NCBI RefSeq assembly: GCF_014524545.1
Contig: NZ_CP053557.1
Span: 186,001 to 250,000, forward strand
Direction: 5' to 3'
Origin: Exiguobacterium sp. Helios
GTDB lineage: Bacteria; Bacillota; Bacilli; Exiguobacteriales; Exiguobacteriaceae
DNA length: 64,000 bases
Made by a program: the position numbers and the translations under genes
Shown: piece after piece, positions 1 through 64,000 of the stretch
How the letters are laid out: each line of letters starts with the position of its first letter
Position numbering within the stretch: the first letter of the stretch is position 1
The notes under the pieces: model-generated
Seen by the model: only the letters and a program-made list of their open reading frames with translations
What the model was told of the DNA's origin: nothing
Databases searched by the model: none

Positions 1-3
1 ACT

Positions 4-35
4 AAAAAAAAACGCACCCACATGCATGGGTGCGT
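4..35 (-). terminator. Intrinsic terminator, expression platform of SAM riboswitch
   Basis: Read on the minus strand, a 9-bp perfect stem (ACGCACCCA / TGGGTGCGT, loop of 6) is followed by a run of T. It lies directly after the S-box aptamer, so it is the expected attenuator that stops transcription when SAM is bound. The controlled gene lies beyond position 1. Confidence 0.8.
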
Positions 36-156
36 CGGTCGACAATCAAAGGAAGCTTATCGATCGGGTACAACACCCGCAGGAATTAGCACAGTATCTT
101 TCGACCTGTTGCTGAGGCTTCAAAGGGCCAGTCCCTCCACCTCTCTGGATAAGAAT
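36..156 (-). ncRNA. SAM-I (S-box) riboswitch
   Basis: The minus strand carries the S-box hallmarks in order: a 5' P1 strand followed by AGAGAGGTGGAGGGACTGG, then CCCTTTGAAGCCTCAGCAAC, then a P4/P1 closing region leading into a terminator. S-box RNAs bind S-adenosylmethionine and turn off methionine/cysteine biosynthesis or transport genes. The regulated gene is outside the window, downstream on the minus strand, so its identity is unknown. The end near position 36 is approximate. Confidence 0.9.
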
Positions 157-169
157 GTAATTTTTCATA

Positions 170-198
170 ACAGTACCAACCCTGTTTTGAATTGTCAA
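170..198 (-). promoter_or_regulatory. Sigma-A promoter of the SAM riboswitch transcript
   Basis: On the minus strand, TTGACA (193-198) and TACTGT (170-175) are separated by 17 nt. The start point would fall just before the riboswitch aptamer. Confidence 0.7.
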
Positions 199-220
199 CA
201 CAATTCAGAATTTATCATGT

Positions 221-257
221 AAAAAAAAACGCCTTACACCAAAACGGTATAAGACGT
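221..257 (-). terminator. Terminator of the pyruvyl transferase gene
   Basis: On the minus strand a 12-bp stem with two G-U pairs (ACGTCTTATACC / GGTGTAAGGCGT) and a 5-nt loop is followed by nine T. It begins 7 nt after the stop codon of the gene ending at 265. Confidence 0.85.
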
Positions 258-264
258 CTGTCGC

Positions 265-1683
265 TTATTTCTTCGCAAACAAATCAGCTGTCTTCAATGC
301 CATGCGAACCGCTTTCCGGTTCAATGTGCCTTGTTGATGCTTCATTTCTTTTGTTTGACTGTTCAACTTGCCTTGAAGTGATTTGATTTTCTTATCTTTT
401 TCAGCCATTTTCGCTTTATCGCGTTTTTGAGCTGCCACGATTTTTTGTTCTTCTGCTGGGAAGTATGATTCAAAACGTGAAACAGCTTCTTCGATACTGA
501 TTCCTGTGATCGGTTTAACGACCGGAAGCAACTCTGCTTTGGCCATTTCACGATCAAACGGAACGTTCTCCGGATAGTTCGTTTCTTTGTAGATGTGTTC
601 TAGATCATTTGTATTCAGGAATTCCACGAAGTTATCAAAGTTACGTGCTTGAACACGTGTCGGACTTTGGAAGTCAGCCGACTCAATCACATCCGACAAG
701 CGTGTGCTGTCTGTGATGTCATTTGCCCAAATGTGTGTCAATTGGTGATAATCCGTTAATTCGCGCATCCGTGCATCTTTCGGAATCAGGATACTTGGCG
801 TTCCGGCAAGTGTTGCCGTGATGTTACCGTGAAGACGTGCTCCGAAGCTGAAGTCAGCTTCTTTCAAGAAGTCGATCCATGTCTGCGCGTTTAAGAAGAA
901 GCGGACACGGTCGTTCATGTAAGTCGGATCCGACATCTTGACCGGATAGTTCGTGACGGATAAGTCAGCAATCGGATGTGTTCCTGTGTACGTCAAACGC
1001 AACTCTTTCATCCATTGCGGGATGAAGTAGTGGTTCGGGTACTCTTCCATTCCGCGTGTGATGAAGTTAAGGACGTTTTGCGGTGCAAGACGTGACGAGT
1101 TGACACCGATCATTGAATCTTTTGTGATATTCGTTTCACGAATTTTCAAATCACGACCAAACGCATACATCGATGGGCAACCGATGACTTTGTGATCGAT
1201 TCCTTCGCGGAAACCAAGACGCGTCAAATATTTTGATGTGATTTCGCCGCGAAGTCCAAGCATGCTTGAGCGCTCAAGAACTGCGCTGACAAACGCTTTA
1301 ACGTCTTCATCAAATGAGAAACCGTCGTTTAAATTCGCTTCAAACGGTGCGCGTAAACCGACACCGATGACGACGACCGGAATCTTTAGTTTTTTAATCA
1401 ATTTTGTATATTTACGAAGTGTCGGGACGAATTCTTTACGGAATGCATCAGCGAGTGGAATGACATATAAATCGAAGTTCGCATTGATTTCATCTGCACG
1501 CTCTTCTTCATAGTAGTAGTAATCCGGTGTGATCGTCGTGCCCTCTGTCATCAAGGTGCGGAAAATACTGTATTGATAAATCAGGTTTCCGACGTTCCCT
1601 CCGATTGAGTTATGCTTCATCAAATATTCTGCGTCGAACTGTTCAAACGGTGTCATACCCGCACGGATAATAATACGTTTCAT
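265..1683 (-). CDS. Polysaccharide pyruvyl transferase family protein
   Basis: This protein of about 472 residues matches the polysaccharide pyruvyl transferase family (CsaB/WcaK type), which adds pyruvyl ketals to exopolysaccharide or cell-wall sugars. It starts with a short beta-strand and an N-terminal segment containing GGNVGNL, and has the family-like segment GARLHGNITATLAGTPSILI near the middle, seen in the C-terminal donor-binding half. The last 60 or so residues are charged (KRDKAKMAEKDKKIKSLQGK) and predict a coiled coil followed by a basic tail, which is unusual for the family. The ATG at 1683 is chosen over one 33 nt upstream because GAGGGG sits at the right distance. It is monocistronic, with its own terminator. 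Substrate unknown. Confidence 0.8.
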   Translation of the reverse strand: MKRIIIRAGMTPFEQFDAEYLMKHNSIGGNVGNLIYQYSIFRTLMTEGTTITPDYYYYEEERADEINANFDLYVIPLADAFRKEFVPTLRKYTKLIKKLKIPVVVIGVGLRAPFEANLNDGFSFDEDVKAFVSAVLERSSMLGLRGEITSKYLTRLGFREGIDHKVIGCPSMYAFGRDLKIRETNITKDSMIGVNSSRLAPQNVLNFITRGMEEYPNHYFIPQWMKELRLTYTGTHPIADLSVTNYPVKMSDPTYMNDRVRFFLNAQTWIDFLKEADFSFGARLHGNITATLAGTPSILIPKDARMRELTDYHQLTHIWANDITDSTRLSDVIESADFQSPTRVQARNFDNFVEFLNTNDLEHIYKETNYPENVPFDREMAKAELLPVVKPITGISIEEAVSRFESYFPAEEQKIVAAQKRDKAKMAEKDKKIKSLQGKLNSQTKEMKHQQGTLNRKAVRMALKTADLFAKK

Positions 1684-1765
1684 GTAAAATAATTCCCCTC
1701 TCACTTCTGTTTTCATTTAAAAAATATAAAATATATTTTGCTTTTTTAACCATCTTGTCTTTTCA

Positions 1766-1795
1766 AGGATAGTTGAATGCAATTCAGCAAGTCAA
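1766..1795 (-). promoter_or_regulatory. Candidate sigma-A promoter upstream of the pyruvyl transferase gene
   Basis: Minus strand TTGACT (1790-1795), 18-nt spacer, TATCCT (1766-1771), followed by an AT-rich leader of about 80 nt. The match is moderate. Confidence 0.4.
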
Positions 1796-1882
1796 CGAAT
1801 AGCTGAAAACTACACATTATTGTGGATTATGAAAAATATAGGCTCAATACAACCTAACGAATATTCCCTATATAACAACTAG

Positions 1883-2791
1883 TTAAACATCTTTTCTCGA
1901 CATACGATAAATTTCGAGATTTGCATAAATCGCCGGCAACATCACTTGCGTCGCTTCATCTTTCGAAAGAAGTGTGCCGAACAAATGAGCTGACTCGACT
2001 TCATTACCTTTCTCCATGTCACGTTGTAAGGACGACTTCATCGTTTCATCCATTTGTGCGATCTGTTGCTGTTGGATCTGTTCAATCCCATCACTGAACA
2101 CAGCACCTTGGCGTTCCATCGCTTCTTTGGCTTCCGTTGCCAGGCGGCGGATCATCATCATTCCTTCTTCCTGCGAACGAATCGGACCGATTGCTGAACG
2201 GAAAAGCGACGTCACACCGGAAAACGTCGTGATGAACAGATACTTATTCCACATATCGCTGGTAATCGAGTCCGAGTATTTAATCGGCGCTAGTGTCCCC
2301 TCTAGGTGCTGCTTCAGTTCTTCCAAACGGTCTGGCCGGGTTCCCGGTAACGGACCGAATAATAAATGATGGGACGGACTCGTCTGTACGATGTGTCCTT
2401 GTGCATCAAGCGTTGATTCGATGAAGCAGAGTCCGCCCAGTACACGTTCCGCTCCGAAGTGTTGCTCCAGTTGCTTTAAATGTGCCATTCCGTTTAGCAA
2501 CGGCAAAATATATGTATCAGTTGCGACGAACGGTTTGATGTCCTCTAACACCTGCTCCAGATGATAAGCCTTGGTCGATAAAAGAATGACATCAAACGTT
2601 CCTTTTTCTCCGGTCCGGATCAGGCGCGGAGAATAGGTAATATCCCCATGAAGACTTTTGACATGAAGTCCTGCACACAATTCTTCAAACCGGCGTTCAC
2701 GCACTAAAAATGTGACATCTTCCCCTTTTTCCGCCAACCGGGCTCCGAAATAACCTCCGACGGCTCCTGCACCGACTACTAAAATTTTCAT
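1883..2791 (-). CDS. panE: 2-dehydropantoate 2-reductase (ketopantoate reductase)
   Basis: 302 residues, the usual family length. The N-terminus has the Rossmann motif GAGAVGGYFGARLA that binds NADPH, and the middle has the conserved MWNKYLF segment of the ApbA/PanE C-terminal domain, with a catalytic Lys expected here. The enzyme reduces ketopantoate to pantoate in pantothenate and coenzyme A synthesis. The RBS GGAGGG lies about 9 nt upstream of the ATG. No other pan gene is adjacent. Many genomes carry several PanE-like paralogues acting on other 2-keto acids, so the exact substrate is inferred. Confidence 0.85.
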   Translation of the reverse strand: MKILVVGAGAVGGYFGARLAEKGEDVTFLVRERRFEELCAGLHVKSLHGDITYSPRLIRTGEKGTFDVILLSTKAYHLEQVLEDIKPFVATDTYILPLLNGMAHLKQLEQHFGAERVLGGLCFIESTLDAQGHIVQTSPSHHLLFGPLPGTRPDRLEELKQHLEGTLAPIKYSDSITSDMWNKYLFITTFSGVTSLFRSAIGPIRSQEEGMMMIRRLATEAKEAMERQGAVFSDGIEQIQQQQIAQMDETMKSSLQRDMEKGNEVESAHLFGTLLSKDEATQVMLPAIYANLEIYRMSRKDV

Positions 2792-2897
2792 TTATTTTAT
2801 CCCTCCATCTGACTGATGTCTTACAATCTGTTCTACGCTTTCGTTCTCTAGCCTATCACATCGAAAAGCCGCAATTTTGATAAAGATGACAATTTAA

Positions 2898-2934
2898 TTA
2901 AAGCGCTTGCATTTTAGTTTTCCTCGTTTATACT
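2898..2934 (+). promoter_or_regulatory. Promoter of the gnt operon with overlapping cre-like site
   Basis: TTGCAT (2907-2912), 16-nt spacer and TATACT (2929-2934) form a sigma-A promoter. TTAAAGCGCTTGCA (2898-2911) resembles a CcpA catabolite-responsive element with one off-consensus position and covers the -35 region. This suggests glucose repression of the gluconate operon. Confidence 0.65.
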
Positions 2935-2949
2935 ACTTGTATACAAGTA
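2934..2949 (+). promoter_or_regulatory. GntR operator
   Basis: A perfect 16-bp palindrome, TACTTGTATACAAGTA, starts at the last base of the -10 element. It is essentially the operator known for the B. subtilis gluconate repressor GntR (ATACTTGTATACAAGTAT). Gluconate would release the repressor encoded just downstream. Confidence 0.85.
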
Positions 2950-2977
2950 TACTTATTCGACAAAGAGGGTGTTTTTT

Positions 2978-3694
2978 ATGTCCGATCTTTTATACCCGAT
3001 TAAATGGTTATCAAAAGCCTCCGCCGGTGATCGTGTCGCCCATGAACTGCGCATGCGGATCATTTCCGGCAAGATTGAGAGCGGTACCGTCTTATCTGAA
3101 AACAAATTAGCCGCTGATTTTTCCGTCAGCCGATCTCCTGTCCGGGATGCCCTGAAGGTGTTGGCGTCAGAACGCATCATCCGGCTGGAACGGATGGGCG
3201 CCGTTGTCGTCGGACTGTCCAAACAAGACATCCAGGAAATTTACGATGTCCGTCTTTTAATCGAGACGTTCGTCTTCGAGCGGATTGTTAAGATGAATCG
3301 TCAGGATTTGGTTCGGGAGCTAAGCAAGGTGCTTGAAATGATGAAGATTGCCGTCAAATACAAAGACGCAGATGAATTTTCATATCAGGATGTTCTGTTC
3401 CATGAAACAATCATCCGGTCGATTGACCACGGATACGTCAGCATGATGTGGCAGAATCTCAAACCTGTCATGGAAAGCTTCATCCTGCTGTCGATGCGTC
3501 AACGAATCGAAGACGACATCGAAGATTTTGACCGAATTCTCGAGAACCATGCACTCTACATCGAAGCAATCGAAACTGGCGACCGCAAACGAATGATTGC
3601 TTCGCTCCATCAGAACTTCGATGATGTGCAAGAAGTTGAGGATTTATGGAAATCGCAACAACTGATGACGAAAGGAGTCGAACCACATGACTGA
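2978..3694 (+). CDS. gntR: Gluconate operon transcriptional repressor, GntR family
   Basis: 238 residues from the ATG at 2978, preceded by AAAGAGGG. An in-frame GTG at 2969 has no ribosome binding site. The N-terminal winged helix (about residues 15-75, ELRMRIISGKI...SENKLAADFSVSRSPVRDALKVL) is typical GntR, and the all-helical C-terminal FCD domain would bind gluconate. It is the first gene of a gntR-gntK-gntP-gnd operon in the B. subtilis order and overlaps gntK by 8 nt. It should repress its own promoter through the palindrome at 2934-2949. Confidence 0.9.
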   Translation: MSDLLYPIKWLSKASAGDRVAHELRMRIISGKIESGTVLSENKLAADFSVSRSPVRDALKVLASERIIRLERMGAVVVGLSKQDIQEIYDVRLLIETFVFERIVKMNRQDLVRELSKVLEMMKIAVKYKDADEFSYQDVLFHETIIRSIDHGYVSMMWQNLKPVMESFILLSMRQRIEDDIEDFDRILENHALYIEAIETGDRKRMIASLHQNFDDVQEVEDLWKSQQLMTKGVEPHD

Positions 3695-5228
3695 ACACAT
3701 GTTAGGGATTGATATCGGGACGACGAGCACCAAAGCCGTACTCTTTACGACAAAAGGGGAAGTCGTCGGACAAACGAATGTCGGTTATCCGCTGCATACC
3801 CCGAATCGTTCGACGGCGGAACAGGATCCGGAAGAAATTTTCCATGCCGTGCTCGAAAGCATCCGGTTGATGACGAAACAACATCCGACGGAGCAACCGA
3901 AGTTCGTCGCCTTCAGCAGTGCGATGCACAGCTTGATTGCGATGGATGAACACGATCAACCGCTGACCGCCTGCATCACGTGGGCTGACAGCCGGAGCGA
4001 AGTCTGGTCGAACCGAATCAAGGAACAGTACGGTTACTCGATTTATCACCGCACCGGAACTCCGGTCCATCCGATGTCGCCGCTCAGTAAGATTTGCTGG
4101 CTCGTCGAAGAACATCCGGACATTGCCGCGCGAACGAAAAAATACATCGGCATCAAGGAATTTGTCTTCCAGCGTCTGTTTGGACAATACGTCATCGACC
4201 ATTCACTCGCTTCAGCGACCGGTTTATTCAACATCCATGATCTCGAATGGGATGCGGAAGCGTTGCAGGTCGCAGGCATTGATGCAACCAAATTGTCGCG
4301 ACCGGTTTCGACGACGACGTCCTTTACCGACATGTCAGCGGATTATGCCAAACAAACCGGCTTGAATCCGGCAACACCGTTTCTGATCGGGGCAAGCGAC
4401 GGCGTCCTGTCGAATCTCGGCGTCAATGCGATCCGGAAAGGCGAAATCGCCATTACGATTGGAACGAGCGGCGCCATCCGGACGATCATCGACCGTCCGC
4501 AAACGGATGAAAAAGGCCGGATCTTCTGTTACGCCTTAACCGAAAACCATTGGGTCATCGGTGGACCGGTCAATAACGGCGGCATGGTCTTACGCTGGAT
4601 TCGTGACGAACTGGCCTCGGCGGAAGTCGAGACCGCGAAACGTCTTGGCATTGATCCATATGCCGTCCTGACGAAAATCGCCGAACGCGTCCGTCCGGGA
4701 TCAGACGGTTTACTGTTCCATCCGTATCTGTCGGGCGAACGGGCTCCGCTTTGGAACCCGGATGTCAGCGGTTCGTTCTTCGGCTTGACGTTATCGCACA
4801 AAAAGGAACATATGATTCGGGCCGCCCTGGAAGGTGTCATTTATAACTTGTACACTGTCTTCCTGGCGTTAATCGAATGTATGGATGGTCCGGTCACACG
4901 GATTCAGGCAACCGGGGGGTTCGCCCGTTCTGAAGTGTGGCGTCAAATGATGGCGGATATTTTCGAGTCAGAAGTCGTCATTCCGGAAAGTTTTGAAAGT
5001 TCATGTCTCGGGGCCTGTATTCTCGGATTGTATGCGACAGGGGAAGTCGATTCGTTCGAGGTGGCAGCAGATATGATCGGCGATACACATCGCCATGTGC
5101 CGAATGAGGAAGCAATGCACGAATACCGTCAGTTGTTACCGATCTTCATCAGTTTGGCGCGCGTTCTCGAAACCGATTACCGACGCATCGCTACGTATCA
5201 ACGGGGTTTGATTCAAAAAGAAATTTAA
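3687..5228 (+). CDS. gntK: Gluconokinase (FGGY family)
   Basis: 513 residues. The N-terminus GIDIGTTSTKAVLF is the FGGY phosphate-binding motif. GIASDGVLSNLGV-like and TGGFARSEVWRQMMADI segments belong to the C-terminal ATPase lobe and the FGGY signature. It phosphorylates gluconate to 6-phosphogluconate with ATP in the cytoplasm, feeding the gnd product downstream. Its start overlaps the end of gntR, pointing to translational coupling, with AAAGGAG 11 nt upstream. Confidence 0.92.
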   Translation: MTEHMLGIDIGTTSTKAVLFTTKGEVVGQTNVGYPLHTPNRSTAEQDPEEIFHAVLESIRLMTKQHPTEQPKFVAFSSAMHSLIAMDEHDQPLTACITWADSRSEVWSNRIKEQYGYSIYHRTGTPVHPMSPLSKICWLVEEHPDIAARTKKYIGIKEFVFQRLFGQYVIDHSLASATGLFNIHDLEWDAEALQVAGIDATKLSRPVSTTTSFTDMSADYAKQTGLNPATPFLIGASDGVLSNLGVNAIRKGEIAITIGTSGAIRTIIDRPQTDEKGRIFCYALTENHWVIGGPVNNGGMVLRWIRDELASAEVETAKRLGIDPYAVLTKIAERVRPGSDGLLFHPYLSGERAPLWNPDVSGSFFGLTLSHKKEHMIRAALEGVIYNLYTVFLALIECMDGPVTRIQATGGFARSEVWRQMMADIFESEVVIPESFESSCLGACILGLYATGEVDSFEVAADMIGDTHRHVPNEEAMHEYRQLLPIFISLARVLETDYRRIATYQRGLIQKEI

Positions 5229-5252
5229 TTTAACGTTTTTGGGGGAAGTCAC

Positions 5253-6599
5253 ATGCCATTAGTCATTGTTGCCATCGGGATTGTTCTGTTACTCGTTTTA
5301 ATTATGGGGTTAAAATTAAATACGTTCGTTTCGTTAATCATCGTCTCGTTTGTCGTCGCTTTACTGCTCGGAATGCCGCTTGATCAAATCGTCACGACGA
5401 TTGAAGCCGGTCTCGGCGGAACGCTTGGTCACCTCGCCTTGATCTTCGGACTTGGTGCCATGCTCGGAAAATTGATTGCCGACGCAGGGGGTGCGCAACG
5501 AATCGCGATGACGCTTGTCGCGAAGTTTGGGGAAAAGAACATCCAATGGGCCGTCGTTGTCGCTTCGTTCATCATCGGGATCGCGTTATTCTTTGAAGTT
5601 GGACTGGTTTTATTGATTCCAATCGTCTTCGCGATCTCACGTCAGTTGCGTGTCTCGATCCTGTATCTCGGGATTCCGATGGTCGCTGCTCTTTCCGTCA
5701 CACACGGTTTTCTTCCGCCACACCCGGGCCCGACCGTCATCGCCGGGGAGTACGGGGCCGATCTGGGACAAGTTCTCTTATACGGCTTTATCGTGGCCGT
5801 GCCGACCGTCATCATTGCAGGACCAATCTTTACAAAAATCGCGAAACGGATCGCACCGGAATCATTCAAAAAAACCGGCAACATTGCGTCACTCGGGGAA
5901 CAAAAAGAATTTAATTTAGACGAGACACCAGGTTTCGGGATCAGTGTTTTCACAGCGATGCTGCCTGTCCTCCTGATGTCCATCGCAACGATTTTAACGT
6001 TATTGCAAAAAACGCTTGGTTGGGAAAGTAACTCTGTTTTATCTGCTGTTCAATTCATCGGAAACGCGTCAACAGCGATGTTGATTTCCTTACTCGTCGC
6101 CATCTACACGATGGGACTGGCACGCCAAATTCCGATCAAAACCGTCATGGATTCTTGTACGACGGCCATCACACAAATCGGGATGATGCTACTGATCATC
6201 GGCGGCGGTGGTGCCTTCAAGCAGGTCCTGATTGACGGCGGTGTTGGTAAGTTCGTCGCTCAGATGTTTGAAGATACGACATTATCACCGATTTTACTCG
6301 CCTGGATCATCGCCGCCATCTTACGGATTTCACTCGGTTCGGCAACCGTCGCTTCACTGACGACAGCCGGGCTCGTCATTCCGTTGCTCGGTCAATCGGA
6401 TGTCAATCTCGCACTTGTCGTCCTTGCGACAGGAGCCGGCAGTTTGATCGCTTCACACGTCAACGATGCCGGATTCTGGATGTTTAAAGAATATTTCGGA
6501 TTAACGATGAAAGAAACTTTCGCGACGTGGACCTTACTTGAGACAATCATTTCCGTCTTCGGACTTGGATTCGTTCTCCTGCTCAGTCTCGTCGTCTAA
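5253..6599 (+). CDS. gntP: Gluconate permease
   Basis: 448 residues, with about 12 hydrophobic segments, matching the gluconate:H+ symporter (GntP) family. Characteristic motifs include SVTHGFLPPHPGPTVIA near residue 150 and GSATVASLTTAGL and SHVNDAGFWMFKEYF near the C-terminus. It imports gluconate for GntK. It starts 24 nt after gntK with a GGGGGAAG ribosome binding site and is followed closely by gnd. Confidence 0.93.
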   Translation: MPLVIVAIGIVLLLVLIMGLKLNTFVSLIIVSFVVALLLGMPLDQIVTTIEAGLGGTLGHLALIFGLGAMLGKLIADAGGAQRIAMTLVAKFGEKNIQWAVVVASFIIGIALFFEVGLVLLIPIVFAISRQLRVSILYLGIPMVAALSVTHGFLPPHPGPTVIAGEYGADLGQVLLYGFIVAVPTVIIAGPIFTKIAKRIAPESFKKTGNIASLGEQKEFNLDETPGFGISVFTAMLPVLLMSIATILTLLQKTLGWESNSVLSAVQFIGNASTAMLISLLVAIYTMGLARQIPIKTVMDSCTTAITQIGMMLLIIGGGGAFKQVLIDGGVGKFVAQMFEDTTLSPILLAWIIAAILRISLGSATVASLTTAGLVIPLLGQSDVNLALVVLATGAGSLIASHVNDAGFWMFKEYFGLTMKETFATWTLLETIISVFGLGFVLLLSLVV

Positions 6600-6617
6600 A
6601 AAAGGAGTCGGTACACT

Positions 6618-8018
6618 ATGCTACATTCAATCGGAGTCATCGGACTCGGCGTCATGGGGCGCAACATCGCCCTCAACATGGCAAGCCGTCAGGAAGATGT
6701 CGCTGTCTATAACTACACCCGTGATTTAACGGATGACTTAATGGCACATAACGAAGGATTGTCGCTACATCCTTATTACGAGGTGGCAGATTTTGTCCAA
6801 TCCCTTGCCCGTCCACGGAAAATTTTCGTCATGGTCACGGCGGGAAGCGCCATTGATTCGGTCATCGAGTCTCTGATTCCGCATCTTGAAGCAGGCGACA
6901 TCATCATGGATGGTGGGAATTCGCATTTCCATGATACAGAACGTCGTTTTGCTCAATTGCAACAACACAAGATCGAATATATCGGTGTCGGTGTCTCCGG
7001 TGGTGAAGTCGGTGCCCGGACCGGTCCTGCCATCATGCCGGGCGGAACAAAAGAAGCGTACGAGCAAGTCGCACCGATTTTAACGAAGATTGCCGCCAAA
7101 GTGAACGGTGAGCCGTGCTGCGTCTACATCGGACCAAAAGGGGCCGGTCATTTCGTCAAGATGGTCCATAACGGGATCGAATACGCCGACATGCAGCTGA
7201 TCGCGGAAGCGTACAGTTTCCTCCGGGTCCGTCTTGGACTCGACGTTGAAGAAATCGCGGATGTCTTCGCATCTTGGAATGAAGGCGAGCTGAAAAGTTA
7301 TCTGATCGAGATTACGGCCGATATTCTCCGCAAAAAAGATGATAAGACCGGTCTTCCGTTGATCGATGTCATCTTGGACCAAGCCGGTCAAAAAGGGACA
7401 GGCAAATGGACGAGTATGCAATCGATTGATAACGGGATTGCTTCGTCCATCATCACGGAAGCCCTCTTCGCCCGCTATCTCTCGGCTGTCAAAGAAGAAC
7501 GTGTCGCCGCTGCTGCCGTCCTCGGTGGACCGGAAACCCGTGAGACGCTCGATAAAGAAGTCTGGATCGAACGGATCCGCCAAGCCCTCTACATGGGGAA
7601 AATCGCGGCTTACGCGCAGGGTTTCACACAGTACCGAACATCATCCGAACTGTATGACTGGAACTTGCGCCTCGAGGAAATCGCTTTGATTTTCCGTGGC
7701 GGCTGCATCATCCGTGCTGAGTTCCTCAATGTCATCAGTGATGCTTTTGCGAAGGACGAGTCGCTTGCGAACCTGATGCTCGCGCCGTACTTCGCGGACA
7801 AAGTGCAAGACTATCAAACGGCACTGCGTCAGGTCGTCGCTGAAAGTGCATTATCCGGACTCGCTGCTCCGTGTCTCAGCACGTCGCTGACGTATTACGA
7901 CAGCTACCGGACGGCTAACTCCAACGCGAATATCCTGCAAGCCCAACGTGATTATTTCGGCGCCCATACGTATGCCCGGACCGATCGCGAAGGAACGTTC
8001 CATACGGAATGGCAATAA
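6618..8018 (+). CDS. gnd: 6-phosphogluconate dehydrogenase, decarboxylating
   Basis: 466 residues. It begins with the Rossmann motif GLGVMGRNIALNMA and contains the substrate-binding signature GPKGAGHFVKMVHNGIEYADM and DQAGQKGTGKWTSM. It oxidises 6-phosphogluconate to ribulose 5-phosphate plus CO2. As the last gene of the gluconate operon it corresponds to B. subtilis gntZ. It starts 18 nt after gntP with AAAGGAG and is followed by a strong terminator. A second housekeeping gnd elsewhere is likely but not visible. Confidence 0.93.
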   Translation: MLHSIGVIGLGVMGRNIALNMASRQEDVAVYNYTRDLTDDLMAHNEGLSLHPYYEVADFVQSLARPRKIFVMVTAGSAIDSVIESLIPHLEAGDIIMDGGNSHFHDTERRFAQLQQHKIEYIGVGVSGGEVGARTGPAIMPGGTKEAYEQVAPILTKIAAKVNGEPCCVYIGPKGAGHFVKMVHNGIEYADMQLIAEAYSFLRVRLGLDVEEIADVFASWNEGELKSYLIEITADILRKKDDKTGLPLIDVILDQAGQKGTGKWTSMQSIDNGIASSIITEALFARYLSAVKEERVAAAAVLGGPETRETLDKEVWIERIRQALYMGKIAAYAQGFTQYRTSSELYDWNLRLEEIALIFRGGCIIRAEFLNVISDAFAKDESLANLMLAPYFADKVQDYQTALRQVVAESALSGLAAPCLSTSLTYYDSYRTANSNANILQAQRDYFGAHTYARTDREGTFHTEWQ

Positions 8019-8025
8019 CTTATAC

Positions 8026-8071
8026 AGCTTCTATTTCCTGTTTCATTTAAGGAAATAGGAGTTCTTTTTTT
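8026..8071 (+). terminator. Terminator of the gluconate operon
   Basis: A 14-bp stem (AGCTTCTATTTCCT / AGGAAATAGGAGTT, with wobble pairs) and a 10-nt loop are followed by seven T, 7 nt after the gnd stop. Confidence 0.88.
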
Positions 8072-8114
8072 GTTCACACTTTATTTATCAGAATAGGAAA
8101 TTGCAGGTTATGTC

Positions 8115-8167
8115 TTGACAAAACTAAGCGGTTATATGAAATTAGTATTAGATTAGAATTATTCTAG
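8115..8167 (+). promoter_or_regulatory. ahpCF promoter region with PerR-type box
   Basis: TTAGAATTATTCTAG (8153-8167) is a 7-1-7 inverted repeat with one end mismatch and fits the PerR box consensus (TTATAATNATTATAA). TTGACA at 8115-8120 is a candidate -35, but no good -10 lies at 16-18 nt. TAGAAT inside the box (8154-8159) may serve as -10 of another start. Peroxide-dependent derepression of ahpCF by PerR is inferred. Confidence 0.6.
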
Positions 8168-8239
8168 TGTGATAGATACAGTTTTTTTCTTTCTACTAGA
8201 ACAGATTCTTAAATAGAACCCAACAGGAGGATTTTTATC

Positions 8240-8803
8240 ATGTCTTTAATCGGAAGTGAAGTAAAACCATTTAGTGCATCAGCATTCCACAACGGAGAGT
8301 TCGTCGATCTTACAGATGCCAACCTTCGTGGAAAATGGAGTGTCGTTTGTTTCTACCCAGCAGACTTTACATTCGTTTGCCCGACTGAGCTCGAAGATCT
8401 TCAAAACCAATACGCAACACTCAAAGCACTTGACGTTGAAGTGTACTCGGTTTCAACAGACACGCACTTTACACATAAAGCATGGCACGAAACTTCAGAA
8501 ACAATCGGTAAAATCGAGTACGTCATGATTGGTGACCCGTCACACGTCATCTCACGTAACTTCGAAGTCTTAAACGAGCAAGACGGACTTGCAGACCGCG
8601 GAACGTTCATCATCGATCCGGACGGTGTCATCCAAACTGTTGAAATCAACGCTGGCGGAATCGGTCGTGACGCAAGTACACTCGTCAACAAAATCAAAGC
8701 AGCACAATACGTACGCAACAACCCAGGCGAAGTTTGCCCAGCGAAATGGGAAGAAGGTTCTGCAACACTTACACCGAGCCTTGACCTCGTCGGAAAAATT
8801 TAA
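8240..8803 (+). CDS. ahpC: Alkyl hydroperoxide reductase C, typical 2-Cys peroxiredoxin
   Basis: 187 residues, the usual size. The peroxidatic cysteine is in FVCPTE (about Cys47) and the resolving cysteine in VCPAKW (about Cys166). It reduces hydrogen peroxide, organic hydroperoxides and peroxynitrite, and is recycled by AhpF encoded 14 nt downstream. The RBS is AGGAGG. The promoter carries a PerR-type box. Confidence 0.96.
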
Positions 8804-8817
8804 GGAGCGGATTTGAG

Positions 8818-10347
8818 ATGGCTTTAGCAGCAGATATTAAAGCACAACTCGCTCAATACCTCGATTTATTGGAAGGAGATCTTGTCCTCGCGGTCAGCGC
8901 CGGGACAGACTCCGTTTCTCTTGAGATGAGCGAGCTCGTCGAAGAAATCGCGAGCATGTCACCACGCATCAGCATCGAACAGGCGGCCTTGCCGCGGACA
9001 CCAAGCTTCAGCGTCAACCGTGTCGGTGAAGAGAGCGGGATTACGTTTGCCGGGATTCCACTCGGTCACGAGTTCACGTCCCTCGTCTTGGCGTTACTTC
9101 AAGTCAGCGGTCGCGCGCCGAAAGTCGACGCCGCACTGATCGAACAGATCAAAGGCATTAAAGAAACGTATCATTTCGAATCGTACATCAGTCTCAGTTG
9201 CCACAACTGTCCTGATGTCGTTCAAGCCCTAAACGTCATGAGTGTTCTGAATCCGAACATCAGCCACACGATGATTGACGGCGGTGCCTTTAAACAAGAA
9301 GTCGAAGCAAAAGAAATCATGGCTGTCCCGACCGTCTTCGTCAACGGCGAAGCCTTCGGAAACGGTCGGATGTCGCTCGAAGAGATTCTCGCGAAACTCG
9401 GTACAGGTGTCGACGCTTCTGATTTTGCGGACAAAGACCCGTACGACGTTCTTGTCGTCGGTGGCGGTCCCGCCGGTGCCAGTGCTGCGATTTACGCGGC
9501 ACGTAAAGGAATCCGGACGGGAATCGTCGCGGAACGCTTCGGTGGTCAGGTCATGGATACGATGAGTATCGAGAATTTCATCAGCATGAAGTATACGGAA
9601 GGTCCGAAACTCGTGGCGAGTCTTGAAGAACACGTCAAAGAGTACGGGATCGATGTCATGAACCTTCAACGGGCGACACGTCTTGAGAAGAAAGACCTCG
9701 TGGAACTGGAGCTTGAAAACGGTGCGGTCTTGAAAACGAAAAGTCTGATCCTCTCAACAGGAGCACGCTGGCGTAACATCGGTGTGCCGGGCGAACTTGA
9801 ATTCAAGAACAAAGGGGTTGCGTACTGTCCTCACTGTGACGGTCCACTCTTCGAAGGAAAACGCGTTGCGGTTATCGGCGGCGGGAATTCCGGTGTCGAA
9901 GCGGCGATTGATTTGGCCGGTCTCGTCAAACATGTGACGGTGCTTGAATTTGCACCGGAACTGAAAGCGGACGCGGTCTTACAAGACCGTCTCGCGAGTC
10001 TTCCGAACGTCACGGTCGTTGCCAACGCCCAGACGAAGGAAATCACGGGTACGGATAAAGTGAACGGCATCACGTATGTCGAACGCGAAACAGGTGCTGA
10101 GCACCATGTCGAGCTCGAAGGCGTTTTCGTCCAGATCGGTCTTGTGCCAAACACAGACTGGCTCGGCGAAACGATCGAACGCAACAAGTTCGGTGAAATC
10201 CTCGTTGATCGTCATGGCGCAACGAACATCCCGGGTGTCTTTGCAGCCGGCGACTGTACGGACAGTGCATACAAACAGATCATCATCTCGATGGGATCAG
10301 GTGCTACAGCAGCACTCGGTGCTTTCGATTATATGATTCGTAACTGA
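8818..10347 (+). CDS. ahpF: Alkyl hydroperoxide reductase subunit F
   Basis: 509 residues, full family length. The N-terminal tandem thioredoxin-like domain carries the CHNC redox pair (about residues 127-130), which reduces AhpC. From about residue 210 there is a thioredoxin-reductase-like flavoprotein with the FAD motif [17 protein letters not shown], the active-site CPHC near residues 337-340, the NAD(P)H motif [10 protein letters not shown] and a C-terminal AAGDCTD FAD motif. Electrons flow from NADH through FAD and the two disulfides to AhpC. It lies in an operon with ahpC and has its own terminator. Confidence 0.96.
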
Positions 10348-10352
10348 TTATG

Positions 10353-10382
10353 AAAACGTCTTGCTTCGGCAAGGCGTTTTTT
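10353..10382 (+). terminator. Terminator of ahpCF
   Basis: A stem AAAACGTCTTGC / GCAAGGCGTTTT with a TTCG tetraloop is followed by T, just after the ahpF stop. Confidence 0.85.
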
Positions 10383-10427
10383 GATTGTAAAATCTAGTAT
10401 AAACAGAATCGCTACGAACAAAAGAGA

Positions 10428-10554
10428 ATTTTTCCCGTGCTTTTCTCGGGCGAGGCGCAAGCCGCGGCTTTTGCGACCACAGGTCTTAAAGCCGGGTCTC
10501 GCCTGCCTCTGACAGCGCGTAAACGCGCTTTTTCCCGTAGAAGTCACGGAAAAT
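10428..10554 (-). repeat. Structured GC-rich intergenic repeat, copy A
   Basis: No ORF explains this stretch. Its reverse complement aligns along most of its length with 35681-35803, sharing segments such as GGAAAAAGCGCG, GCGCTGTCAGAGG, CGAGA(A/C)CCGG and CCGCGGCTTG. The ends form an imperfect terminal inverted repeat (ATTTTTCCCGTG and CACGGAAAAT). Internal hairpins such as GCGCG-TTTA-CGCGC are kept in both copies with different loops. It sits between the ahpF terminator and the ECF S-component promoter. It could be a MITE-like element or a structured RNA. Confidence 0.7.
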
Positions 10555-10629
10555 CTTCTTTTAGGTCGATGTCGATACTTTCATTAGTAAAGATTCAGAT
10601 TCGAACTGACCCCTATAAATTGTTCGAAA

Positions 10630-10658
10630 TTGATACTTTTAGCTAGTCCAGCTATCTG
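10630..10658 (+). promoter_or_regulatory. Candidate promoter of the ECF S-component gene
   Basis: TTGATA (10630-10635), 17-nt spacer, TATCTG (10653-10658). A small hairpin (GATAGATT / AATCTATC) lies between the promoter and the gene at about 10657-10684. No known riboswitch pattern was recognised in this leader. Confidence 0.35.
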
Positions 10659-10703
10659 ATAGATTGAGAGTATTCAAAATCTATCATAAAGAAGGTCTGA
10701 CAC

Positions 10704-11246
10704 ATGCAAAAAGCAGCACCGTATTCAAGCACTCGTACCCGGCAACTCGTCATCACTTCAATGTCGATTGCACTTGTTTTTGTTGCTACATTTTTCATTA
10801 ATATTAAATTGCCGATCGCGGCAAATGGTGGACTTGTCCATATGGGAACAGCAATGTTGTTCCTGATTGCAATTCTCTTCGGACCCCGGACAGCAATGAT
10901 TGCCGGCGCGGTTGGAATGGGACTTTTCGATATCATGTCTGGTTGGGCACTTTGGGCGCCTTTCTCCTTTGTCGGTCGCGGTTTACAAGGATTCATCGTC
11001 GGTTGGATTGCTTGGACATATGGACGTAACGGAACAAAGCCCGGTGTCAATCTGCTTGCTATGATTGCATCGGTTCCCGCTATGCTCGCTGTCTATTATA
11101 TCTGTGAAGGAATTTTATATAGCAACTGGGTAGCCCCAGCATTATCCATCCCGGGTAACATCACACAAAACGTCGTCGGGATTCTCGTCGCGATTCCAGT
11201 CGGGATTGCCCTAAAGAAAACACGTTTCTTCCGTCAACGCGGCTGA
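10704..11246 (+). CDS. ECF transporter S component
   Basis: 180 residues with about six membrane segments. The sequence pattern (ITSMSIALVFVATFFINIKLPI, then GGLVHMGTAMLFLIAILFGPRTAMIAGAVG and GRGLQGFIVGW) matches the membrane substrate-binding component of energy-coupling-factor vitamin transporters (DUF1393/HmpT-like group). It needs the shared EcfA/EcfA'/EcfT module, which is not in this window. The substrate cannot be told from sequence or neighbours. It is a single gene with a terminator right behind it. Confidence 0.8.
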   Translation: MQKAAPYSSTRTRQLVITSMSIALVFVATFFINIKLPIAANGGLVHMGTAMLFLIAILFGPRTAMIAGAVGMGLFDIMSGWALWAPFSFVGRGLQGFIVGWIAWTYGRNGTKPGVNLLAMIASVPAMLAVYYICEGILYSNWVAPALSIPGNITQNVVGILVAIPVGIALKKTRFFRQRG

Positions 11247-11260
11247 TTTCACACAAACAA

Positions 11261-11293
11261 CCCCGCTCTCTTCAAGAGAACGGGGCTTTTTTT
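11261..11293 (+). terminator. Terminator of the ECF S-component gene
   Basis: Stem CCCCGCTCTC / GAGAACGGGG with a short loop, followed by seven T. It may also help end mqo transcription from the other strand, where a weaker T-rich tail is present. Confidence 0.85.
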
Positions 11294-11309
11294 GCTTCTT
11301 ATGATGTGT

Positions 11310-12803
11310 TTAACGAATCGGTTGTGCTTCCGTTAATTCAAGTGTTTTGGTTGTTTCGGCGTGGATTTGATCAAAGAGTTCCGGATTCGCGACGAGTGAC
11401 GTGCCGTACGACGGAATCATTTCTTTGATTTTTGCTTCCCAGCCAGGCAGTTGATCCGGGAAACACTTGGCCAGCACTTCTAGCATGACCGGTACGGCTG
11501 TTGAAGCGCCTGGTGATGCGCCGAGCAACGCTGCAACCGAACCGTCTGCCGCACTGACGACTTCTGTTCCGAACTGAAGTGTCCCCTTGCCTTGCGGTGT
11601 ATCTTTGATGACCTGCACCCGTTGACCGGCAACGACGACATCCCAGTCTTCCGTCTTCGCGTTCGGAATGAACTCACGCAGTTCGTTCATCCGTTGCTCC
11701 GTCGACAGTAAGACCTGTTCGATCAAGTACTTCGTCAGTCCCATCTCTTTTGCGCCTGCCGCAAGCATCGTCAAGACATTGTTCGGTTTAACCGATGTGA
11801 TTAAATCAAGATTCGATCCCGTCTTGAGGAACTTCGGCGAGAAGCCAGCAAACGGTCCGAATAAGAGTGATTTTTGACCGTCAATGTAACGTGTATCCAA
11901 GTGCGGGACAGACATCGGCGGTGCACCGACTTTCGCTTTCCCGTAGACTTTCGCATGATGACGCTCGGCGATTTCCGGGTTTTTACAGACGAGGAACAAG
12001 CCGCTGACCGGGAATCCGCCAATCTGTTTCGACTCCGGAATCCCTGTTTTTTGAAGCAACGGCAAGCTTCCACCGCCGCCGCCGATAAAGACGAACTTCG
12101 CGGTATGATGTTCAATCCGGTTGTCGCGTTCGTTTTTGACTTTGACTTCCCAGCCGCCGTCGACCCGTTTCAAGTCTTCGACACCGTGACCGTAGTTAAT
12201 CTCGACATCAAGTTGTTTTAAATGATCAAACAGAATCCGTGTCAGTGCTCCGAAATTGACGTCCGTTCCCGAATCGATTTTAGTTGCTGCGATCGGCTCC
12301 GGTGATGTCCGGCCTTCCATGATCAACGGAATCCATTGTTTCAGCTGTTCCGGATCTTCCGAAAATTCCATCCCTTTGAACAACGGATTAGCTGAGAGCG
12401 CTTCCAATCGTTTTTTCAGGAATGTGACGTTTTCCGCCCCTTCGACCATACTCATATGTGGAATCGGCATGATGAATTCTTTTGGATTCGGCAACACCTG
12501 TTCTTTGACGAGGTGCGACCAGAACTGGCGCGACAACTGAAACTGCTCGTTGACCTTGACGGCCTTGCTGATGTCGATCGTTCCGTCGGTGTTTTCCGTC
12601 GTATAGTTCAGTTCACAAAGTGCTGCGTGACCTGTCCCCGCGTTGTTCCATTCATTTGAACTTTCTTCCCCAGCACTTGCTAACTTCTCGAATACTTTAA
12701 TCTTCATGTCCGGCGCAAGCTCTTTTAATAAGACCCCTAACGTTGCGCTCATGACTCCGGCACCAATCAAAATAACATCTGTTTGTTTAGGCATACTGCT
12801 CAT
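11310..12803 (-). CDS. mqo: Malate:quinone oxidoreductase
   Basis: 497 residues, the usual Mqo length. The N-terminal FAD motif is [17 protein letters not shown]. Conserved Mqo segments include [37 protein letters not shown] and [11 protein letters not shown]. This peripheral membrane flavoenzyme oxidises malate to oxaloacetate and passes electrons to the quinone pool, in place of or beside NAD-dependent malate dehydrogenase. The ATG at 12803 has GGAAGG 6 nt upstream. A cre-like site covers its promoter. Confidence 0.95.
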
Positions 12804-12826
12804 GATATCCTTCCTATCCCCGTTTG

Positions 12827-12864
12827 ATATTATGGACCTGTCATACCAGTTGAAAGCGCTCGTA
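12827..12864 (-). promoter_or_regulatory. mqo promoter with overlapping cre-like site
   Basis: On the minus strand TTTCAA (12850-12855), 17-nt spacer, TAATAT (12827-12832). TGAAAGCGCTCGTA on the plus strand (12851-12864) fits the CcpA cre consensus and covers the -35, suggesting catabolite repression of mqo. Confidence 0.5.
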
Positions 12865-13037
12865 TGACGACAACTTACCTTTCCAGTATAACCCTATCAC
12901 AGGTCATTCATAAATTAAAATATTGGGTGTCTCCACTTAAAAATAAATCGGCTTCCGAGTGTAATAGGACACATCCGAAGACATACTTTCCAGCAAACGG
13001 GCTATATACTCCTATAGAAGAAAAAGGAGGAACGTGC

Positions 13038-14564
13038 ATGGCAACGCGCTGGATTTTCGGCAATCAACTCAATCACAGCTTACCGCTTCTGACAGAAGCG
13101 GATCCAGAAGAAGATATCATCCTGATGGTCGAAGCAACGTCCCGCTCGACCTGGAAGGCATATCATAAACAAAAATTGGTGCTGATCTTTTCGGCGATGC
13201 GTCATTTCGCAGAAGAACTCCGGGACAAAGGATTTAAAGTCGATTACCGGGAAGCGGACTCGTTTGACGATGCTTGGAAGCAGCACCAGAAGCAGTACAA
13301 ACCGACACACCTGCTCTATACAGCCATCACAGACGAACCGATGCGCCGTATCATGCAAAAATTTCAGGACGCTCTCCCGAAAACGATCACCGTCAACATC
13401 TGTTCCGATGTTCCGCTCTTTTTATTGACGCAGGACGAAGCTGTGGCACTACTTGGGGATAAACCGTGGAAGATGGATCGCTTTTACCGGCAGCTTCGAA
13501 AAGACCGTCGCCTGTTGATGAACGGAAACAAACCACTCGGCGGAAAATGGTCGTTTGATGCGGATAACCGAAAACCGGCGAAGGACGGCGTTGATTTTAA
13601 AGTACCGATCCGGTTTCGTCCGGATCAGATCACACGCGACGTCATGAAAAAAGTCGAAACGTCATTTGCCGATCATCCGGGGCAGCTTGAGACATTCCAC
13701 TGGCCGGTTACCCGAACGGAAGCCCAGCGCGCGCTCGCCCGGTTCATTGAGGAACGGCTAGAGACATTCGGCACTTATCAGGATGCGATGCTAACGGGAG
13801 AGGATACGTTATCCCACTCCCTGCTCTCCTCGTCGATCAATATCGGCTTACTGTCACCGGACGAAGTCATCAAAGCGGCGGCGGCCGCACTGGAAGACCA
13901 GGAAGCACCGCTTAATGCTGTCGAAGGATTCATCCGGCAGATTCTCGGGTGGCGCGAATACATGCGGGCGGTTTATTTAAGTAAGATGCCGGGGTACGAA
14001 CAGGTCAATGTCCTGCAACACAACCGAGATTTGCCGGACTTCTTCTGGGACGGCGAAACAACGATGACGTGTGTCGCGGAATCACTGCGTCCAGTCGTCG
14101 AAACGGCGCACAATCACCACATTCAGCGGCTGATGGTGCTCGGGAACTTTGCTAATCTGTTTGAGATTTCCCCGCAACAAACAGCGGACTGGTTTAACGA
14201 AATGTATATCGATGCCTATGAATGGGTCGTCCTGCCGAACGTTCTCGGGATGGCGTTGCATGCCGACGGCGGTCTCTTGTCGACAAAACCGTACATTGCG
14301 TCGGCAAACTATATTCATAAAATGAGCGATTATTGCGGGAACTGTCCCTTTAACCAGAAGGATGCGCTTGGCGACAATGCCTGTCCCTTCAACGCCTTAT
14401 ACTGGGACTTCATCGCCCGGCACGAGGAACGTTTCGCCGGTAACCAACGGATGTCGATGATGTACCGGCAGTGGGCAAAACGCGACAAAGCGGACCAGCA
14501 GGCGATTCGCAAAAAAGCGACCGCCTTGAAGAAACAGCTGGCGGATGGCACATTTCACCGCTGA
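13038..14564 (+). CDS. FeS-containing bacterial photolyase/cryptochrome (DPRP, FeS-BCP family)
   Basis: 508 residues from the ATG at 13038, which has AGGAGG upstream; the reading frame is open further upstream but without an RBS. It matches the deoxyribodipyrimidine photolyase-related family (PhrB/CryB), which uses FAD and light to repair (6-4) lesions or acts as a photoreceptor. Four cysteines at about 345, 433, 436 and 449 (in TCVAES, CGNCPF and ACPFNA) are where these proteins bind a [4Fe-4S] cluster. WREYMR and the WVVLPNVLGMALHADGG region line the FAD pocket. Repair versus sensory function is not decidable from sequence alone. Confidence 0.9.
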   Translation: MATRWIFGNQLNHSLPLLTEADPEEDIILMVEATSRSTWKAYHKQKLVLIFSAMRHFAEELRDKGFKVDYREADSFDDAWKQHQKQYKPTHLLYTAITDEPMRRIMQKFQDALPKTITVNICSDVPLFLLTQDEAVALLGDKPWKMDRFYRQLRKDRRLLMNGNKPLGGKWSFDADNRKPAKDGVDFKVPIRFRPDQITRDVMKKVETSFADHPGQLETFHWPVTRTEAQRALARFIEERLETFGTYQDAMLTGEDTLSHSLLSSSINIGLLSPDEVIKAAAAALEDQEAPLNAVEGFIRQILGWREYMRAVYLSKMPGYEQVNVLQHNRDLPDFFWDGETTMTCVAESLRPVVETAHNHHIQRLMVLGNFANLFEISPQQTADWFNEMYIDAYEWVVLPNVLGMALHADGGLLSTKPYIASANYIHKMSDYCGNCPFNQKDALGDNACPFNALYWDFIARHEERFAGNQRMSMMYRQWAKRDKADQQAIRKKATALKKQLADGTFHR

Positions 14565-14581
14565 GTCTCGTATCAAAAAAT

Positions 14582-14623
14582 AAGACCCGGCTCCCTGACA
14601 AGTAAGGCAGGGAGCCGGGTCTT
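14582..14623. terminator. Bidirectional terminator between photolyase and permease
   Basis: A 16-bp perfect stem (AAGACCCGGCTCCCTG / CAGGGAGCCGGGTCTT) with a 10-nt loop lies between two convergent genes and could serve both. Confidence 0.85.
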
Positions 14624-14642
14624 TACTTATTTCCTTGATGTA

Positions 14643-16010
14643 TTATGCACTATGACGTTCTGCTTTTTGATGTTTTTTCGTCCGCAGCTGATACAGGACA
14701 AACAATCCGATGAACCAGACCGGTGTCAGGAGAAGCGCAGGACGTGTTTCATCCGCAACCAGCATGACGATTAAGATCAGCGTGAACAGACCGAGCACAA
14801 GATAGTTAACGAACGGTGTGAGTGGCGCTTTGAACGTCGATGCAGCATGCAATTCAGGCTGTGTCTTCTTGTATTTCAAGTGACAGACGAGAATAACGCC
14901 CCAAACCCAGATGAAACAGATCGCACTGATCGTCGTCACGATGCTGAACGCTTGTCCCGGAAGTAATTTACTCAACAGAGCCCCACCCGAGACGACCAGC
15001 GTCGAGACGAACAACGCATTCGCCGGCACATGATTTTTATTGAGCTTCGAAAATGATTGAGGTGCCTGTTTTTGATTCCCGAGATTATAGAGAATCCGGC
15101 TCGTCGAGAACATTCCGCTGTTACAAGCAGATGCGGCTGATGTCAGAACGACGAAGTTGATGATTCCGGCCGCGACCGGAATCCCAATCAGACTAAACGT
15201 CTTGACGAACGGACTTTCCGTTGCGTTCAGTCCGGTCCATGGATTGATCATCAAGAGGACAAGCAAGGCACCGACGTAGAAGAACAAAATCCGTAACGGA
15301 ATTTTATTGATTGCGGACGGAATGTTCTTTTTCGGATCAGCCGTTTCGGCGGCCGAGACTCCGACCAGTTCCACTCCGACATAAGCGAAGACGACCATTT
15401 GGAACGACAACAGGAATCCGGTGACACCGTTCGGGAACATCCCGCCGTGCTGCCACAAGTTCTTGACCGTGACCGGTCCTGCATCCGTATTAAAGCCGAT
15501 CACGAGCAAAACGATTCCGACGCCGATCAAGACTAAAATCGTGACGACTTTGATCAAGGCGAACCAAAACTCGAGTTCTCCGAACAGTTTGACCGTCAGG
15601 AGATTAAAGCCGAGTAAGATCAACAGGGCGATAACGGCCGGAATCCATTGTGGGATATCAAACCAGTATTTGACGTAAACACCGACGGCGATCACGTCGG
15701 CCATCGCCGTCATGATCCAGCAGAACCAATACGTCCAGCCGGTTACGAACGCGGCGCGCGGTCCGAGATAATCTTCCGCGATATCCGTCAGGGACTGATA
15801 ACCGGCTTTTGACAACAGTAACTCTCCGAGTGCCCGCATGACGAAGAAAATCGCAATCCCGACAAGCAGATAAGCAAATACGATCGATGGACCGGCCAGC
15901 TGAATCGCTTTCCCCGATCCTAAAAACAACCCTGTTCCGATCGTTCCACCAATCGCAATCAATTGGACATGACGATTCGATAAATCCCGCTTTAATCCTT
16001 GCTGTTCCAA
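14643..16010 (-). CDS. APC-family amino acid permease, probable glycine/alanine/serine importer
   Basis: 455 residues with about 12 membrane segments. The N-terminus (LSNRHVQLIAIGGTIGTGLFLGSG) and AYVGVELVGVSAAET are typical of the amino acid transporter (AAT) branch including CycA, GabP and AlaP. A glycine riboswitch with its own terminator sits in the leader, so glycine, D-alanine or D-serine is the most likely substrate (inference). The start is a TTG at 16008-16010, with a strong AAGGAGGAG about 8 nt upstream and no closer ATG. The basic, histidine-containing tail is cytoplasmic. Confidence 0.85.
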   Translation of the reverse strand: MEQQGLKRDLSNRHVQLIAIGGTIGTGLFLGSGKAIQLAGPSIVFAYLLVGIAIFFVMRALGELLLSKAGYQSLTDIAEDYLGPRAAFVTGWTYWFCWIMTAMADVIAVGVYVKYWFDIPQWIPAVIALLILLGFNLLTVKLFGELEFWFALIKVVTILVLIGVGIVLLVIGFNTDAGPVTVKNLWQHGGMFPNGVTGFLLSFQMVVFAYVGVELVGVSAAETADPKKNIPSAINKIPLRILFFYVGALLVLLMINPWTGLNATESPFVKTFSLIGIPVAAGIINFVVLTSAASACNSGMFSTSRILYNLGNQKQAPQSFSKLNKNHVPANALFVSTLVVSGGALLSKLLPGQAFSIVTTISAICFIWVWGVILVCHLKYKKTQPELHAASTFKAPLTPFVNYLVLGLFTLILIVMLVADETRPALLLTPVWFIGLFVLYQLRTKKHQKAERHSA

Positions 16011-16075
16011 ACCTGAACTCCTCCTTTGATGATCTCTCTGTTTCCCCCCCGGTCAGACTGTTCTGTCAGTCCAAC

Positions 16076-16106
16076 AAAAAAAGAGACTGGACGGGTGTCC
16101 AATCTC
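16076..16106 (-). terminator. Terminator in the permease leader (glycine riboswitch expression platform)
   Basis: On the minus strand the stem GAGATTGGAC / GTCCAGTCTC with a 4-nt loop is followed by seven T, between the glycine aptamer and the permease start. Glycine binding would be expected either to prevent it (ON switch) or to favour it; sequence alone does not tell which. Confidence 0.75.
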
Positions 16107-16177
16107 AAAAAAATCATCAGAATAGCAAATAATCATTTTCCGGTCGGCAAAGCCCACACAAAAAAATAAAGATTTAG

Positions 16178-16250
16178 TACTCTTCTGTCCTTTTGCCTGA
16201 GATTGTGAACCCTTCGGCGCCGTTTACACGGTCTCTCCAGAAGCTGCTCC
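16178..16250 (-). ncRNA. Glycine riboswitch (single aptamer)
   Basis: On the minus strand the conserved glycine aptamer pieces appear in order: a P1 strand CTTCTG, GGAGAGACCGTG, GGCGCCGAAGG, then TCTCAGGCAAAAGGACAGAAG closing P1. Only one aptamer is visible rather than the common tandem. It is 70 nt upstream of a terminator and about 170 nt upstream of an amino acid permease. Confidence 0.88.
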
Positions 16251-16332
16251 TGCCATAGTTTGACCCATGACAATCATAGCTTTCTCTTTTTATTCGGTTG
16301 CTGAGGTGACATAATCACCTGAATTGTTTCTA

Positions 16333-16361
16333 ATACTAGTAATCTTATGATCGTTTGTCAA
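16333..16361 (-). promoter_or_regulatory. Promoter of the glycine riboswitch-permease transcript
   Basis: On the minus strand TTGACA (16356-16361), 17-nt spacer, TAGTAT (16333-16338), giving a 5' leader of about 310 nt. Confidence 0.75.
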
Positions 16362-16467
16362 CCGTTTTATCAAATTCTTTCATTTCTTCTTTCATAACTT
16401 GAAAGAGGATTTTCCATTCTATTACCAGAACTCTTTCATATGGTTACATCTAGAGGAGGTACTTACA

Positions 16468-17022
16468 TTGCAGACCTATTATCTTATCCGACATTGTGAA
16501 GCAACCGGACAAGCAGCCGATGCTCCGTTGACGCCACAAGGTCAAAAACAAGCGCTATTACTCGCTGATTTTTTTAAATCCATTCCGATTGACCGGATTT
16601 TATCGAGTCCATTTCGACGCGCATACGACACTGTTTTTCCGCTTTCCACTATGTATAATTGTCCAATCGAATTGGAGAATCGGTTGCAGGAACGTATACT
16701 CAGTACTTCTTCGTTAAATGACTGGCGGGCTGACTTAAAAGCGACATTTTCCGATCTCAAGCTCCGATTTCCCGGTGGTGAATCCAGTCGTGAAGCAATG
16801 GAACGGACCTCATCTGTCCTCCATGAGGCATTTCTTCATCCTGCCCGTCACACCGTATTGGTGACGCACGGAAACGCGATGGCTCTATTGTTAAAATCCA
16901 TCGATTCAAATTTTGGCTATCCGGACTGGGAACAGTTGCGTAACCCGGATATCTATCGTCTCGTCAAAAACTCTGAGGGTCTGACTTTCGAACGCTTGCC
17001 TTTCAATGAGCAAACAGACTGA
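16468..17022 (+). CDS. Histidine phosphatase family protein
   Basis: 184 residues beginning at a TTG (16468) that has AGAGGAGGT exactly 7 nt upstream; an in-frame upstream extension has no ribosome binding site. The N-terminal RHCEATG is the RHG active-site motif of the phosphoglycerate mutase-like superfamily, and VLVTHGNAMALLL carries the second catalytic histidine. SSPFRRAYDT fits the conserved third motif. It is probably a phosphatase of unknown substrate rather than a mutase. It stands alone. Confidence 0.85.
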   Translation: MQTYYLIRHCEATGQAADAPLTPQGQKQALLLADFFKSIPIDRILSSPFRRAYDTVFPLSTMYNCPIELENRLQERILSTSSLNDWRADLKATFSDLKLRFPGGESSREAMERTSSVLHEAFLHPARHTVLVTHGNAMALLLKSIDSNFGYPDWEQLRNPDIYRLVKNSEGLTFERLPFNEQTD

Positions 17023-17173
17023 AGGAAAAACGTCATTTTTTCAAGTATTCACCAAATGCATCTGACGACTTTTTACCTATTCTTTTATCTTATAGGAAAC
17101 ATAAGAATTATCTATTTTACTTCCCCTTCGAACTCGACTACATTTAACGAATTTATAACAAAGTGAAGTAGTT

Positions 17174-17198
17174 CAAATCCCTGTCAGACAGGGATTTG
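17174..17198 (+). promoter_or_regulatory. Leader hairpin upstream of the MFS gene
   Basis: CAAATCCCTG and CAGGGATTTG form a 10-bp stem with a 5-nt loop, 25 nt before the MFS start. No T run follows, so this is not a clear terminator; the role is unknown. Confidence 0.4.
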
Positions 17199-17222
17199 TC
17201 TTAAGAAAAGAAGGGGTATGTT

Positions 17223-18467
17223 ATGTCTACACAATCTAATCATGCACGAAAAGGGTATTTGATGATGGCTGTCCTCTGGTTCGCCTATGCGACGTTCGCC
17301 ATGAACTGGGTCGCCGGTTCCTCATTACCCCCGCAAATCACGGCTCATTTCTTCGGAGACCGGACCGTTGACCCGTTGATTTCACAACTCGTCAATTATT
17401 CAATCACGACGGCCCGCGTCTTCGCGAACATTTTGGCGGCACTGATTTTGATGAAACTGGGACCTAAAAAAGCACCGATGCTCGCCCTGTTGTTTCTGAT
17501 GATGTCCATCGTCGCCATTTATCTGCCGAACTACTGGGCCTATACGGCGGCACGGATGGTCATGGGTCTCGGCGGCTCGATGGTCATTGTCTACATGAAT
17601 CCGGTCGTCACCCGTTACATCAGCGATCCGACGGAAAAACTGCGGATCAATGCGCTCAATACCGTCTCGTATAATGTCGGTGCGTTTGTCGTCTCGTTAC
17701 TGTTTACGTTTTTTGCGACACAATTCACGAACAACTGGCAGCTGCCGTTAACGATTTTTGCTGCTTTGACAGCGATTCTGTTCCTCGCCTGGTTGATTTT
17801 TAGTGAAGAATTTGACTTAAATACGGCAAGCGATCAAAACGAAGTCGTCACGGCTTACGGCTACCGGGATGCGATTAAAGACAGCTTCTTATGGAAGTAT
17901 GCGATCGCGTTCGGCGGCTTCCTGACACTTTACATCCTGTCGCTCGTCGGACTCAAACCGGTGTTTGACACGTATACTGAGTTAAACGGATCGCTCGTTA
18001 ATCTGCTGGTCTCCGGTGCCGGTATTATCGGAACCTTCGTCGGTCTGAAAATCGGCAGCCGCGGGACACCGCGAAAACCGATTCTTCTGATCAGCGGCTT
18101 CGTGATGATCGGCAGCTTCATCGTCACGGTTGCGTTTGGCAACATATCACCGCTCGTCTCGTATATCTTTGCTTTCGTCTCTGGGTTCGCGATGTACATT
18201 CAGTATCCGATTTTCATGAATCTGGCCCACGAAATGAAGGGTATGACACCACAAAAGATCACCGTCTTGTTCGGCCTGTTCTGGGCGATTGCGTAGGCAA
18301 CCCAAACCATCTTTACGATTATTTGGAGTTACACGCTCGGTCAGATGGCTTATACGGCGTCGATGGTCGTCTTTTTCCTCAGCTGTTCGACTTACCTGAT
18401 CTTTAGTCTCTTTTTACCGGAAACCAAACCGAAACAATCGGTTCCGGCTTCGAAAAAAACAGCCTGA
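17223..18467 (+). pseudogene. MFS transporter interrupted by an in-frame TAG stop
   Basis: The ATG at 17223 (AAGGGG upstream) opens a major facilitator protein with GFLTLYILSLVG and RGTPRKPILLISGF segments. Translation stops at TAG 18294-18296, after 357 residues. The same frame then continues without interruption for 56 codons (ATQTIFTIIWSYTLGQMAYT...), giving a last membrane pair and a basic tail, to TGA at 18465-18467. The total of 414 codons fits a 12-segment transporter. A single change (TAT or TAC to TAG) explains it. The truncated product would lack about the last two membrane segments. Substrate unknown. Confidence 0.85.
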
Positions 18468-18471
18468 TTGC

Positions 18472-18516
18472 AAACAATCCCCAGTGTCGCCTGCGACCTG
18501 GGGATTGTTTATTTTT
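18472..18516. terminator. Terminator between MFS and Nudix genes
   Basis: A 13-bp stem (AAACAATCCCCAG / CTGGGGATTGTTT) is followed on the plus strand by ATTTTTG. It lies between convergent genes and overlaps the end of the Nudix gene. Confidence 0.75.
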
Positions 18517-19027
18517 GATGCGCACCGTATTGATTGCGCAGGATGAACAGCAACCGAATCAACGGTTCATGATAGGAAATAAAGACTCCTTTCCGAATCC
18601 CGGTAATGATTTCCTCTTCCGTCGCCCATTTGACAGTTTGGACTTCTTCTTCCTGTAACGTCAAGGTCGTCAAATCGACTTCCGTTTCAATTAAGTAATA
18701 GTCGTCAAATCCGACTTCAAACGGCACCGTCAACTGTGGACGCCGTCCTTCGAATGACAGCGATAGTCCGAGTTCCTCGAACAATTCGCGCTCGGCAGCC
18801 ATTTGACTCGTGTCACCAGTCGTCGCACTTCCGCCGACACTGAGGTCCCACATGTTCGACCAGCCCTCTTTGAACGGCTGGCGTTGCTGAATCAACATTT
18901 GTCCTTGTTCGTTAAACAGACAGACGTGCACAACAAGATGGTAATCGCCGTCTTTTAACTCCGTCCCCCGCGGCCAGGTCCGGCCTGTTTTTACGCGATC
19001 TGCCGTATAAATATCCCATCGTTCCAT
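18509..19027 (-). CDS. Nudix hydrolase
   Basis: 172 residues. The Nudix box is present near residues 66-88 as G-x5-D-x7-RELFEELGL, with Asp replacing the first Glu of the consensus while the REUxEE core is intact. The overall layout (WPRGTELKDGDYHLVVHVCLFNEQG...QRQ...WSNMWDLSVGG) resembles isopentenyl-diphosphate isomerase-like Nudix proteins. It presumably hydrolyses a nucleoside diphosphate derivative; the substrate is unknown. It directly abuts the upstream LURP-one-like gene and is likely co-transcribed with it. Confidence 0.85.
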   Translation of the reverse strand: MERWDIYTADRVKTGRTWPRGTELKDGDYHLVVHVCLFNEQGQMLIQQRQPFKEGWSNMWDLSVGGSATTGDTSQMAAERELFEELGLSLSFEGRRPQLTVPFEVGFDDYYLIETEVDLTTLTLQEEEVQTVKWATEEEIITGIRKGVFISYHEPLIRLLFILRNQYGAHQK

Positions 19028-19537
19028 TTATTTCTTCCCCCTCGTCCAGTCATCTGAAAATAGCGTCGAAACCGTCTTATCGGCTTTCACCCGGTCAAGG
19101 CCGAGGACGACACTCAAAAACAGTTGTTCTGCCGTGTCGTCGAGCAGTGTCAATTCGTATTGTTTGCCGAAGCGGACCCACCGTCTTTTGCCTTGCCCGA
19201 TTTTATTTCCCTGATACATGACGCTGAACGTCATCGTCGCCCAGTTGATGTCGACATGCAACTCCCGGCTGTCAATCCGGTAATTCGAAAACATCACAAA
19301 TCTGGTTTTTTGAATCGTTGCAACGACACGCCCGTCCAGTTCAATCAGGACGTGAGGCAACATACTGAACGTCTGTTTCGTCACCCGACCGACTTCGGAT
19401 CCTTCGTGCACGAGTTGCCAGTGTTTCTGCATCTGGAACAACTGTCCTCTTACTTCATATGCGATCTGTCCGGCTTCATCCGCAACCGTAAATCGGCGAT
19501 TCCATTCAAACGACTGTTTCATCAAAAGCTGTTTCAT
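19028..19537 (-). CDS. LURP-one-related (YxjI-like) protein, paralogue 1
   Basis: 169 residues with the beta-strand-rich Tubby C-terminal-like fold pattern of the LURP-one-related family: MKQSFEWNRRFTVADEAGQIAYEVRGQ, then a VGRVTKQTFSMLPHVLIELDG hairpin, a short helix at the C-terminus and GKRRWVRFGKQYELTLLDD. The biochemical role of bacterial members is unknown. It is the middle gene of a three-gene minus-strand unit, ends one base before the Nudix start, and is about one third identical by eye to the next gene. Confidence 0.75.
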   Translation of the reverse strand: MKQLLMKQSFEWNRRFTVADEAGQIAYEVRGQLFQMQKHWQLVHEGSEVGRVTKQTFSMLPHVLIELDGRVVATIQKTRFVMFSNYRIDSRELHVDINWATMTFSVMYQGNKIGQGKRRWVRFGKQYELTLLDDTAEQLFLSVVLGLDRVKADKTVSTLFSDDWTRGKK

Positions 19538-19563
19538 ATCCGTTTCCTCTCCTGAGTGCTTTC

Positions 19564-20046
19564 TTACGACGAACTGGATTCTTCATCTTCTTTGACACAG
19601 TCGATAGCGACAACAAGCGCAATCAAAATCTTCTCGATGTCCGGATCAAAGACTTGAATTTCATAACTGTCACCAAACGTGAACCATTTTTTCTCGACAC
19701 TTCCGACGACTTCGCCGTGACGCTTGATTTCAAAATCCATATCCAACCAGTCTCCGTCGATTTCGAGATCTGCCGCATCAATCGTATAGCGGTCTTTAAA
19801 GAACGTAAATGATTTCTCGATTGTCAGTGTTTCCCCGTCGACTTCGATAAAAAACTTCGGCAACAGGCTGAGCATTTTTTTCGTGATGACGGCGACTTCC
19901 TCACCATCAACCGTCGAGATTGAAAAAGTCTTCGGCAGCTTCATAAAGCTGCCTTCGACGAGATAGACGTCCTGTTCCTGCTGATCTTGAATCGAAAATC
20001 GTCCCCGTAAACTGAATACTTTCTGTTTCATGTACAGTGTATGCAT
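19564..20046 (-). CDS. LURP-one-related (YxjI-like) protein, paralogue 2
   Basis: 160 residues, a tandem paralogue of the neighbouring gene: MKQKVFSLRGRFSIQDQQEQDVYLVEGSF, VAVITKKMLSLLPKFFIEVDGE, VGSVEKKWFTFGDSYEIQVFD. The first ATG (20046) is preceded by AGGAGAGGA; a second ATG five codons in is an alternative start. The last residues are acidic (EDEESSSS). Function unknown; it is probably the first gene of the LURP-LURP-Nudix unit. Confidence 0.75.
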   Translation of the reverse strand: MHTLYMKQKVFSLRGRFSIQDQQEQDVYLVEGSFMKLPKTFSISTVDGEEVAVITKKMLSLLPKFFIEVDGETLTIEKSFTFFKDRYTIDAADLEIDGDWLDMDFEIKRHGEVVGSVEKKWFTFGDSYEIQVFDPDIEKILIALVVAIDCVKEDEESSSS

Positions 20047-20202
20047 AAGAAATCATCCTCTCCTTTATCTTATCCGTTAGGTTTGTATTCTTTAGGCAAG
20101 TGGTATCTTGATAGAACCGTCTTGTTTTACCTTATTCGACTAACATATTTGGTTTTCCCTCTTCATCGTCCCGCCGCTCCCACTCCTGAAGGAGGCACTC
20201 CT

Positions 20203-21798
20203 ATGTCGACTGATACCATCATTCTGACGATTATCCTGACATTGATCTCACTCATCATCTTCGTTCCGTTAGTGCTTGGGCTTTATCTGTGGAACATTGA
20301 TCATAAACAACAGGAGCACTCCATCTTACGAAACTTTCCCGTTCTCGGAAAAATCCGTTACATCCTTGAAAAAATCGGTCCTGAACTTCGGCAGTACTTA
20401 TTCTTAAACAACAATGAAGACAAACCGTTTTCCCGGAATGATTATAAAACCGCGGTTCTGGCCGGTAAATATAATACGCGGACGATGGGATTTGGTTCCG
20501 AACGTGATTTTGAGGCAGCCGGCTTTTATTTGCAAAATGCCCTTTTTCCGACGAACCGTCAGGAACTGCGGATCGATAATCAACATAAAATTACGACTCA
20601 TCTCTATCAACTTGATCAGGATAATCTCCTGACCCGTAAGGAACACTTGGTCGAAAAGCAGATTGCACCGTTTTTACTTCCTGCCGCTGACGCTCCGATC
20701 ATTGGGGAGCATACCTGCCGTCATCCGTTTCAAGTCTTCGGACTAATCGGTCAGTCGGCGATGAGTTTCGGTGCGCTCGGTGACCGGGCGATTACGGCAC
20801 TATCAATCGGTCTCGGCCAGGCGCAGGGAACCTGGATGAATACCGGTGAAGGCGGACTGTCCGACTATCACTTAAAAGGTGACGTGGATATCATCTTCCA
20901 GATTGGTCCGGGACTATTTGGTGTCCGGACGGAAGACGGCTCTTTTTCGCTCGAACAATTCAAACAGAAAAGTGAACTGATGCAAATCAAAGCCTTCGAA
21001 CTAAAACTGGCGCAGGGTGCAAAAACACGGGGCGGTCATCTCGAAGGCGAGAAAGTCACGGCGGAAATCGCGGCCGTCCGGAACGTCAAAGCCGGTGTCA
21101 GCATCGACAGCCCGAACCGTTTCAACGAATTTCAGACGCCGGAAGAGATGCTTGCTTTTGTTGAACTATTACGGGAAACCGGCGGAAAGCCAGTCGGCAT
21201 CAAACTGGTCGTCGGTAATCTAAACGATCTGCATGAACTCGTCTCTTACATGGAAACGTCCGGAAAACATCCGGATTTCATTACGATTGATGGCGGAGAA
21301 GGCGGAACCGGTGCGTCGTTCCAGGAACTTGCGGATGCGGCCGGTTTACCGCTCAAATCGGCCCTGCCGTATCTGCATCAGTTGCTGGTCGCTCACGGCA
21401 TCCGCGACCGGATCAAACTGTTTGCTTCCGGCAAACTGATCAGTGCCGATAAGATTGCGGTCGCTTTAGGGCTTGGTGCCGATTTCGTCAACATCGCCCG
21501 CGGTCTGATGTTTAACGTCGGTTGCATCCAGGCGCAAGTCTGTCACACGAACCATTGTCCGGTCGGAGTCGCGACGACCGATCCGAAACTCCAACAAGCG
21601 CTGATCGTCGATGAAAAAAGTTTCCGGGTGACGAACTACATCATCTCGCTCCGGGAAGGGTTATATAATCTGACCGCTGCTGCCGGTCTGAAGTCACCGA
21701 CCGAGTTGTCGGCAAAGCATATCATCTACAAACAATCGAACGGACAAGTCACACCGGCCACCGCCTTGATTCATTATCCGGTGCCGCCCCTTTCCTAA
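20203..21798 (+). CDS. FMN-binding glutamate synthase family protein (GltB-like)
   Basis: 531 residues from the ATG at 20203, which has GGAGG 7 nt upstream. A hydrophobic membrane anchor (about residues 5-29) is followed by the FMN-binding barrel of the glutamate synthase large-subunit family (B. subtilis YerD-like). Visible elements are SFGALGDRAI, GEGGLSDYH, GAKTRGGHLEGEKV, TIDGGEGGTGAS and a C-terminal CxxxHCPVGVAT. In true GltB this region binds the 3Fe-4S cluster, but here only part of the cysteine set is present. The amidotransferase and GXGXG domains of GltB are absent. Physiological reaction unknown; the membrane anchor suggests a quinone-linked oxidoreductase (inference). Confidence 0.8.
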   Translation: MSTDTIILTIILTLISLIIFVPLVLGLYLWNIDHKQQEHSILRNFPVLGKIRYILEKIGPELRQYLFLNNNEDKPFSRNDYKTAVLAGKYNTRTMGFGSERDFEAAGFYLQNALFPTNRQELRIDNQHKITTHLYQLDQDNLLTRKEHLVEKQIAPFLLPAADAPIIGEHTCRHPFQVFGLIGQSAMSFGALGDRAITALSIGLGQAQGTWMNTGEGGLSDYHLKGDVDIIFQIGPGLFGVRTEDGSFSLEQFKQKSELMQIKAFELKLAQGAKTRGGHLEGEKVTAEIAAVRNVKAGVSIDSPNRFNEFQTPEEMLAFVELLRETGGKPVGIKLVVGNLNDLHELVSYMETSGKHPDFITIDGGEGGTGASFQELADAAGLPLKSALPYLHQLLVAHGIRDRIKLFASGKLISADKIAVALGLGADFVNIARGLMFNVGCIQAQVCHTNHCPVGVATTDPKLQQALIVDEKSFRVTNYIISLREGLYNLTAAAGLKSPTELSAKHIIYKQSNGQVTPATALIHYPVPPLS

Positions 21799-21899
21799 AC
21801 CATCCGCTTGCACTTTTTCCTCATTACGCTTAAAGTGTATAGTTGATGAAATTTTAATTGTGCAAAACGAATTACCTTAAGGAAAGGGTTTTATATACG

Positions 21900-22895
21900 A
21901 TGAAAAACAACTTTTGGCAGGACCTGCCACGACCATTTTTTGTACTTGCTCCAATGGAAGATGTCACGGACGTCGTCTTCCGTCACGTCGTCGCGAAAGC
22001 GGCACGTCCGGATGTCTTCTTCACTGAATTTACGAATACGGAAAGTTACTGTCATCCAAAAGGCAAACAGAGTGTCCGCGGACGCCTTGAGTTCACGGAA
22101 GATGAACAGCCGATGGTCGCCCATATTTGGGGCGACAAACCGGAATATTTCCGTGAAATGAGTATCGGGATGGCGGAAATGGGCTTTAAGGGAATCGACA
22201 TCAACATGGGTTGCCCGGTTCAGAACGTCGCCGTCAACGGAAAGGGATCGGGACTGATCAACCGCCCCGACGTCGCCGCTGAACTGATTCAAGCAGCGAA
22301 AGCCGGCGGTCTGCCGGTCAGCGTCAAGACACGCCTCGGTTATTCCAAAGTCGAAGAATGGCATGACTGGTTACGCCACATTCTTGAACAGGACATCGCC
22401 AACCTGTCGATTCACCTGCGGACGCGTAAAGAAATGAGTGCGGTCCCGGCCCATTTCGAACTGATTCCGGAAATCAAGAAGCTCCGCGATGAAGTGGCAC
22501 CACAGACACTCTTGACGATCAACGGAGACATCAACGACCGTCAACACGGTCTTGAACTCGTCGAGCAGTACGGTGTCGACGGTGTCATGATCGGACGCGG
22601 GATTTTCCATAACCCGTTCGCGTTCGAAGTTGAAAAGAAAGACCATTCGAGCGAAGAATTACTGGATCTGTTGCGTCTGCAACTCGACTTACATGATCAG
22701 TATTCATCTGAATTCGAACCGCGTCTTTTCAAACCGCTCCGCCGGTTCTTCAAGATTTATGTCCGCGGTTTCCGCGGGGCGAGCGAATTACGCGCCCGTC
22801 TGATGGATACGAATTCAACAGACGATGTCCGTGCTTTGCTTGACGAATTCGTCGAACAAGAAGGCATTCACGCTGTTAATTCGTTTTCGATTTAA
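21900..22895 (+). CDS. tRNA-dihydrouridine synthase
   Basis: 331 residues from the ATG at 21900 (AAGGAAAGGG upstream). The FMN TIM-barrel is recognisable from [13 protein letters not shown] at the N-terminus, [19 protein letters not shown] with the catalytic cysteine at about 105, VKTRLGY, and [15 protein letters not shown]. The helical C-terminal tRNA-binding part ([20 protein letters not shown]) is present. It reduces uridine to dihydrouridine in tRNA with NADPH. Sequence features are closer to a divergent DusA/C-like group than to Firmicutes DusB, so the target position is unknown. Confidence 0.88.
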
Positions 22896-22914
22896 AGATT
22901 TGAATTGAACATGC

Positions 22915-22949
22915 AAAAGAGCAAGGCATCGCGCCTTGCTCTTTTCTTT
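22915..22949. terminator. Bidirectional terminator after the dus gene
   Basis: A 13-bp perfect stem (AAAAGAGCAAGGC / GCCTTGCTCTTTT) with a 5-nt loop, T-rich on both sides, lies between convergent genes. Confidence 0.85.
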
Positions 22950-22953
22950 GTCG

Positions 22954-23478
22954 TTAGTTGGATTCCGCTTCAAGTCGAATCTTTAAACAGGTGAATTCAA
23001 ACGGTGTATCGCATGTCACTCGTTCCAAGCGCCGTTTCCCGACGCGCCGATCGAGCAACGCAAAGCCGCGGATGAAGGCATGGGGATGCGTCAACGCCTC
23101 TTCAATCGAGAGCGTCGGATACAGCAACAAATCCTGTTGTACGCCGTAACTAGCATGCCATCCCTCTTCCTCCAACTCACGTTCAATCTGCTCATTTAAT
23201 TCACTCGATGCCTTGTACCAATCCGATTGAAAGATATCCAGTGTAAAACAGACGGGTTTTTCAGGTAATCGTGCCTTCGCCAACTCATAACGACGATCTG
23301 ACTCTAATGTAAACCGTAAATCCTCCGCCTTAAAAAAAGTTTTTCCGTCCAGCGTCATCCAAACTCGAGCTTCACCATCGTGAAAACGACGGTCGACTGT
23401 CGCATAGAGATTTATACGCTGCTGAAGCTGTGGTGCGACGAACGATAATATCTGCTTTTTCATTTTTGAGAATTGCAT
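22954..23478 (-). CDS. Hypothetical protein, possibly SF0329 family
   Basis: 174 residues starting MQFSKMKKQILSFVAPQLQQ with AAAGGAGG upstream. The opening and the DGEARVWMTLDGK segment recall the uncharacterised SF0329 family, an identification made from memory. It is soluble, with no signal peptide, and has an acidic coiled segment (ELNEQIERELEEEGW) in the middle. The Cys in the LERVTCDTPFEFTCLKIR tail is not in a known motif. Function unknown. It is a single gene between two hairpins. Confidence 0.6.
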   Translation of the reverse strand: MQFSKMKKQILSFVAPQLQQRINLYATVDRRFHDGEARVWMTLDGKTFFKAEDLRFTLESDRRYELAKARLPEKPVCFTLDIFQSDWYKASSELNEQIERELEEEGWHASYGVQQDLLLYPTLSIEEALTHPHAFIRGFALLDRRVGKRRLERVTCDTPFEFTCLKIRLEAESN

Positions 23479-23501
23479 CGGGTCCTCCTTTTAAACGCGT
23501 T

Positions 23502-23534
23502 AAACACCAGACAGCAACTGACTGCCTGGTGTTT
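23502..23534. terminator. Hairpin downstream of the GH3 gene
   Basis: AAACACCAGACAG and CTGCCTGGTGTTT form a 13-bp stem with one mismatch, 4 nt past the GH3 stop on the minus strand. The T tract is short, so terminator strength is uncertain. Confidence 0.6.
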
Positions 23535-23537
23535 AGT

Positions 23538-26312
23538 TTACCCGTTTTTCATATGGAACGATTCCGTTAACGTAAAGGTGATGTTTTTGAGCTCAAGCCC
23601 GCCAAGCGCAAAGTACAATTTGAAGTAGTTGTGCGGATTAAAGACGAAGACATCTTTCGTCTGCGTCACCCATTCGCCGTTCGTGCCGTTAAACGTAAAC
23701 GTTGCGACCGGCATGTTGTTCGCAAACAAGGTCACCGGCATCTGTGCCAGTTCCCCGGCATACGACCGGGCTTCGAACGTGACGTGGTACATCCCCGTTT
23801 CTTCCGCCGTCACGGCAAAGACGTGGCTGCTTCCGGTCGACGTATCGAGTTCGTCGAAAACGATCGGAACGCCGCTCTGAAGTTGCTGATGCGTCACCGC
23901 CTGTTCGTTCAGATCATCCGTTTCTTCCGGCAATCCGGTGACCTCAACCGTTGATTCCTGACCAAGCGTCCGCTCCATGACCGGTGACTGCAGGATGAAC
24001 TGACAGATATTCGCCGCACTCCGTAACAACTCCGCCCGTGTCAACGTCCCGTCTGCAAGCGACGACAGCGTATCATCCTCAAACGGATTCGCCCCCGGTT
24101 CTCCGACGACCATGTAGAGATCGTTTTGTGAACGGACCATCGTCGCCGTCTGTTGCCGGTTGGCTTCCGTTTCTTCCGTATTGATCTTCGCCCACCAGTC
24201 GGTCATGACGACACCGTCAAAGCCCCACTCGTCGCGGAGAATCCGGGTATTCTGATCATACAAGCCGGCGGTCCACAGACCATTGACGGCACCGTATGTC
24301 GTCATGATCGCATATGCCTGTCCCCGTTTGATGGCATGTTCAAATCCTTTCAGATAAATCTCCCGTAACGCCCGTTCCGAGACGATCGAATCGAGATCAT
24401 GACGATGGAATTCCTGATTGTTGGCACTTAAATGCTTCAGCGTTCCGGTCACGCCAACCCGGTGCATCCCGTCGAGCTGGGCGACAGCCATCATCCCCGT
24501 TAAATGTGGATCTTCCGAGAAGTATTCGAAGTTCCGGCCGTTGAGTGGATGACGGTGAATGTTCATCCCCGGTCCAAGCAACGTATCGATGCCGTTTTTC
24601 CGGAGTTCAAGCCCTGTCATCTCAAATAAATCCGCGACTAAATCGACGTTGAACGTTGAGGCGACGAGCGTTCCGTTCGGCAGTGAGAAAGCTTTTGTTC
24701 CGATATCCATCCGGATGCCGGACGGACCGTCGGCACAGCAGGCTGCCGGAATCCCGAACGCTGTCAGCCGGTCGGTCACGCCACCAAACGCCGCTGCCGT
24801 TCCCGGAGTAACGCGTGGGGAGTTCATTCCTTCACCGCGGACGATCGCCGCAAGATCCTCATCCATCAACTGATCGAGGAACACGTCGAGCGACGTCTTC
24901 TCTTCGTAGACATCCTTCAGGGTCAGTCCCTGGTTGTCCGAATACGTGCGTGCTGCCGGTCGTTCGGCTAAACGGCGGGCTTCCGGATCAATCGTCCGAA
25001 GTGGTGTCGCTTCATACGTCACGTCATATCCGGTCTCTGTCTGTTGCGGCTTTAACCGGTCGAATGCCGTGACCGGTGCCATGTTTTCACTTAACGTCTC
25101 AACGACACGTAACGTCTCAATCGTTTGTGTTGCCACATGCGCCGCTGTCCGGACGTCCGTTCCGGCGTACAGATGATAAGCACCCGCTTCGATGACGTAA
25201 GACGATTTATGTCCGGTCACGCCGGCATCATCGTAACTTGCATATTCCGTCAGAGGCACCGTCAACGTTGCCGTCTCCTGTTGCCCCGGTTCGAGCTGTT
25301 GCGTCTTCGTAAAGGCTACGAGTCCCCGTGCCGGGTTACCCAGTTGTCCCTGTGGTTTTTCAAGATACACCTGGACGACTTCTTTCCCGCTACACGTCCC
25401 TGTGTTCGTGACGGTGACCGTTAACGTGACTTGTTGCTCCGTCATGTCGACCGTATCCGTTACGACATCAAACGTCGTATAGGATAAACCAAACCCGAAC
25501 GGATAGAGGACGTCGTCTTTCGCAAACGTCTCGAAGTAACGGTATCCGACATAGATGTCTTCTTTGTAAATCGCCCGGTCTTCATGACCGAAGTATGGCG
25601 TCGACGGATAGGCATCGAGCGAACGGACAATCGTATCCGGCAGTTTTCCGGATGGTGTGACCGCTCCCGTCAAAAGATCGATCAAGGCGTTGCCGCCTTC
25701 CATTCCGCCTTGCCATCCGTACAGGATTGCACTCGGGTTAAAATCAAACGCCCACTGCATGTCGATGACATTGCCGACGTTTAACAGGACAACCGTCTTC
25801 GAAAATGCTCCGGAGACTTTCTCAATCAGTGTCAACTCGACGTCCGTCAGCAGGTAACTGCCGGGATTCGCTGTATTATCGCGGTCTTCACCGGCCGTCC
25901 GGCCAATCATGATGATGGCAACGTCCGATTGCGACGCTGCGTCTGCGACGACTTCATCCGTAACCGGCATTTCTTCCTGTGACCATGGTTCCGCCGCCCA
26001 GCCTTCGCCTTTATCAAACGGATGATCTTTCAGCCAGACTTCATAGACGTCGAGCAACGACTGGTTTACCGTCACATCCGGATGTTGTTGCAACGCTTCG
26101 AGCGGACTTGTCACGTGCGTGACGTTGACCATTCCGCCGGACCCCGTTCCGCTTTTGTAATAGTTGAACTGATTGCGTCCGAACACCGAGACTGTTGTTC
26201 CCGCAGGCAGCGGCAACGTCTGCTTGTCATTTTTCAGCAGGACCGCTCCTTCTGCGACCGTCTGCCTTGCCAGTGCCGTATAGGCGTTCCAATCTAATGT
26301 ATATGTCGTCAT
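23538..26312 (-). CDS. GH3 beta-glucosidase with permuted domain order
   Basis: 924 residues from the ATG at 26312 (AGGAGG 8 nt upstream). The domains appear in reverse of the usual GH3 order. The alpha/beta C-terminal domain comes first (about 10-290, AEGAVLLKNDKQTLPLP, VGNVIDMQWAF), then a fibronectin III-like domain (about 300-390, VTVTNTGTCSGKEVVQVYLEKP), then the TIM barrel (about 450-790, CADGPSGIRMD, GPGMNIHRHPLNGRNFEYFSEDP, LKHLSANNQEFHR). VVMTDWW holds the predicted nucleophile Asp. A C-terminal beta domain (about 835-924) may bind carbohydrate. There is no signal peptide, so it is probably cytoplasmic, cleaving imported oligosaccharides. It is translationally linked to the upstream esterase gene. 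Confidence 0.9.
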   Translation of the reverse strand: MTTYTLDWNAYTALARQTVAEGAVLLKNDKQTLPLPAGTTVSVFGRNQFNYYKSGTGSGGMVNVTHVTSPLEALQQHPDVTVNQSLLDVYEVWLKDHPFDKGEGWAAEPWSQEEMPVTDEVVADAASQSDVAIIMIGRTAGEDRDNTANPGSYLLTDVELTLIEKVSGAFSKTVVLLNVGNVIDMQWAFDFNPSAILYGWQGGMEGGNALIDLLTGAVTPSGKLPDTIVRSLDAYPSTPYFGHEDRAIYKEDIYVGYRYFETFAKDDVLYPFGFGLSYTTFDVVTDTVDMTEQQVTLTVTVTNTGTCSGKEVVQVYLEKPQGQLGNPARGLVAFTKTQQLEPGQQETATLTVPLTEYASYDDAGVTGHKSSYVIEAGAYHLYAGTDVRTAAHVATQTIETLRVVETLSENMAPVTAFDRLKPQQTETGYDVTYEATPLRTIDPEARRLAERPAARTYSDNQGLTLKDVYEEKTSLDVFLDQLMDEDLAAIVRGEGMNSPRVTPGTAAAFGGVTDRLTAFGIPAACCADGPSGIRMDIGTKAFSLPNGTLVASTFNVDLVADLFEMTGLELRKNGIDTLLGPGMNIHRHPLNGRNFEYFSEDPHLTGMMAVAQLDGMHRVGVTGTLKHLSANNQEFHRHDLDSIVSERALREIYLKGFEHAIKRGQAYAIMTTYGAVNGLWTAGLYDQNTRILRDEWGFDGVVMTDWWAKINTEETEANRQQTATMVRSQNDLYMVVGEPGANPFEDDTLSSLADGTLTRAELLRSAANICQFILQSPVMERTLGQESTVEVTGLPEETDDLNEQAVTHQQLQSGVPIVFDELDTSTGSSHVFAVTAEETGMYHVTFEARSYAGELAQMPVTLFANNMPVATFTFNGTNGEWVTQTKDVFVFNPHNYFKLYFALGGLELKNITFTLTESFHMKNG

Positions 26313-26316
26313 CGAT

Positions 26317-27411
26317 TTATCCTCCTGTTGGTTGTGTAGTCGCAAACCGTTTCTTCAGACCGTTTGCAATTTCCGTGATGCAGTCTTCCGCTTGCGGATA
26401 CTGCCCGAGCTTTTCGATAAAGGCATGATCCATGCCGTTGTATTGAATGCGTTTTGTTTTGACGCCTGACCGCGCGAGTTTCCGCCCATAGGCTTCGCCT
26501 TCGAGACGGAGGTAATCGTATTCCGCCGTGATGATCAATGCGTCAGGCAGTCCTGCCAACTTGTCGCTGAAGAGCGGAGAGACATGTGGATCCTGGACGT
26601 CCGTCGTCCCTTGCAGGTACAACCGGTTCAACAGTCCATCCGTGTCTTCAAGGGCTGTGACGATTCCTTCAAGGAGTTTCCGGTTTTCATTCATCTCGTA
26701 TGCGTCAAGACGCCAGTTGAAATCATCCGTCGGCAGAGCCGCGAGATTGACGACCGGATAGAGCAGGATTTGGTACTGGATCATCTCAGTCTGTTGTTCG
26801 CGGTCAAGCAGGGCACAGACCGTCGCTAAGTTCCCGCCGGCACTGTCGCCGGCTACAGCCAGTTGTGTACGGCTGATTCCGAGCTCTTCCGCCTGTTCAT
26901 AAACCCATTTGACGGCCGTAAAACAGTCGTTCAGACCGGCTGGAAATGGATGTTCCGGTGCGAGTCGGTAATCGATCGAAATCACGACGACATTCGCTTG
27001 TTCCGCCAACAACCGGCAAGGATGTTCAACCGGTTCAAGCGTTCCGCCGAAAAAGCCGCCGCCGTGGAAATAGACAACCACCGGTAATGGTTCCGTCGAC
27101 CGGGGACGATAGATTCGTGCCGGAATCGGTTGTTCCGCACTTGGAATTATGATGTCTTCCGTCGTGATGTCTGTCGTTGTCAGGTCGGTGTTGACCCACC
27201 CCATCCCGGCCCGCGCTGCTTCGAGTGAAAAAGGACCGGCCGGTGAACTGTCCTGCTGTTGCTGCATCATGACTTCTAAAACGCGCGGATCAAGTACGCC
27301 GCTTTCCGGCCGGTCCGGCACCGGTTTGATGACGACTTCGACACCATCCTGCCGTTCGCCGGTCTTTTTTTGCGCTAACCGGTCGACCAATTGCTGATAC
27401 TTCTGTCCCAT
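26317..27411 (-). CDS. Alpha/beta hydrolase, hormone-sensitive lipase-type esterase
   Basis: 364 residues from the ATG at 27411 with AAAGGAGGAAG upstream; an upstream in-frame start lacks an RBS. The oxyanion motif HGGGFFGG, the nucleophile elbow GDSAGG, an Asp in the ITAEYDYLRLEGE segment and the His in GMDHAFI make a complete HSL-family triad. There is no signal peptide. It probably removes acyl groups; partnership with the GH3 glucosidase that starts 5 nt downstream suggests de-esterification of acylated glycosides (inference). The operon is preceded by two cre-like palindromes. Confidence 0.88.
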   Translation of the reverse strand: MGQKYQQLVDRLAQKKTGERQDGVEVVIKPVPDRPESGVLDPRVLEVMMQQQQDSSPAGPFSLEAARAGMGWVNTDLTTTDITTEDIIIPSAEQPIPARIYRPRSTEPLPVVVYFHGGGFFGGTLEPVEHPCRLLAEQANVVVISIDYRLAPEHPFPAGLNDCFTAVKWVYEQAEELGISRTQLAVAGDSAGGNLATVCALLDREQQTEMIQYQILLYPVVNLAALPTDDFNWRLDAYEMNENRKLLEGIVTALEDTDGLLNRLYLQGTTDVQDPHVSPLFSDKLAGLPDALIITAEYDYLRLEGEAYGRKLARSGVKTKRIQYNGMDHAFIEKLGQYPQAEDCITEIANGLKKRFATTQPTGG

Positions 27412-27479
27412 GTTTCTTCCTCCTTTTATCGAATTCCTGACGTGCTTATAAGAGATCATTCATTTGTAAAAATAAGTAT

Positions 27480-27546
27480 CGAAACCGCTTTCGTAAATAA
27501 TTAAAAAATATCGGATATCTCTTTTCGTTAAAAGATACCGCTTACA
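27480..27546 (-). promoter_or_regulatory. Two cre/LacI-type operators upstream of the esterase-GH3 operon
   Basis: CGAAACCGCTTTCG (27480-27493), a near-palindrome, and AGATACCGCTTACA (27533-27546) share ACCGCTT and are about 53 bp apart. Both resemble CcpA cre sites or operators of a LacI-family regulator. A promoter between them is likely, but no -35/-10 pair is convincing. Confidence 0.5.
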
Positions 27547-27597
27547 AAACCAATCATACGCATCTTTATCCGATTAATCAATCATTCTGGATGATTC

Positions 27598-27662
27598 AAA
27601 AAAAGCCACTTGTCTTTCACGTGTTTTCCTTGTCGGAATGACGTGAAACGAGTGGCTTTTTT
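27598..27662. terminator. Terminator of the DUF4317 gene
   Basis: A long hairpin (AAAAAAGCCACT / AGTGGCTTTTTT outer stem, TTTCACGT / ACGTGAAA inner stem) lies 4 nt past the stop codon at 27666 on the minus strand. Confidence 0.88.
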
Positions 27663-27665
27663 GAC

Positions 27666-28862
27666 TTAACTTAAAATATTTTCTTCCGAAACGAGTGTAA
27701 AGCCGTCAATGACGGTATCTTCCTCGACTTCGATCAGCAGACATTGTTTGCCGTTGTAATTGACCTGCTTGATGTACTTCAAATCCTGCGCACTGACCGA
27801 GATGTTCGCGACTTTCGTATTGATCTTAATTGATTTCGCTTCATAGTTCGGGACGATGTTACTCGCCTTCATTTCGTATGTCGTATCATCGATGACTGTT
27901 TTGAAGGCCCGTTCGACCTGTTCCGTACTGACGTCTTCGATTCCGCTCGCCTTTAAGACCCGTTCGACTTCTTTGACGTCCAGCATCGGGATGTCTTCCG
28001 GCTCGTCTTCCTTTTCGTCCTCAACGACGAGCAGATGATTGACTTCCTCATAGACACCCGCAAGCGTTTTTGAATCGACTGATTCGCCGATGACCAGTTT
28101 GACGATTTCTTCAAATACCGCTTTGTCTTCTTCTGCCGTCACGATTTGTTCGCCGTTCAGGACGTTTTCGATGAACAAAACGTCCGGTTTATTCGGCTTG
28201 CTTGCCGTATAAAGGACACGGTTGACGTCCGCCGCATTATCCGTGAAGCAGGGGAATAAAAAGCCACCGATTGGTGACGCAAGTTTGATGACCGGGTTGA
28301 TCAGCAGATTCGACTTGAACTCGAGATCGACGTAGTCGAAGACAAGCGATTGTTTCGGCAGTTCCGTCTGATTGAGACTGCTGAGAATGAACGGAGTCGT
28401 ATAAACTTCATCGTTTTTGTTGACCTCCGTCTCGTCTTCCTGCCGTTTTGTCGTCTTGTAGTACTGTCCGCGGATGAACGTGACGACAATATCATTGTCG
28501 TACTGCACGTCCTGGACCATCTTCAGCGCAATTTGTTGCATCTGTTCCGTCCAGTCTTCCGTCTCTTCCGTGTAGAGTCCTTCGTACAACAGTTGTTGCG
28601 TATGTCCGGTCGCGCCTTCTTCTGGCTGCTGGAACTTAACTTCAAACAACTTGATGTCGAGTTTCCCGGTCAGGACTTTCTTGAAGTTCGCTAGGAACAG
28701 CTCCTGTTGTTCGAGTTCGAGAAAGGCGAACGGACGGCTTTCTTCATAGAAGATTTCACTCGTTTCCTTGCGGATATATACATTGTAAATTTCGTTGATT
28801 TTAAGTAGTTCCGAATCGACCTTAAAATGGCGACGGATATCACTGATGTCTTGTTTGTTCAT
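27666..28862 (-). CDS. DUF4317 domain-containing protein
   Basis: 398 residues. The start MNKQDISDIRRHFK, the middle GGFLFPCFTDNAADVNRVLY and the C-terminal NGKQCLLIEVEEDTVIDGF match the uncharacterised DUF4317 family as I recall it, which is common in Clostridia and other Firmicutes. It is acidic, with no signal peptide or membrane segment, and a highly charged linker near residue 275 (VEDEKEDEPEDIP). Function unknown. It is a single gene with its own terminator; the ribosome binding site AAGGAGC lies 12 nt upstream, and a terminator-like hairpin sits in its leader. Confidence 0.75.
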   Translation of the reverse strand: MNKQDISDIRRHFKVDSELLKINEIYNVYIRKETSEIFYEESRPFAFLELEQQELFLANFKKVLTGKLDIKLFEVKFQQPEEGATGHTQQLLYEGLYTEETEDWTEQMQQIALKMVQDVQYDNDIVVTFIRGQYYKTTKRQEDETEVNKNDEVYTTPFILSSLNQTELPKQSLVFDYVDLEFKSNLLINPVIKLASPIGGFLFPCFTDNAADVNRVLYTASKPNKPDVLFIENVLNGEQIVTAEEDKAVFEEIVKLVIGESVDSKTLAGVYEEVNHLLVVEDEKEDEPEDIPMLDVKEVERVLKASGIEDVSTEQVERAFKTVIDDTTYEMKASNIVPNYEAKSIKINTKVANISVSAQDLKYIKQVNYNGKQCLLIEVEEDTVIDGFTLVSEENILS

Positions 28863-28906
28863 GATAACGTTTCAGCTCCTTGGCGTTTGAATTCCTCGTG
28901 GCTCCT

Positions 28907-28957
28907 AAAAAAGGAGTGCCTCCTGTCCAAATCGAACAGAGGTACCCCTTTACTATA
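28907..28957 (-). promoter_or_regulatory. Leader hairpin with T run before the DUF4317 gene
   Basis: On the minus strand TATAGT (28952-28957) is a good -10. The predicted start falls at the base of a hairpin (AGGGGTACCTCTGTT pairing with GACAGGAGGCACTCCT) that ends in six T, about 45 nt before the gene. It looks like an intrinsic terminator or attenuator in a very short leader. No -35 at the right spacing is convincing. Confidence 0.45.
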
Positions 28958-29180
28958 CAAGAGTTGAATTTTTTTATGTTGAAAGTCTCCGCAATTTTAA
29001 TTTTTCCAAGTAACTTCTTTTTTATATTACTTTAGTCTTATTTTTAAAAAAATATTTTTAATCAAAAGTATTCAACTTTTGTAATGTTTACATTATTTTA
29101 ACCCTATCCAAAATATTCGGTGGCATACTGAGTGAGTTGAGAGGATTCTCTCATCATACTTACATAAGAGGAGGCAATTC

Positions 29181-29813
29181 ATGTTCCAGAAAATCAAGCT
29201 ACTCGCCGTATCGTTTGTTTTGTTTCTCACTGCGTTTCAGTTCGATCTCTCACCCGTTTCCGCACTCCCGTCCGGCATCCCGTCAAAAGCGACGGCTCAA
29301 TCTGAGCTCAACGCACTGACAGTCAAAACCGAAAGTACGATGACCGGTTACTCCCGTGATCTCTTCCCACATTGGAGCAGCCAAGGAAGCGGTTGTGATA
29401 CGCGTCAAGTCGTCTTGAAACGCGATGCGGATTCTTACGTCGGAAGCTGTCCGGTTACGTCCGGCTCATGGTACAGTTATTATGATGGACTGACATTCAC
29501 GAACCCGTCCGATCTCGACATCGATCATGTCGTGCCGCTCGCGGAAGCATGGCGTTCGGGTGCAAGCAGCTGGACGACAACGACACGTCAGGCATTCGCA
29601 AACGACCTCAACGGTCCGCAATTGATTGCCGTCTCTGCAAGCTCGAACCGTTCAAAAGGTGACCAGGATCCATCGACATGGAAACCAACCCGTGCCGGCG
29701 CAAGCTGTGCGTACTCGAAGATGTGGATCAATACGAAAAGTCGTTGGGGCTTAAGTCTCCAATCCTCTGAAAAAACAGCACTGCAAACGATGCTGAACAC
29801 CTGTACATACTAA
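29181..29813 (+). CDS. Secreted HNH nuclease (DUF1524/GmrSD C-terminal type)
   Basis: 210 residues. A classical signal peptide (basic start, hydrophobic 9-24, cleavage near ALPSG at about 29) means export. The mature domain has the HNH/beta-beta-alpha-metal signature DIDHVVPLAEAW (about 113-124), then N-L-N-G-PQLIAV and NRSKGDQDPSTW, the pattern of small secreted actinobacterial and Firmicutes DUF1524 nucleases. Two cysteine pairs probably form disulfides. It likely degrades extracellular DNA or RNA for nutrients or competition. The RBS AGAGGAGG precedes the ATG. A palindrome TAATGTTTACATTA lies at 29082-29095 upstream. Confidence 0.82.
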   Translation: MFQKIKLLAVSFVLFLTAFQFDLSPVSALPSGIPSKATAQSELNALTVKTESTMTGYSRDLFPHWSSQGSGCDTRQVVLKRDADSYVGSCPVTSGSWYSYYDGLTFTNPSDLDIDHVVPLAEAWRSGASSWTTTTRQAFANDLNGPQLIAVSASSNRSKGDQDPSTWKPTRAGASCAYSKMWINTKSRWGLSLQSSEKTALQTMLNTCTY

Positions 29814-29828
29814 GAAGGAGTCGATTCG

Positions 29829-30071
29829 ATGGAAACGAAAACCTCTACTTTTACCGCCACGCATGGTGTGATGACGAATGAAGTCGGCGTCATCAGCGGC
29901 GAACTGGAACTGCGGACGACCTGCCAGGAAGATGGCAAACTCGAACTCGCCATCTCATATGTCGGCTCAACCGACGTTTACACGTTACCCGGCAAGGATT
30001 ATCAGCTGCATGATATCCGCGATCACGAAGTCGTTCACCGGATGCTCGCGACAGTGCTGGAACGGACATAA
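29829..30071 (+). CDS. Small hypothetical protein, nuclease operon partner
   Basis: 80 residues, AAGGAG 10 nt upstream, starting 15 nt after the nuclease stop and before a shared terminator, so co-transcription is likely. It is acidic, beta-rich and cytoplasmic (VGVISGELELRTTCQEDGKLELAISYVG, then a short helical end). No family recognised. A nuclease-inhibitor or immunity role is possible from context only; its cytoplasmic location would fit protection before export. Function unknown. Confidence 0.65.
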   Translation: METKTSTFTATHGVMTNEVGVISGELELRTTCQEDGKLELAISYVGSTDVYTLPGKDYQLHDIRDHEVVHRMLATVLERT

Positions 30072-30103
30072 AAAGTATAAAATAATATAATTCTTTTGAT
30101 ATC

Positions 30104-30161
30104 TCCCTTTATAAAACGAGCAGTTAAATGAATCTGCTTATCTTTATAAAGGGATTTTTTA
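30104..30161 (+). terminator. Terminator of the nuclease pair
   Basis: Outer stem TCCCTTTATAAA / TTTATAAAGGGA with an inner GAGCAG/CTGCTT stem, followed by six T. Confidence 0.85.
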
Positions 30162-30272
30162 TTACAACATATTTTAAAAATACTATCTCAGTTCTTAAAC
30201 ACGGAATTCACATACCCATAGTTTAGATAGTGCTATTATTTGGTAATAATATTCAAAGGAGGCGATATAGAA

Positions 30273-31058
30273 ATGGATGATTCAGTTACTAAACTGCTCA
30301 TGAAAAAAGTAAAAAAGTATAAGAAATGGACAGAGGGAGCGTTTGTTAATCCGGTTTATTGGATGGTAAATGGAACGCCTTATTATATGGCTGGATTTAC
30401 TAAGAATAATGCTCCTGTGGCAACAGCATATTTGACAATTGGTGATGAAAAGCTCGACGAGGCACTAGAGGCTCAAAGACACTTGTCGATTTTTGCCGAC
30501 TTAAATCATAATGTACTTGATATCGGCAAAGATTTTTTAAAAATTAATGCAAACTATTTTACACAACCGCTCAGTATACCTGTTGATGACTCTAATTTAT
30601 CTGTATTGACTGGAAAAGAAGCATTTTCAGAGCTTTGGAAAAATCAACAAAAAATATTTTCATTAGTAACTGAATATAAGCAATATTATGAGACTGATGT
30701 ATTAATACGTCGGGAAATCTTTATGAAAGACATTATTAAAACACAGGAAGCAGCAAATTTATTGACACTTTATCAATATTTAAATTTAAAAATTTTACTT
30801 GATAACAATGATGAAATACATGCCTTCTCTTCTTTTTTAAAGACAACAAAACAATGGAGAAAACTTGATCGACAATCTAAAAAATTCGTTCAAGGTATTA
30901 GTGGTAACCCTAGGAAAATGCGTAAGAGTATGGACAATCTGAACCTTATCATAGATGACGATTTTGAAACGATGATCACCTTGAATTACAATAAAATGAT
31001 AGAAGAAAATAAACCAATAATTGAAGGGCAGCGAAAATACATACGCTATCCTAAATAA
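30273..31058 (+). CDS. Hypothetical protein, AT-rich accessory region
   Basis: 261 residues from the ATG at 30273 with AAAGGAGG upstream. A basic N-terminus (MKKVKKYKKW) is followed by a compact alpha/beta part (NPVYWMVNGTPYYMAGFTKNNAPVATAYLTIGD) and then a long helical half. No signal peptide, no membrane helix, no motif I recognise. Its base composition is clearly more AT-rich than the flanking core genes, suggesting acquisition by transfer. It may be transcribed with the two small genes that follow. Confidence 0.7.
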   Translation: MDDSVTKLLMKKVKKYKKWTEGAFVNPVYWMVNGTPYYMAGFTKNNAPVATAYLTIGDEKLDEALEAQRHLSIFADLNHNVLDIGKDFLKINANYFTQPLSIPVDDSNLSVLTGKEAFSELWKNQQKIFSLVTEYKQYYETDVLIRREIFMKDIIKTQEAANLLTLYQYLNLKILLDNNDEIHAFSSFLKTTKQWRKLDRQSKKFVQGISGNPRKMRKSMDNLNLIIDDDFETMITLNYNKMIEENKPIIEGQRKYIRYPK

Positions 31059-31197
31059 TCTACAGGTCGTTATACGTTTTTCACTTACTCGTTACTAAAT
31101 ATTAAAAATACGTCGATTGATGTTGCTCCTATTTATCGAATATATTTGATTCATGATGAGAATTATTTATCAAATAATTTATTTAAGGGAGTTCTGT

Positions 31198-31353
31198 ATG
31201 AGAGAAGTTTTGATTGGATCAGGTGTAGCGATAAGCAGTGCCGGTATTTTCATGTTGTTGTATGGGAACATCCCACAGGGTTTTATCGGTTTGATTACGG
31301 TCACTTTTGGTGTAGTTATAGCAATGTTAACAAAAAAAAAGAAGGTAGATTGA
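31198..31353 (+). CDS. Small two-segment membrane protein
   Basis: 51 residues from the ATG at 31198, with AAGGGAG 7 nt upstream. Two hydrophobic segments (VLIGSGVAISSAGIFMLLYG and GLITVTFGVVIAML) joined by a short loop, and a Lys-rich end, give a hairpin membrane protein. Function unknown; it is 25 nt upstream of the next gene, probably in the same transcript. Confidence 0.6.
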   Translation: MREVLIGSGVAISSAGIFMLLYGNIPQGFIGLITVTFGVVIAMLTKKKKVD

Positions 31354-31378
31354 CCATTATGTATAAGGAGGCAACGTC

Positions 31379-31747
31379 ATGATTTATGAATTCATTCAAG
31401 CATCTGAATCTACTACGATTGGTGGATTTATTGCAACGTGTGCTGACCCGATTTTAGCCCATGTCAATCCAGCGCAACTAAAGACCAAAGATTTGATTGT
31501 CTCCATTCACAAAGATCATTCCATTTTTGCGGCGCGCATTCCTCTTGCAGAAAACGAATTGAACTGGATTGAACTCTCACCGGAAAACATCAAGAAACAA
31601 ACCAGTCTGCTAGCTCCAAATACGTGTTACTTCGGCATCAAGCGGGGCGAATTACACGGAACATATCTAGTTTCGAATGATTTGATCGCAAACAAATATT
31701 TTTCAAATGAGCGGGACTACTTAGATGGTATAGTGCTTTCAAAATAA
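31379..31747 (+). CDS. Hypothetical protein
   Basis: 122 residues, with AAGGAGG 7 nt before the ATG. The sequence has a glycine-rich start (SESTTIGGFIATCADP) and mixed alpha/beta character, with no transmembrane segment and no recognised family. It sits between a small membrane protein and a broken VOC gene, 11 nt from the latter's start. Confidence 0.65.
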   Translation: MIYEFIQASESTTIGGFIATCADPILAHVNPAQLKTKDLIVSIHKDHSIFAARIPLAENELNWIELSPENIKKQTSLLAPNTCYFGIKRGELHGTYLVSNDLIANKYFSNERDYLDGIVLSK

Positions 31748-31758
31748 GGAGGTTGCCT

Positions 31759-32108
31759 ATGAATCCGATTTTAACTCAGGTCGGGACCATCTTCATTCCC
31801 GTCAGTAACATCGAAAAATCCCGAGATTGGTACTGTGATCTGCTCGGCTTACATCCGACAGTGAGATTTTGTGTGGTCACCTGTACGTCATTCCGATGAA
31901 TGGTGTAGACATCATGTTAGACAGCAAAATTTTTTCACCAGACAACATTCTCAATACGCCACTTTTTCATTTTAATACAAACAATATCGAACAATCTTAT
32001 ACATATATGAAGAATAAAGGCATCGAATTGACGACAGAAATTGAACACGGTCACTGGTTCAATCTTAAAGATCTCGACGGCAATCATTTGATGATTTGTA
32101 CCTATTAA
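31759..32108 (+). pseudogene. VOC/glyoxalase-family protein disrupted by a 1-nt frameshift
   Basis: The ATG at 31759 (AGGAGG upstream) reads MNPILTQVGTIFIPVSNIEKS, a typical VOC domain opening, with LLGLHPT at about residue 34. After this the frame is lost, and the remaining VOC sequence (GHLYVIPMNGVDIMLDSK...FNLKDLDGNHLMICTY) continues in another frame to 32108. Adding one G at about 31861 (ACAGTGAG to ACAGGTGAG) restores PTGEIL and joins both halves into a normal protein of about 116 residues. It is a natural mutation or a sequencing error. Confidence 0.82.
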
Positions 32109-32135
32109 GTCCATTTTAGTTAAGAAATAAGAATA

Positions 32136-32168
32136 TAAAAAAGCAGAAGAATACACGTCATTCTTCTG
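32136..32168 (-). terminator. Terminator of the 117-residue gene
   Basis: On the minus strand CAGAAGAAT / ATTCTTCTG pair around a 7-nt loop and are followed by a T run (positions 32142 down to 32136). It overlaps the stop codon of the gene ending at 32158. Confidence 0.75.
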
Positions 32169-32511
32169 ATGGCTTCGTTTCTTTGAAAAGAATGATCGGA
32201 TCATAAGGTGCATTAGGATCATTTTTCAAATTGATAAAATGTCTTTGATCATTCCGATCCCCAAACTGCTCCGTATAGGGCATTTCCAATGACTGAAACA
32301 CTTCCTGATTTTTGACCAGACCAATGTAAACTTCGTACCCTTCATCATCTGATGAGAAAAAGCCGCCTTCAGCAGCCGTAGTTTCAACCAGCGCTTCATC
32401 GATCAGATCTCTTAATTTCAATAATGCTTGTTTATTGCCAACAATAAAGGATTCTTGATGATTGGTATGCTGAGCATAAATATGTAAATACATCTGGTGT
32501 TTCCATGACAT
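32158..32511 (-). CDS. Hypothetical protein
   Basis: 117 residues, GAGAAGG upstream of the ATG at 32511. It begins MSWKHQMYLHIYAQHTNHQE, continues with KQALLKLRDLIDEAL (helix), and has an acidic FFSSDDEGYEVYIGLV strand. I have the impression of similar single-copy Bacillus proteins but can name no family. Soluble and acidic; no motif. It could be an orphan immunity-type protein, but nothing proves that. Confidence 0.65.
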   Translation of the reverse strand: MSWKHQMYLHIYAQHTNHQESFIVGNKQALLKLRDLIDEALVETTAAEGGFFSSDDEGYEVYIGLVKNQEVFQSLEMPYTEQFGDRNDQRHFINLKNDPNAPYDPIILFKETKPSEE

Positions 32512-32624
32512 GATGCCTTCTCACCTCACCGGTTATTTTTTCAAGCGCACTTTTTATTTAGTATTGATTTTGAATATGACCTAAATTTAATTGATGAAAT
32601 CCTAAAACAAAAGGTGCTTCATTT

Positions 32625-33068
32625 TTATTCCTTACTCCCATATCGATGCTGTTTTCCCATCCAATCATTTCTTTCTCTCCATCTAAGTTTTTTAGCTGAT
32701 ATCCAGCTTACGTTCTGTTCGATAGTGCTCGGATCGAAATCAATATCATCTGACCAGTAATAAGTATCGTTCTGTTTTAAAATGATAGCCTCAAAAAGTA
32801 TCGAGGCGAAATTTTCTGGTGTCGGAAGGATATGAATTCCTGTTACACCTTCAAACCATAATTCAATCGCGGACGGGTTTTTAAACTGGCGCTGAAATAA
32901 CAGTTTGACGTTTGTATCTAATTCGCTTGGAACAGCCATCGTCAGACCCTCATCAACATACGTTTCGGTCCACATATGCATCTCCTTCAAACAGCCATCA
33001 TGAAAATAACCAAAGTCCTCAAGTAATTCCCTGATTTCTGATTCCTCTTTTAGTTCAATCCAGTTCAT
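32625..33068 (-). CDS. Hypothetical protein, acidic, immunity-like
   Basis: 147 residues, with CTGGAGG 7-8 nt before the ATG at 33068. Features: FGYFHDGCLKEMHMW near the start, LDTNVKLLFQRQF, SAIELWFEGVTGIHI and ISAKKLRWRE. It is acidic, soluble and rich in aromatic residues, as many contact-dependent toxin immunity proteins are, but no family is recognised. A short reading frame that may be the end of a decayed gene lies just upstream on the same strand. Confidence 0.65.
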   Translation of the reverse strand: MNWIELKEESEIRELLEDFGYFHDGCLKEMHMWTETYVDEGLTMAVPSELDTNVKLLFQRQFKNPSAIELWFEGVTGIHILPTPENFASILFEAIILKQNDTYYWSDDIDFDPSTIEQNVSWISAKKLRWRERNDWMGKQHRYGSKE

Positions 33069-33100
33069 GAGCGACCTCCAGTACAGTGTTTGTTTTGTTT

Positions 33101-33205
33101 TTAATAGTTTTTTGCTGAGAAAACTACTCCTTTTATTACCTCCGGTAGTTTCGAATTATCTATTTCTTCTCTCCAGAGTTTGTGGAGTCCATTCGAGGCA
33201 TTCAT
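33101..33205 (-). other. Short ORF at the end of a possible decayed coding region
   Basis: A 34-codon frame starts at ATG 33205 with AAAAGGAGA 8 nt upstream and reads MNASNGLHKLWREEIDN... to TAA at 33101. The same frame stays open upstream to about 33390 apart from one TGA (about 33263-33265), reading ...GENPSVVQSVLQYIFAFKEASSTIP. This could be a remnant of a gene broken by a stop. The stretch 33069-33419 holds no other supported gene. Confidence 0.3.
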
Positions 33206-33419
33206 TGGCAACTCTCCTTTTGAAGCAGACAGATTATATTGAAGTTGCGCAATTTTTCTCGCTCAGGGAATGGTACTAGATGCTTCTTTGAAAGCAAAAA
33301 TATACTGGAGGACTGATTGTACCACCGAAGGATTTTCTCCAAGGATGAGAAATTTTCTACTAACCTTATTGATTATGAATAAGAGATTCCTCTTGTTGCG
33401 TTATTTCTATTCATCGTTT

Positions 33420-33452
33420 AAAAAAGACGATCATCTAACACATGATCGTCTT
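33420..33452 (-). terminator. Terminator of the DUF4230 gene
   Basis: An 11-bp perfect stem (AAGACGATCAT / ATGATCGTCTT), loop of 7, with six T on the minus strand. Confidence 0.88.
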
Positions 33453-33463
33453 GTGTAATTCAT

Positions 33464-34057
33464 TTAATAAAATTCAATTGTTACTTTACTATATCCATTT
33501 GTCTTGAGGAAAGACGTTAATAATTTTTGAATTCTTACATCTGCCTCTTCTAAAAATCCTTGCTCGATTTTTTTCTTTTCAATTTTATTTTTTTCTTTGT
33601 TGATATCATCAAAAATTTGTTGCGATTGATAATCTGAAAATAGATCACCTTTAACATCCGTTACCTTTGCTGTGTCTGTATCTGCTACGTTATCAAGTAT
33701 CTTTGAATTCGGTACCTTAACTAATAATTGCTTTGTTGTCTCGTTATAAGACAGCTGTAGCTTAGATAAGTCTGTACCTGCTTTCAAATAACCATCGTAT
33801 TCAATTAACTTGATTGCTTCAGCTAATTTAAGATCAATCAAAGGTACATTTTTACTGCTTCGACTGATTATTACCTTGCTGTACTCATATTTCAAAGTAG
33901 TCCATTCAGATAACTCAACTAATTGTTCTTTTACCAATGCGGTATCAGAACTTTTACTGGTAGAGATTATAGACGGTTTAAAGAACAGAATGCCACATAC
34001 GACTAATACACCAATCATCAATAAAACTGTAAACATTTTTAGAACCAATTTTTGCAT
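33464..34057 (-). CDS. DUF4230 domain-containing membrane-anchored protein
   Basis: 197 residues. One N-terminal membrane segment (about residues 8-27) anchors an extracytoplasmic domain. LVELSEWTTLKYEYSKVI, YDGYLKAGTDLSKLQL and LLVKVPNSKIL fit the DUF4230 pattern of a strand-rich core with an amphipathic end. A Lys-rich coiled stretch (INKEKNKIEKKKIEQ) precedes the C-terminus. Function unknown. AGGAG lies 8 nt before the ATG. It is in the AT-rich patch and has its own terminator. Confidence 0.75.
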   Translation of the reverse strand: MQKLVLKMFTVLLMIGVLVVCGILFFKPSIISTSKSSDTALVKEQLVELSEWTTLKYEYSKVIISRSSKNVPLIDLKLAEAIKLIEYDGYLKAGTDLSKLQLSYNETTKQLLVKVPNSKILDNVADTDTAKVTDVKGDLFSDYQSQQIFDDINKEKNKIEKKKIEQGFLEEADVRIQKLLTSFLKTNGYSKVTIEFY

Positions 34058-34192
34058 CTTGCAAACTCCTCATTTTTAGATATAGTATTCAGAATTACTA
34101 CATTATTATCAATACAAATTTATCCAAATATATAATCCTTTCAATTCTGATCTAACGATAATTCGACATTTAAGTCTTTGAAGTTCAGTACT

Positions 34193-34669
34193 TTAATTCT
34201 TACCTTTATTACTTAATTTATTAACAATATAGGTTCCAAAAGCACTAGTAACTAACATTAAAGTGCCAGCAGCAATTTTTTCTACAGTATCTTTCCACTC
34301 TTTTCTCGCTTTATCGACCTGTTCTGTTAAAAATCGTAGCTCCCCATAAATCATTCCGATTTCTTCTTCAGTTATATGCTCTTTATCTAATCTTTTAAAC
34401 AAATGATCTATCGTAGTTTGATGAACAGAAATCACCTTATCATGTACTTTCTGATTCTGATCAGAGAGATTGACGATAAAATTCAATATGTCTTTTCCGA
34501 GTTCTGGAGTAGCCATTAACTTCATTCTAAATACTTCATCAAACTCAGCTATTTTTGCTTTCGGTAGTTTGGCTCTTTGAAGAAACATTTCCATTCCTGT
34601 AAGAACCTCTTGGTCATTATCCTCCTGCAATTTTGAACTTTCATTAGTATTATTGCGTTTTTCTTTCAT
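34193..34669 (-). CDS. Hypothetical protein with C-terminal membrane segment
   Basis: 158 residues from the ATG at 34669, which has AAAGGAG 8 nt upstream (an in-frame GTG 9 nt earlier overlaps that site). The first 130 residues are helical and charged; residues about 132-150 (AAGTLMLVTSAFGTYIVN) form a single hydrophobic tail anchor with a basic end. No family recognised. Marks the origin-side edge of the AT-rich patch. Confidence 0.6.
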   Translation of the reverse strand: MKEKRNNTNESSKLQEDNDQEVLTGMEMFLQRAKLPKAKIAEFDEVFRMKLMATPELGKDILNFIVNLSDQNQKVHDKVISVHQTTIDHLFKRLDKEHITEEEIGMIYGELRFLTEQVDKARKEWKDTVEKIAAGTLMLVTSAFGTYIVNKLSNKGKN

Positions 34670-34764
34670 TTCAATCACTCCTTTAATAGTTAATTTACTG
34701 TTGCATCATAAGCCATGTTTTTCTTGCGATTTATATTGATGGCTATGTAAACATTTCCGTACTT

Positions 34765-34806
34765 AAAAATAAGGCCACAAACCATATTAAAGATTTGCGA
34801 CCTGAT
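34765..34806 (-). terminator. Terminator of rlmH
   Basis: On the minus strand AGGTCGCAAA / TTTGTGGCCT (with G-U pairs) and a 12-nt loop are followed by TATTTTTAAG, starting 5 nt after the rlmH stop. Confidence 0.75.
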
Positions 34807-34808
34807 TT

Positions 34809-35288
34809 TTACTTATGATACGGCTCATTTCGATTAATCCGATATGCCCGGTAAATCTGCTCACACAGAATCATCTTCATCAATTGATGGGGAAATGTCA
34901 TCTTCGAGAAGGAAATCGTATCGTTCGCCCGCTGCATGACTTCCGGTGCCAGACCAAGCGATCCGCCGATAACAAACGCGATTTTACTTTTGCCGTACGT
35001 CGCCAGTCGATCGAGTTCTGTCGCAAACTGTTCACTCGTCCGTTGCTTTCCTTCAATAGCAAGTGCATAGACATGAACATCAGGTCCGATCTTCGCTAAA
35101 ATCCGTTCGCCCTCTTTTTTCTTCACTTGCTGCATCTCGGCGTCACTTAATTGTTCCGGTGCTTTTTCATCCGGCACCTCGATTTCTTGAATCGAACAAT
35201 AGGCGCCAAGCCGTTTCATATATTCGGCAATCCCTTGCTTCAAGTACTTCTCTTTCAGCTTTCCGACCGTGATAATGGTAATTTGCAT
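34809..35288 (-). CDS. rlmH: 23S rRNA (pseudouridine1915-N3)-methyltransferase
   Basis: 159 residues from the second of two tandem ATGs (35288), matching the usual RlmH start and length; the first ATG adds one Met. SPOUT-family features: [26 protein letters not shown], then [13 protein letters not shown] with the knotted SAM site, and the C-terminal [30 protein letters not shown]. It methylates pseudouridine 1915 in 23S rRNA. It is the last member of the conserved origin-proximal cluster here. Confidence 0.96.
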
Positions 35289-35322
35289 CATTTTTCTCGC
35301 TTTCTGACAGAAAATTCAGGAG

Positions 35323-35611
35323 TTATCCACAGAGTTATCCACATGTCCACATGTTGATAATTATTTTTTGCTTGACACAAGATATGTCGCGGGTTGGTCA
35401 CAGTACTCGCACGTGACGTTTTTCTCTGCCGGTACCTCTTCTAAAATCGGGTACTCTTCCGTTTCATCGACTACTTCGTCGAGCGCTAACTCGACGTGTT
35501 CTAAACAGACATATTTATCCACAGGTCTTTTCCTCCTTTTAAGTTATCCACATTTATCCGCTACCAGTATAACAAAAATTGACTTCCCCCGGCCGAAAAA
35601 AGTTATCCACA
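35323..35611 (+). promoter_or_regulatory. Cluster of five DnaA boxes outside the origin
   Basis: Five perfect TTATCCACA boxes occur at 35323-35331, 35335-35343, 35515-35523, 35544-35552 and 35603-35611, all in the same orientation. The third overlaps the start of yyzF. The cluster is about 26 kb from dnaA/oriC. Confidence 0.75.
35361..35522 (-). CDS. yyzF: CxxH/CxxC small zinc-binding-type protein
   Basis: 53 residues starting at a GTG (35522) with AAAGGAGG 9 nt upstream. It reads MDKYVCLEHVELALDEVVDE... and ends TCEYCDQPATYLVSSKK. The CLEH and CEYC pairs form a likely zinc site, as in B. subtilis YyzF, which occupies the same position between rlmH and htrA. Function unknown. The start codon lies inside a DnaA box. 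Confidence 0.88.
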   Translation of the reverse strand: MDKYVCLEHVELALDEVVDETEEYPILEEVPAEKNVTCEYCDQPATYLVSSKK

Positions 35612-35665
35612 CCTCTTCTTTGGAATTACTTCCTTGATCTGCTTCCTCCCTTACCACCAATCACT

Positions 35666-35818
35666 TCATCGTGTCCGCTGCACACGACTCCTACAGGAAA
35701 AAGCGCGGCTCGCCCGCGCTGTCAGAGGAAAACGAGAACCGGGCATCGACACCGACAGGCAAGAAGCCCGCGGCTTGTTCCTCGCCTGAGGAAAGCGCGT
35801 GACCGCGAATCACGATGA
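35666..35818 (+). repeat. Structured GC-rich intergenic repeat, copy B
   Basis: Aligns over about 120 bp with the reverse complement of 10435-10549. Outer ends are an exact 8-bp inverted repeat (TCATCGTG 35666-35673 and CACGATGA 35811-35818). The internal stem GCGCGG-CTCGC-CCGCGC matches the shorter GCGCG-TTTA-CGCGC of copy A, so the pairing is conserved although the bases differ. No coding sequence explains it. Confidence 0.7.
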
Positions 35819-35847
35819 GAACCGGAGACACCATCTTTTCTGTGCAC

Positions 35848-35879
35848 AAAAAAACTACCCGCACGCATACGAGTAGTTG
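35848..35879 (-). terminator. Terminator of the htrA gene
   Basis: On the minus strand AACTACTCG / CGGGTAGTT pair around 8 nt and run into seven T, 11 nt past the htrA stop. Confidence 0.85.
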
Positions 35880-35890
35880 ATCTGAATCTG

Positions 35891-37183
35891 TTATTGTACC
35901 GTCGCCGCTTGCGCCGACAGTTTGACATCGAGTGTCTGCTTCTCGCCGCCCCGGTAGAACGTCACTTTGACGTTGTCGCCGACTTTAGCGTCACGATAGA
36001 GGACACTTTTCAAATCAGCAAATGATCTGATGTCTTTTCCGTTGATCTCAACGATGACATCATTTTCTTTCATCCCCGCTTTTGCTGCTCCGCTGTTTTT
36101 CGTCAAACCGACAACAACAATCCCGCGGTTGACGTCACTCGGCAGTTTCAGACGATCTTCCCGGAACCCGCTTGGGAATTCCTGAACGTCCCGGATCTGA
36201 ATCCCGAGTTGCGGACGAATCACTTCACCGTTTTGTTCGAGATCACGCATAATCGGCAATGCTTCGTTGATTGGAATCGCAAAACCGACCCCTTCGACGC
36301 TTGCTTCGGCAATCTTCATTGAGTTGATTCCGATTAATTGACCGGACGTATTGATGAGCGCGCCGCCCGAGTTACCCGGATTGATCGCGGCATCGGTCTG
36401 GATGACTTCGGTGTTGAAGTCCTGCTGTCCGTCCTTGTTCGTATCGACCGGCACCGTCCGCTCCTGGGCACTGATTACACCACGTGTGACCGAGTTCGCA
36501 AAAATCCCGAGCGGATTCCCGATTGCAAGAACCGTCTCCCCGGCACGTAACGTATCCGAATCTCCGAGCTTCACGACTTGTGTCACTTTTGATGCATCAA
36601 TCGATAACACGGCTAAATCATATGTCGGATCTTCCCCGAGCACTTTCGCTTCGAGTGCCGTTCCGTCGGACAACGTAACCGACAGACGGCTCGCACCTTC
36701 GACGACGTGATAGTTCGTGACGACATAGGCTTTGTTGCCGTCTTTTTTGTAGATGACACCCGATCCGGCACCGGTCTCCTGATCGGCACCTTGGAACGAA
36801 CTTTGCAGATTCGTCACGCTGACGACCGCTTCCTTCGTCTGACCGACGGCACTGACGATATCGTTTTCCGATTCCGTCGCGTTTGATGCGGCTTGTTCCG
36901 GTGTTGCCGTCGAGACCGGTGCCGGACTCGTCATCTCATCACGGACAAACGGCCAGGCGATCAAGGCAATCAACAGAGCACCGATGATCCCGCCGATCAG
37001 GCCGACAAAAAAGGCCTTCCCGCCGCCGCGGCGTTTTGGTGCAGGTGGTTCTTCTTCATATGATTCACGATAGGGACTGACCGGCTCGTCTTCATTTGGT
37101 CGCCGCGGCAGAAAGCTGCTTGTCTCATCGGTCGATGCGTAAGGCTGATCTGATTCGTTCCGTGGTTCTTCTGGTCGATCCAT
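35891..37183 (-). CDS. htrA: HtrA-type membrane-anchored serine protease
   Basis: 430 residues from the ATG at 37183 (GAAGGAGG 9 nt upstream). A Pro/Glu-rich cytoplasmic N-terminus (1-55) precedes one membrane segment (about 58-80), a trypsin-like domain with catalytic His (NYHVVEG), Asp (TYDLAVL) and Ser (PGNSGGAL), and one PDZ domain (about 325-420, GAAKAGMKENDVIVEINGKDI). It degrades or refolds misfolded proteins outside the membrane. It is the HtrC/YyxA-position paralogue following walJ, as in B. subtilis. Confidence 0.94.
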   Translation of the reverse strand: MDRPEEPRNESDQPYASTDETSSFLPRRPNEDEPVSPYRESYEEEPPAPKRRGGGKAFFVGLIGGIIGALLIALIAWPFVRDEMTSPAPVSTATPEQAASNATESENDIVSAVGQTKEAVVSVTNLQSSFQGADQETGAGSGVIYKKDGNKAYVVTNYHVVEGASRLSVTLSDGTALEAKVLGEDPTYDLAVLSIDASKVTQVVKLGDSDTLRAGETVLAIGNPLGIFANSVTRGVISAQERTVPVDTNKDGQQDFNTEVIQTDAAINPGNSGGALINTSGQLIGINSMKIAEASVEGVGFAIPINEALPIMRDLEQNGEVIRPQLGIQIRDVQEFPSGFREDRLKLPSDVNRGIVVVGLTKNSGAAKAGMKENDVIVEINGKDIRSFADLKSVLYRDAKVGDNVKVTFYRGGEKQTLDVKLSAQAATVQ

Positions 37184-37205
37184 CGACACATGCCTCCTTC
37201 TAGAC

Positions 37206-37260
37206 TCTCTTTACACAAGTATACCCCCATCACGTGGCGAGTTAGCCAAATGTGGGGGTC
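37206..37260 (-). promoter_or_regulatory. Possible htrA promoter and hairpin
   Basis: On the minus strand TATACT (37218-37223) is a good -10 just after an ACCCCCA / TGGGGGT inverted repeat. The -35 is poor. htrA may have its own start besides read-through from wal genes. Confidence 0.3.
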
Positions 37261-37289
37261 TTTTGAGCATATTCAGTAATTTCCCATAA

Positions 37290-38081
37290 TCAAAGCTTCA
37301 AAAGCGGTGTCGGAATGACCGGATCCGTGTCGAGCAACTGGATTTTGCTGAGGTCGACGTCGCGGCTCGCGAGCGTCTGCGAGACACTCATCCGGGCGAG
37401 TTCCTTCATGTTGTTGTCCTTACTCAGGTGGGCCATGTGGATCCGTTTCGTCCGGTCGTCGAGCACTTCGCTCATCGCGATCGCCGCGTCTTCGTTCGAG
37501 ACGTGTCCATAATCACCGAGGATCCGCCGTTTAACGCTCCACGGGTAATGCCCCATCTGAAGCATCCCGATATCATGGTTCGCTTCAAAGATATAGGCAT
37601 CGGCTCCGCGGATAACACCTTTCATCCGGTCCGAGACGTAACCCGTATCCGTGATGTGGGCGAGTCGTTTTCCTTCATGGGCGAACTGGAAGAACATCGG
37701 GTCGGCCGCGTCATGGCTGACGTTAAACGATTCGACTTCGATGTCGCCAAACTGTTTGACCTCACCGACTTCCCAGAGGAACTTCAGCGCCGGATCGATT
37801 TTGCCGATCTTCGCTTCCATCGCCGCCCACGTCTTTTCGTTCGCATAAAGCGGGATGTTGTACTTCCGCGCCATGATGCCGACGCCTTTGATATGATCCG
37901 AATGTTCATGGGTGACGAACAAACCGTCAATCTGATCCGGCGACCGGTGAATCTGGTCGAACAGGGCGAGCATCGCTTTTCCGGTCAGGCCGGCGTCGAC
38001 GAGCAGGCGGGTCTGTTCACTTTCGATATAGAGGGCATTCCCCGTCGAGCCACTGGCAAGGACGCTGTAGTGTAGGCTCAT
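37290..38081 (-). CDS. walJ: Metallo-beta-lactamase fold hydrolase WalJ/YycJ
   Basis: 263 residues from the ATG at 38081 with GAGGAATG upstream. The metal-binding motif THEHSDH (about residues 59-65), later His/Asp residues (SHDAADP, EANHD, HLSKDNN) and the [10 protein letters not shown] start are typical of YycJ. It belongs to the walRKHIJ operon. A role in coordinating replication or DNA repair exonuclease activity has been suggested for the family; the substrate is not certain. Confidence 0.94.
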
Positions 38082-38091
38082 CGTGCATTCC

Positions 38092-38928
38092 TCATTTCTC
38101 TGAAACGGTATCAAGCCGTTCGATGGTCTGGACTCCGCCGTCGATCGCATTGACGAAATACAGTTCTTCTCCGTTCAGTTCAATCTGCCACGTCGGCGGT
38201 AAAATCTGCACCGATTTTGTTCCTTCTGTCACAAGACAGAAATAACCGAGCTTTTGGCTCGTCATTCGTTTCGAAGCAGGGAATAATCCCTGCTCCGACA
38301 GTTGAATGACGGACTCACTCGCCGATAATAACGTGACATCCTGTGCCTGACGGACGACTTTGTTTAAGTGACGTTGTTTGTAGCTGACGACTTCCTTCTG
38401 CTCGTTCAACTGGAGCACAAGTAACGACGGACCAATCATCGCGTCATCCTCTCGCGACTGTTGCGGTGTCGAGTATAACGGTTGTTCCTTATACGTCTGA
38501 ACGAACGTCATCTCATTGTGTTTGCTGTCATACTTCCAAAACGTGTAGTCGGTCCCGTATGCAGCCGACGATTGGACAAACGATGTTGCCGAATCCCGCA
38601 TTGCTTTCGCTTCGAGCGGGAACGGCTTCGTCAGACGAACCGACCACTCGATTTGATTTTTGACGGATGTGACGGCATCTTGGATCGAAGAGCCTGGTTT
38701 AGGAGCCAATGAACTCGTATCGACTTCCGCCGTCAAATAACCAATTTCTTTCGAGACGGTCTGCAGTTTCTTTTCATCAATTTTTCGTTCTTTCAAAACA
38801 GTTTTCCCGTCCGCATTCGTCGTGACGATTCGGGGATCAATCATTCGGTCCATCAACTGAACGGCAAGATAGGCGTTCAGGATCAGGAACGTCAAAATCA
38901 GTAACGTTTTTGCTTTACTCCAATCCAT
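38092..38928 (-). CDS. walI: WalK regulatory protein WalI/YycI
   Basis: 278 residues. One N-terminal membrane segment ([21 protein letters not shown]) and an extracytoplasmic domain, as in YycI. Together with WalH it modulates the WalK sensor kinase at the membrane. Only 6 nt separate it from walH, and 10 nt from walJ. Confidence 0.93.
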
Positions 38929-38934
38929 GAAACA

Positions 38935-40251
38935 TTATCCCTCTTTTCCGATAGCTTGATCAACCGTGGTCCATTTTCCGTTTCGTTTGACGAACCAATT
39001 TGGCTTAAACAAGGCATAACGACTCGTTTCAATTTCGTACGTCATTTCATATCCCATCCGAATACCGGAAATCTCATCCAACATGTCGGCGGATTGAAGC
39101 TGTTTTTCAATCTGATCGATGGATGGCAATGTCGTTTCCCGGAGCAACAGCTTCCGATCCGCCCGAATCATACTGCGGCTGAGCGAACGGATTTGATTTT
39201 CTTCGAACGTTACTTTGATGGTCGCGAGATCAAAGTCCGGTTGTTCAAGTAACGGTCCTGTTTCACCAAAAATCGGGTATCGGTTCAAATACAATCGGAA
39301 CGTCGCCGCCTGTTCCTCTTCCGCTTTCGACATCTGATCAAAGTAATAGCGGAAACCGCTGCGTTGTGTCACAGGATCGAGCCATCCGCCATGGATGTTG
39401 ATGTAACTGACGATTGTACTGTAATCGACGGACGAGGTTTGGGTGTTCGGAGACAATGTATTAAAACGGAACGCATTATAATCCCGGTCGTAGGTCGAAA
39501 CACTGACACCGTCCGTCAAAACGTCCAGGTCATCCCGGCTCTTGATTTGTTGGACGTTCGAGTTTTCCGTAAAGAACGCGCTCTCGATCCGGCTGAGCGG
39601 CTTCGGATCCTGTGAAACATCATCGTAGACGAATACTTCTTCCAGTTTCGTCGCGCCGCTTGGGACATACGTGTAGTCACCGCCCTTGAGCTCGACTTTC
39701 GTCATCGGTTTTTTCTTATCATAGGCGAATAGACGTTTTAAGACCGTCTCATCCCCGATTAATTTAAAATCCTTAAATCGTCCCGTCGTCGACTCCAGTC
39801 GAAGGATCGGTCCTTCATAATCGAGCAGATAGAGCCGTTTGATCGGCTCTGACATCGCAATTTGTTTTTCCCCGAGCAACTCCTCGAGCATCTTTGAACT
39901 GATCGGCGTCGGGAAAATCATCTCGACACTCCGTTTGCTGACCGGAATATCTGACGCCTTATCGGTCAAAACCAGGACACCGACATCAAACGAGGCGCCA
40001 ATCCGGTTCAGAATCGTCCGACCGATGATTTGGGTCTGATAGGCACTTTCACCGTTCGAATAGATGACCAACTCCGGATTAATCAGCTGATTTCCTTCGA
40101 CCGTCTTTGAGGTATCGATTTCATTAAACGATACCTGTTCCTGTTCAATCGACTCGCTGCTCGGATGATACGTCCATAACATGGCGGTTTGCACGATTGA
40201 GGCACTGACCAGAAGAATCAAAGCGATGGATTTCAGTCGCTGTTTCGTCAT
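38935..40251 (-). CDS. walH: WalK regulatory protein WalH/YycH
   Basis: 438 residues from the ATG at 40251, which overlaps the walK stop as ATGA; a longer upstream extension lies within walK and is rejected. One N-terminal membrane segment (LKSIALILLVSASIVQTAMLW) precedes a large extracytoplasmic domain. With WalI it forms a membrane complex with WalK that controls cell-wall homeostasis. Confidence 0.93.
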   Translation of the reverse strand: MTKQRLKSIALILLVSASIVQTAMLWTYHPSSESIEQEQVSFNEIDTSKTVEGNQLINPELVIYSNGESAYQTQIIGRTILNRIGASFDVGVLVLTDKASDIPVSKRSVEMIFPTPISSKMLEELLGEKQIAMSEPIKRLYLLDYEGPILRLESTTGRFKDFKLIGDETVLKRLFAYDKKKPMTKVELKGGDYTYVPSGATKLEEVFVYDDVSQDPKPLSRIESAFFTENSNVQQIKSRDDLDVLTDGVSVSTYDRDYNAFRFNTLSPNTQTSSVDYSTIVSYINIHGGWLDPVTQRSGFRYYFDQMSKAEEEQAATFRLYLNRYPIFGETGPLLEQPDFDLATIKVTFEENQIRSLSRSMIRADRKLLLRETTLPSIDQIEKQLQSADMLDEISGIRMGYEMTYEIETSRYALFKPNWFVKRNGKWTTVDQAIGKEG

Positions 40252-42098
40252 CCGATATCCACCTCTTCGATCACCTCGTATGGAAGCGTAAAGTAAATCG
40301 TTGTCCCGCGTCCCCATTCGCTTTCTGCCCAAATGTCACCACCGTGTGCCGAAACGACGTCTTTGGCAATCGAAAGACCGAGTCCGGTTCCACCAATCTT
40401 CCGTGCCCGTGCTTTATCGACCCGGTAGAAGCGTTCAAAGATTTTCTGCAGGTTCGCTTTTGGAATCCCGACTCCTTCGTCTTTGATGCTGATGACGATC
40501 CGTTTCGCCCGTAACATCGTCCGGACGGTGATCGTACCGCCTTCCGGTGAATACTTGATCGCGTTCGTTAAGATATTATCCGCGACCTGAATCAACTTAT
40601 CCTGGTCCCCGCGGATGTAGACTTTCCGTTTCATGATCTTGCGGCGGAACTGAATCCGTTCCGGTTTCGTCATATCGTGGCGATCGAGAATATCATTTAA
40701 GAATTGAATATAATCAAACCGGACTTTGTTCATCTTGTATTCCTTGCTGTCCATTTTCGACAGTTGCAACAGATCGGTCACGAGGCGGATCATCCGCTCC
40801 GTTTCGTTTTGTGTCGTCTCCAGGAACCGTGGCGCCAGTTCTTCATCCTGGTACGCACCTTCCGCTAAGGCTTCGAGATAACTCCGCATCGTCGTCAGCG
40901 GTGTCCGGAGTTCATGACTGACGTTCGCGACGAACTCACGGCGGTCCTGCTCGACTTGTTCCTGCTCCGTGACGTCATGCAGGACGATAATCATACCGGT
41001 AATCGGTCCACTGTGTTTTTTGACCGGTGAGAAGAAGGCCCGGACAAGGAACAGTTCGTCCTCGCTGCTAAAATCAAGCAAACGGGGCGGCATCGTGCCG
41101 TCTTCCGGAATCATAAAGTCGTCTCCGAGCGCGAGTAGATCCTTTAAATTCGTCCCGACGATACCGGATTCATCGACACCGACGATATCCTTCGCCTGGT
41201 CGTTCATCAGGATGACACGTAGCGTCCGGTCCGTCGCAATCACACCATCCGTCATATTTTCAAGGACACTCGTCAATTTCCGCCTTTCGGCTTCCGTCGT
41301 CGCATTCGCTTCGAGTAATTCATCCGTCAGTTCATTAAAGGAACGTGCCAACTGACCAATTTCGTCATCGGAATAGACTTTAACCTTCCGCGAGAAGTTC
41401 CCGCGCCGCATCTCGATTGCCTGGCGCCGCATATCCGAAATAGGCCGTGTAATCGTCCTTGATAACAGGACACCGAGAATCGAGGTGATGACAAGTGCAA
41501 TCACTGTCCCCGTTGCTAAGATGCGTGTGACTTGCTGCATCTGAGAATAAATCGACTCCATCGAAGCCCGGACGTAAATCATCCCGGTCGTTGCACCTGT
41601 CCGTTCCGAGGTAACGGGGACTGCAAAGATCCGAATCTTGTCTTCCGTCGTCGGATCGAGGACGGTATCGACACGGGAGGAACTCGTAGCTTGTGCTTTT
41701 TTAATCAGTGAATTCGTCGCCCGTTGTCCGACCGCTGACTGATTGTCCTCGTCGGACGTCGCTTGAATGATCGAGTCCTGATCAATGATTTGTACTTCGA
41801 GAATATCGTTCCTTGACGTCGAGCCACTACTAAACTCAGACAGCAGTTGTCCAAGAGATTCAGACAACTGCCGTTTGGAGGCCTCATCATCGCCTGTCTT
41901 ATCGAATTCCTTCCCGACATTGTACGCAACAAGTCCGGCCCGGTCTTCAACAGATTTTGAGAAGTTCGTAATGTACTGTTTTTCAAGAGAACGAACGAAG
42001 TAAACCCCAATGACTTGCATCGCGACTAAGATCAACAACGCATAAATGACGACAAGTTTCCACTGGATCGATTTGAAGAAGTTCGTTCCTTTTAACAT
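40248..42098 (-). CDS. walK: Sensor histidine kinase WalK
   Basis: 616 residues, full length. Order: membrane segment 1 (about 14-35), extracytoplasmic PAS-like domain, membrane segment 2 (about 193-213), HAMP (about 214-266), cytoplasmic PAS (about 270-380), HisKA with the phospho-His in NVSHELRTPL, and HATPase with NILTNAIKYS, DEGVGIPK and GGTGLGLSIAK. It phosphorylates WalR and controls autolysins and peptidoglycan remodelling; the pair is essential in many Firmicutes. It starts 2 nt after walR. Confidence 0.97.
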   Translation of the reverse strand: MLKGTNFFKSIQWKLVVIYALLILVAMQVIGVYFVRSLEKQYITNFSKSVEDRAGLVAYNVGKEFDKTGDDEASKRQLSESLGQLLSEFSSGSTSRNDILEVQIIDQDSIIQATSDEDNQSAVGQRATNSLIKKAQATSSSRVDTVLDPTTEDKIRIFAVPVTSERTGATTGMIYVRASMESIYSQMQQVTRILATGTVIALVITSILGVLLSRTITRPISDMRRQAIEMRRGNFSRKVKVYSDDEIGQLARSFNELTDELLEANATTEAERRKLTSVLENMTDGVIATDRTLRVILMNDQAKDIVGVDESGIVGTNLKDLLALGDDFMIPEDGTMPPRLLDFSSEDELFLVRAFFSPVKKHSGPITGMIIVLHDVTEQEQVEQDRREFVANVSHELRTPLTTMRSYLEALAEGAYQDEELAPRFLETTQNETERMIRLVTDLLQLSKMDSKEYKMNKVRFDYIQFLNDILDRHDMTKPERIQFRRKIMKRKVYIRGDQDKLIQVADNILTNAIKYSPEGGTITVRTMLRAKRIVISIKDEGVGIPKANLQKIFERFYRVDKARARKIGGTGLGLSIAKDVVSAHGGDIWAESEWGRGTTIYFTLPYEVIEEVDIG

Positions 42099-42100
42099 CG

Positions 42101-42811
42101 TTATTCATTCTCCCCGTCTTGGAGATAATAGCCGACACCACGGCGGGTCATGATATAGATTGGTGTACTCGGGTTATCTTCGACTTTTTCTCGCAGACGG
42201 CGCACAGTGACGTCAACGGTCCGGACGTCACCGAAGTAATCATATCCCCACACGGTTTGGAGCAGGTGTTCACGCGTCATGACTTGACCGATGTTTTTCG
42301 CCAAGTAATGCAACAGTTCAAACTCACGTTGTGTCAGTTCGATTTTTTGATCCTGTCGTGTGACGGTATGAGAATTCGTATCGATATACAGTTCTCCTAC
42401 TTTCAATGGACCCGGTCCTGCATTTGCCGGTGTCGCTTCGACCGTATTGACGTTTCGTAAGTGTGCCTTCACCCGTGCCAATAATTCGCGCGAGCTGAAT
42501 GGTTTCGTCACGTAATCATTTGCACCAAGCTCCAGGCCAAGGACCGTATCAATTTCAGAATCCTTTGCCGTTAACATGATGATCGGGACTTTTGATGTTT
42601 TCCGGACTTCCCGGCAAACTTCCATTCCATCCATCAAGGGCAACATGATATCGAGCAAAATCAAATCGGGCTTAAACTCTTCGACTTTCTCGAGTGCTTC
42701 CACTCCATCATTTGCTACGGCGACACTATAACCTTCTTTTTCTAATTTAAATTTTAATATATCGGCAATCGGTTGCTCGTCATCGACGACGAGGATTTTA
42801 CGTTCCGTCAC
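42101..42811 (-). CDS. walR: Response regulator WalR
   Basis: 236 residues. Receiver domain with phospho-acceptor Asp in [13 protein letters not shown] (about Asp54), Lys in [10 protein letters not shown], and an OmpR/PhoB winged helix with [22 protein letters not shown]. The start is GTG at 42811 with AAGGGGG 8 nt upstream. It is the first gene of walRKHIJ; promoter at 42957-42986. Confidence 0.97.
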
Positions 42812-42875
42812 TGGGTGTTCCCCCTTAATAATTTCTATTCAATCTATTTTACCTGTTTTTCAGGCATATAGAAAG

Positions 42876-42901
42876 GTGGCGACGGAAACTCCCGACGCCA
42901 C
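42876..42901 (-). other. Hairpin in the walR leader
   Basis: GTGGCG/CGCCAC plus CGG/CCG pair with one mismatch, loop of about 6 nt. On the minus strand it is followed by CTTTCTAT, so weak termination or an mRNA-stability role are possible. Confidence 0.4.
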
Positions 42902-42932
42902 TCTGTTGACTTCATCATACGTTTACATCGTG

Positions 42933-42948
42933 CGTTCCACGTGAAACA
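42933..42948. promoter_or_regulatory. parS site upstream of walR
   Basis: CGTTCCACGTGAAACA differs from the ParB-binding consensus TGTTNCACGTGAAACA at one outer base. It lies about 10 nt downstream of the walR -10, about 18 kb from dnaA. Confidence 0.8.
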
Positions 42949-42956
42949 TTACCTTT

Positions 42957-42986
42957 AGTATACGCTCGTTCACTTTATTTTGTGAA
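42957..42986 (-). promoter_or_regulatory. Promoter of the walRKHIJ operon
   Basis: On the minus strand TTCACA (42981-42986), 18-nt spacer, TATACT (42957-42962). The start point would lie at the edge of the parS site; the leader is about 140 nt. Confidence 0.6.
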
Positions 42987-43007
42987 TGATTTCGCTTGAT
43001 TAGAGAT

Positions 43008-43043
43008 AAAAAAAGCAACTCCAGATTTCAAATCCGGAACTGC
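43008..43043 (-). terminator. Terminator of purA
   Basis: On the minus strand GCAGTTCCGGATTT pairs with AAATCTGGAGTTGC (two G-U), followed by seven T, 14 nt past the purA stop. Confidence 0.85.
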
Positions 43044-43056
43044 CACTTTTCAACCA

Positions 43057-44349
43057 TTAAGCTTCTTCGTACAAATCACGGAGAACGACCGTTTGTTCAC
43101 GACCCGGTCCAACTGAGAATGTCACGAGGGAGATGTTCGTCAAATCTGCAATCCGTTTAACGTAGTTCTGCGCATTGATCGGCAAATCCTCAAACTTGCG
43201 GATGTGCGTAATGTCTTCTTTCCAGCCCGGTAGCTCTTCATAAACCGGGACACATGCTTCGAGATCGCGGAAACTTGCCGGATACTCATCGATCTGTTTG
43301 CCGTTAAACTCATACGACGTACAGATTTTAAGCGTCTCGATACCTGTCAGGACATCGATTGAGTTCAATGAAAGATCTGTCAAACCGCTTGTCCGGCGTG
43401 AGTGACGGACGACGACTGAATCGAACCAGCCGACACGGCGTGGACGGCCTGTCGTTGTTCCGTATTCACGACCGACTTCCCGGATGTGATGACCGATTTC
43501 GTCAAACAGCTCTGTCGGGAACGGACCATCACCAACACGTGACGTGTATGCTTTACAGACACCAACGACGTGATCGATCCGGGCTGGACCGACACCAACA
43601 CCTGAAGCGACACCGCCGGCTGATGCGTTAGATGATGTAACGAATGGATACGTCCCGTGGTCAAGGTCGAGTAAGACACCTTGTGCCCCTTCGAAGAGGA
43701 CTTTTTCGCCCTTATCGAGGCTGTCGTTGACGACGACTGATGTATCGCAGACATATTTCGCAAACTCTTGACCGTATGCGTAGTATTCTTCGAAGATATC
43801 ATCGAAAGCAATCGCTTCCGCATCATACATCTTCGTGAACATCCGGTTTTTCTGATCAAGAACGATTTTTAGTTTTTCGGCGAATGTTTCTTTGTCGAGT
43901 AAATCAGCCATCCGGATTCCGATTCGTGCTGCTTTATCCATGTAGCACGGTCCGATTCCTTTAAGTGTCGTTCCGACTTTCGCGTCGCCTTTTGCTTCTT
44001 CTTCGAGTTGATCTTGCAACTGATGATACGGCAAGATGACATGCGCCCGATTCGAAATCAGTAAGTTATCCGTTGAAACACCACGATCGTGCAGATACTT
44101 CAATTCCTTGACGAGCGATTTCGGGTTGACGACAAGGCCGTTCCCGATGACACATTTCTTGTCTGAGTAAAAAATTCCTGATGGAATCAAGTGTAACTTA
44201 TACGTCTCATTATTAAATACGATTGTATGTCCGGCATTGTCTCCACCTTGATAACGAGCAACGACATCGGCTTTTTTCGAAAGAAAATCGGTAATCTTTC
44301 CTTTTCCTTCGTCGCCCCATTGTGTTCCGACTACTACTACTGATGACAT
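43057..44349 (-). CDS. purA: Adenylosuccinate synthase
   Basis: 430 residues from the ATG at 44349 with GGAGGTGG upstream; an in-frame extension upstream would run through the promoter. Signature [13 protein letters not shown] with the P-loop, GNNAGH-like [24 protein letters not shown], and [12 protein letters not shown]. It makes adenylosuccinate from IMP and aspartate with GTP in the AMP branch of purine synthesis. The promoter carries PurBox-like sites. Confidence 0.97.
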
Positions 44350-44389
44350 ATTCTCATCCACCTCCACGTACGATTCAAAACCACGACTA

Positions 44390-44465
44390 AGTGTAACGCG
44401 GAAAAAAACAGAAGTCAACCAAATACCGAACAATTAAATGTTACAATTCTTTTTCGTTCGTTTAA
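44390..44465 (-). promoter_or_regulatory. purA promoter with two PurBox-like sites
   Basis: On the minus strand TTGACT (44413-44418), 17-nt spacer, TACACT (44390-44395). Upstream, AATACCGAACAAT (44422-44434) fits the PurR PurBox AWWWCCGAACWWT exactly. A second, imperfect box in opposite orientation with GTTCG lies at about 44453-44465, 18 nt away. PurR repression is inferred. Confidence 0.65.
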
Positions 44466-44523
44466 AAGACGGTTTTAATTCGTTTTTTTCCTTTCTCTTC
44501 AAGATATTCAAACATAACGATTA

Positions 44524-44562
44524 AAAAAACGCTTCTGTCTCAGAAGACGGAAGCGTTTTTAA
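44524..44562. terminator. Terminator of dnaB
   Basis: A 12-bp stem (ACGCTTCTGTCT / AGACGGAAGCGT, one mismatch) with T runs on both strands, 5 nt past the dnaB stop. Confidence 0.88.
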
Positions 44563-44567
44563 GCCAT

Positions 44568-45920
44568 TTAGGCGGGTGGTGCATAGGAATTATTCGGTTC
44601 GAGATCCACGAACTTATTAAATTCTTTCCGGAAAGCGAGTTTGACGGTACCGGTCGGACCATTCCGCTGTTTCGCGATAATGATTTCGATCGTGTTCGCA
44701 TCTTCCGTTTCTTTATTGTAGTAATCGTCGCGGTATAAGAAGGCAACGATATCCGCATCCTGCTCGATTGCTCCCGATTCCCGGATATCGGACATCATCG
44801 GCCGTTTATCCTGCCGGCTTTCAACGCCCCGTGACAGCTGCGATAACGCAATGACGGGGACTTCAAGTTCACGGGCGAGCGACTTCAAGGACCGGGAAAT
44901 CTCAGAGACTTCCTGTTGCCGGTTATCGCTTGAACGGCCGTTTCCTTGAATCAGCTGCAGGTAATCAATCATGATCATCCCGAGACCATGTTCCTGCTTC
45001 AGACGGCGGCATTTCGCCCGGATGTCGTTGACACGGATACCCGGTGTATCGTCGATGTAGATGCCGGCTTGTGACAGACTACTCATCGCAAGCGATAACT
45101 TGCCCCAGTCCTCGTCCTCAAGCTGTCCGGTCCGAAGACGCTGGGCATCGACATTGCCTTCTGCACAGAGCATCCGCATGACGAGCTGCTCCGCTCCCAT
45201 CTCAAGACTGAAGATGGCGACATTCTCATCGGCACGGGTCGCGACGTTTTGCGAGATGTTCAAGGCAAAAGCCGTCTTCCCGACAGACGGACGGGCGGCT
45301 ACGATGATTAAATCATTGCGCTGGAATCCGGCCGTCACTTTGTCGAGATCACGGAAGCCGGTTGGAATCCCGGTCGTCTCACCGCTCTGTTTATGCAATT
45401 TATCAATCGTCGCATAGGCACTCGTCAGAACATCCGAGATCGGAATGAAGCTGGCACTGCCTTTTCCTTGTGATACTTCGAGAATCTTCCGTTCTGCTTC
45501 ATTGAGCAGGACGTCGACCTCATTTTGCCGTTCATAACCATCCGTGACGATTTCATTAGCGGTCCGGATCAATCGGCGCAAGGTCGACTTTTGATCGACG
45601 ACATTGACGTAATAATTGATGTTTGCGGCAGTCGGAACCCCTTCCGCCAGTTCACCGAGGTACGGCAAACCGCCGACTTCCTCGAGGATGCCAAGCGTAC
45701 TCAGTTCCGCCGTAACGGTTACGAGATCGATGGCTTCTCCGCGATCCGACAACACAAGCATCGTTTCAAAAATCCGTTGATGGGCCGCACGATAAAAATC
45801 TTGTGGCAATAATCGTTCGGACGCACTGATCAGTCGATCCGCATCGATCATGATCGCCCCAAGGACGGCTTGTTCCGCCTCAATGCTCTGGGGGGGCGTA
45901 TTTTGCATTACATCACTCAT
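44568..45920 (-). CDS. dnaB: Replicative DNA helicase (DnaB type; dnaC in B. subtilis)
   Basis: 450 residues from the ATG at 45920 with AAGGGG 7 nt upstream. N-terminal domain (SIEAEQAVLGAIMID), then the RecA-like ATPase with Walker A ARPSVGKTAFALN, Walker B MIMIDYLQLI and ESGAIEQDADIVAFLYRDDYY. It is the hexameric helicase unwinding DNA at the replication fork. It lies between rplI and purA as in Bacillus. Confidence 0.97.
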   Translation of the reverse strand: MSDVMQNTPPQSIEAEQAVLGAIMIDADRLISASERLLPQDFYRAAHQRIFETMLVLSDRGEAIDLVTVTAELSTLGILEEVGGLPYLGELAEGVPTAANINYYVNVVDQKSTLRRLIRTANEIVTDGYERQNEVDVLLNEAERKILEVSQGKGSASFIPISDVLTSAYATIDKLHKQSGETTGIPTGFRDLDKVTAGFQRNDLIIVAARPSVGKTAFALNISQNVATRADENVAIFSLEMGAEQLVMRMLCAEGNVDAQRLRTGQLEDEDWGKLSLAMSSLSQAGIYIDDTPGIRVNDIRAKCRRLKQEHGLGMIMIDYLQLIQGNGRSSDNRQQEVSEISRSLKSLARELEVPVIALSQLSRGVESRQDKRPMMSDIRESGAIEQDADIVAFLYRDDYYNKETEDANTIEIIIAKQRNGPTGTVKLAFRKEFNKFVDLEPNNSYAPPA

Positions 45921-45939
45921 CACCGGTCCCCTTTTCTAC

Positions 45940-46383
45940 TCACGCTTCTTTAACCTGGACATTTAACGTTGCTGTGACTTCATTGTGCAGTTTCAGTGGT
46001 ACTTTCGTCACGCCGAGTGTCTTGATCGGGTGCTCGAGTTCGATTTTACGTTTATCGATCTTGTACCCCATCTGTTTCAACTCATCTGCAATCTGTTTGC
46101 TTGTGACAGAACCGAAGACACGACCGCCTTCACCTGTTTTTGTTGAAACGATGATCGTTTCTTTTTCAATCTTTTCTTTCAATGCTTGCGCATCTTGTAA
46201 CGCTTGTTTCGCTTCTTCTGCCGCTTTACGCTCATGTGCTTCATGCTGCTTCAGGTTTCCCGTTGTAGCCGGACGTGCCAATTTCTTTTTGAACAATACG
46301 TTATTTGCATATGCGTCAGCGACGTCCTTGACGTCTCCTGTTTTACCTTGGCCTTTTACATCTTGTAAGAAAATAACTTTCAT
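45940..46383 (-). CDS. rplI: 50S ribosomal protein L9
   Basis: 147 residues. [28 protein letters not shown] is the L9 N-terminal rRNA-binding signature, followed by the long central helix and a C-terminal domain. Its start overlaps the end of gdpP by 4 nt, indicating coupling. Confidence 0.98.
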
Positions 46384-48365
46384 TCTGTTTCCTCTCCTTT
46401 TGTCTCATCTTCTAAATAGTGGTCAATCGCTTTTCTTAATTCGGTTGCGACGGTCAGAACCGATTCGGTCATCTGTGTCGCTGCATTGGTTAAATGACCG
46501 CCACCGCCAAGTGTCTCCATAATCAGCTGGACGTTCACTTCACCGAGTGAACGGGCACTGATGGCAGTTCTGCCGTCCTGCAATTCCGCGATGACGAACG
46601 CCGCGCGGATTCCTTGGAGCGATAGCAGCTGATCCGCCGTTTGGGCGATCAGGACCTGATCATGGATGACGCCGGGCTCAGCCGTCGCAATCGCCATCCC
46701 GGCGGCGTAAACTTCCGTCCGCTCGAGGATATGCGATTGTTCGACGTATGTCTCAAGGTCCTGACTGAGGAACTCCTGAACCAAAACCGTATCCGCTCCT
46801 TGCGAACGCAGATAGGAAGCGGCGTCAAACGTCCGGGAACCGGTCCGTAGCGTAAAGCCTTTCGTATCGACGATGATTCCGGCAAGCAAGGCTGTCGCTT
46901 CAAGCATTGCCAGTTTCTGATTCGTCGGCTGATACTCGATCAGCTCTGTGACCAGTTCTGATGTCGATGACGCATACGGTTCAAGATAAACGAGAACCGG
47001 TTCTTCAATAAAGTCTTCTCCCCGTCGATGGTGGTCGATGACGACCATCCGTTCAAAACGCTCCAGCAAGGCCGGTACGACAACCAGGGAAGGTTTGTGG
47101 GTATCGACGATAATCAAGAGCGCCTGATCATCAATCAATTGATCTGCTTGGAACGCATTCACGAAACGGGTCTCGAGTTTCGGTTCCTGGCTGATTTCAT
47201 TCATCATCCGCCGGATTCCTTGTCCGATTTCAGCTTCCGGAAGAACGATATGGGCTTCTTTATCGTTCATCTCGGCGAGTTTTAAAATCCCGATTGAGGC
47301 GCCCAGGGAATCCATATCCGGATTCCGGTGCCCCATGATGAGGACGCGGCTCGACTCCTGCATCAAATCACGCAACGAGTTGGCAATGACGCGTGCCCGG
47401 ACGCGTGTCCGTTTTTCTGTCGGATTGGTTTTCCCGCCATAAAAACGAACTTTCCCGTCCCGCTTGATGACGACCTGATCACCGCCGCGGCCTAAGGCCA
47501 GATCGAGACTCGATTGAGCCATCAAACCGAGTGCCGGAATCGGATCACTGCCACATCCGATACCAATCGACAATGTCAGCTGAACACCACGTTGACTCGT
47601 TTCTTCCCGGACGGTATCAAGAATCGTAAATTTCGATCGTTCCAAAATCCGTAAATTCTCTTCCGTCGTCACAATGAAATAACGGTCGGAAGCGGTCCGT
47701 TTAATGTAAGTGCCGTGATCCGCGGCCCAGTGATTTAACAACTGGGTGACCCGGCTGTTCAATTCACTGCGAAGCTGATCTTCAATCCCTTGTGTCATCT
47801 CATCATAGTTATCAAGATAAATGACACCGATGACCGTCTGATTATCGACCAGTTGCTGTTCGACCTGGGCTTCTTCTGTCATATCGAACAAATAGAAAGT
47901 CCGGTTTTCGCTGTTTGAAAAGACACGGTAAACTGATTCGCCGATTTCAAGCGTCGCCTGATCCTCATCGACGCCAATCATTTCAACGAATAAGGGATCA
48001 AGATCCGTCAGAACGTGTCCCATGGCAAGGTCCTCAAAAATCTCACGCATCGGATCATTGAACCAGGTAACACGTGCTTCTTCATCATAAAGTAAAATTC
48101 CAATTGGCATGTTCGTCAAAGCATCTTGACCGGTGTCTTCGACCTGGATCGATATACCGGCGACGTAGCTTTCCCATGACTTCCGACCACGTCGTTCCTC
48201 CAAAAGATGAAGGACAAACAGTGCCGTCGTCAAGACGGCTCCAACCGCTGCGATGATTGGGTGATCGACGGCAATGACAAAAAGTAGAGCCACGATTAAT
48301 AGATACGGAACGAAGCGAAAAAAGCGCTGTTCTCGTTCAGGTGATACTTGCTGACCTAACCCCAT
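46380..48365 (-). CDS. gdpP: Cyclic-di-AMP phosphodiesterase
   Basis: 661 residues. Two membrane helices (about 17-50), a haem-binding-type PAS (about 85-150), a degenerate GGDEF (about 170-300) and a DHH-DHHA1 module with [29 protein letters not shown] and a C-terminal [10 protein letters not shown]. It hydrolyses c-di-AMP to pApA, linking cell-wall, potassium and osmotic homeostasis. Upstream of rplI with overlap. Confidence 0.96.
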
Positions 48366-48457
48366 CGCGTCCTCCTTGTATACTAAATATACTCGTATGA
48401 AAAATTCGGTAACTTGTATATTATAACCGAAAAGGCGGACCGGTTGAAAGCGAAGCG

Positions 48458-48493
48458 AAAAAAAGCGCCTTTCCTTCGAAAAGGAAAAGCGCT
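48458..48493 (-). terminator. Terminator of the rpsF-ssb-rpsR operon
   Basis: On the minus strand AGCGCTTTTCCTT pairs with AAGGAAAGGCGCT, followed by seven T, 10 nt past rpsR. Confidence 0.9.
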
Positions 48494-48502
48494 GGACCGT
48501 AA

Positions 48503-48733
48503 TCAGTCAGCTACGTATGGAATTAAAGCCATTTGACGTGAACGTTTGATTGCGATTGTAAGTGGACGTTGGTATTTCGCTGAAGTACCAGTCACACGAC
48601 GTGGAAGAATCTTACCGCGTTCCGAAATGAAACGTTTTAGAAGTTCTACGTCTTTATAATCGATATGAGTGATGTGGTTCGACGTGAAGTAACATACTTT
48701 ACGACGACGTTTTCCACCTGGACGACGTGCCAT
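48503..48733 (-). CDS. rpsR: 30S ribosomal protein S18
   Basis: 76 residues, basic, with the S18 core [24 protein letters not shown] and [22 protein letters not shown]. Binds with S6 to 16S rRNA. Last gene of rpsF-ssb-rpsR. Confidence 0.98.
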
Positions 48734-48780
48734 GTGATTAACCTCCTTTTTAGAGTAAATTTTTCAGTCCGACGCTCCCA

Positions 48781-49308
48781 TTAGAATGGAAGGTCGTCGT
48801 CTGAAAGATCGATCGAACTGCCGCCGCTGAACGGATCAGCGCCGAAGCCCGAATTCGATGAAGATGAAGCGGGTGCTGGCGAGGAAGAGTTGTTCTGCTG
48901 TTGCTGTGAACCCCATCCTGCAGCATTTCCGTTTCCACCTGTATTTGAATTTGAAGAGTAGCTATCACTATCGGAAGAACGGCTTGCATTGCGTGATTCT
49001 AGGAATCGAACACTATCCGCGACGACTTCTGCACGATAACGACGTTGACCATCTTTATCGTCATAGCTACTAATCTGAAGGCGACCCTCAACTCCTGCGA
49101 GGCTCCCTTTTTTCAAATACTGAGCAACGTTCTCTGCCTGCTTGCGCCAAACGACGCAATCGATGAAGTCAGCTTCTCGCTTCCCATCTTGTCCTGTAAA
49201 CGGACGGTCACAAGCGAGTGTGAATCGCGTTACCGCAATCCCGCTCTGCGTATAACGCATTTCAGGGTCACGAGTTAACCGACCGACTAAAACGACGCGG
49301 TTAATCAT
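48781..49308 (-). CDS. ssb: Single-stranded DNA-binding protein
   Basis: 175 residues from the ATG at 49308 (AGGAGAG upstream). OB-fold N-terminus [20 protein letters not shown], a Ser/Asn/Gln-rich disordered linker and the acidic tip SDDDLPF that recruits partner proteins. Replication and repair protein between rpsF and rpsR. Confidence 0.97.
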
Positions 49309-49331
49309 CAGAATCACTCTCCTGTTTCAGC

Positions 49332-49619
49332 TTATTTCTCGTCTTTTGTGATCATTAAGCGAACGATATCGTCACTGATCTTCATGAGACGGTCAAGTTC
49401 TTTTGTAGCTGCTGGTTCAGCAGTCACGTTAAGAAGAACGTAGAAACCTTCACGCATATCATTGATTTCGTAAGCAAAACGACGTTTACCCATTTCAGTT
49501 GTTTTTTCAACTGTACCACCGTTGTCAGTGAGGACTTTGTTGAAACGCTCAACTAGAGCTTTTCGTGCTTCCTCATCAACTTCCGGACGGATGATGTAAA
49601 GTACTTCGTATTTACGCAT
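49332..49619 (-). CDS. rpsF: 30S ribosomal protein S6
   Basis: 95 residues from the ATG at 49619 ([16 protein letters not shown]), the length of the Bacillus protein; GGAGGTGA lies 5 nt upstream. Conserved [19 protein letters not shown]. First gene of the operon, behind a probable S6:S18 leader. Confidence 0.97.
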
Positions 49620-49628
49620 ATCTGTCAC

Positions 49629-49690
49629 CTCCTCTTGGACTGGCGGCTCGATTCATCGAGCAAGGAGCAATAATTCATTACTCACATTTG
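49629..49690 (-). ncRNA. Probable S6:S18 ribosomal protein leader
   Basis: On the minus strand a hairpin GCTCGAT-GA-ATCGAGC is followed directly by CGCC. The flanking CTCCTTG can pair with CAAGAGGAG, which includes the rpsF ribosome binding site. This fits a leader bound by the S6:S18 dimer to repress translation, as known in Bacilli. Confidence 0.55.
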
Positions 49691-49693
49691 TTA

Positions 49694-49722
49694 ATACTAT
49701 CAAAGTATTTTGGTTTATGCAA
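49694..49722 (-). promoter_or_regulatory. Promoter of rpsF-ssb-rpsR
   Basis: On the minus strand TTGCAT (49717-49722), 17-nt spacer, TAGTAT (49694-49699). Confidence 0.7.
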
Positions 49723-49742
49723 TAACGATTCGTTCGCTTCTC

Positions 49743-50843
49743 TTAAACATTGAAGCGGAATGTGACGACATCGCCGTCTTGGAAGACATATTCTTTCCCT
49801 TCAGAACGGTAACGGCCTTGTTCTTTCACGGTCGCCATGTTTCCAGCAGCTGCTAAATCTTCGTAAGCAACAACTTCCGCACGGATGAAACCGCGTTCGA
49901 AGTCCGAGTGGATGACACCCGCACATTGTGGTGCTTTCATGCCTTTTTTGAACGTCCAGGCACGAACTTCTTTTTCACCGGCTGTGAAGTACGTCGCAAG
50001 ACCAAGCGTGTTGTACGCTGCGTGAATCAACTGATCCAGACCGGATTCTTCGATTCCGAGGTCAACGAGGAACTCTTGGCGTTCTTCCGGTTCAAGCTCA
50101 GCAATCTCTTCTTCGATCCGGGCACAGATGATGATGACTTCTGCGCCTTCTTTCGCTGCAAATTCACGAACTAACCGCACATTTTCATTGCTGTCGGCGT
50201 CTGCGACTTCGTCTTCACCGACGTTTGCAACATAAAGCATCGGTTTCATCGTCAACAATTGGAAATGCTTGACGATCGCTGCCTGATCTTCATTTAACTC
50301 AGCAAGACGTGCCGGTTTTTCGTCTTCCAGTAACGCCAAGACGATTTCAAGTGCTTCCAGTTCGCCCGCTGCATTTTTATCGCGTGACTTCACTTGTTTT
50401 TGGACACGCTGGATCCGTTTTTCAACCAATTCGAGATCGGCAAGGATCAATTCAAGATTGATTGTTTCGATATCGTCGATTGGTGAGACTTTTCCTGAAA
50501 CGTGTGTAATGTTCTCGTCGATGAAACAGCGGACCACCTGACAGATGGCGTCGACTTCACGAATGTTGGCTAAGAATTTGTTTCCCAGCCCTTCTCCTTT
50601 TGAAGCTCCTTTGACGATTCCGGCGATATCCGTGAATTCGAATGCGGTTGGGATCGTTTTCTTCGGATTGACGAGTTCTGTCAATTTACGAAGACGTGCA
50701 TCAGGCACCTCGACGACACCGACGTTTGGATCGATGGTTGCGAACGGGTAGTTCGCCGCCTCGACGCCTGCTTGTGTAATTGCGTTAAAAAGTGTTGATT
50801 TTCCTACGTTTGGTAAGCCAACGATTCCGGCTGTTAATCCCAC
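49743..50843 (-). CDS. ychF: Redox-regulated ATPase YchF (Obg/OLA1 family)
   Basis: 366 residues. P-loop [14 protein letters not shown], the NxxE-type base-recognition region ([10 protein letters not shown]) and a C-terminal TGS domain ([32 protein letters not shown]). It binds ribosomes and prefers ATP. The start is GTG at 50843 with AAGGAGG 8 nt upstream; no ATG is suitably placed. Confidence 0.96.
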
Positions 50844-50864
50844 TTGGAATTCCTCCTTTTCGGT

Positions 50865-50878
50865 ATTTCCTAGGAAAT
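50865..50878. promoter_or_regulatory. Candidate Noc-binding site
   Basis: ATTTCCTAGGAAAT is a perfect 14-bp palindrome close to the B. subtilis Noc site ATTTCCCGGGAAAT (two central bases differ). It lies in the leader of ychF. Confidence 0.55.
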
Positions 50879-51057
50879 CCGTGCTAGCGGCCGCAGTGGG
50901 TAGAATGATTACACCACGTCAGCACATCTTTCACAATTATAGATAGTTCAATTTTTTTAAGCAAGGAGATGTGTCTTCTTTTTTTAAGACAAGATTGTTT
51001 CATGTACGTTTTGCTGTAGTTTAAAGCAGTCTTGTATTTGATTAAAGGAACAGCAAC

Positions 51058-51093
51058 AAACCCCTGAAGACCTTTTCCGGTCGCCAGGGGTTT
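51058..51093 (-). terminator. Terminator of the DUF951 gene
   Basis: AAACCCCTG / CAGGGGTTT with an inner ACC/GGT stem, 9 nt past the stop. The T tract on the minus strand is interrupted. The 165 bp from here to the Noc-type palindrome holds no supported gene. Confidence 0.65.
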
Positions 51094-51101
51094 GCTCGTA
51101 T

Positions 51102-51290
51102 TCATTCAGGTAAGACTTTTTTCAAACGCTTATCGAAGTCGCGGCGCGGCATCAGGATACTCGCTCCGCATCCTTGACATTTAATGCGGATGTCCATCCC
51201 GACACGAATGATTTGCCAACGGTTCGTTCCGCAAGGATGTTGTTTTTTCATTTCGACATAATCATGAAGATTGTACGTTTTTGGCATCAT
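51102..51290 (-). CDS. DUF951 family protein (YyzM-like)
   Basis: 62 residues from the ATG at 51290, overlapping the end of the channel gene. HDYVEMKKQHPCGTNRWQIIRVGMDIRIKCQGC is the conserved DUF951 core, with a CxxC pair (CQGC) and a basic end RRDFDKRLKKVLP. Small nucleic-acid-binding-like protein of unknown role, conserved next to ychF. An adjacent ATG 3 nt downstream is an alternative. Confidence 0.88.
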   Translation of the reverse strand: MMPKTYNLHDYVEMKKQHPCGTNRWQIIRVGMDIRIKCQGCGASILMPRRDFDKRLKKVLPE

Positions 51291-52191
51291 CGGCTTGACC
51301 ACCATTCCCTTGTTCTGTATTCATCATGACCATCCGTGGATACGGAATCTTAATTCCTTCCAGTTCGAGTCCCTGCTTGAGTTCTTTCCGGATCAAACGA
51401 CCGGCCTGGAAATGTTGCATCGGTGGCACTTCTGCCATCAGGCGGTAGACGACTTCTGACGGTCCAAGTGTCTGGACGCCAAGCATTTGGATCGGCTCGA
51501 TAAACATGTCGGTATATTTTTCCGTCGTCGTGTTAGCAATTTGATGCAAGACCTGTTCGACCCGTTCCAAATCTTCTTCATACGATACTTGCACATCGAC
51601 TAAAGCAAAACTGTTGTCGACGGAAAAGTTCGTCACCTGTAAGATTTGTCCGTTCGGAATGATGTGGATTTCTCCATTCAATCCTTTTAACTTCGTCGTC
51701 CGGATTCCGAGTTCTGTGACGACCCCTTCAATCAAACCGACACGGACGAAGTCACCGACTTTAAACTGTCGCTCAAAGATGATGAAGGCCCCGGTAATGA
51801 TATCCTGAACCAGGTTCTTTGCCCCAAACGAAATGGCAAGACCGGCGATACCGGCACTGGCGACAAGACCTGTAATGTTGATTCCGAACTGACTGAGGAC
51901 CGTCAAGAGCATGACGATTCCAAGAACATAACGGATAGCATTTTGGAGCAGTTTCAACAACGTTTCATTTTGGCGTTGCGCCAATGAATCATGCTCATTG
52001 ATTTTTCGAATCGTAAATAATCGCGAAACCGCACCTGTTAAAATACGCATCAGTACATAAAAACCGGCGATGATAATCAGGGCGATCAATAACTTCAATC
52101 CAAAGCGGATCCACATGTCTGCGTCCATGACTTGGTCTAGAATCCGGTCAACCTGGGCGACTGAATCCTGTACGTCTTTATTGGTAGCCAT
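51262..52191 (-). CDS. Small-conductance mechanosensitive channel, MscS family
   Basis: 309 residues from the ATG at 52191 (AAGGA 8 nt or so upstream). Three membrane segments, the last being the pore helix AGIAGLAISFGAKNLVQDIITG (split by Gly/Ala packing), then the beta domain FERQFKVGDFVRVG and the C-terminal cage. It opens under hypo-osmotic shock. The acidic/Gln-rich tail (NTEQGNGGQADDAKNVQSS) overlaps the next gene by 29 nt. Confidence 0.93.
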   Translation of the reverse strand: MATNKDVQDSVAQVDRILDQVMDADMWIRFGLKLLIALIIIAGFYVLMRILTGAVSRLFTIRKINEHDSLAQRQNETLLKLLQNAIRYVLGIVMLLTVLSQFGINITGLVASAGIAGLAISFGAKNLVQDIITGAFIIFERQFKVGDFVRVGLIEGVVTELGIRTTKLKGLNGEIHIIPNGQILQVTNFSVDNSFALVDVQVSYEEDLERVEQVLHQIANTTTEKYTDMFIEPIQMLGVQTLGPSEVVYRLMAEVPPMQHFQAGRLIRKELKQGLELEGIKIPYPRMVMMNTEQGNGGQADDAKNVQSS

Positions 52192-52366
52192 TCTCTCCAT
52201 CCTTTCGACTTCTCTCTATTACGACAGTATACGTGATTTTAAATGACTTTCAACCAAAGAACCGATTTTGACGTTAGATTTTCACAAAAACCGGGAAAGG
52301 AAAATCATTACAGAACGCCTTCACTCTCACCACGACACCAGGATGCTGACATCAGGAGAAGAAAGG

Positions 52367-52993
52367 ATGATCCAGATGAATTTCCGTTTTCATTCTCACG
52401 AAAAAAAGCCCTATTCTTTCTTTTTAGAATATACGGAACCATTCGCTAAGGAACGACTGGCGGAACAATTACATGAACAGGTCAATGCCATGAAGGAAAA
52501 CCGTCCCGTCGTCCTCGTTTGTATCGGTTCCGACCGATCGACAGGTGACTCTCTCGGACCGCTCGTCGGTACTTTTTTGGAAAAAAACCGACCTGCGAAC
52601 ATGCATGTCTATGGGACATTAGCCAAACCGGTCCATGCATTGAATCTGGCCGAAACCATTCATTCGATTCAAACGACACATTACCGTCCGCTCGTCATCG
52701 CCATCGATGCCTGTCTCGGCCGCCTTTCAAGTGTCGGTCATGTCTTCTTCTCGGAAGGTCCGCTTGCTCCTGGTGCCGGTGTCCAAAAAGAATTACCGGC
52801 TGTCGGTGATTTTAATATTAAAGCTGTCGTCAATGTCAGTGGCTTTATGGAAATGATGATCCTTCAAAATACACGCCTCCATCTTGTTTATGCGTTGGCT
52901 GAACTCGTCGCTGATAGTTTTGCCTTGCTCGATACGAAATTAGCAGCTGAGACAACACGTACGACCATCTCCTTCACACCACGTTCAATTTAA
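52367..52993 (+). CDS. yyaC: YyaC-like (DUF1256) protein
   Basis: 208 residues from the ATG at 52367 (AGGAG 8 nt upstream); a second ATG at 52376 also has a good site. DUF1256 features: VLVCIGSDRSTGDSLGPLVGTFL and VIAIDACLG and GALGAGVQKELPAVGD-like SEGPLAPGAGVQKELP, the fold of spore germination protease. In B. subtilis YyaC is a sporulation protein next to spo0J. Here it is on the plus strand, convergent with parB, as in Bacillus. Its role in a non-sporulating host is unknown. Confidence 0.9.
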   Translation: MIQMNFRFHSHEKKPYSFFLEYTEPFAKERLAEQLHEQVNAMKENRPVVLVCIGSDRSTGDSLGPLVGTFLEKNRPANMHVYGTLAKPVHALNLAETIHSIQTTHYRPLVIAIDACLGRLSSVGHVFFSEGPLAPGAGVQKELPAVGDFNIKAVVNVSGFMEMMILQNTRLHLVYALAELVADSFALLDTKLAAETTRTTISFTPRSI

Positions 52994-53030
52994 GGGCAGT
53001 GTTTCTCCTTTCCTTTATCCTGTAAGTTTC

Positions 53031-53073
53031 AAAAAAAGGATCCATTCCAAGTACCATACTGGAATGGATCCTT
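53031..53073. terminator. Bidirectional terminator between yyaC and parB
   Basis: GGATCCATTCCAAGT / ACTGGAATGGATCC stem with T runs on both sides, between convergent genes. Confidence 0.88.
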
Positions 53074-53078
53074 TGCTG

Positions 53079-53843
53079 TTAATCTTCTTCAGATAAAAGC
53101 AGTTCGAGAATTCGGTTTAAATCGTCCTCGTCCGTAAAATCAATTTCGAGTTTTCCAGCTTGTTTCGTCATCTTAATGCGGACAGTCGCCCCAATCCGTT
53201 CCCGTAACGTTTCTTCGATGAAATCCAGTTCGGTTGACTGCTTAGTTACCGGACGCACCTGTTTTTTTTCACGCAACTCCTGTTCGAGGCGCCGGACATT
53301 CCAATTTTCACGCATGACACGTTCCGCCATCCGTTCGATCTTCAGTGGATGCTTTAAGGATAATAAAGCCCGTGCATGTCCCATCGATAACCGTTCTTCC
53401 ATGACGGCTTGCTGGACCTCAACCGGTAACTGCAGTAAACGGAGACTGTTCGTGATGTGGGAACGGCTTTTTCCGACCCGGTTCGCAAGCTCTGCCTGTG
53501 TGATGTTAAACTCTTCGAGCATCTCGGCGTACGCCATCGCTTCTTCAATCGCACTCAAATCGGCACGTTGGATATTTTCGATCAATGCCAGTTCCATGAC
53601 ACGGGTTTCATTCGCTTCAATAATCAAGACCGGAACACGATTAAATCCGGCTTGTTTTGCAGCTTGATAACGTCGTTCGCCGGCGATGATTTCGTAAAAC
53701 CCCTCACGTGGACGAACGACGATCGGTTGAATCATTCCATGGCGTGTCAAGGAGTTGGCGAGTTCTGCCAACGCTTTCTCGTGGAACTGTTTCCGCGGTT
53801 GCCCCGGATTCGGCCGGATTGCTCCAATCGGTATTTCATTCAT
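53079..53843 (-). CDS. parB: Chromosome partitioning protein ParB, short N-terminus
   Basis: 254 residues. It starts directly at the NTPase domain (IRPNPGQPRKQFHEKALAEL; IIAGERRYQAAKQAG is the CTP-binding GERRY/F box), followed by a helix-turn-helix (ITQAELANRVGKSRSHITNSLRLL) and a C-terminal dimer domain ending RILELLLSEED. TAGGAGAGA 5 nt before the ATG fixes the start. Compared with B. subtilis Spo0J (282 residues from memory) the first ~20 residues with the LGKG...NALF ParA-contact peptide are missing. No parA gene is next to it. It should load at the parS sites. Confidence 0.95.
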   Translation of the reverse strand: MNEIPIGAIRPNPGQPRKQFHEKALAELANSLTRHGMIQPIVVRPREGFYEIIAGERRYQAAKQAGFNRVPVLIIEANETRVMELALIENIQRADLSAIEEAMAYAEMLEEFNITQAELANRVGKSRSHITNSLRLLQLPVEVQQAVMEERLSMGHARALLSLKHPLKIERMAERVMRENWNVRRLEQELREKKQVRPVTKQSTELDFIEETLRERIGATVRIKMTKQAGKLEIDFTDEDDLNRILELLLSEED

Positions 53844-53884
53844 GCTAATCTCTCCTAAACGTAGCGGAAGGCACGACCGCTAGT

Positions 53885-54721
53885 TTACGGACGTGCCTTC
53901 ACGATGCGGATCCGCACCTCGACATATTCTTCACAATCCACTTCTTCTTTTTCGACCGTCAAACCGGTCCGTTCAATCATATCGACGGAATCACGAATCG
54001 TGTTCAATGCAATTCGTGTATCCCGGGCAAAACTTTTATGACGTTTTTTAGGAACTTTTGGTGTCAACAACCGTTCAACCCGTTGTTCCGTCTCTTTGAC
54101 GTTCCATTCCCGTTCAATGATTTCAATCAAAACCTGAAGCTGTAAGTCAGCTGCTTTTAACGGCAGGAGGGCCCGCGCATGACGTTCCGTGATTTTCCGT
54201 TGTTTCAGAGCTTCACGAACCGTTTCCGGTAACCGAAGCAAACGAAGCTTATTCGCAATCGTCGACTGGCTCCGTCCGAGTCTGCGCGCCAACACTTCCT
54301 GTGTGATTTCTTGCATGGCAAGCAACCGCGCGTATGCTTCGGCTTCTTCGATTGGTGTCAATTCTTCACGTTGTAGATTTTCGATGAGTGCGAGGGCAGC
54401 CGTCGTCTCGTCTGTCATCTGTTTAATGATAGCGGGAATCGTCTCCCATCCGAGCGATTGAACAGCCCGAAAACGACGTTCGCCGGCGATGATTTCATAT
54501 CCTTCGCCTTGTTTTCGGACGACAATCGGTTGCAGTAAACCATGTTCTTCAATCGTAGTCGCTAGTTCGGTAATCCGTTCCCCGTCAAAGACGGTCCGCG
54601 GTTGGAACTGGTTGGCGACCAATTCCGTTAACTTGAGCTCACGGACGGTATCTTGTGGATCCAGCTCTAGGGAAACGGTTTGTCCTCCCTTACCGAGCAG
54701 TTTGGCAATTGCATTCTTCAC
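53885..54721 (-). CDS. noc: Nucleoid occlusion protein Noc
   Basis: 278 residues from a GTG at 54721 with GAGGT 8 nt upstream. This start gives MKNAIAKLLGKGGQ, lining up with the membrane-binding amphipathic start of B. subtilis Noc (MKHSFSRFFGLGEK), whereas the ATG 21 nt earlier has no RBS. ParB-type CTPase (IIAGERRFRAVQSLGWE), HTH (ITQEVLARRLGRSQSTIANKLRLLRLP) and a C-terminal domain with SFARDTRIALNTIRDS. It binds its own DNA sites and blocks Z-ring assembly over the nucleoid. It is 41 bp upstream of parB. Confidence 0.95.
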   Translation of the reverse strand: MKNAIAKLLGKGGQTVSLELDPQDTVRELKLTELVANQFQPRTVFDGERITELATTIEEHGLLQPIVVRKQGEGYEIIAGERRFRAVQSLGWETIPAIIKQMTDETTAALALIENLQREELTPIEEAEAYARLLAMQEITQEVLARRLGRSQSTIANKLRLLRLPETVREALKQRKITERHARALLPLKAADLQLQVLIEIIEREWNVKETEQRVERLLTPKVPKKRHKSFARDTRIALNTIRDSVDMIERTGLTVEKEEVDCEEYVEVRIRIVKARP

Positions 54722-54749
54722 GTTGGTGTACCTCGCCTTCATCAGTCAT

Positions 54750-54765
54750 CGTTTCACGTGAAACG
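54750..54765. promoter_or_regulatory. parS site upstream of noc
   Basis: CGTTTCACGTGAAACG is a perfect 16-bp palindrome with the exact GTTTCACGTGAAAC core of parS, in the 48-bp gap between noc and rsmG. Confidence 0.92.
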
Positions 54766-54769
54766 GTGT

Positions 54770-55486
54770 TTAACCCAGTGGATCTTTTGCCGGTGTACCT
54801 GCTTTACGCGGATATTTCCCGGGTGTTAATCGTTTTTTATCGACAATTACGATATTACGCTCACTTTCTTCTCCTGGCAATTGGAATTGGAAACTTTCCC
54901 GCAAATTTCCACCTAACACCTTCAAGGCTGTCGCGCCCTCTTCCAGTTCTTCACCCAGTTTCGCAGCTTTTAAGGCAACGAATTGCCCGCCGACTTTCGC
55001 AAGTGGTAAACAGTATTCCGCAAGAACCGACATCCGGGCAACGGCACGCGCTGTCACGACATCAAAATGTTCCCGGAACTGTTTATTTTTCCCGAATTCT
55101 TCCGCCCGACCATGATGGAAGGCGACTCCTTCGAGTTCAAGTTCCGTCGCGAGCATGTTCAAGAACCCGATTCGTTTATTGAGTGAGTCAATGATTGTGA
55201 CTTTCAGATGCGGGAACATGATTTTAATCGGCAGACTCGGGAAACCGGCACCGGCACCGACGTCACAGACGGTTTCGACTTCCGTGAAGTCAAAGTAGAA
55301 TGCGGCTGTGATCGAATCATAAAAGTGTTTCAAATAAACACCTTCTTCATCCGTGATGGCCGTCAAATTCATTTTCTCATTCCATTCGACAAGCAGTTCA
55401 TAGTATTTACGGAACTGTTGCAATTGATGATCTGAGACTTCGAGTCCTTGCTCCGCTAATGCGGTTACGAATTGCTGTTGATTCAT
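54770..55486 (-). CDS. rsmG: 16S rRNA (guanine527-N7)-methyltransferase
   Basis: 238 residues from the ATG at 55486. SAM motif [28 protein letters not shown] and the basic end [15 protein letters not shown] are typical of RsmG/GidB. Its start overlaps nothing but lies within the last codons' spacing of mnmG (stop at 55492), so coupling is likely. Confidence 0.97.
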
Positions 55487-55491
55487 TCTCT

Positions 55492-57378
55492 TCACTCCGC
55501 AGTCAATGCGTATTGGCCTTGTTCGATATAGACAAGCAAAATCGAAATATCAGATGGATTGACACCTGAAATCCGTGATGCCTGTCCGATCGAGAGCGGA
55601 CGCACTTGGTTTAGTTTTTGTTTTGCTTCAATCGCAAGACCACTGATGACATCGTAATCGAGACGTTCCGGAATCCGTTTTTTCTCCATCCGCATCATCC
55701 GTTCGACTTGATCGAGCTGTTTGTCGATGTATCCCGCATATTTGACCTGGATTTCGACCTGTTCCGCTGCTTCCGGAGAAAGAGCGACCGGCGCCGGTGT
55801 CATTTCTGCAATCATCGCATACGTGATTTCCGGACGTTTCAGTAACGTGATGGCATGTAATGCCTCTTTTAACGGAGAAACACCGATTTCCGTCAACCGT
55901 TCATTGACCTCACTCGTTGCTTTGATGACGACTTTTTCGAGTCGTTTCATTTCCCGCTTGATTTCTTCTTTTTTCTCGGCCAGTTTCGCGTGTCTTGTTT
56001 CGTTGATCAGTCCGAGCTCATGTCCGATATCGGATAAACGTAAATCCGCATTGTCATGACGCAACAATAACCGGTATTCGGCACGTGACGTCAAGAGACG
56101 GTACGGTTCGTTCGTTCCTTTTGTGACGAGATCATCGATCATGACACCGATGTATCCTTGTGAACGCGACAGAATGAGCGGATCTCTTTCCTGAACTTTC
56201 AGTGCCGCGTTGATGCCGGCCATGATGCCTTGTCCGGCTGCTTCTTCGTAGCCGCTTGTCCCGTTGATTTGTCCGGCCGTGAATAGTCCGGCAATCCGTT
56301 TTGTTTCAAGCGTCGGCCAAAGTTGTGTCGGAACGACCGCATCATATTCGATCGCATAACCGGGACGCATCATTTCTGATTTTTCAAGACCCGGAATCGA
56401 CCGTAAAATATCATGTTGAACGTCTTCCGGCAGACTCGTTGAAAGTCCTTGGACGTAAACTTCTTCCGTGTCACGCCCTTCCGGCTCAAGGAAGATCTGG
56501 TGACGCGGTTTATCACTGAACCGGACGACTTTATCTTCAATCGACGGGCAGTAACGCGGACCCGTTCCTTTGATCATCCCGGAAAACATCGGGGAACGGT
56601 GAAGATTCGCATCGATCAACTGATGGGTATATTCCGTTGTATACGTCAACCAGCATGGAATCTGTTCCGTGATCATTTGTGTCGTTTCATGACTGAACGG
56701 CAACGCCACTTCATCTCCAGGTTGGATTTCCGTTTTCGAATAATCGATCGTTTTCCCGTCGATTCGGGGTGGTGTACCCGTTTTGAAACGGGCGAGCTCG
56801 AAGCCGAGTTCTTCTAGATGTTTCGACAAGTTGACCGACGGCATCTGGTTGTTCGGACCACTCTCATAAGACAGTTCACCGATGATGATTTTCCCGCGCA
56901 TGAATGTGCCGGTCGTAATGATGACCGCTTTTGCCCGGTACTCGGCTCCTGTATTCGTGACGACGCCGACACACGTATCGTCTTCGATGATTAACCGCTC
57001 GACGAGTGCTTGGCGTAATAACAGATTCGGTTCGTCTTCGAGCGCTTTTTTCATCCGGTTTTGATACTCGAATTTATCTGCCTGTGCCCGAAGTGCACGA
57101 ACAGCAGGACCTTTTGAGGTGTTAAGCATTTTCATTTGAATGTACGTCGCGTCGATCGCCCGTGCCATTTCTCCGCCGAGGGCATCGATTTCCCGGACGA
57201 CGATTCCTTTTGCCGGACCGCCGATTGACGGATTACAATACATGAATCCGACCATGTCGGGGTTCATCGTCAACATGACGGTTTTTGAACCCATACGAGC
57301 GGCTGCAAGAGATGCTTCAATCCCTGCATGACCGGCTCCGATGACGATGACATCGAATTCGCCTGCTTGATAAGCCAT
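55492..57378 (-). CDS. mnmG: tRNA uridine-5-carboxymethylaminomethyl modification enzyme MnmG
   Basis: 628 residues. FAD motif [51 protein letters not shown] and [19 protein letters not shown]. With MnmE it adds the carboxymethylaminomethyl group to U34 of tRNAs. AAAGGAGG precedes the ATG; mnmE lies 42 nt upstream. Confidence 0.98.
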
Positions 57379-57420
57379 AACTGTGGTTCCTCCTTTTAAA
57401 AATCAACAACCTGACAACGT

Positions 57421-58803
57421 TTATTTCCCTAAACAAAATTGCGAGAACAATTTATCGAGTAAACTGTCTTGCGCTGTATCTCCATTAATTTCACCGAGTG
57501 TATCCCACGCCCGGCGTAAGTCGATCTGGACCATGTCAATCGGCATCGACGCTTCTGCCGCACCGAGTGCATCTTCAATCATCTGACTCGCCTGTTTAAT
57601 GAGTTGAATGTGACGGGCATTCGAGACGTACGTCATGTCCTGACCCTCGACCCCTTGTTCAAAGAAGAGCGAGGCAATGGCTGCCTCAAGATCGGTAACA
57701 CCTGCTTCTTCGAGCAGTGATGTCGTGACGACGGGACGGCCCTCTGCCAGTTCATTGACACGCGTCAAATCGATCGCTTGTGTCAAATCACTTTTATTGA
57801 CGATGATGATGGCGTTCATCCCCCGAATTGCTTCGAATAATAAGACGTCCTCTTCCGTCAATGCATCATTTCCGTTTAAGACGAGTAAAATCAAGTCGGC
57901 TGAGTTTAATGCTTGCCGCGATTTTTCGACACCCATCCGCTCGACGATATCTTCTGTTTCCCGGATACCGGCCGTATCAATTAATTTCAGCGGGACACCG
58001 CGGACATTGACGTATTCTTCAATCGTATCCCGTGTCGTCCCGGCAATATCCGTGACAATGGCTTTTGCTTCTTGCACCAATGTGTTGAGCAAAGACGATT
58101 TCCCGACATTCGGACGTCCGATGATCGCGGTCGACAAGCCTTCGCGCAGGATTTTTCCCTGTCGCGCCGTCGACAACAGTTCCGTTAGAATACGGCGAAC
58201 TTCACCCGCATCTTTTTGGACGATTTGCTGCGTCATTTCTTCGGCATCATATTCCGGATAGTCGATGTTGACTTCAATCGAAGCAATCGTCTGCAACAAT
58301 TGTTCCCGTAAATCCTGGACCAGTTTTGACAAGCGTCCTTCGATTTGACCAACCGCGACCGTCATCGCCCGGTCCGTTTTCGCCCGGATCAAGTCCATGA
58401 CGGCTTCTGCTTGGGACAAGTCAATCCGACCGTTCAGGAAAGCCCGTTTCGTGAATTCACCCGGTTCTGCGAGACGAACGTCCGGTTGTTCGAGGATCAG
58501 TTCGAGCACCCGATTGACGGCAACGATTCCGCCGTGACAATTCAGTTCGACGACATCTTCCCGCGTAAAGGTTTTCGGTGCCCGCATGACACTGACCATG
58601 ACTTCATCGACGACTTGTTCTGTCGTCCGTTCAACCAGTTTTCCATAATGAATCGTATGTGTCGGGACTTCCTTCAACCGGTTGGCACCACGGTAGACGC
58701 GATCGGCTGTTTCGACTGCTTTAGGACCGGACAAACGGACAATCGCAATCGCGCCTTCACCCATCGGCGTCGAAATGGCGGCTATCGTATCAAATTCCAT
58801 CAT
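57421..58803 (-). CDS. mnmE: tRNA modification GTPase MnmE
   Basis: 460 residues. N-terminal folate-binding domain ([21 protein letters not shown]), a helical domain, inserted G domain with [26 protein letters not shown] and NKSD, and the C-terminal FCLGK cysteine motif. Partner of MnmG. Two tandem ATGs at the start; GAGGTG favours the first. Confidence 0.98.
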
Positions 58804-58904
58804 CAGTTATTCACACCTCGTTTTCTGCAATCTTTTCTATATTTAATGTTCAGGACTATTTAAATGGGTATAACGTGACAACTATACACGAAATAGCGCA
58901 AAAG

Positions 58905-58940
58905 AAAAAGAGCGACACTCTGTAAAACGGAGTATCGCTC
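58905..58940 (-). terminator. Terminator of yidC
   Basis: On the minus strand GAGCGATACTC / GAGTGTCGCTC followed by TTTTTC. It lies between yidC and mnmE, where other Bacilli carry jag. Confidence 0.88.
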
Positions 58941-58950
58941 TCACTTATTG

Positions 58951-59805
58951 TTAACGTTTCTTTTTCGGTTTTTTCGGAGCAGGAGCAGCGTTCGCCGCTT
59001 CTTGTTCGCGTTTTGAAGCAATCGTTGCTTCCGTCTGCGCTTTGATTTTCTCACGCATTGGCTTCATGATTGCAATCGTGACGATGATCGAGAAGATGTA
59101 ACCGACGACCCAGTACAGCGACAAGGCTGATGGTAACGTTACACCCATGACGAAGATCATGATCGGGAAGACATACAACATGATTTTCATCTGTGGATTA
59201 TCATCTTGTCCAGCCATCGAGAGTTTTTGCTGCAAGTACGTAAAGATAGCAGACAAAATCGGTAAGATGAAATACGGATCCGGTTTTCCAAGATCGAACC
59301 AGAGGAACGTGTGTTGGAAAATTGCCGGTGTATAGATGATTGCGTTATAGAAAGCAATCAAAATCGGCATTTGAATCAAGATCGGTAAACAGCCGGCAAG
59401 CGGATTGACATTGTGCTCTTGGTACAGCTTCATCATTTCCTGTTGCAGTTTCTGCTGTGTTTCCTGATCTTTCGAACTGTACTTCTCACGAAGCTTCATC
59501 ATTTCTGGCTGGATAACTTGCATACCACCCATACTTTTCGTTTGTTTGATCATCAACGGCAAGATGACGAGACGAACAAGTAACGTCGTGACGATGATTC
59601 CGATTCCGTAATCCCCATTAAAGAAATGCGAAATTTCACGAATGAGCCAAGCCATCGGCCAAACAAAGTAATGTTTCCAGAAGCCTTCTGTGTCACCAGT
59701 AATCGGTTCACCTGTTCCGTATGTCCCAGGTGTACAACCGGATAAAACGACCGCGAGTACGGACATCAATCCGAGAGTCAGCCAAATCTTAGTTCTCTTG
59801 TTCAT
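58951..59805 (-). CDS. yidC: Membrane protein insertase YidC (SpoIIIJ type)
   Basis: 284 residues. Lipoprotein signal with lipobox LSGC (about Cys24), then five membrane segments with the catalytic Arg region (about LVTTLLVRLVILPLMIKQTKS) and PLAGCLPILIQMPILIAFYNAI. The Lys/Ala-rich tail KKPKKKR contacts ribosomes. It inserts membrane proteins alone or with Sec. CTAGGAGG precedes the ATG. Confidence 0.97.
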   Translation of the reverse strand: MNKRTKIWLTLGLMSVLAVVLSGCTPGTYGTGEPITGDTEGFWKHYFVWPMAWLIREISHFFNGDYGIGIIVTTLLVRLVILPLMIKQTKSMGGMQVIQPEMMKLREKYSSKDQETQQKLQQEMMKLYQEHNVNPLAGCLPILIQMPILIAFYNAIIYTPAIFQHTFLWFDLGKPDPYFILPILSAIFTYLQQKLSMAGQDDNPQMKIMLYVFPIMIFVMGVTLPSALSLYWVVGYIFSIIVTIAIMKPMREKIKAQTEATIASKREQEAANAAPAPKKPKKKR

Positions 59806-59907
59806 AATTCCTCCTAGTAATGTTTACACGTGGTCGGTCCTCGAAGTTCTATCTATATATAGAAGCAGGCGAGTGGCCGCTACAAATCAACAGGATATAC
59901 TACACGT

Positions 59908-60258
59908 TTATTTTACCTGTCGCTTCCATACACCGGATCGTTTAAAGACATGGCGTAAACTGTCAGCAACTTCTTGAGCAGTCATCTTCGCAGCCGGATT
60001 GCGTGCGATGATCACAAAATCATAATTCGGGGCCAGCGAGGCTTCATGAAGCTGGCATGCTTCACGTACATACCGTTTAACCTGGTTACGGACAACGGCA
60101 TTCCCGATTTTCTTACTCACCGATAAACCAATCCGAAAGTGAGTTTGCTGCTCTTTCTTTAGTGCATATACGACAAATTGCCGATTTGCGACAGAGGCTC
60201 CCCGAGTAAACACCGCTTGGAACTCCTTGTCTTTCTTGACGCGGTATTCCTTCTTCAC
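59908..60258 (-). CDS. rnpA: Ribonuclease P protein component
   Basis: 116 residues from a GTG at 60258 (MKKEYRVKKDKEF), matching the usual size and start; an upstream GTG nine nucleotides earlier is an alternative. Conserved KKIGNAVVRNQVKRYVREACQLHEASL (RNR motif region). It helps the RNase P RNA mature tRNA 5' ends. Confidence 0.95.
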   Translation of the reverse strand: MKKEYRVKKDKEFQAVFTRGASVANRQFVVYALKKEQQTHFRIGLSVSKKIGNAVVRNQVKRYVREACQLHEASLAPNYDFVIIARNPAAKMTAQEVADSLRHVFKRSGVWKRQVK

Positions 60259-60375
60259 CTTGATCACACTCCATCCTGTCATCACGAAAATTCGTCGTCT
60301 TTCATCATATCATAGAACAAACCCGCTCTGCGAGAGGGGTCTTGTGACAAAAGCACGAACATCCCTTAAAACTAC

Positions 60376-60413
60376 AAAAAAAAGATCACTTCAGGCAGCG
60401 CCAGAAGTGATCT
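60376..60413 (-). terminator. Terminator between rpmH and rnpA
   Basis: On the minus strand AGATCACTTC / GAAGTGATCT with an 11-nt loop followed by eight T, 14 nt past rpmH. It probably lets only part of the transcripts reach rnpA. Confidence 0.85.
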
Positions 60414-60426
60414 CATCATCGCTCGA

Positions 60427-60561
60427 TTATACAGTCAAGGCTTTGCGGCCTTTAAGACGGCGAGCAGCCAAGATCCGGCGGCCACTCTTCGTTGCCATGC
60501 GCGCACGGAATCCGTGAACTTTTTTGCGCTTACGGTTGTTTGGGTTGAAAGTTGGTTTCAT
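60427..60561 (-). CDS. rpmH: 50S ribosomal protein L34
   Basis: 44 residues: [20 protein letters not shown]... to ...[10 protein letters not shown], the complete L34 sequence type. AAAGGAGGTG lies upstream. Adjacent to oriC as in most bacteria. Confidence 0.98.
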
Positions 60562-60629
60562 TAGTCTGCACCTCCTTTAAAAATTACTCTATAAAAATCA
60601 TCGTTTTCTACTTTAAGGCAGTCTTGTAT

Positions 60630-60658
60630 ATTATATAAAGCAAAAGTGACCTTGTCAA
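60630..60658 (-). promoter_or_regulatory. Promoter of rpmH
   Basis: On the minus strand TTGACA (60653-60658), 17 nt, TATAAT (60630-60635): a full consensus sigma-A promoter. Confidence 0.92.
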
Positions 60659-60806
60659 TGAAAGTTCAGAAGAATTATCACAAGCATTTTCAGCAAAAAA
60701 TGACAGGATTCGTGAAAATAGGATTCCCCAGTCGGTTTCATATCATACGATACGATTTGTCGATCGGATGGAATGGAAAACGAATCAAACAATCCCTTTT
60801 TCAAAC

Positions 60807-61205
60807 TATCCACAGACTTATCCACACTATCCACACTTTCCGTGGATAACTCATCACTTTGTCTACAATAGTATTTTTTAAAATCAACGTCAAGGTTTGT
60901 TTTTATAATTTTTAACGCCACTTTTTTCATTTTGTGCATAACTATTTCTGAACGCTTCCTCTTTCGAAAAGTTATACACACCTTATCCACAGTTTATCCA
61001 CACTGTCCACAGCCTGTGGGTAACTACCTGTGTATATGTGGATTTACTTGTGGATAAATCGTTCTAAGCATTGCCAGACCTCATTTCATTTGATACACTA
61101 ATTGTGCATAACAAGAACGTAAGACAAATTGATTCTTCAAGTTATACACAACCTGTGGATAACTTTATACACAGAAATCAGCCCCTGTGGATAACGTTAT
61201 CCACA
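60807..61205. other. oriC, DnaA-box region upstream of dnaA
   Basis: Perfect boxes (TTATCCACA or reverse) at 60818-60826, 60983-60991, 60994-61002, 61049-61057, 61154-61162, 61186-61194 and 61197-61205, plus near-matches (CTATCCACA 60807, 60827; CGTGGATAA 60841; TTATACACA 60972, 61142, 61165). The 746 bp between rpmH and dnaA holds no supported gene. Confidence 0.93.
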
Positions 61206-61246
61206 GTTTTTATGTTCTGGGGATAAGTCGTGTTCCTTCATTAACC

Positions 61247-61274
61247 TTGTCCTGTGCATAAAGCTGTGTATAGT
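61247..61274 (+). promoter_or_regulatory. Promoter of dnaA
   Basis: TTGTCC (61247-61252), 16-nt spacer, TATAGT (61269-61274). It lies just after the DnaA boxes, so autoregulation by DnaA is likely. Confidence 0.6.
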
Positions 61275-61307
61275 TTTTTATATCATGATAGAAAAAGGGG
61301 GGTATTT

Positions 61308-62702
61308 ATGAAAAACGCTGCCGAACTTTGGCACAATGTATTATCTGTAATCGAGGAAGAACAACGTACCCCAAAAGCGAGTTACGACATGTGGTTAAAG
61401 TCTACCGAAGGGGTCACGCTCAACGGCACGACGTTAATCGTCTCGGCACCAGCCGCATTTACCGTCACCTGGTTGGAACGTCAGTACTTATCTCTATTAG
61501 AAGATACCGTCGAAGAAGTGACAGGAAGCCGGCTTGATATTCAGTTTATCGAGGAAGGTCAGGCAAAACATATGCTCGATCGTCAAAATGAGGAAGAAGA
61601 AGTGATCGAAGTCGCACCGGCGAAGACTAAAACACAAAAGGCCCGTAAGTCCTCCGATGATTTGGTCATGAGTGAACTCGGACAGTTGAATGAAAAATAT
61701 ACGTTCGATACGTTTGTCATCGGATCGGGGAATCGTTTTGCACACGCTGCTTCGTTAGCTGTAGCGGAAGCCCCGGCTAAAGCGTATAATCCGCTTTTCA
61801 TCTATGGTGGCGTCGGACTGGGGAAAACGCACTTGATGCATGCGATTGGTCAATATGTTCAGGACCAGAAGCTGGGGACAAAAATCGCGTACGTTTCCTC
61901 TGAACAGTTTACGAACGACTTCATCAACTCTATTCGGGATAACAAAACGGTTCAGTTCCGCAATAAATACCGCAACATCGACGTTCTGTTAATCGATGAT
62001 ATTCAGTTCCTCGCCGGAAAAGAACAGACGCAGGAAGAGTTTTTCCACACCTTTAATGCCTTGCATAACGATCAGAAACAAATCATCATCTCGAGTGACC
62101 GTCCACCTAAAGAAATTCCGACGCTTGAAGACCGATTGCGTTCCCGTTTCGAGTGGGGTTTGATTACAGACATCACACCACCGGATCTTGAAACACGAAT
62201 TGCCATCCTTCGTAAAAAAGCGAATGCGGAACAACTGGATGTTTCCAATGAAGTCATGCTCTACATCGCGAGCCAGATCGATACGAACATTCGCGAACTC
62301 GAAGGGGCCTTAACCCGCGTCATTGCTTACGCCAACCTGGTCGGACGCACCATTGATCCGAATGTTGCCGCTGAAGCGTTGCATAACATCATGCCGGCGA
62401 GTGAACCGCGCAAGGTCACGATTCGTGATATTCAGGAATCGGTCAGTAAACACTTTAATCTGCCGTTTGATGACTTAAAAGCTAAAAAACGGACGAAGTC
62501 GATTGCTTTTCCACGCCAGATTGCCATGTACCTGTCGCGGGAGATGACAGAAAGCTCATTACCGAAGATTGGTGAGGAGTTTGGGGGACGTGATCACACG
62601 ACCGTCATTCATGCACACGAAAAAATCAGTACACTTGTCAAATCGGATGGAGAAACGGGAAAAGTCATCGAACAAATTAAGCATGAATTGAAACATTCGT
62701 AA
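61308..62702 (+). CDS. dnaA: Chromosomal replication initiator DnaA
   Basis: 464 residues from the ATG at 61308 (AAAGGGGGG upstream). Domain I ([15 protein letters not shown]), a linker rich in Glu and Lys, AAA+ domain with [15 protein letters not shown] and [15 protein letters not shown], and domain IV with the box-binding signature [15 protein letters not shown]. Flanked on both sides by DnaA boxes. Confidence 0.99.
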
Positions 62703-62706
62703 ACCT

Positions 62707-62852
62707 GTGGATAAGCTGTGGATAAAAGAGGCTAGTTATCCACAAGTTATCCACACGCGTTTTGGCTCTATACCAAGTTATCCACCGACTTATCCACACT
62801 ATCCACAGCCCCTAATACTATTATTAAAAAAATATATTATTATGTTATGATG
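62707..62852. other. oriC, DnaA boxes and unwinding element downstream of dnaA
   Basis: Perfect boxes at 62707-62715, 62718-62726, 62737-62745, 62748-62756 and 62790-62798, near-matches at 62778 (TTATCCACC) and 62799-62807 (CTATCCACA). Right after the last box come triplets CTA-ATA-CTA-TTA-TTA (62812-62826), a DnaA-trio pattern, and then an AT-only tract to about 62850. This matches the layout of the B. subtilis dnaA-dnaN unwinding region. Confidence 0.85.
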
Positions 62853-62888
62853 ATGTAACGCCCATTTTGAGAGGAGCTTAACGACAAT

Positions 62889-64000
62889 ATGCATATTACA
62901 ATTCAACGGGATACTTTAATCCAAGCAATTCAAGATGTAGCAAAAGCTGTTTCATCCCGGACAACGATTCCGATCTTAACGGGAATCAAACTCGAAGCCC
63001 ACGGAGACGGTATGACGCTGACAGGAAGCGATACAGAAATCTCAATCGAACGGACCATCTATGCAGAAGAGAACGGTACTTCCTATGTTACGGTCCATCG
63101 TGCAGGCAGTGTCGTCTTGAATGCCCGCTTCTTTGGGGATATCGTCAAGAAGTTACCCACAGACGAAGTAATCCTTGAAGTTTCACCCAACTTCATGACA
63201 CGGATTCAATCAGGTACGGCAGAATTTCACTTGAACGGACTTGATCCGGATGAATTCCCGCGCTTACCGCAAGTCGACGGCGGACAACAGTTCCGTTTAC
63301 CGGCTGATTTGTTACGGTCAATGATCCGTCAAACGAGCTTTGCCGTCGCCGTACAGGAAACACGTCCTGTATTGACGGGTGTTAACTTCTCGGCGGACAA
63401 GGACATCCTGACATGCGTCTCGACAGACAGTCACCGACTGGCGTTACGACGGGCCCAGTTTGAGACGGACAATGAGATTTCGTTCCAAAACGTCATCGTA
63501 CCGGGAAAAAGCTTAAACGAATTATCCAAATTACTTAGTGATGGTCACGTCGACATTACGATTACGAATCAACAGATCCTGTTTAAGATGAAACACGTCT
63601 TATTCTTCTCGCGTCTGCTTGACGGCAACTATCCGGATACATCCCGTTTGATTCCGGAAGAGTACCGGACAGCAGTCCGCATGAATGCAAAGGAATTACT
63701 TCAAGCAATCGACCGTGCGTCACTGCTTGCACGGGAAGACCGCAACAACGTCATCAAGTTCGCAGCAGAAGGCACGACGGCAGTCGAAATTTCTTCGCAC
63801 TCACCGGAAGTCGGTAAAGTGTCGGAACAAGTCAGTATCTTATCGCTTGAAGGAGAAGAGCTGAAAATCTCGTTCAACTCGAAGTATATGATGGATGCGT
63901 TAAAGGCACTCGACGCAACGGATATCGAAATCCAGTTCACCGGTTCGATCCGACCGTTCATCCTGCATCCGGTTGACCAAGACAACGTCCTGCAACTGAT
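62889..64000 (+). CDS. dnaN: DNA polymerase III beta subunit (sliding clamp), 3' end cut by window
   Basis: About 370 codons visible from the ATG at 62889, with AGGAG 12 nt upstream. MHITIQRDTLIQAIQDVAKAVSSRTTIPIL is the typical start; the three clamp domains continue through FAVAVQETRPVLTGV, TDSHRLALR, and near the end SKYMMDALKALD...PFILHPVD. Only the last few residues are missing. It forms the ring that tethers polymerase. Confidence 0.98.
   Translation, partial: MHITIQRDTLIQAIQDVAKAVSSRTTIPILTGIKLEAHGDGMTLTGSDTEISIERTIYAEENGTSYVTVHRAGSVVLNARFFGDIVKKLPTDEVILEVSPNFMTRIQSGTAEFHLNGLDPDEFPRLPQVDGGQQFRLPADLLRSMIRQTSFAVAVQETRPVLTGVNFSADKDILTCVSTDSHRLALRRAQFETDNEISFQNVIVPGKSLNELSKLLSDGHVDITITNQQILFKMKHVLFFSRLLDGNYPDTSRLIPEEYRTAVRMNAKELLQAIDRASLLAREDRNNVIKFAAEGTTAVEISSHSPEVGKVSEQVSILSLEGEELKISFNSKYMMDALKALDATDIEIQFTGSIRPFILHPVDQDNVLQL

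Follow-up and report, generated by a model that had tools for sequence, protein, structure and literature searches.

A chromosomal ParB without Soj and without the ParA-contact peptide in Exiguobacterium sp. Helios and its family

The noc-parB locus and its ParB

The window analyzed in this study is a 64,000-nucleotide stretch of the genome of Exiguobacterium sp. Helios (C1:186001-250000). The assembly, with an estimated completeness of 100%, comprises C1 (3,042,310 bp), likely the complete chromosome, and C2 (110,633 bp), a plasmid-like second contig of 110.6 kb. The spo0J-type gene parB (53079..53843, minus strand; 254 aa) was assigned from its open reading frame and Pfam domains, and the closest solved structure to its product is chain 6sdk, Stage 0 sporulation protein J. 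Its paralogue noc occupies 53885..54742 on the minus strand as the longest open reading frame, with a TIGR04285 score of 356 bits (cut-off 315); besides the start at 54742, a GTG at 54721 with a plausible ribosome-binding site, as read from the sequence, is a likely start of Noc. Only 41 bp (53844..53884) separate the two genes at the position that soj occupies in relatives; the parB ribosome-binding site lies in this gap, as does part of a strong hairpin. The gene order is rsmG-noc-parB without soj, with a yyaC-type gene adjoining parB, and the order in Bacillus subtilis is presumably rsmG-noc-(soj)-parB-yyaC.

The hairpin (53865-53903; -25.1 kcal/mol, z -3.8) runs from the end of noc into the gap, has no T-run, and is possibly an attenuator of parB. 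The gene adjoining parB (52376-52993, plus strand) encodes a YyaC-type spore protease homologue (TIGR02841, 202 bits); Exiguobacterium is not known to sporulate. Scanning the window for Noc-type sites with three mismatches allowed gave two matches, and as many were obtained in 3 of 100 shuffles.

The sequence AGGAGAG lies 6 nt ahead of the parB ATG at 53843. Upstream in frame there are 12 sense codons (RSCLPLRLGEIS) followed by TAG at the 13th codon; this stretch includes none of the start codons ATG, GTG and TTG and lacks LGKG and LG[K/R]G. The sequence therefore backs the ATG, as the first-pass annotation had proposed from the ribosome-binding site; it offers no start for translation from further upstream and leaves no room for the usual peptide.

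ParB_N, HTH_ParB and ParB_C were recognized in the product at 110, 127.2 and 40.5 bits, respectively, each above the Pfam gathering score. The start of the CTPase domain was placed by profile and PDB alignments: the protein begins MNEIPIGAIRPNPGQPRK..., residue 2 falls on ParB_N model position 4, and residues 2-92 align with model positions 4-95 of 95, which indicates that no sequence precedes the CTPase domain. Neither the protein nor its upstream frame contains the LG[K/R]G ParA-contact peptide. The earlier statements that ParB begins at the CTPase domain and that its LGKG-type N-terminus is missing are thus both upheld.

An ENIQR box is present, and the CTP box (GERRYQA, residues 55-61; 53661..53681, minus strand) carries Q60 in place of the R of other ParBs. 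GERR(Y/F)QA (GERRxQA) was found in all 28 ParBs of the family surveyed below, and R or K occupies this position in 170 of 170 other ParBs, comprising 90 from the sample genomes (all GERRxRA) and those of the best 80 named loci (R in 72, K in 8), two sets that may overlap in species. One of the patterns used for the named loci fixes GERR and none fixes the Q60 position. Noc of the same 28 family genomes retains GERRxRA without exception. Q60 corresponds to R82 of B. subtilis, at which, according to the accessible part of PMC4331003, the R82A substitution diminishes activity with spreading still possible. Clamp function could therefore be weakened here, since the glutamine sits where R82A is partly defective. 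The equivalents of E78 and E111, the glutamates required for CTP hydrolysis in B. subtilis (PMC8494293), are retained in all 28 family ParBs. Residues 89-95 read ENIQRAD throughout the family and ENxQRE[D/N] in most other ParBs; QRAD or QRAN occurs outside the family in one of 49 soj-bearing and one of the best 80 named ParBs, and is less distinctive than GERRxQA.

ParA homologues, parS sites and plasmids

Searching the whole genome with Pfam AAA_31 gave five matches, three chromosomal and two on C2. The chromosomal ones are MinD (TIGR01968, 370 bits), a CpsD-type tyrosine kinase (TIGR01007, 234 bits) and a protein under the MinD cut-offs, encoded downstream of an FlhF-like reading frame, that appears FlhG-like from its place and sequence. 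No chromosomal Soj was detected by the AAA_31 profile or by Soj searches of the genome, and across both contigs ParB_N is carried by ParB and Noc only, with no other ParB. Neither the soj-type parA elsewhere nor the second full-length ParB that the first-pass annotation had named as contrary evidence was found on the chromosome, and plasmid ParAs are confined to C2. With respect to the features that define a ParABS system, parB has no parA beside it and its product has no LG-R/K-G motif.

The partner genes of the two ParA-like genes of C2 are located at L010:9328-10017 and L010:10790-11578. The first partner has a C-terminal ribbon-helix-helix (PF01402) and a weak DUF3102 match under the cut-off, and the second matched no Pfam or NCBIfam model.

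Two parS sites were identified in the window by pattern scan: CGTTTCACGTGAAACG (54750..54765), a perfect 14-bp core between rsmG and noc, and CGTTCCACGTGAAACA (42933..42948), a full match to GTTNCACGTGNAAC. Perfect GTTNCACGTGNAAC matches on C1 are present at 97917, 228934, 240751, 251462 and 288072. Relative to an open frame recognized as DnaA-like by motif (C1:247245-248700), these five cores lie at approximately -149, -18, -6.5, +4 and +41 kb, and together they span about 190 kb. At one mismatch or fewer, the genome contains 13 parS sites versus 2 for the reversed control pattern. An SMC frame of 1204 aa with both SMC_N halves is located at C1:2151138-2154626.

An exact parS (TGTTTCACGTGAAACA) was also identified on C2 (C2:40165-40180; L010:4165-4180), about 350 bp upstream of a probable rep gene, whose product has a Pfam match under the cut-off, a homologue annotated as replication initiator, and 87-89% identity to the rep proteins of three Exiguobacterium acetylicum plasmids. 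Perfect parS cores occur on four of eight Exiguobacterium plasmids, namely C2 and these three (L133, L134 and L135), each of which has one or two; the plasmids of E. aurantiacum, E. alkaliphilum, E. mexicanum and Exiguobacterium sp. S3-2 have one-mismatch sites only. Assuming 47% GC, a plasmid would be expected to contain 0.0005-0.0008 exact 14-mers by chance; the degenerate pattern used in the search raises this value 16-fold. Profile searches found no ParB_N protein on C2 and no ParB_N (ParB-CTPase) on any of the eight plasmids. Searching with the rep protein gave 23 non-Exiguobacterium plasmids, 11 of which were scanned for parS: a perfect core was found on a Jeotgalibacillus plasmid of 603 kb, and the other 10 contain none in 4.28 Mb. 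Four rep-region spacers share parS within a 16-28-bp stretch, repeated palindromes and pieces beside rep, suggesting that the spacers are related but much diverged. The palindromes near rep and parS are 22-31 bp long (in C2 at about L010:3521-3548 and 4455-4476; also in L133-L135), with six copies in one spacer, that of L133, and they are possibly the centromere or operator of the plasmids' own Par modules.

Distribution of soj and the peptide in Bacilli

Among 299 Bacilli genomes searched with ParB, 297 gave a match, and 273 of the same set matched the Soj of a Bacillus-like sample genome at 1e-10. Two genomes (G123 and G124) without a ParB match, in which Soj reached only 8.5e-39 and 6.9e-43, were set aside. 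The best Soj E-values are bimodal: 228 genomes have 1.1e-106 or lower, and 69 have no match at 1e-10 or one of 2.7e-38 and weaker. The family set, 14 genomes of the genus (Helios included) and 14 of a sister genus, belongs entirely to the latter group: no Soj match in it is stronger than 2.7e-38, whereas every soj-bearing genome has one of 1.1e-106 or lower. In 7 of the 28, one weak Soj-like match was all that passed 1e-10. In every family genome, noc and parB are 36-46 bp apart with nothing between them, and ParB starts at the CTPase domain.

The parB loci of 118 genomes, namely all 69 Soj-less and 49 of the 228 soj-bearing ones, were read after duplicate loci had been dropped. All 49 soj-bearing loci have soj within the parB locus, and the 28 family loci share the soj-free arrangement of the window, which confirms the soj-less gap reported by the first-pass annotation. 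Ahead of the CTPase domain, LG[K/R]G was present in all 49 soj-bearing loci and in none of the 69 Soj-less ones. The comparison of ParB N-termini across relatives that the same annotation had called for therefore shows soj and peptide to be concordant in 118 of 118 loci. A first, stricter motif pattern produced 18 false discordants, all of which were removed by LG[K/R]G, a form near the published one.

The 69 Soj-less genomes consist of the 28 of this family, three genera of 20, 17 and 3 genomes, and a single genome. The 20-genome genus is presumably Staphylococcus, and four sampled relatives of the same family retain soj. The 17-genome genus is presumably Streptococcus; 15 of its 17 genomes gave a single ParB-like match, which indicates that Noc is absent there. 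The single genome was taken as Planococcaceae-like on the strength of its ParB, which shares 65% identity with Lysinibacillus alkalisoli ParB. An R-to-Q change at the CTP box as a general consequence of ParA loss was rejected, the arginine being kept in all 41 other Soj-less sample ParBs.

On a tree of the ParB core, both traits (soj and peptide) change five times, and each Soj-less genus with more than one genome forms one side of a branch. Well-supported branches force only two of the five parallel losses. On this tree, one soj-bearing row with a long branch (L129) falls in with the family, a placement flagged by the program as possibly false. The sign test for independent losses had low power, with two supported pairs (p 0.5).

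A scan of named genomes was evaluated for its best 80 loci, 77 of which have soj in the locus. LG[K/R]G is present in 71 of these 77, and the remaining six have variants such as GLGKKGLNAFF and ALGQGLNALF. The three loci without soj among the best 80 belong to L. alkalisoli, a Jeotgalicoccus and Limosilactobacillus equigenerosi, and the peptide is missing in all three. No Soj match was found in the Jeotgalicoccus and Limosilactobacillus equigenerosi genomes, whose completeness is not stated, and the best match in the L. alkalisoli genome is a 37%-identical ParA (3.5e-42). The L. alkalisoli ParB (L153:3429-4256) starts MDKLTTGANAFFNDK, with MDKLTTGANAFF in place of MAKGLGKGIGALF of Lysinibacillus fusiformis, and so seems, from its sequence, to carry a half-decayed ParA peptide after soj loss. 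The Planococcaceae-like Soj-less genome retains NAFF at the same place. As read from these two proteins, such decayed peptides suggest that soj may have been lost first.

A probable ParA-free ParB and its relation to known systems

The missing soj and peptide, the intact CTPase, HTH and dimer profiles, the parS cluster, the SMC gene and the co-loss in several other lineages make it quite probable that the protein is an orphan, ParA-free chromosomal ParB, a ParA-independent CTP clamp loading SMC at parS. It would bind parS near oriC, close as a CTP clamp and then slide, with the clamp serving as a loading platform for SMC, and would no longer drive or regulate a ParA motor. We infer that clamp loading may still work and, by analogy with Spo0J and the ParA-less streptococci, that SMC loading may be the retained function. 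Loss of soj would have come first, followed by decay of the peptide without selection. In Myxococcus xanthus, removal of the first 21 residues of ParB abolished ParA binding and left partition-complex formation in place, as described in the available part of PMC12462528. GERRxQA fits a relaxed constraint on the clamp CTP cycle after ParA loss.

As a counterpoint, MinD, the CpsD-type kinase, the FlhG-like protein and plasmid ParAs are still encoded in the cell, and one of these ParA-superfamily ATPases could partner ParB via a different surface, so that segregation would remain ATPase-driven. There is a precedent in ParA-less Streptococcus pneumoniae, in which CpsD interacts with ParB and CpsD phosphorylation alters ParB mobility; however, the accessible text of the same report (PMC4574921) notes that no DNA binding by CpsD was found and that, being absent from unencapsulated strains, it is probably not a true ParA. 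Moreover, the lost peptide is what contacts the known ParA pocket, no new N-terminal extension has been gained, and the plasmid ParAs are not constant, given that one weak Soj-like match is all that 7 of the 28 family genomes contain at 1e-10. We regard a replacement partner as improbable, although all three chromosomal candidates are encoded in this genome.

Slightly less credible still is that ParB is degenerating and forms no working clamps, its job being done by Noc or SMC alone. Replacement of the conserved arginine by glutamine in 28 of 28 genomes, at a position where Spo0J R82A is partly defective, would agree with such decay, but ParB remains 81-98% identical to the window protein in the 13 other genomes of the genus, its three domains exceed the Pfam cut-offs, every one of the 28 family ParBs has the equivalents of E78 and E111, and parS persists around the dnaA region. 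That soj or the ParB N-terminus exists and was missed through an annotation or assembly artefact is scarcely conceivable: nothing was found in its favor, and it is contradicted by the occurrence of the arrangement in all 28 genomes, the in-frame TAG 13 codons upstream and the negative genome-wide searches.

A more speculative extension of the ParA-free reading, which we consider rather doubtful, is that the Exiguobacterium ParB, no longer tied to ParA, now loads SMC as an all-purpose clamp whose CTP cycle has been retuned (GERRxQA), and that it serves both the chromosome and its large plasmids, some of which would borrow the host's ParB-SMC loading. If true, parS plasmids without their own ParB-CTPase would use the host ParB without the risk of cross-talk to their own ParAs.

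ParB-parS and SMC without ParA have been reported for S. pneumoniae and Staphylococcus aureus (Jalal and Le, 2020; PMC7333895, accessible part). A 2025 PNAS survey (PMC12704722) describes orphan ParBs, defined as ParB-CTPase homologues outside a parAB operon and often without the motif, and finds LG-R/K-GL strongly enriched beside parA (P<1e-16); as worded in the accessible portion, this definition covers the window ParB. The novelty was accordingly overrated in the first-pass annotation, both ParA-less ParBs (Streptococcus, Staphylococcus) and the correlation of motif and parA being already in print, and the present finding is clearly a family-wide case of the published co-loss pattern. The word Exiguobacterium is absent from the main text of that survey as accessible, and titles and abstract openings gave no literature on ParB/ParA or parS/plasmid in Exiguobacterium. 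Within the partly accessible literature searched, the family itself, the GERRxQA change and the plasmid parS sites were not found in print.

That soj and the peptide have repeatedly disappeared together indicates that ParA is the only partner served by the peptide, and that ParB-parS is retained in its absence. The family represents a natural test of the role of ParB after ParA loss, with MinD and Noc present, and its unusual CTP-box change makes it worth a bench test: a natural glutamine at a position that is partly tolerant, by analogy with R82A, may be a handle on how far a CTP clamp can weaken yet load SMC.

Compared with known systems, the window ParB resembles those of S. pneumoniae and S. 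aureus in being ParA-less, and LG[K/R]G is likewise absent from the presumed Staphylococcus (20) and Streptococcus (17) sample genomes. In contrast to them, this family is a separate lineage that has kept MinD and Noc, and it has GERRxQA where 37 of 37 of those ParBs have GERRxRA. B. subtilis Spo0J has three domains in common with the window ParB, but possesses Soj, the LGKG peptide and R82, whereas the window ParB lacks Soj and the peptide and has Q at the R82 position. Noc, the adjoining ParB paralogue, is likewise without the ParA peptide, but carries GERRxRA rather than GERRxQA, and against the Noc model TIGR04285 the window ParB reaches 239 bits, below the cut-off of 315.
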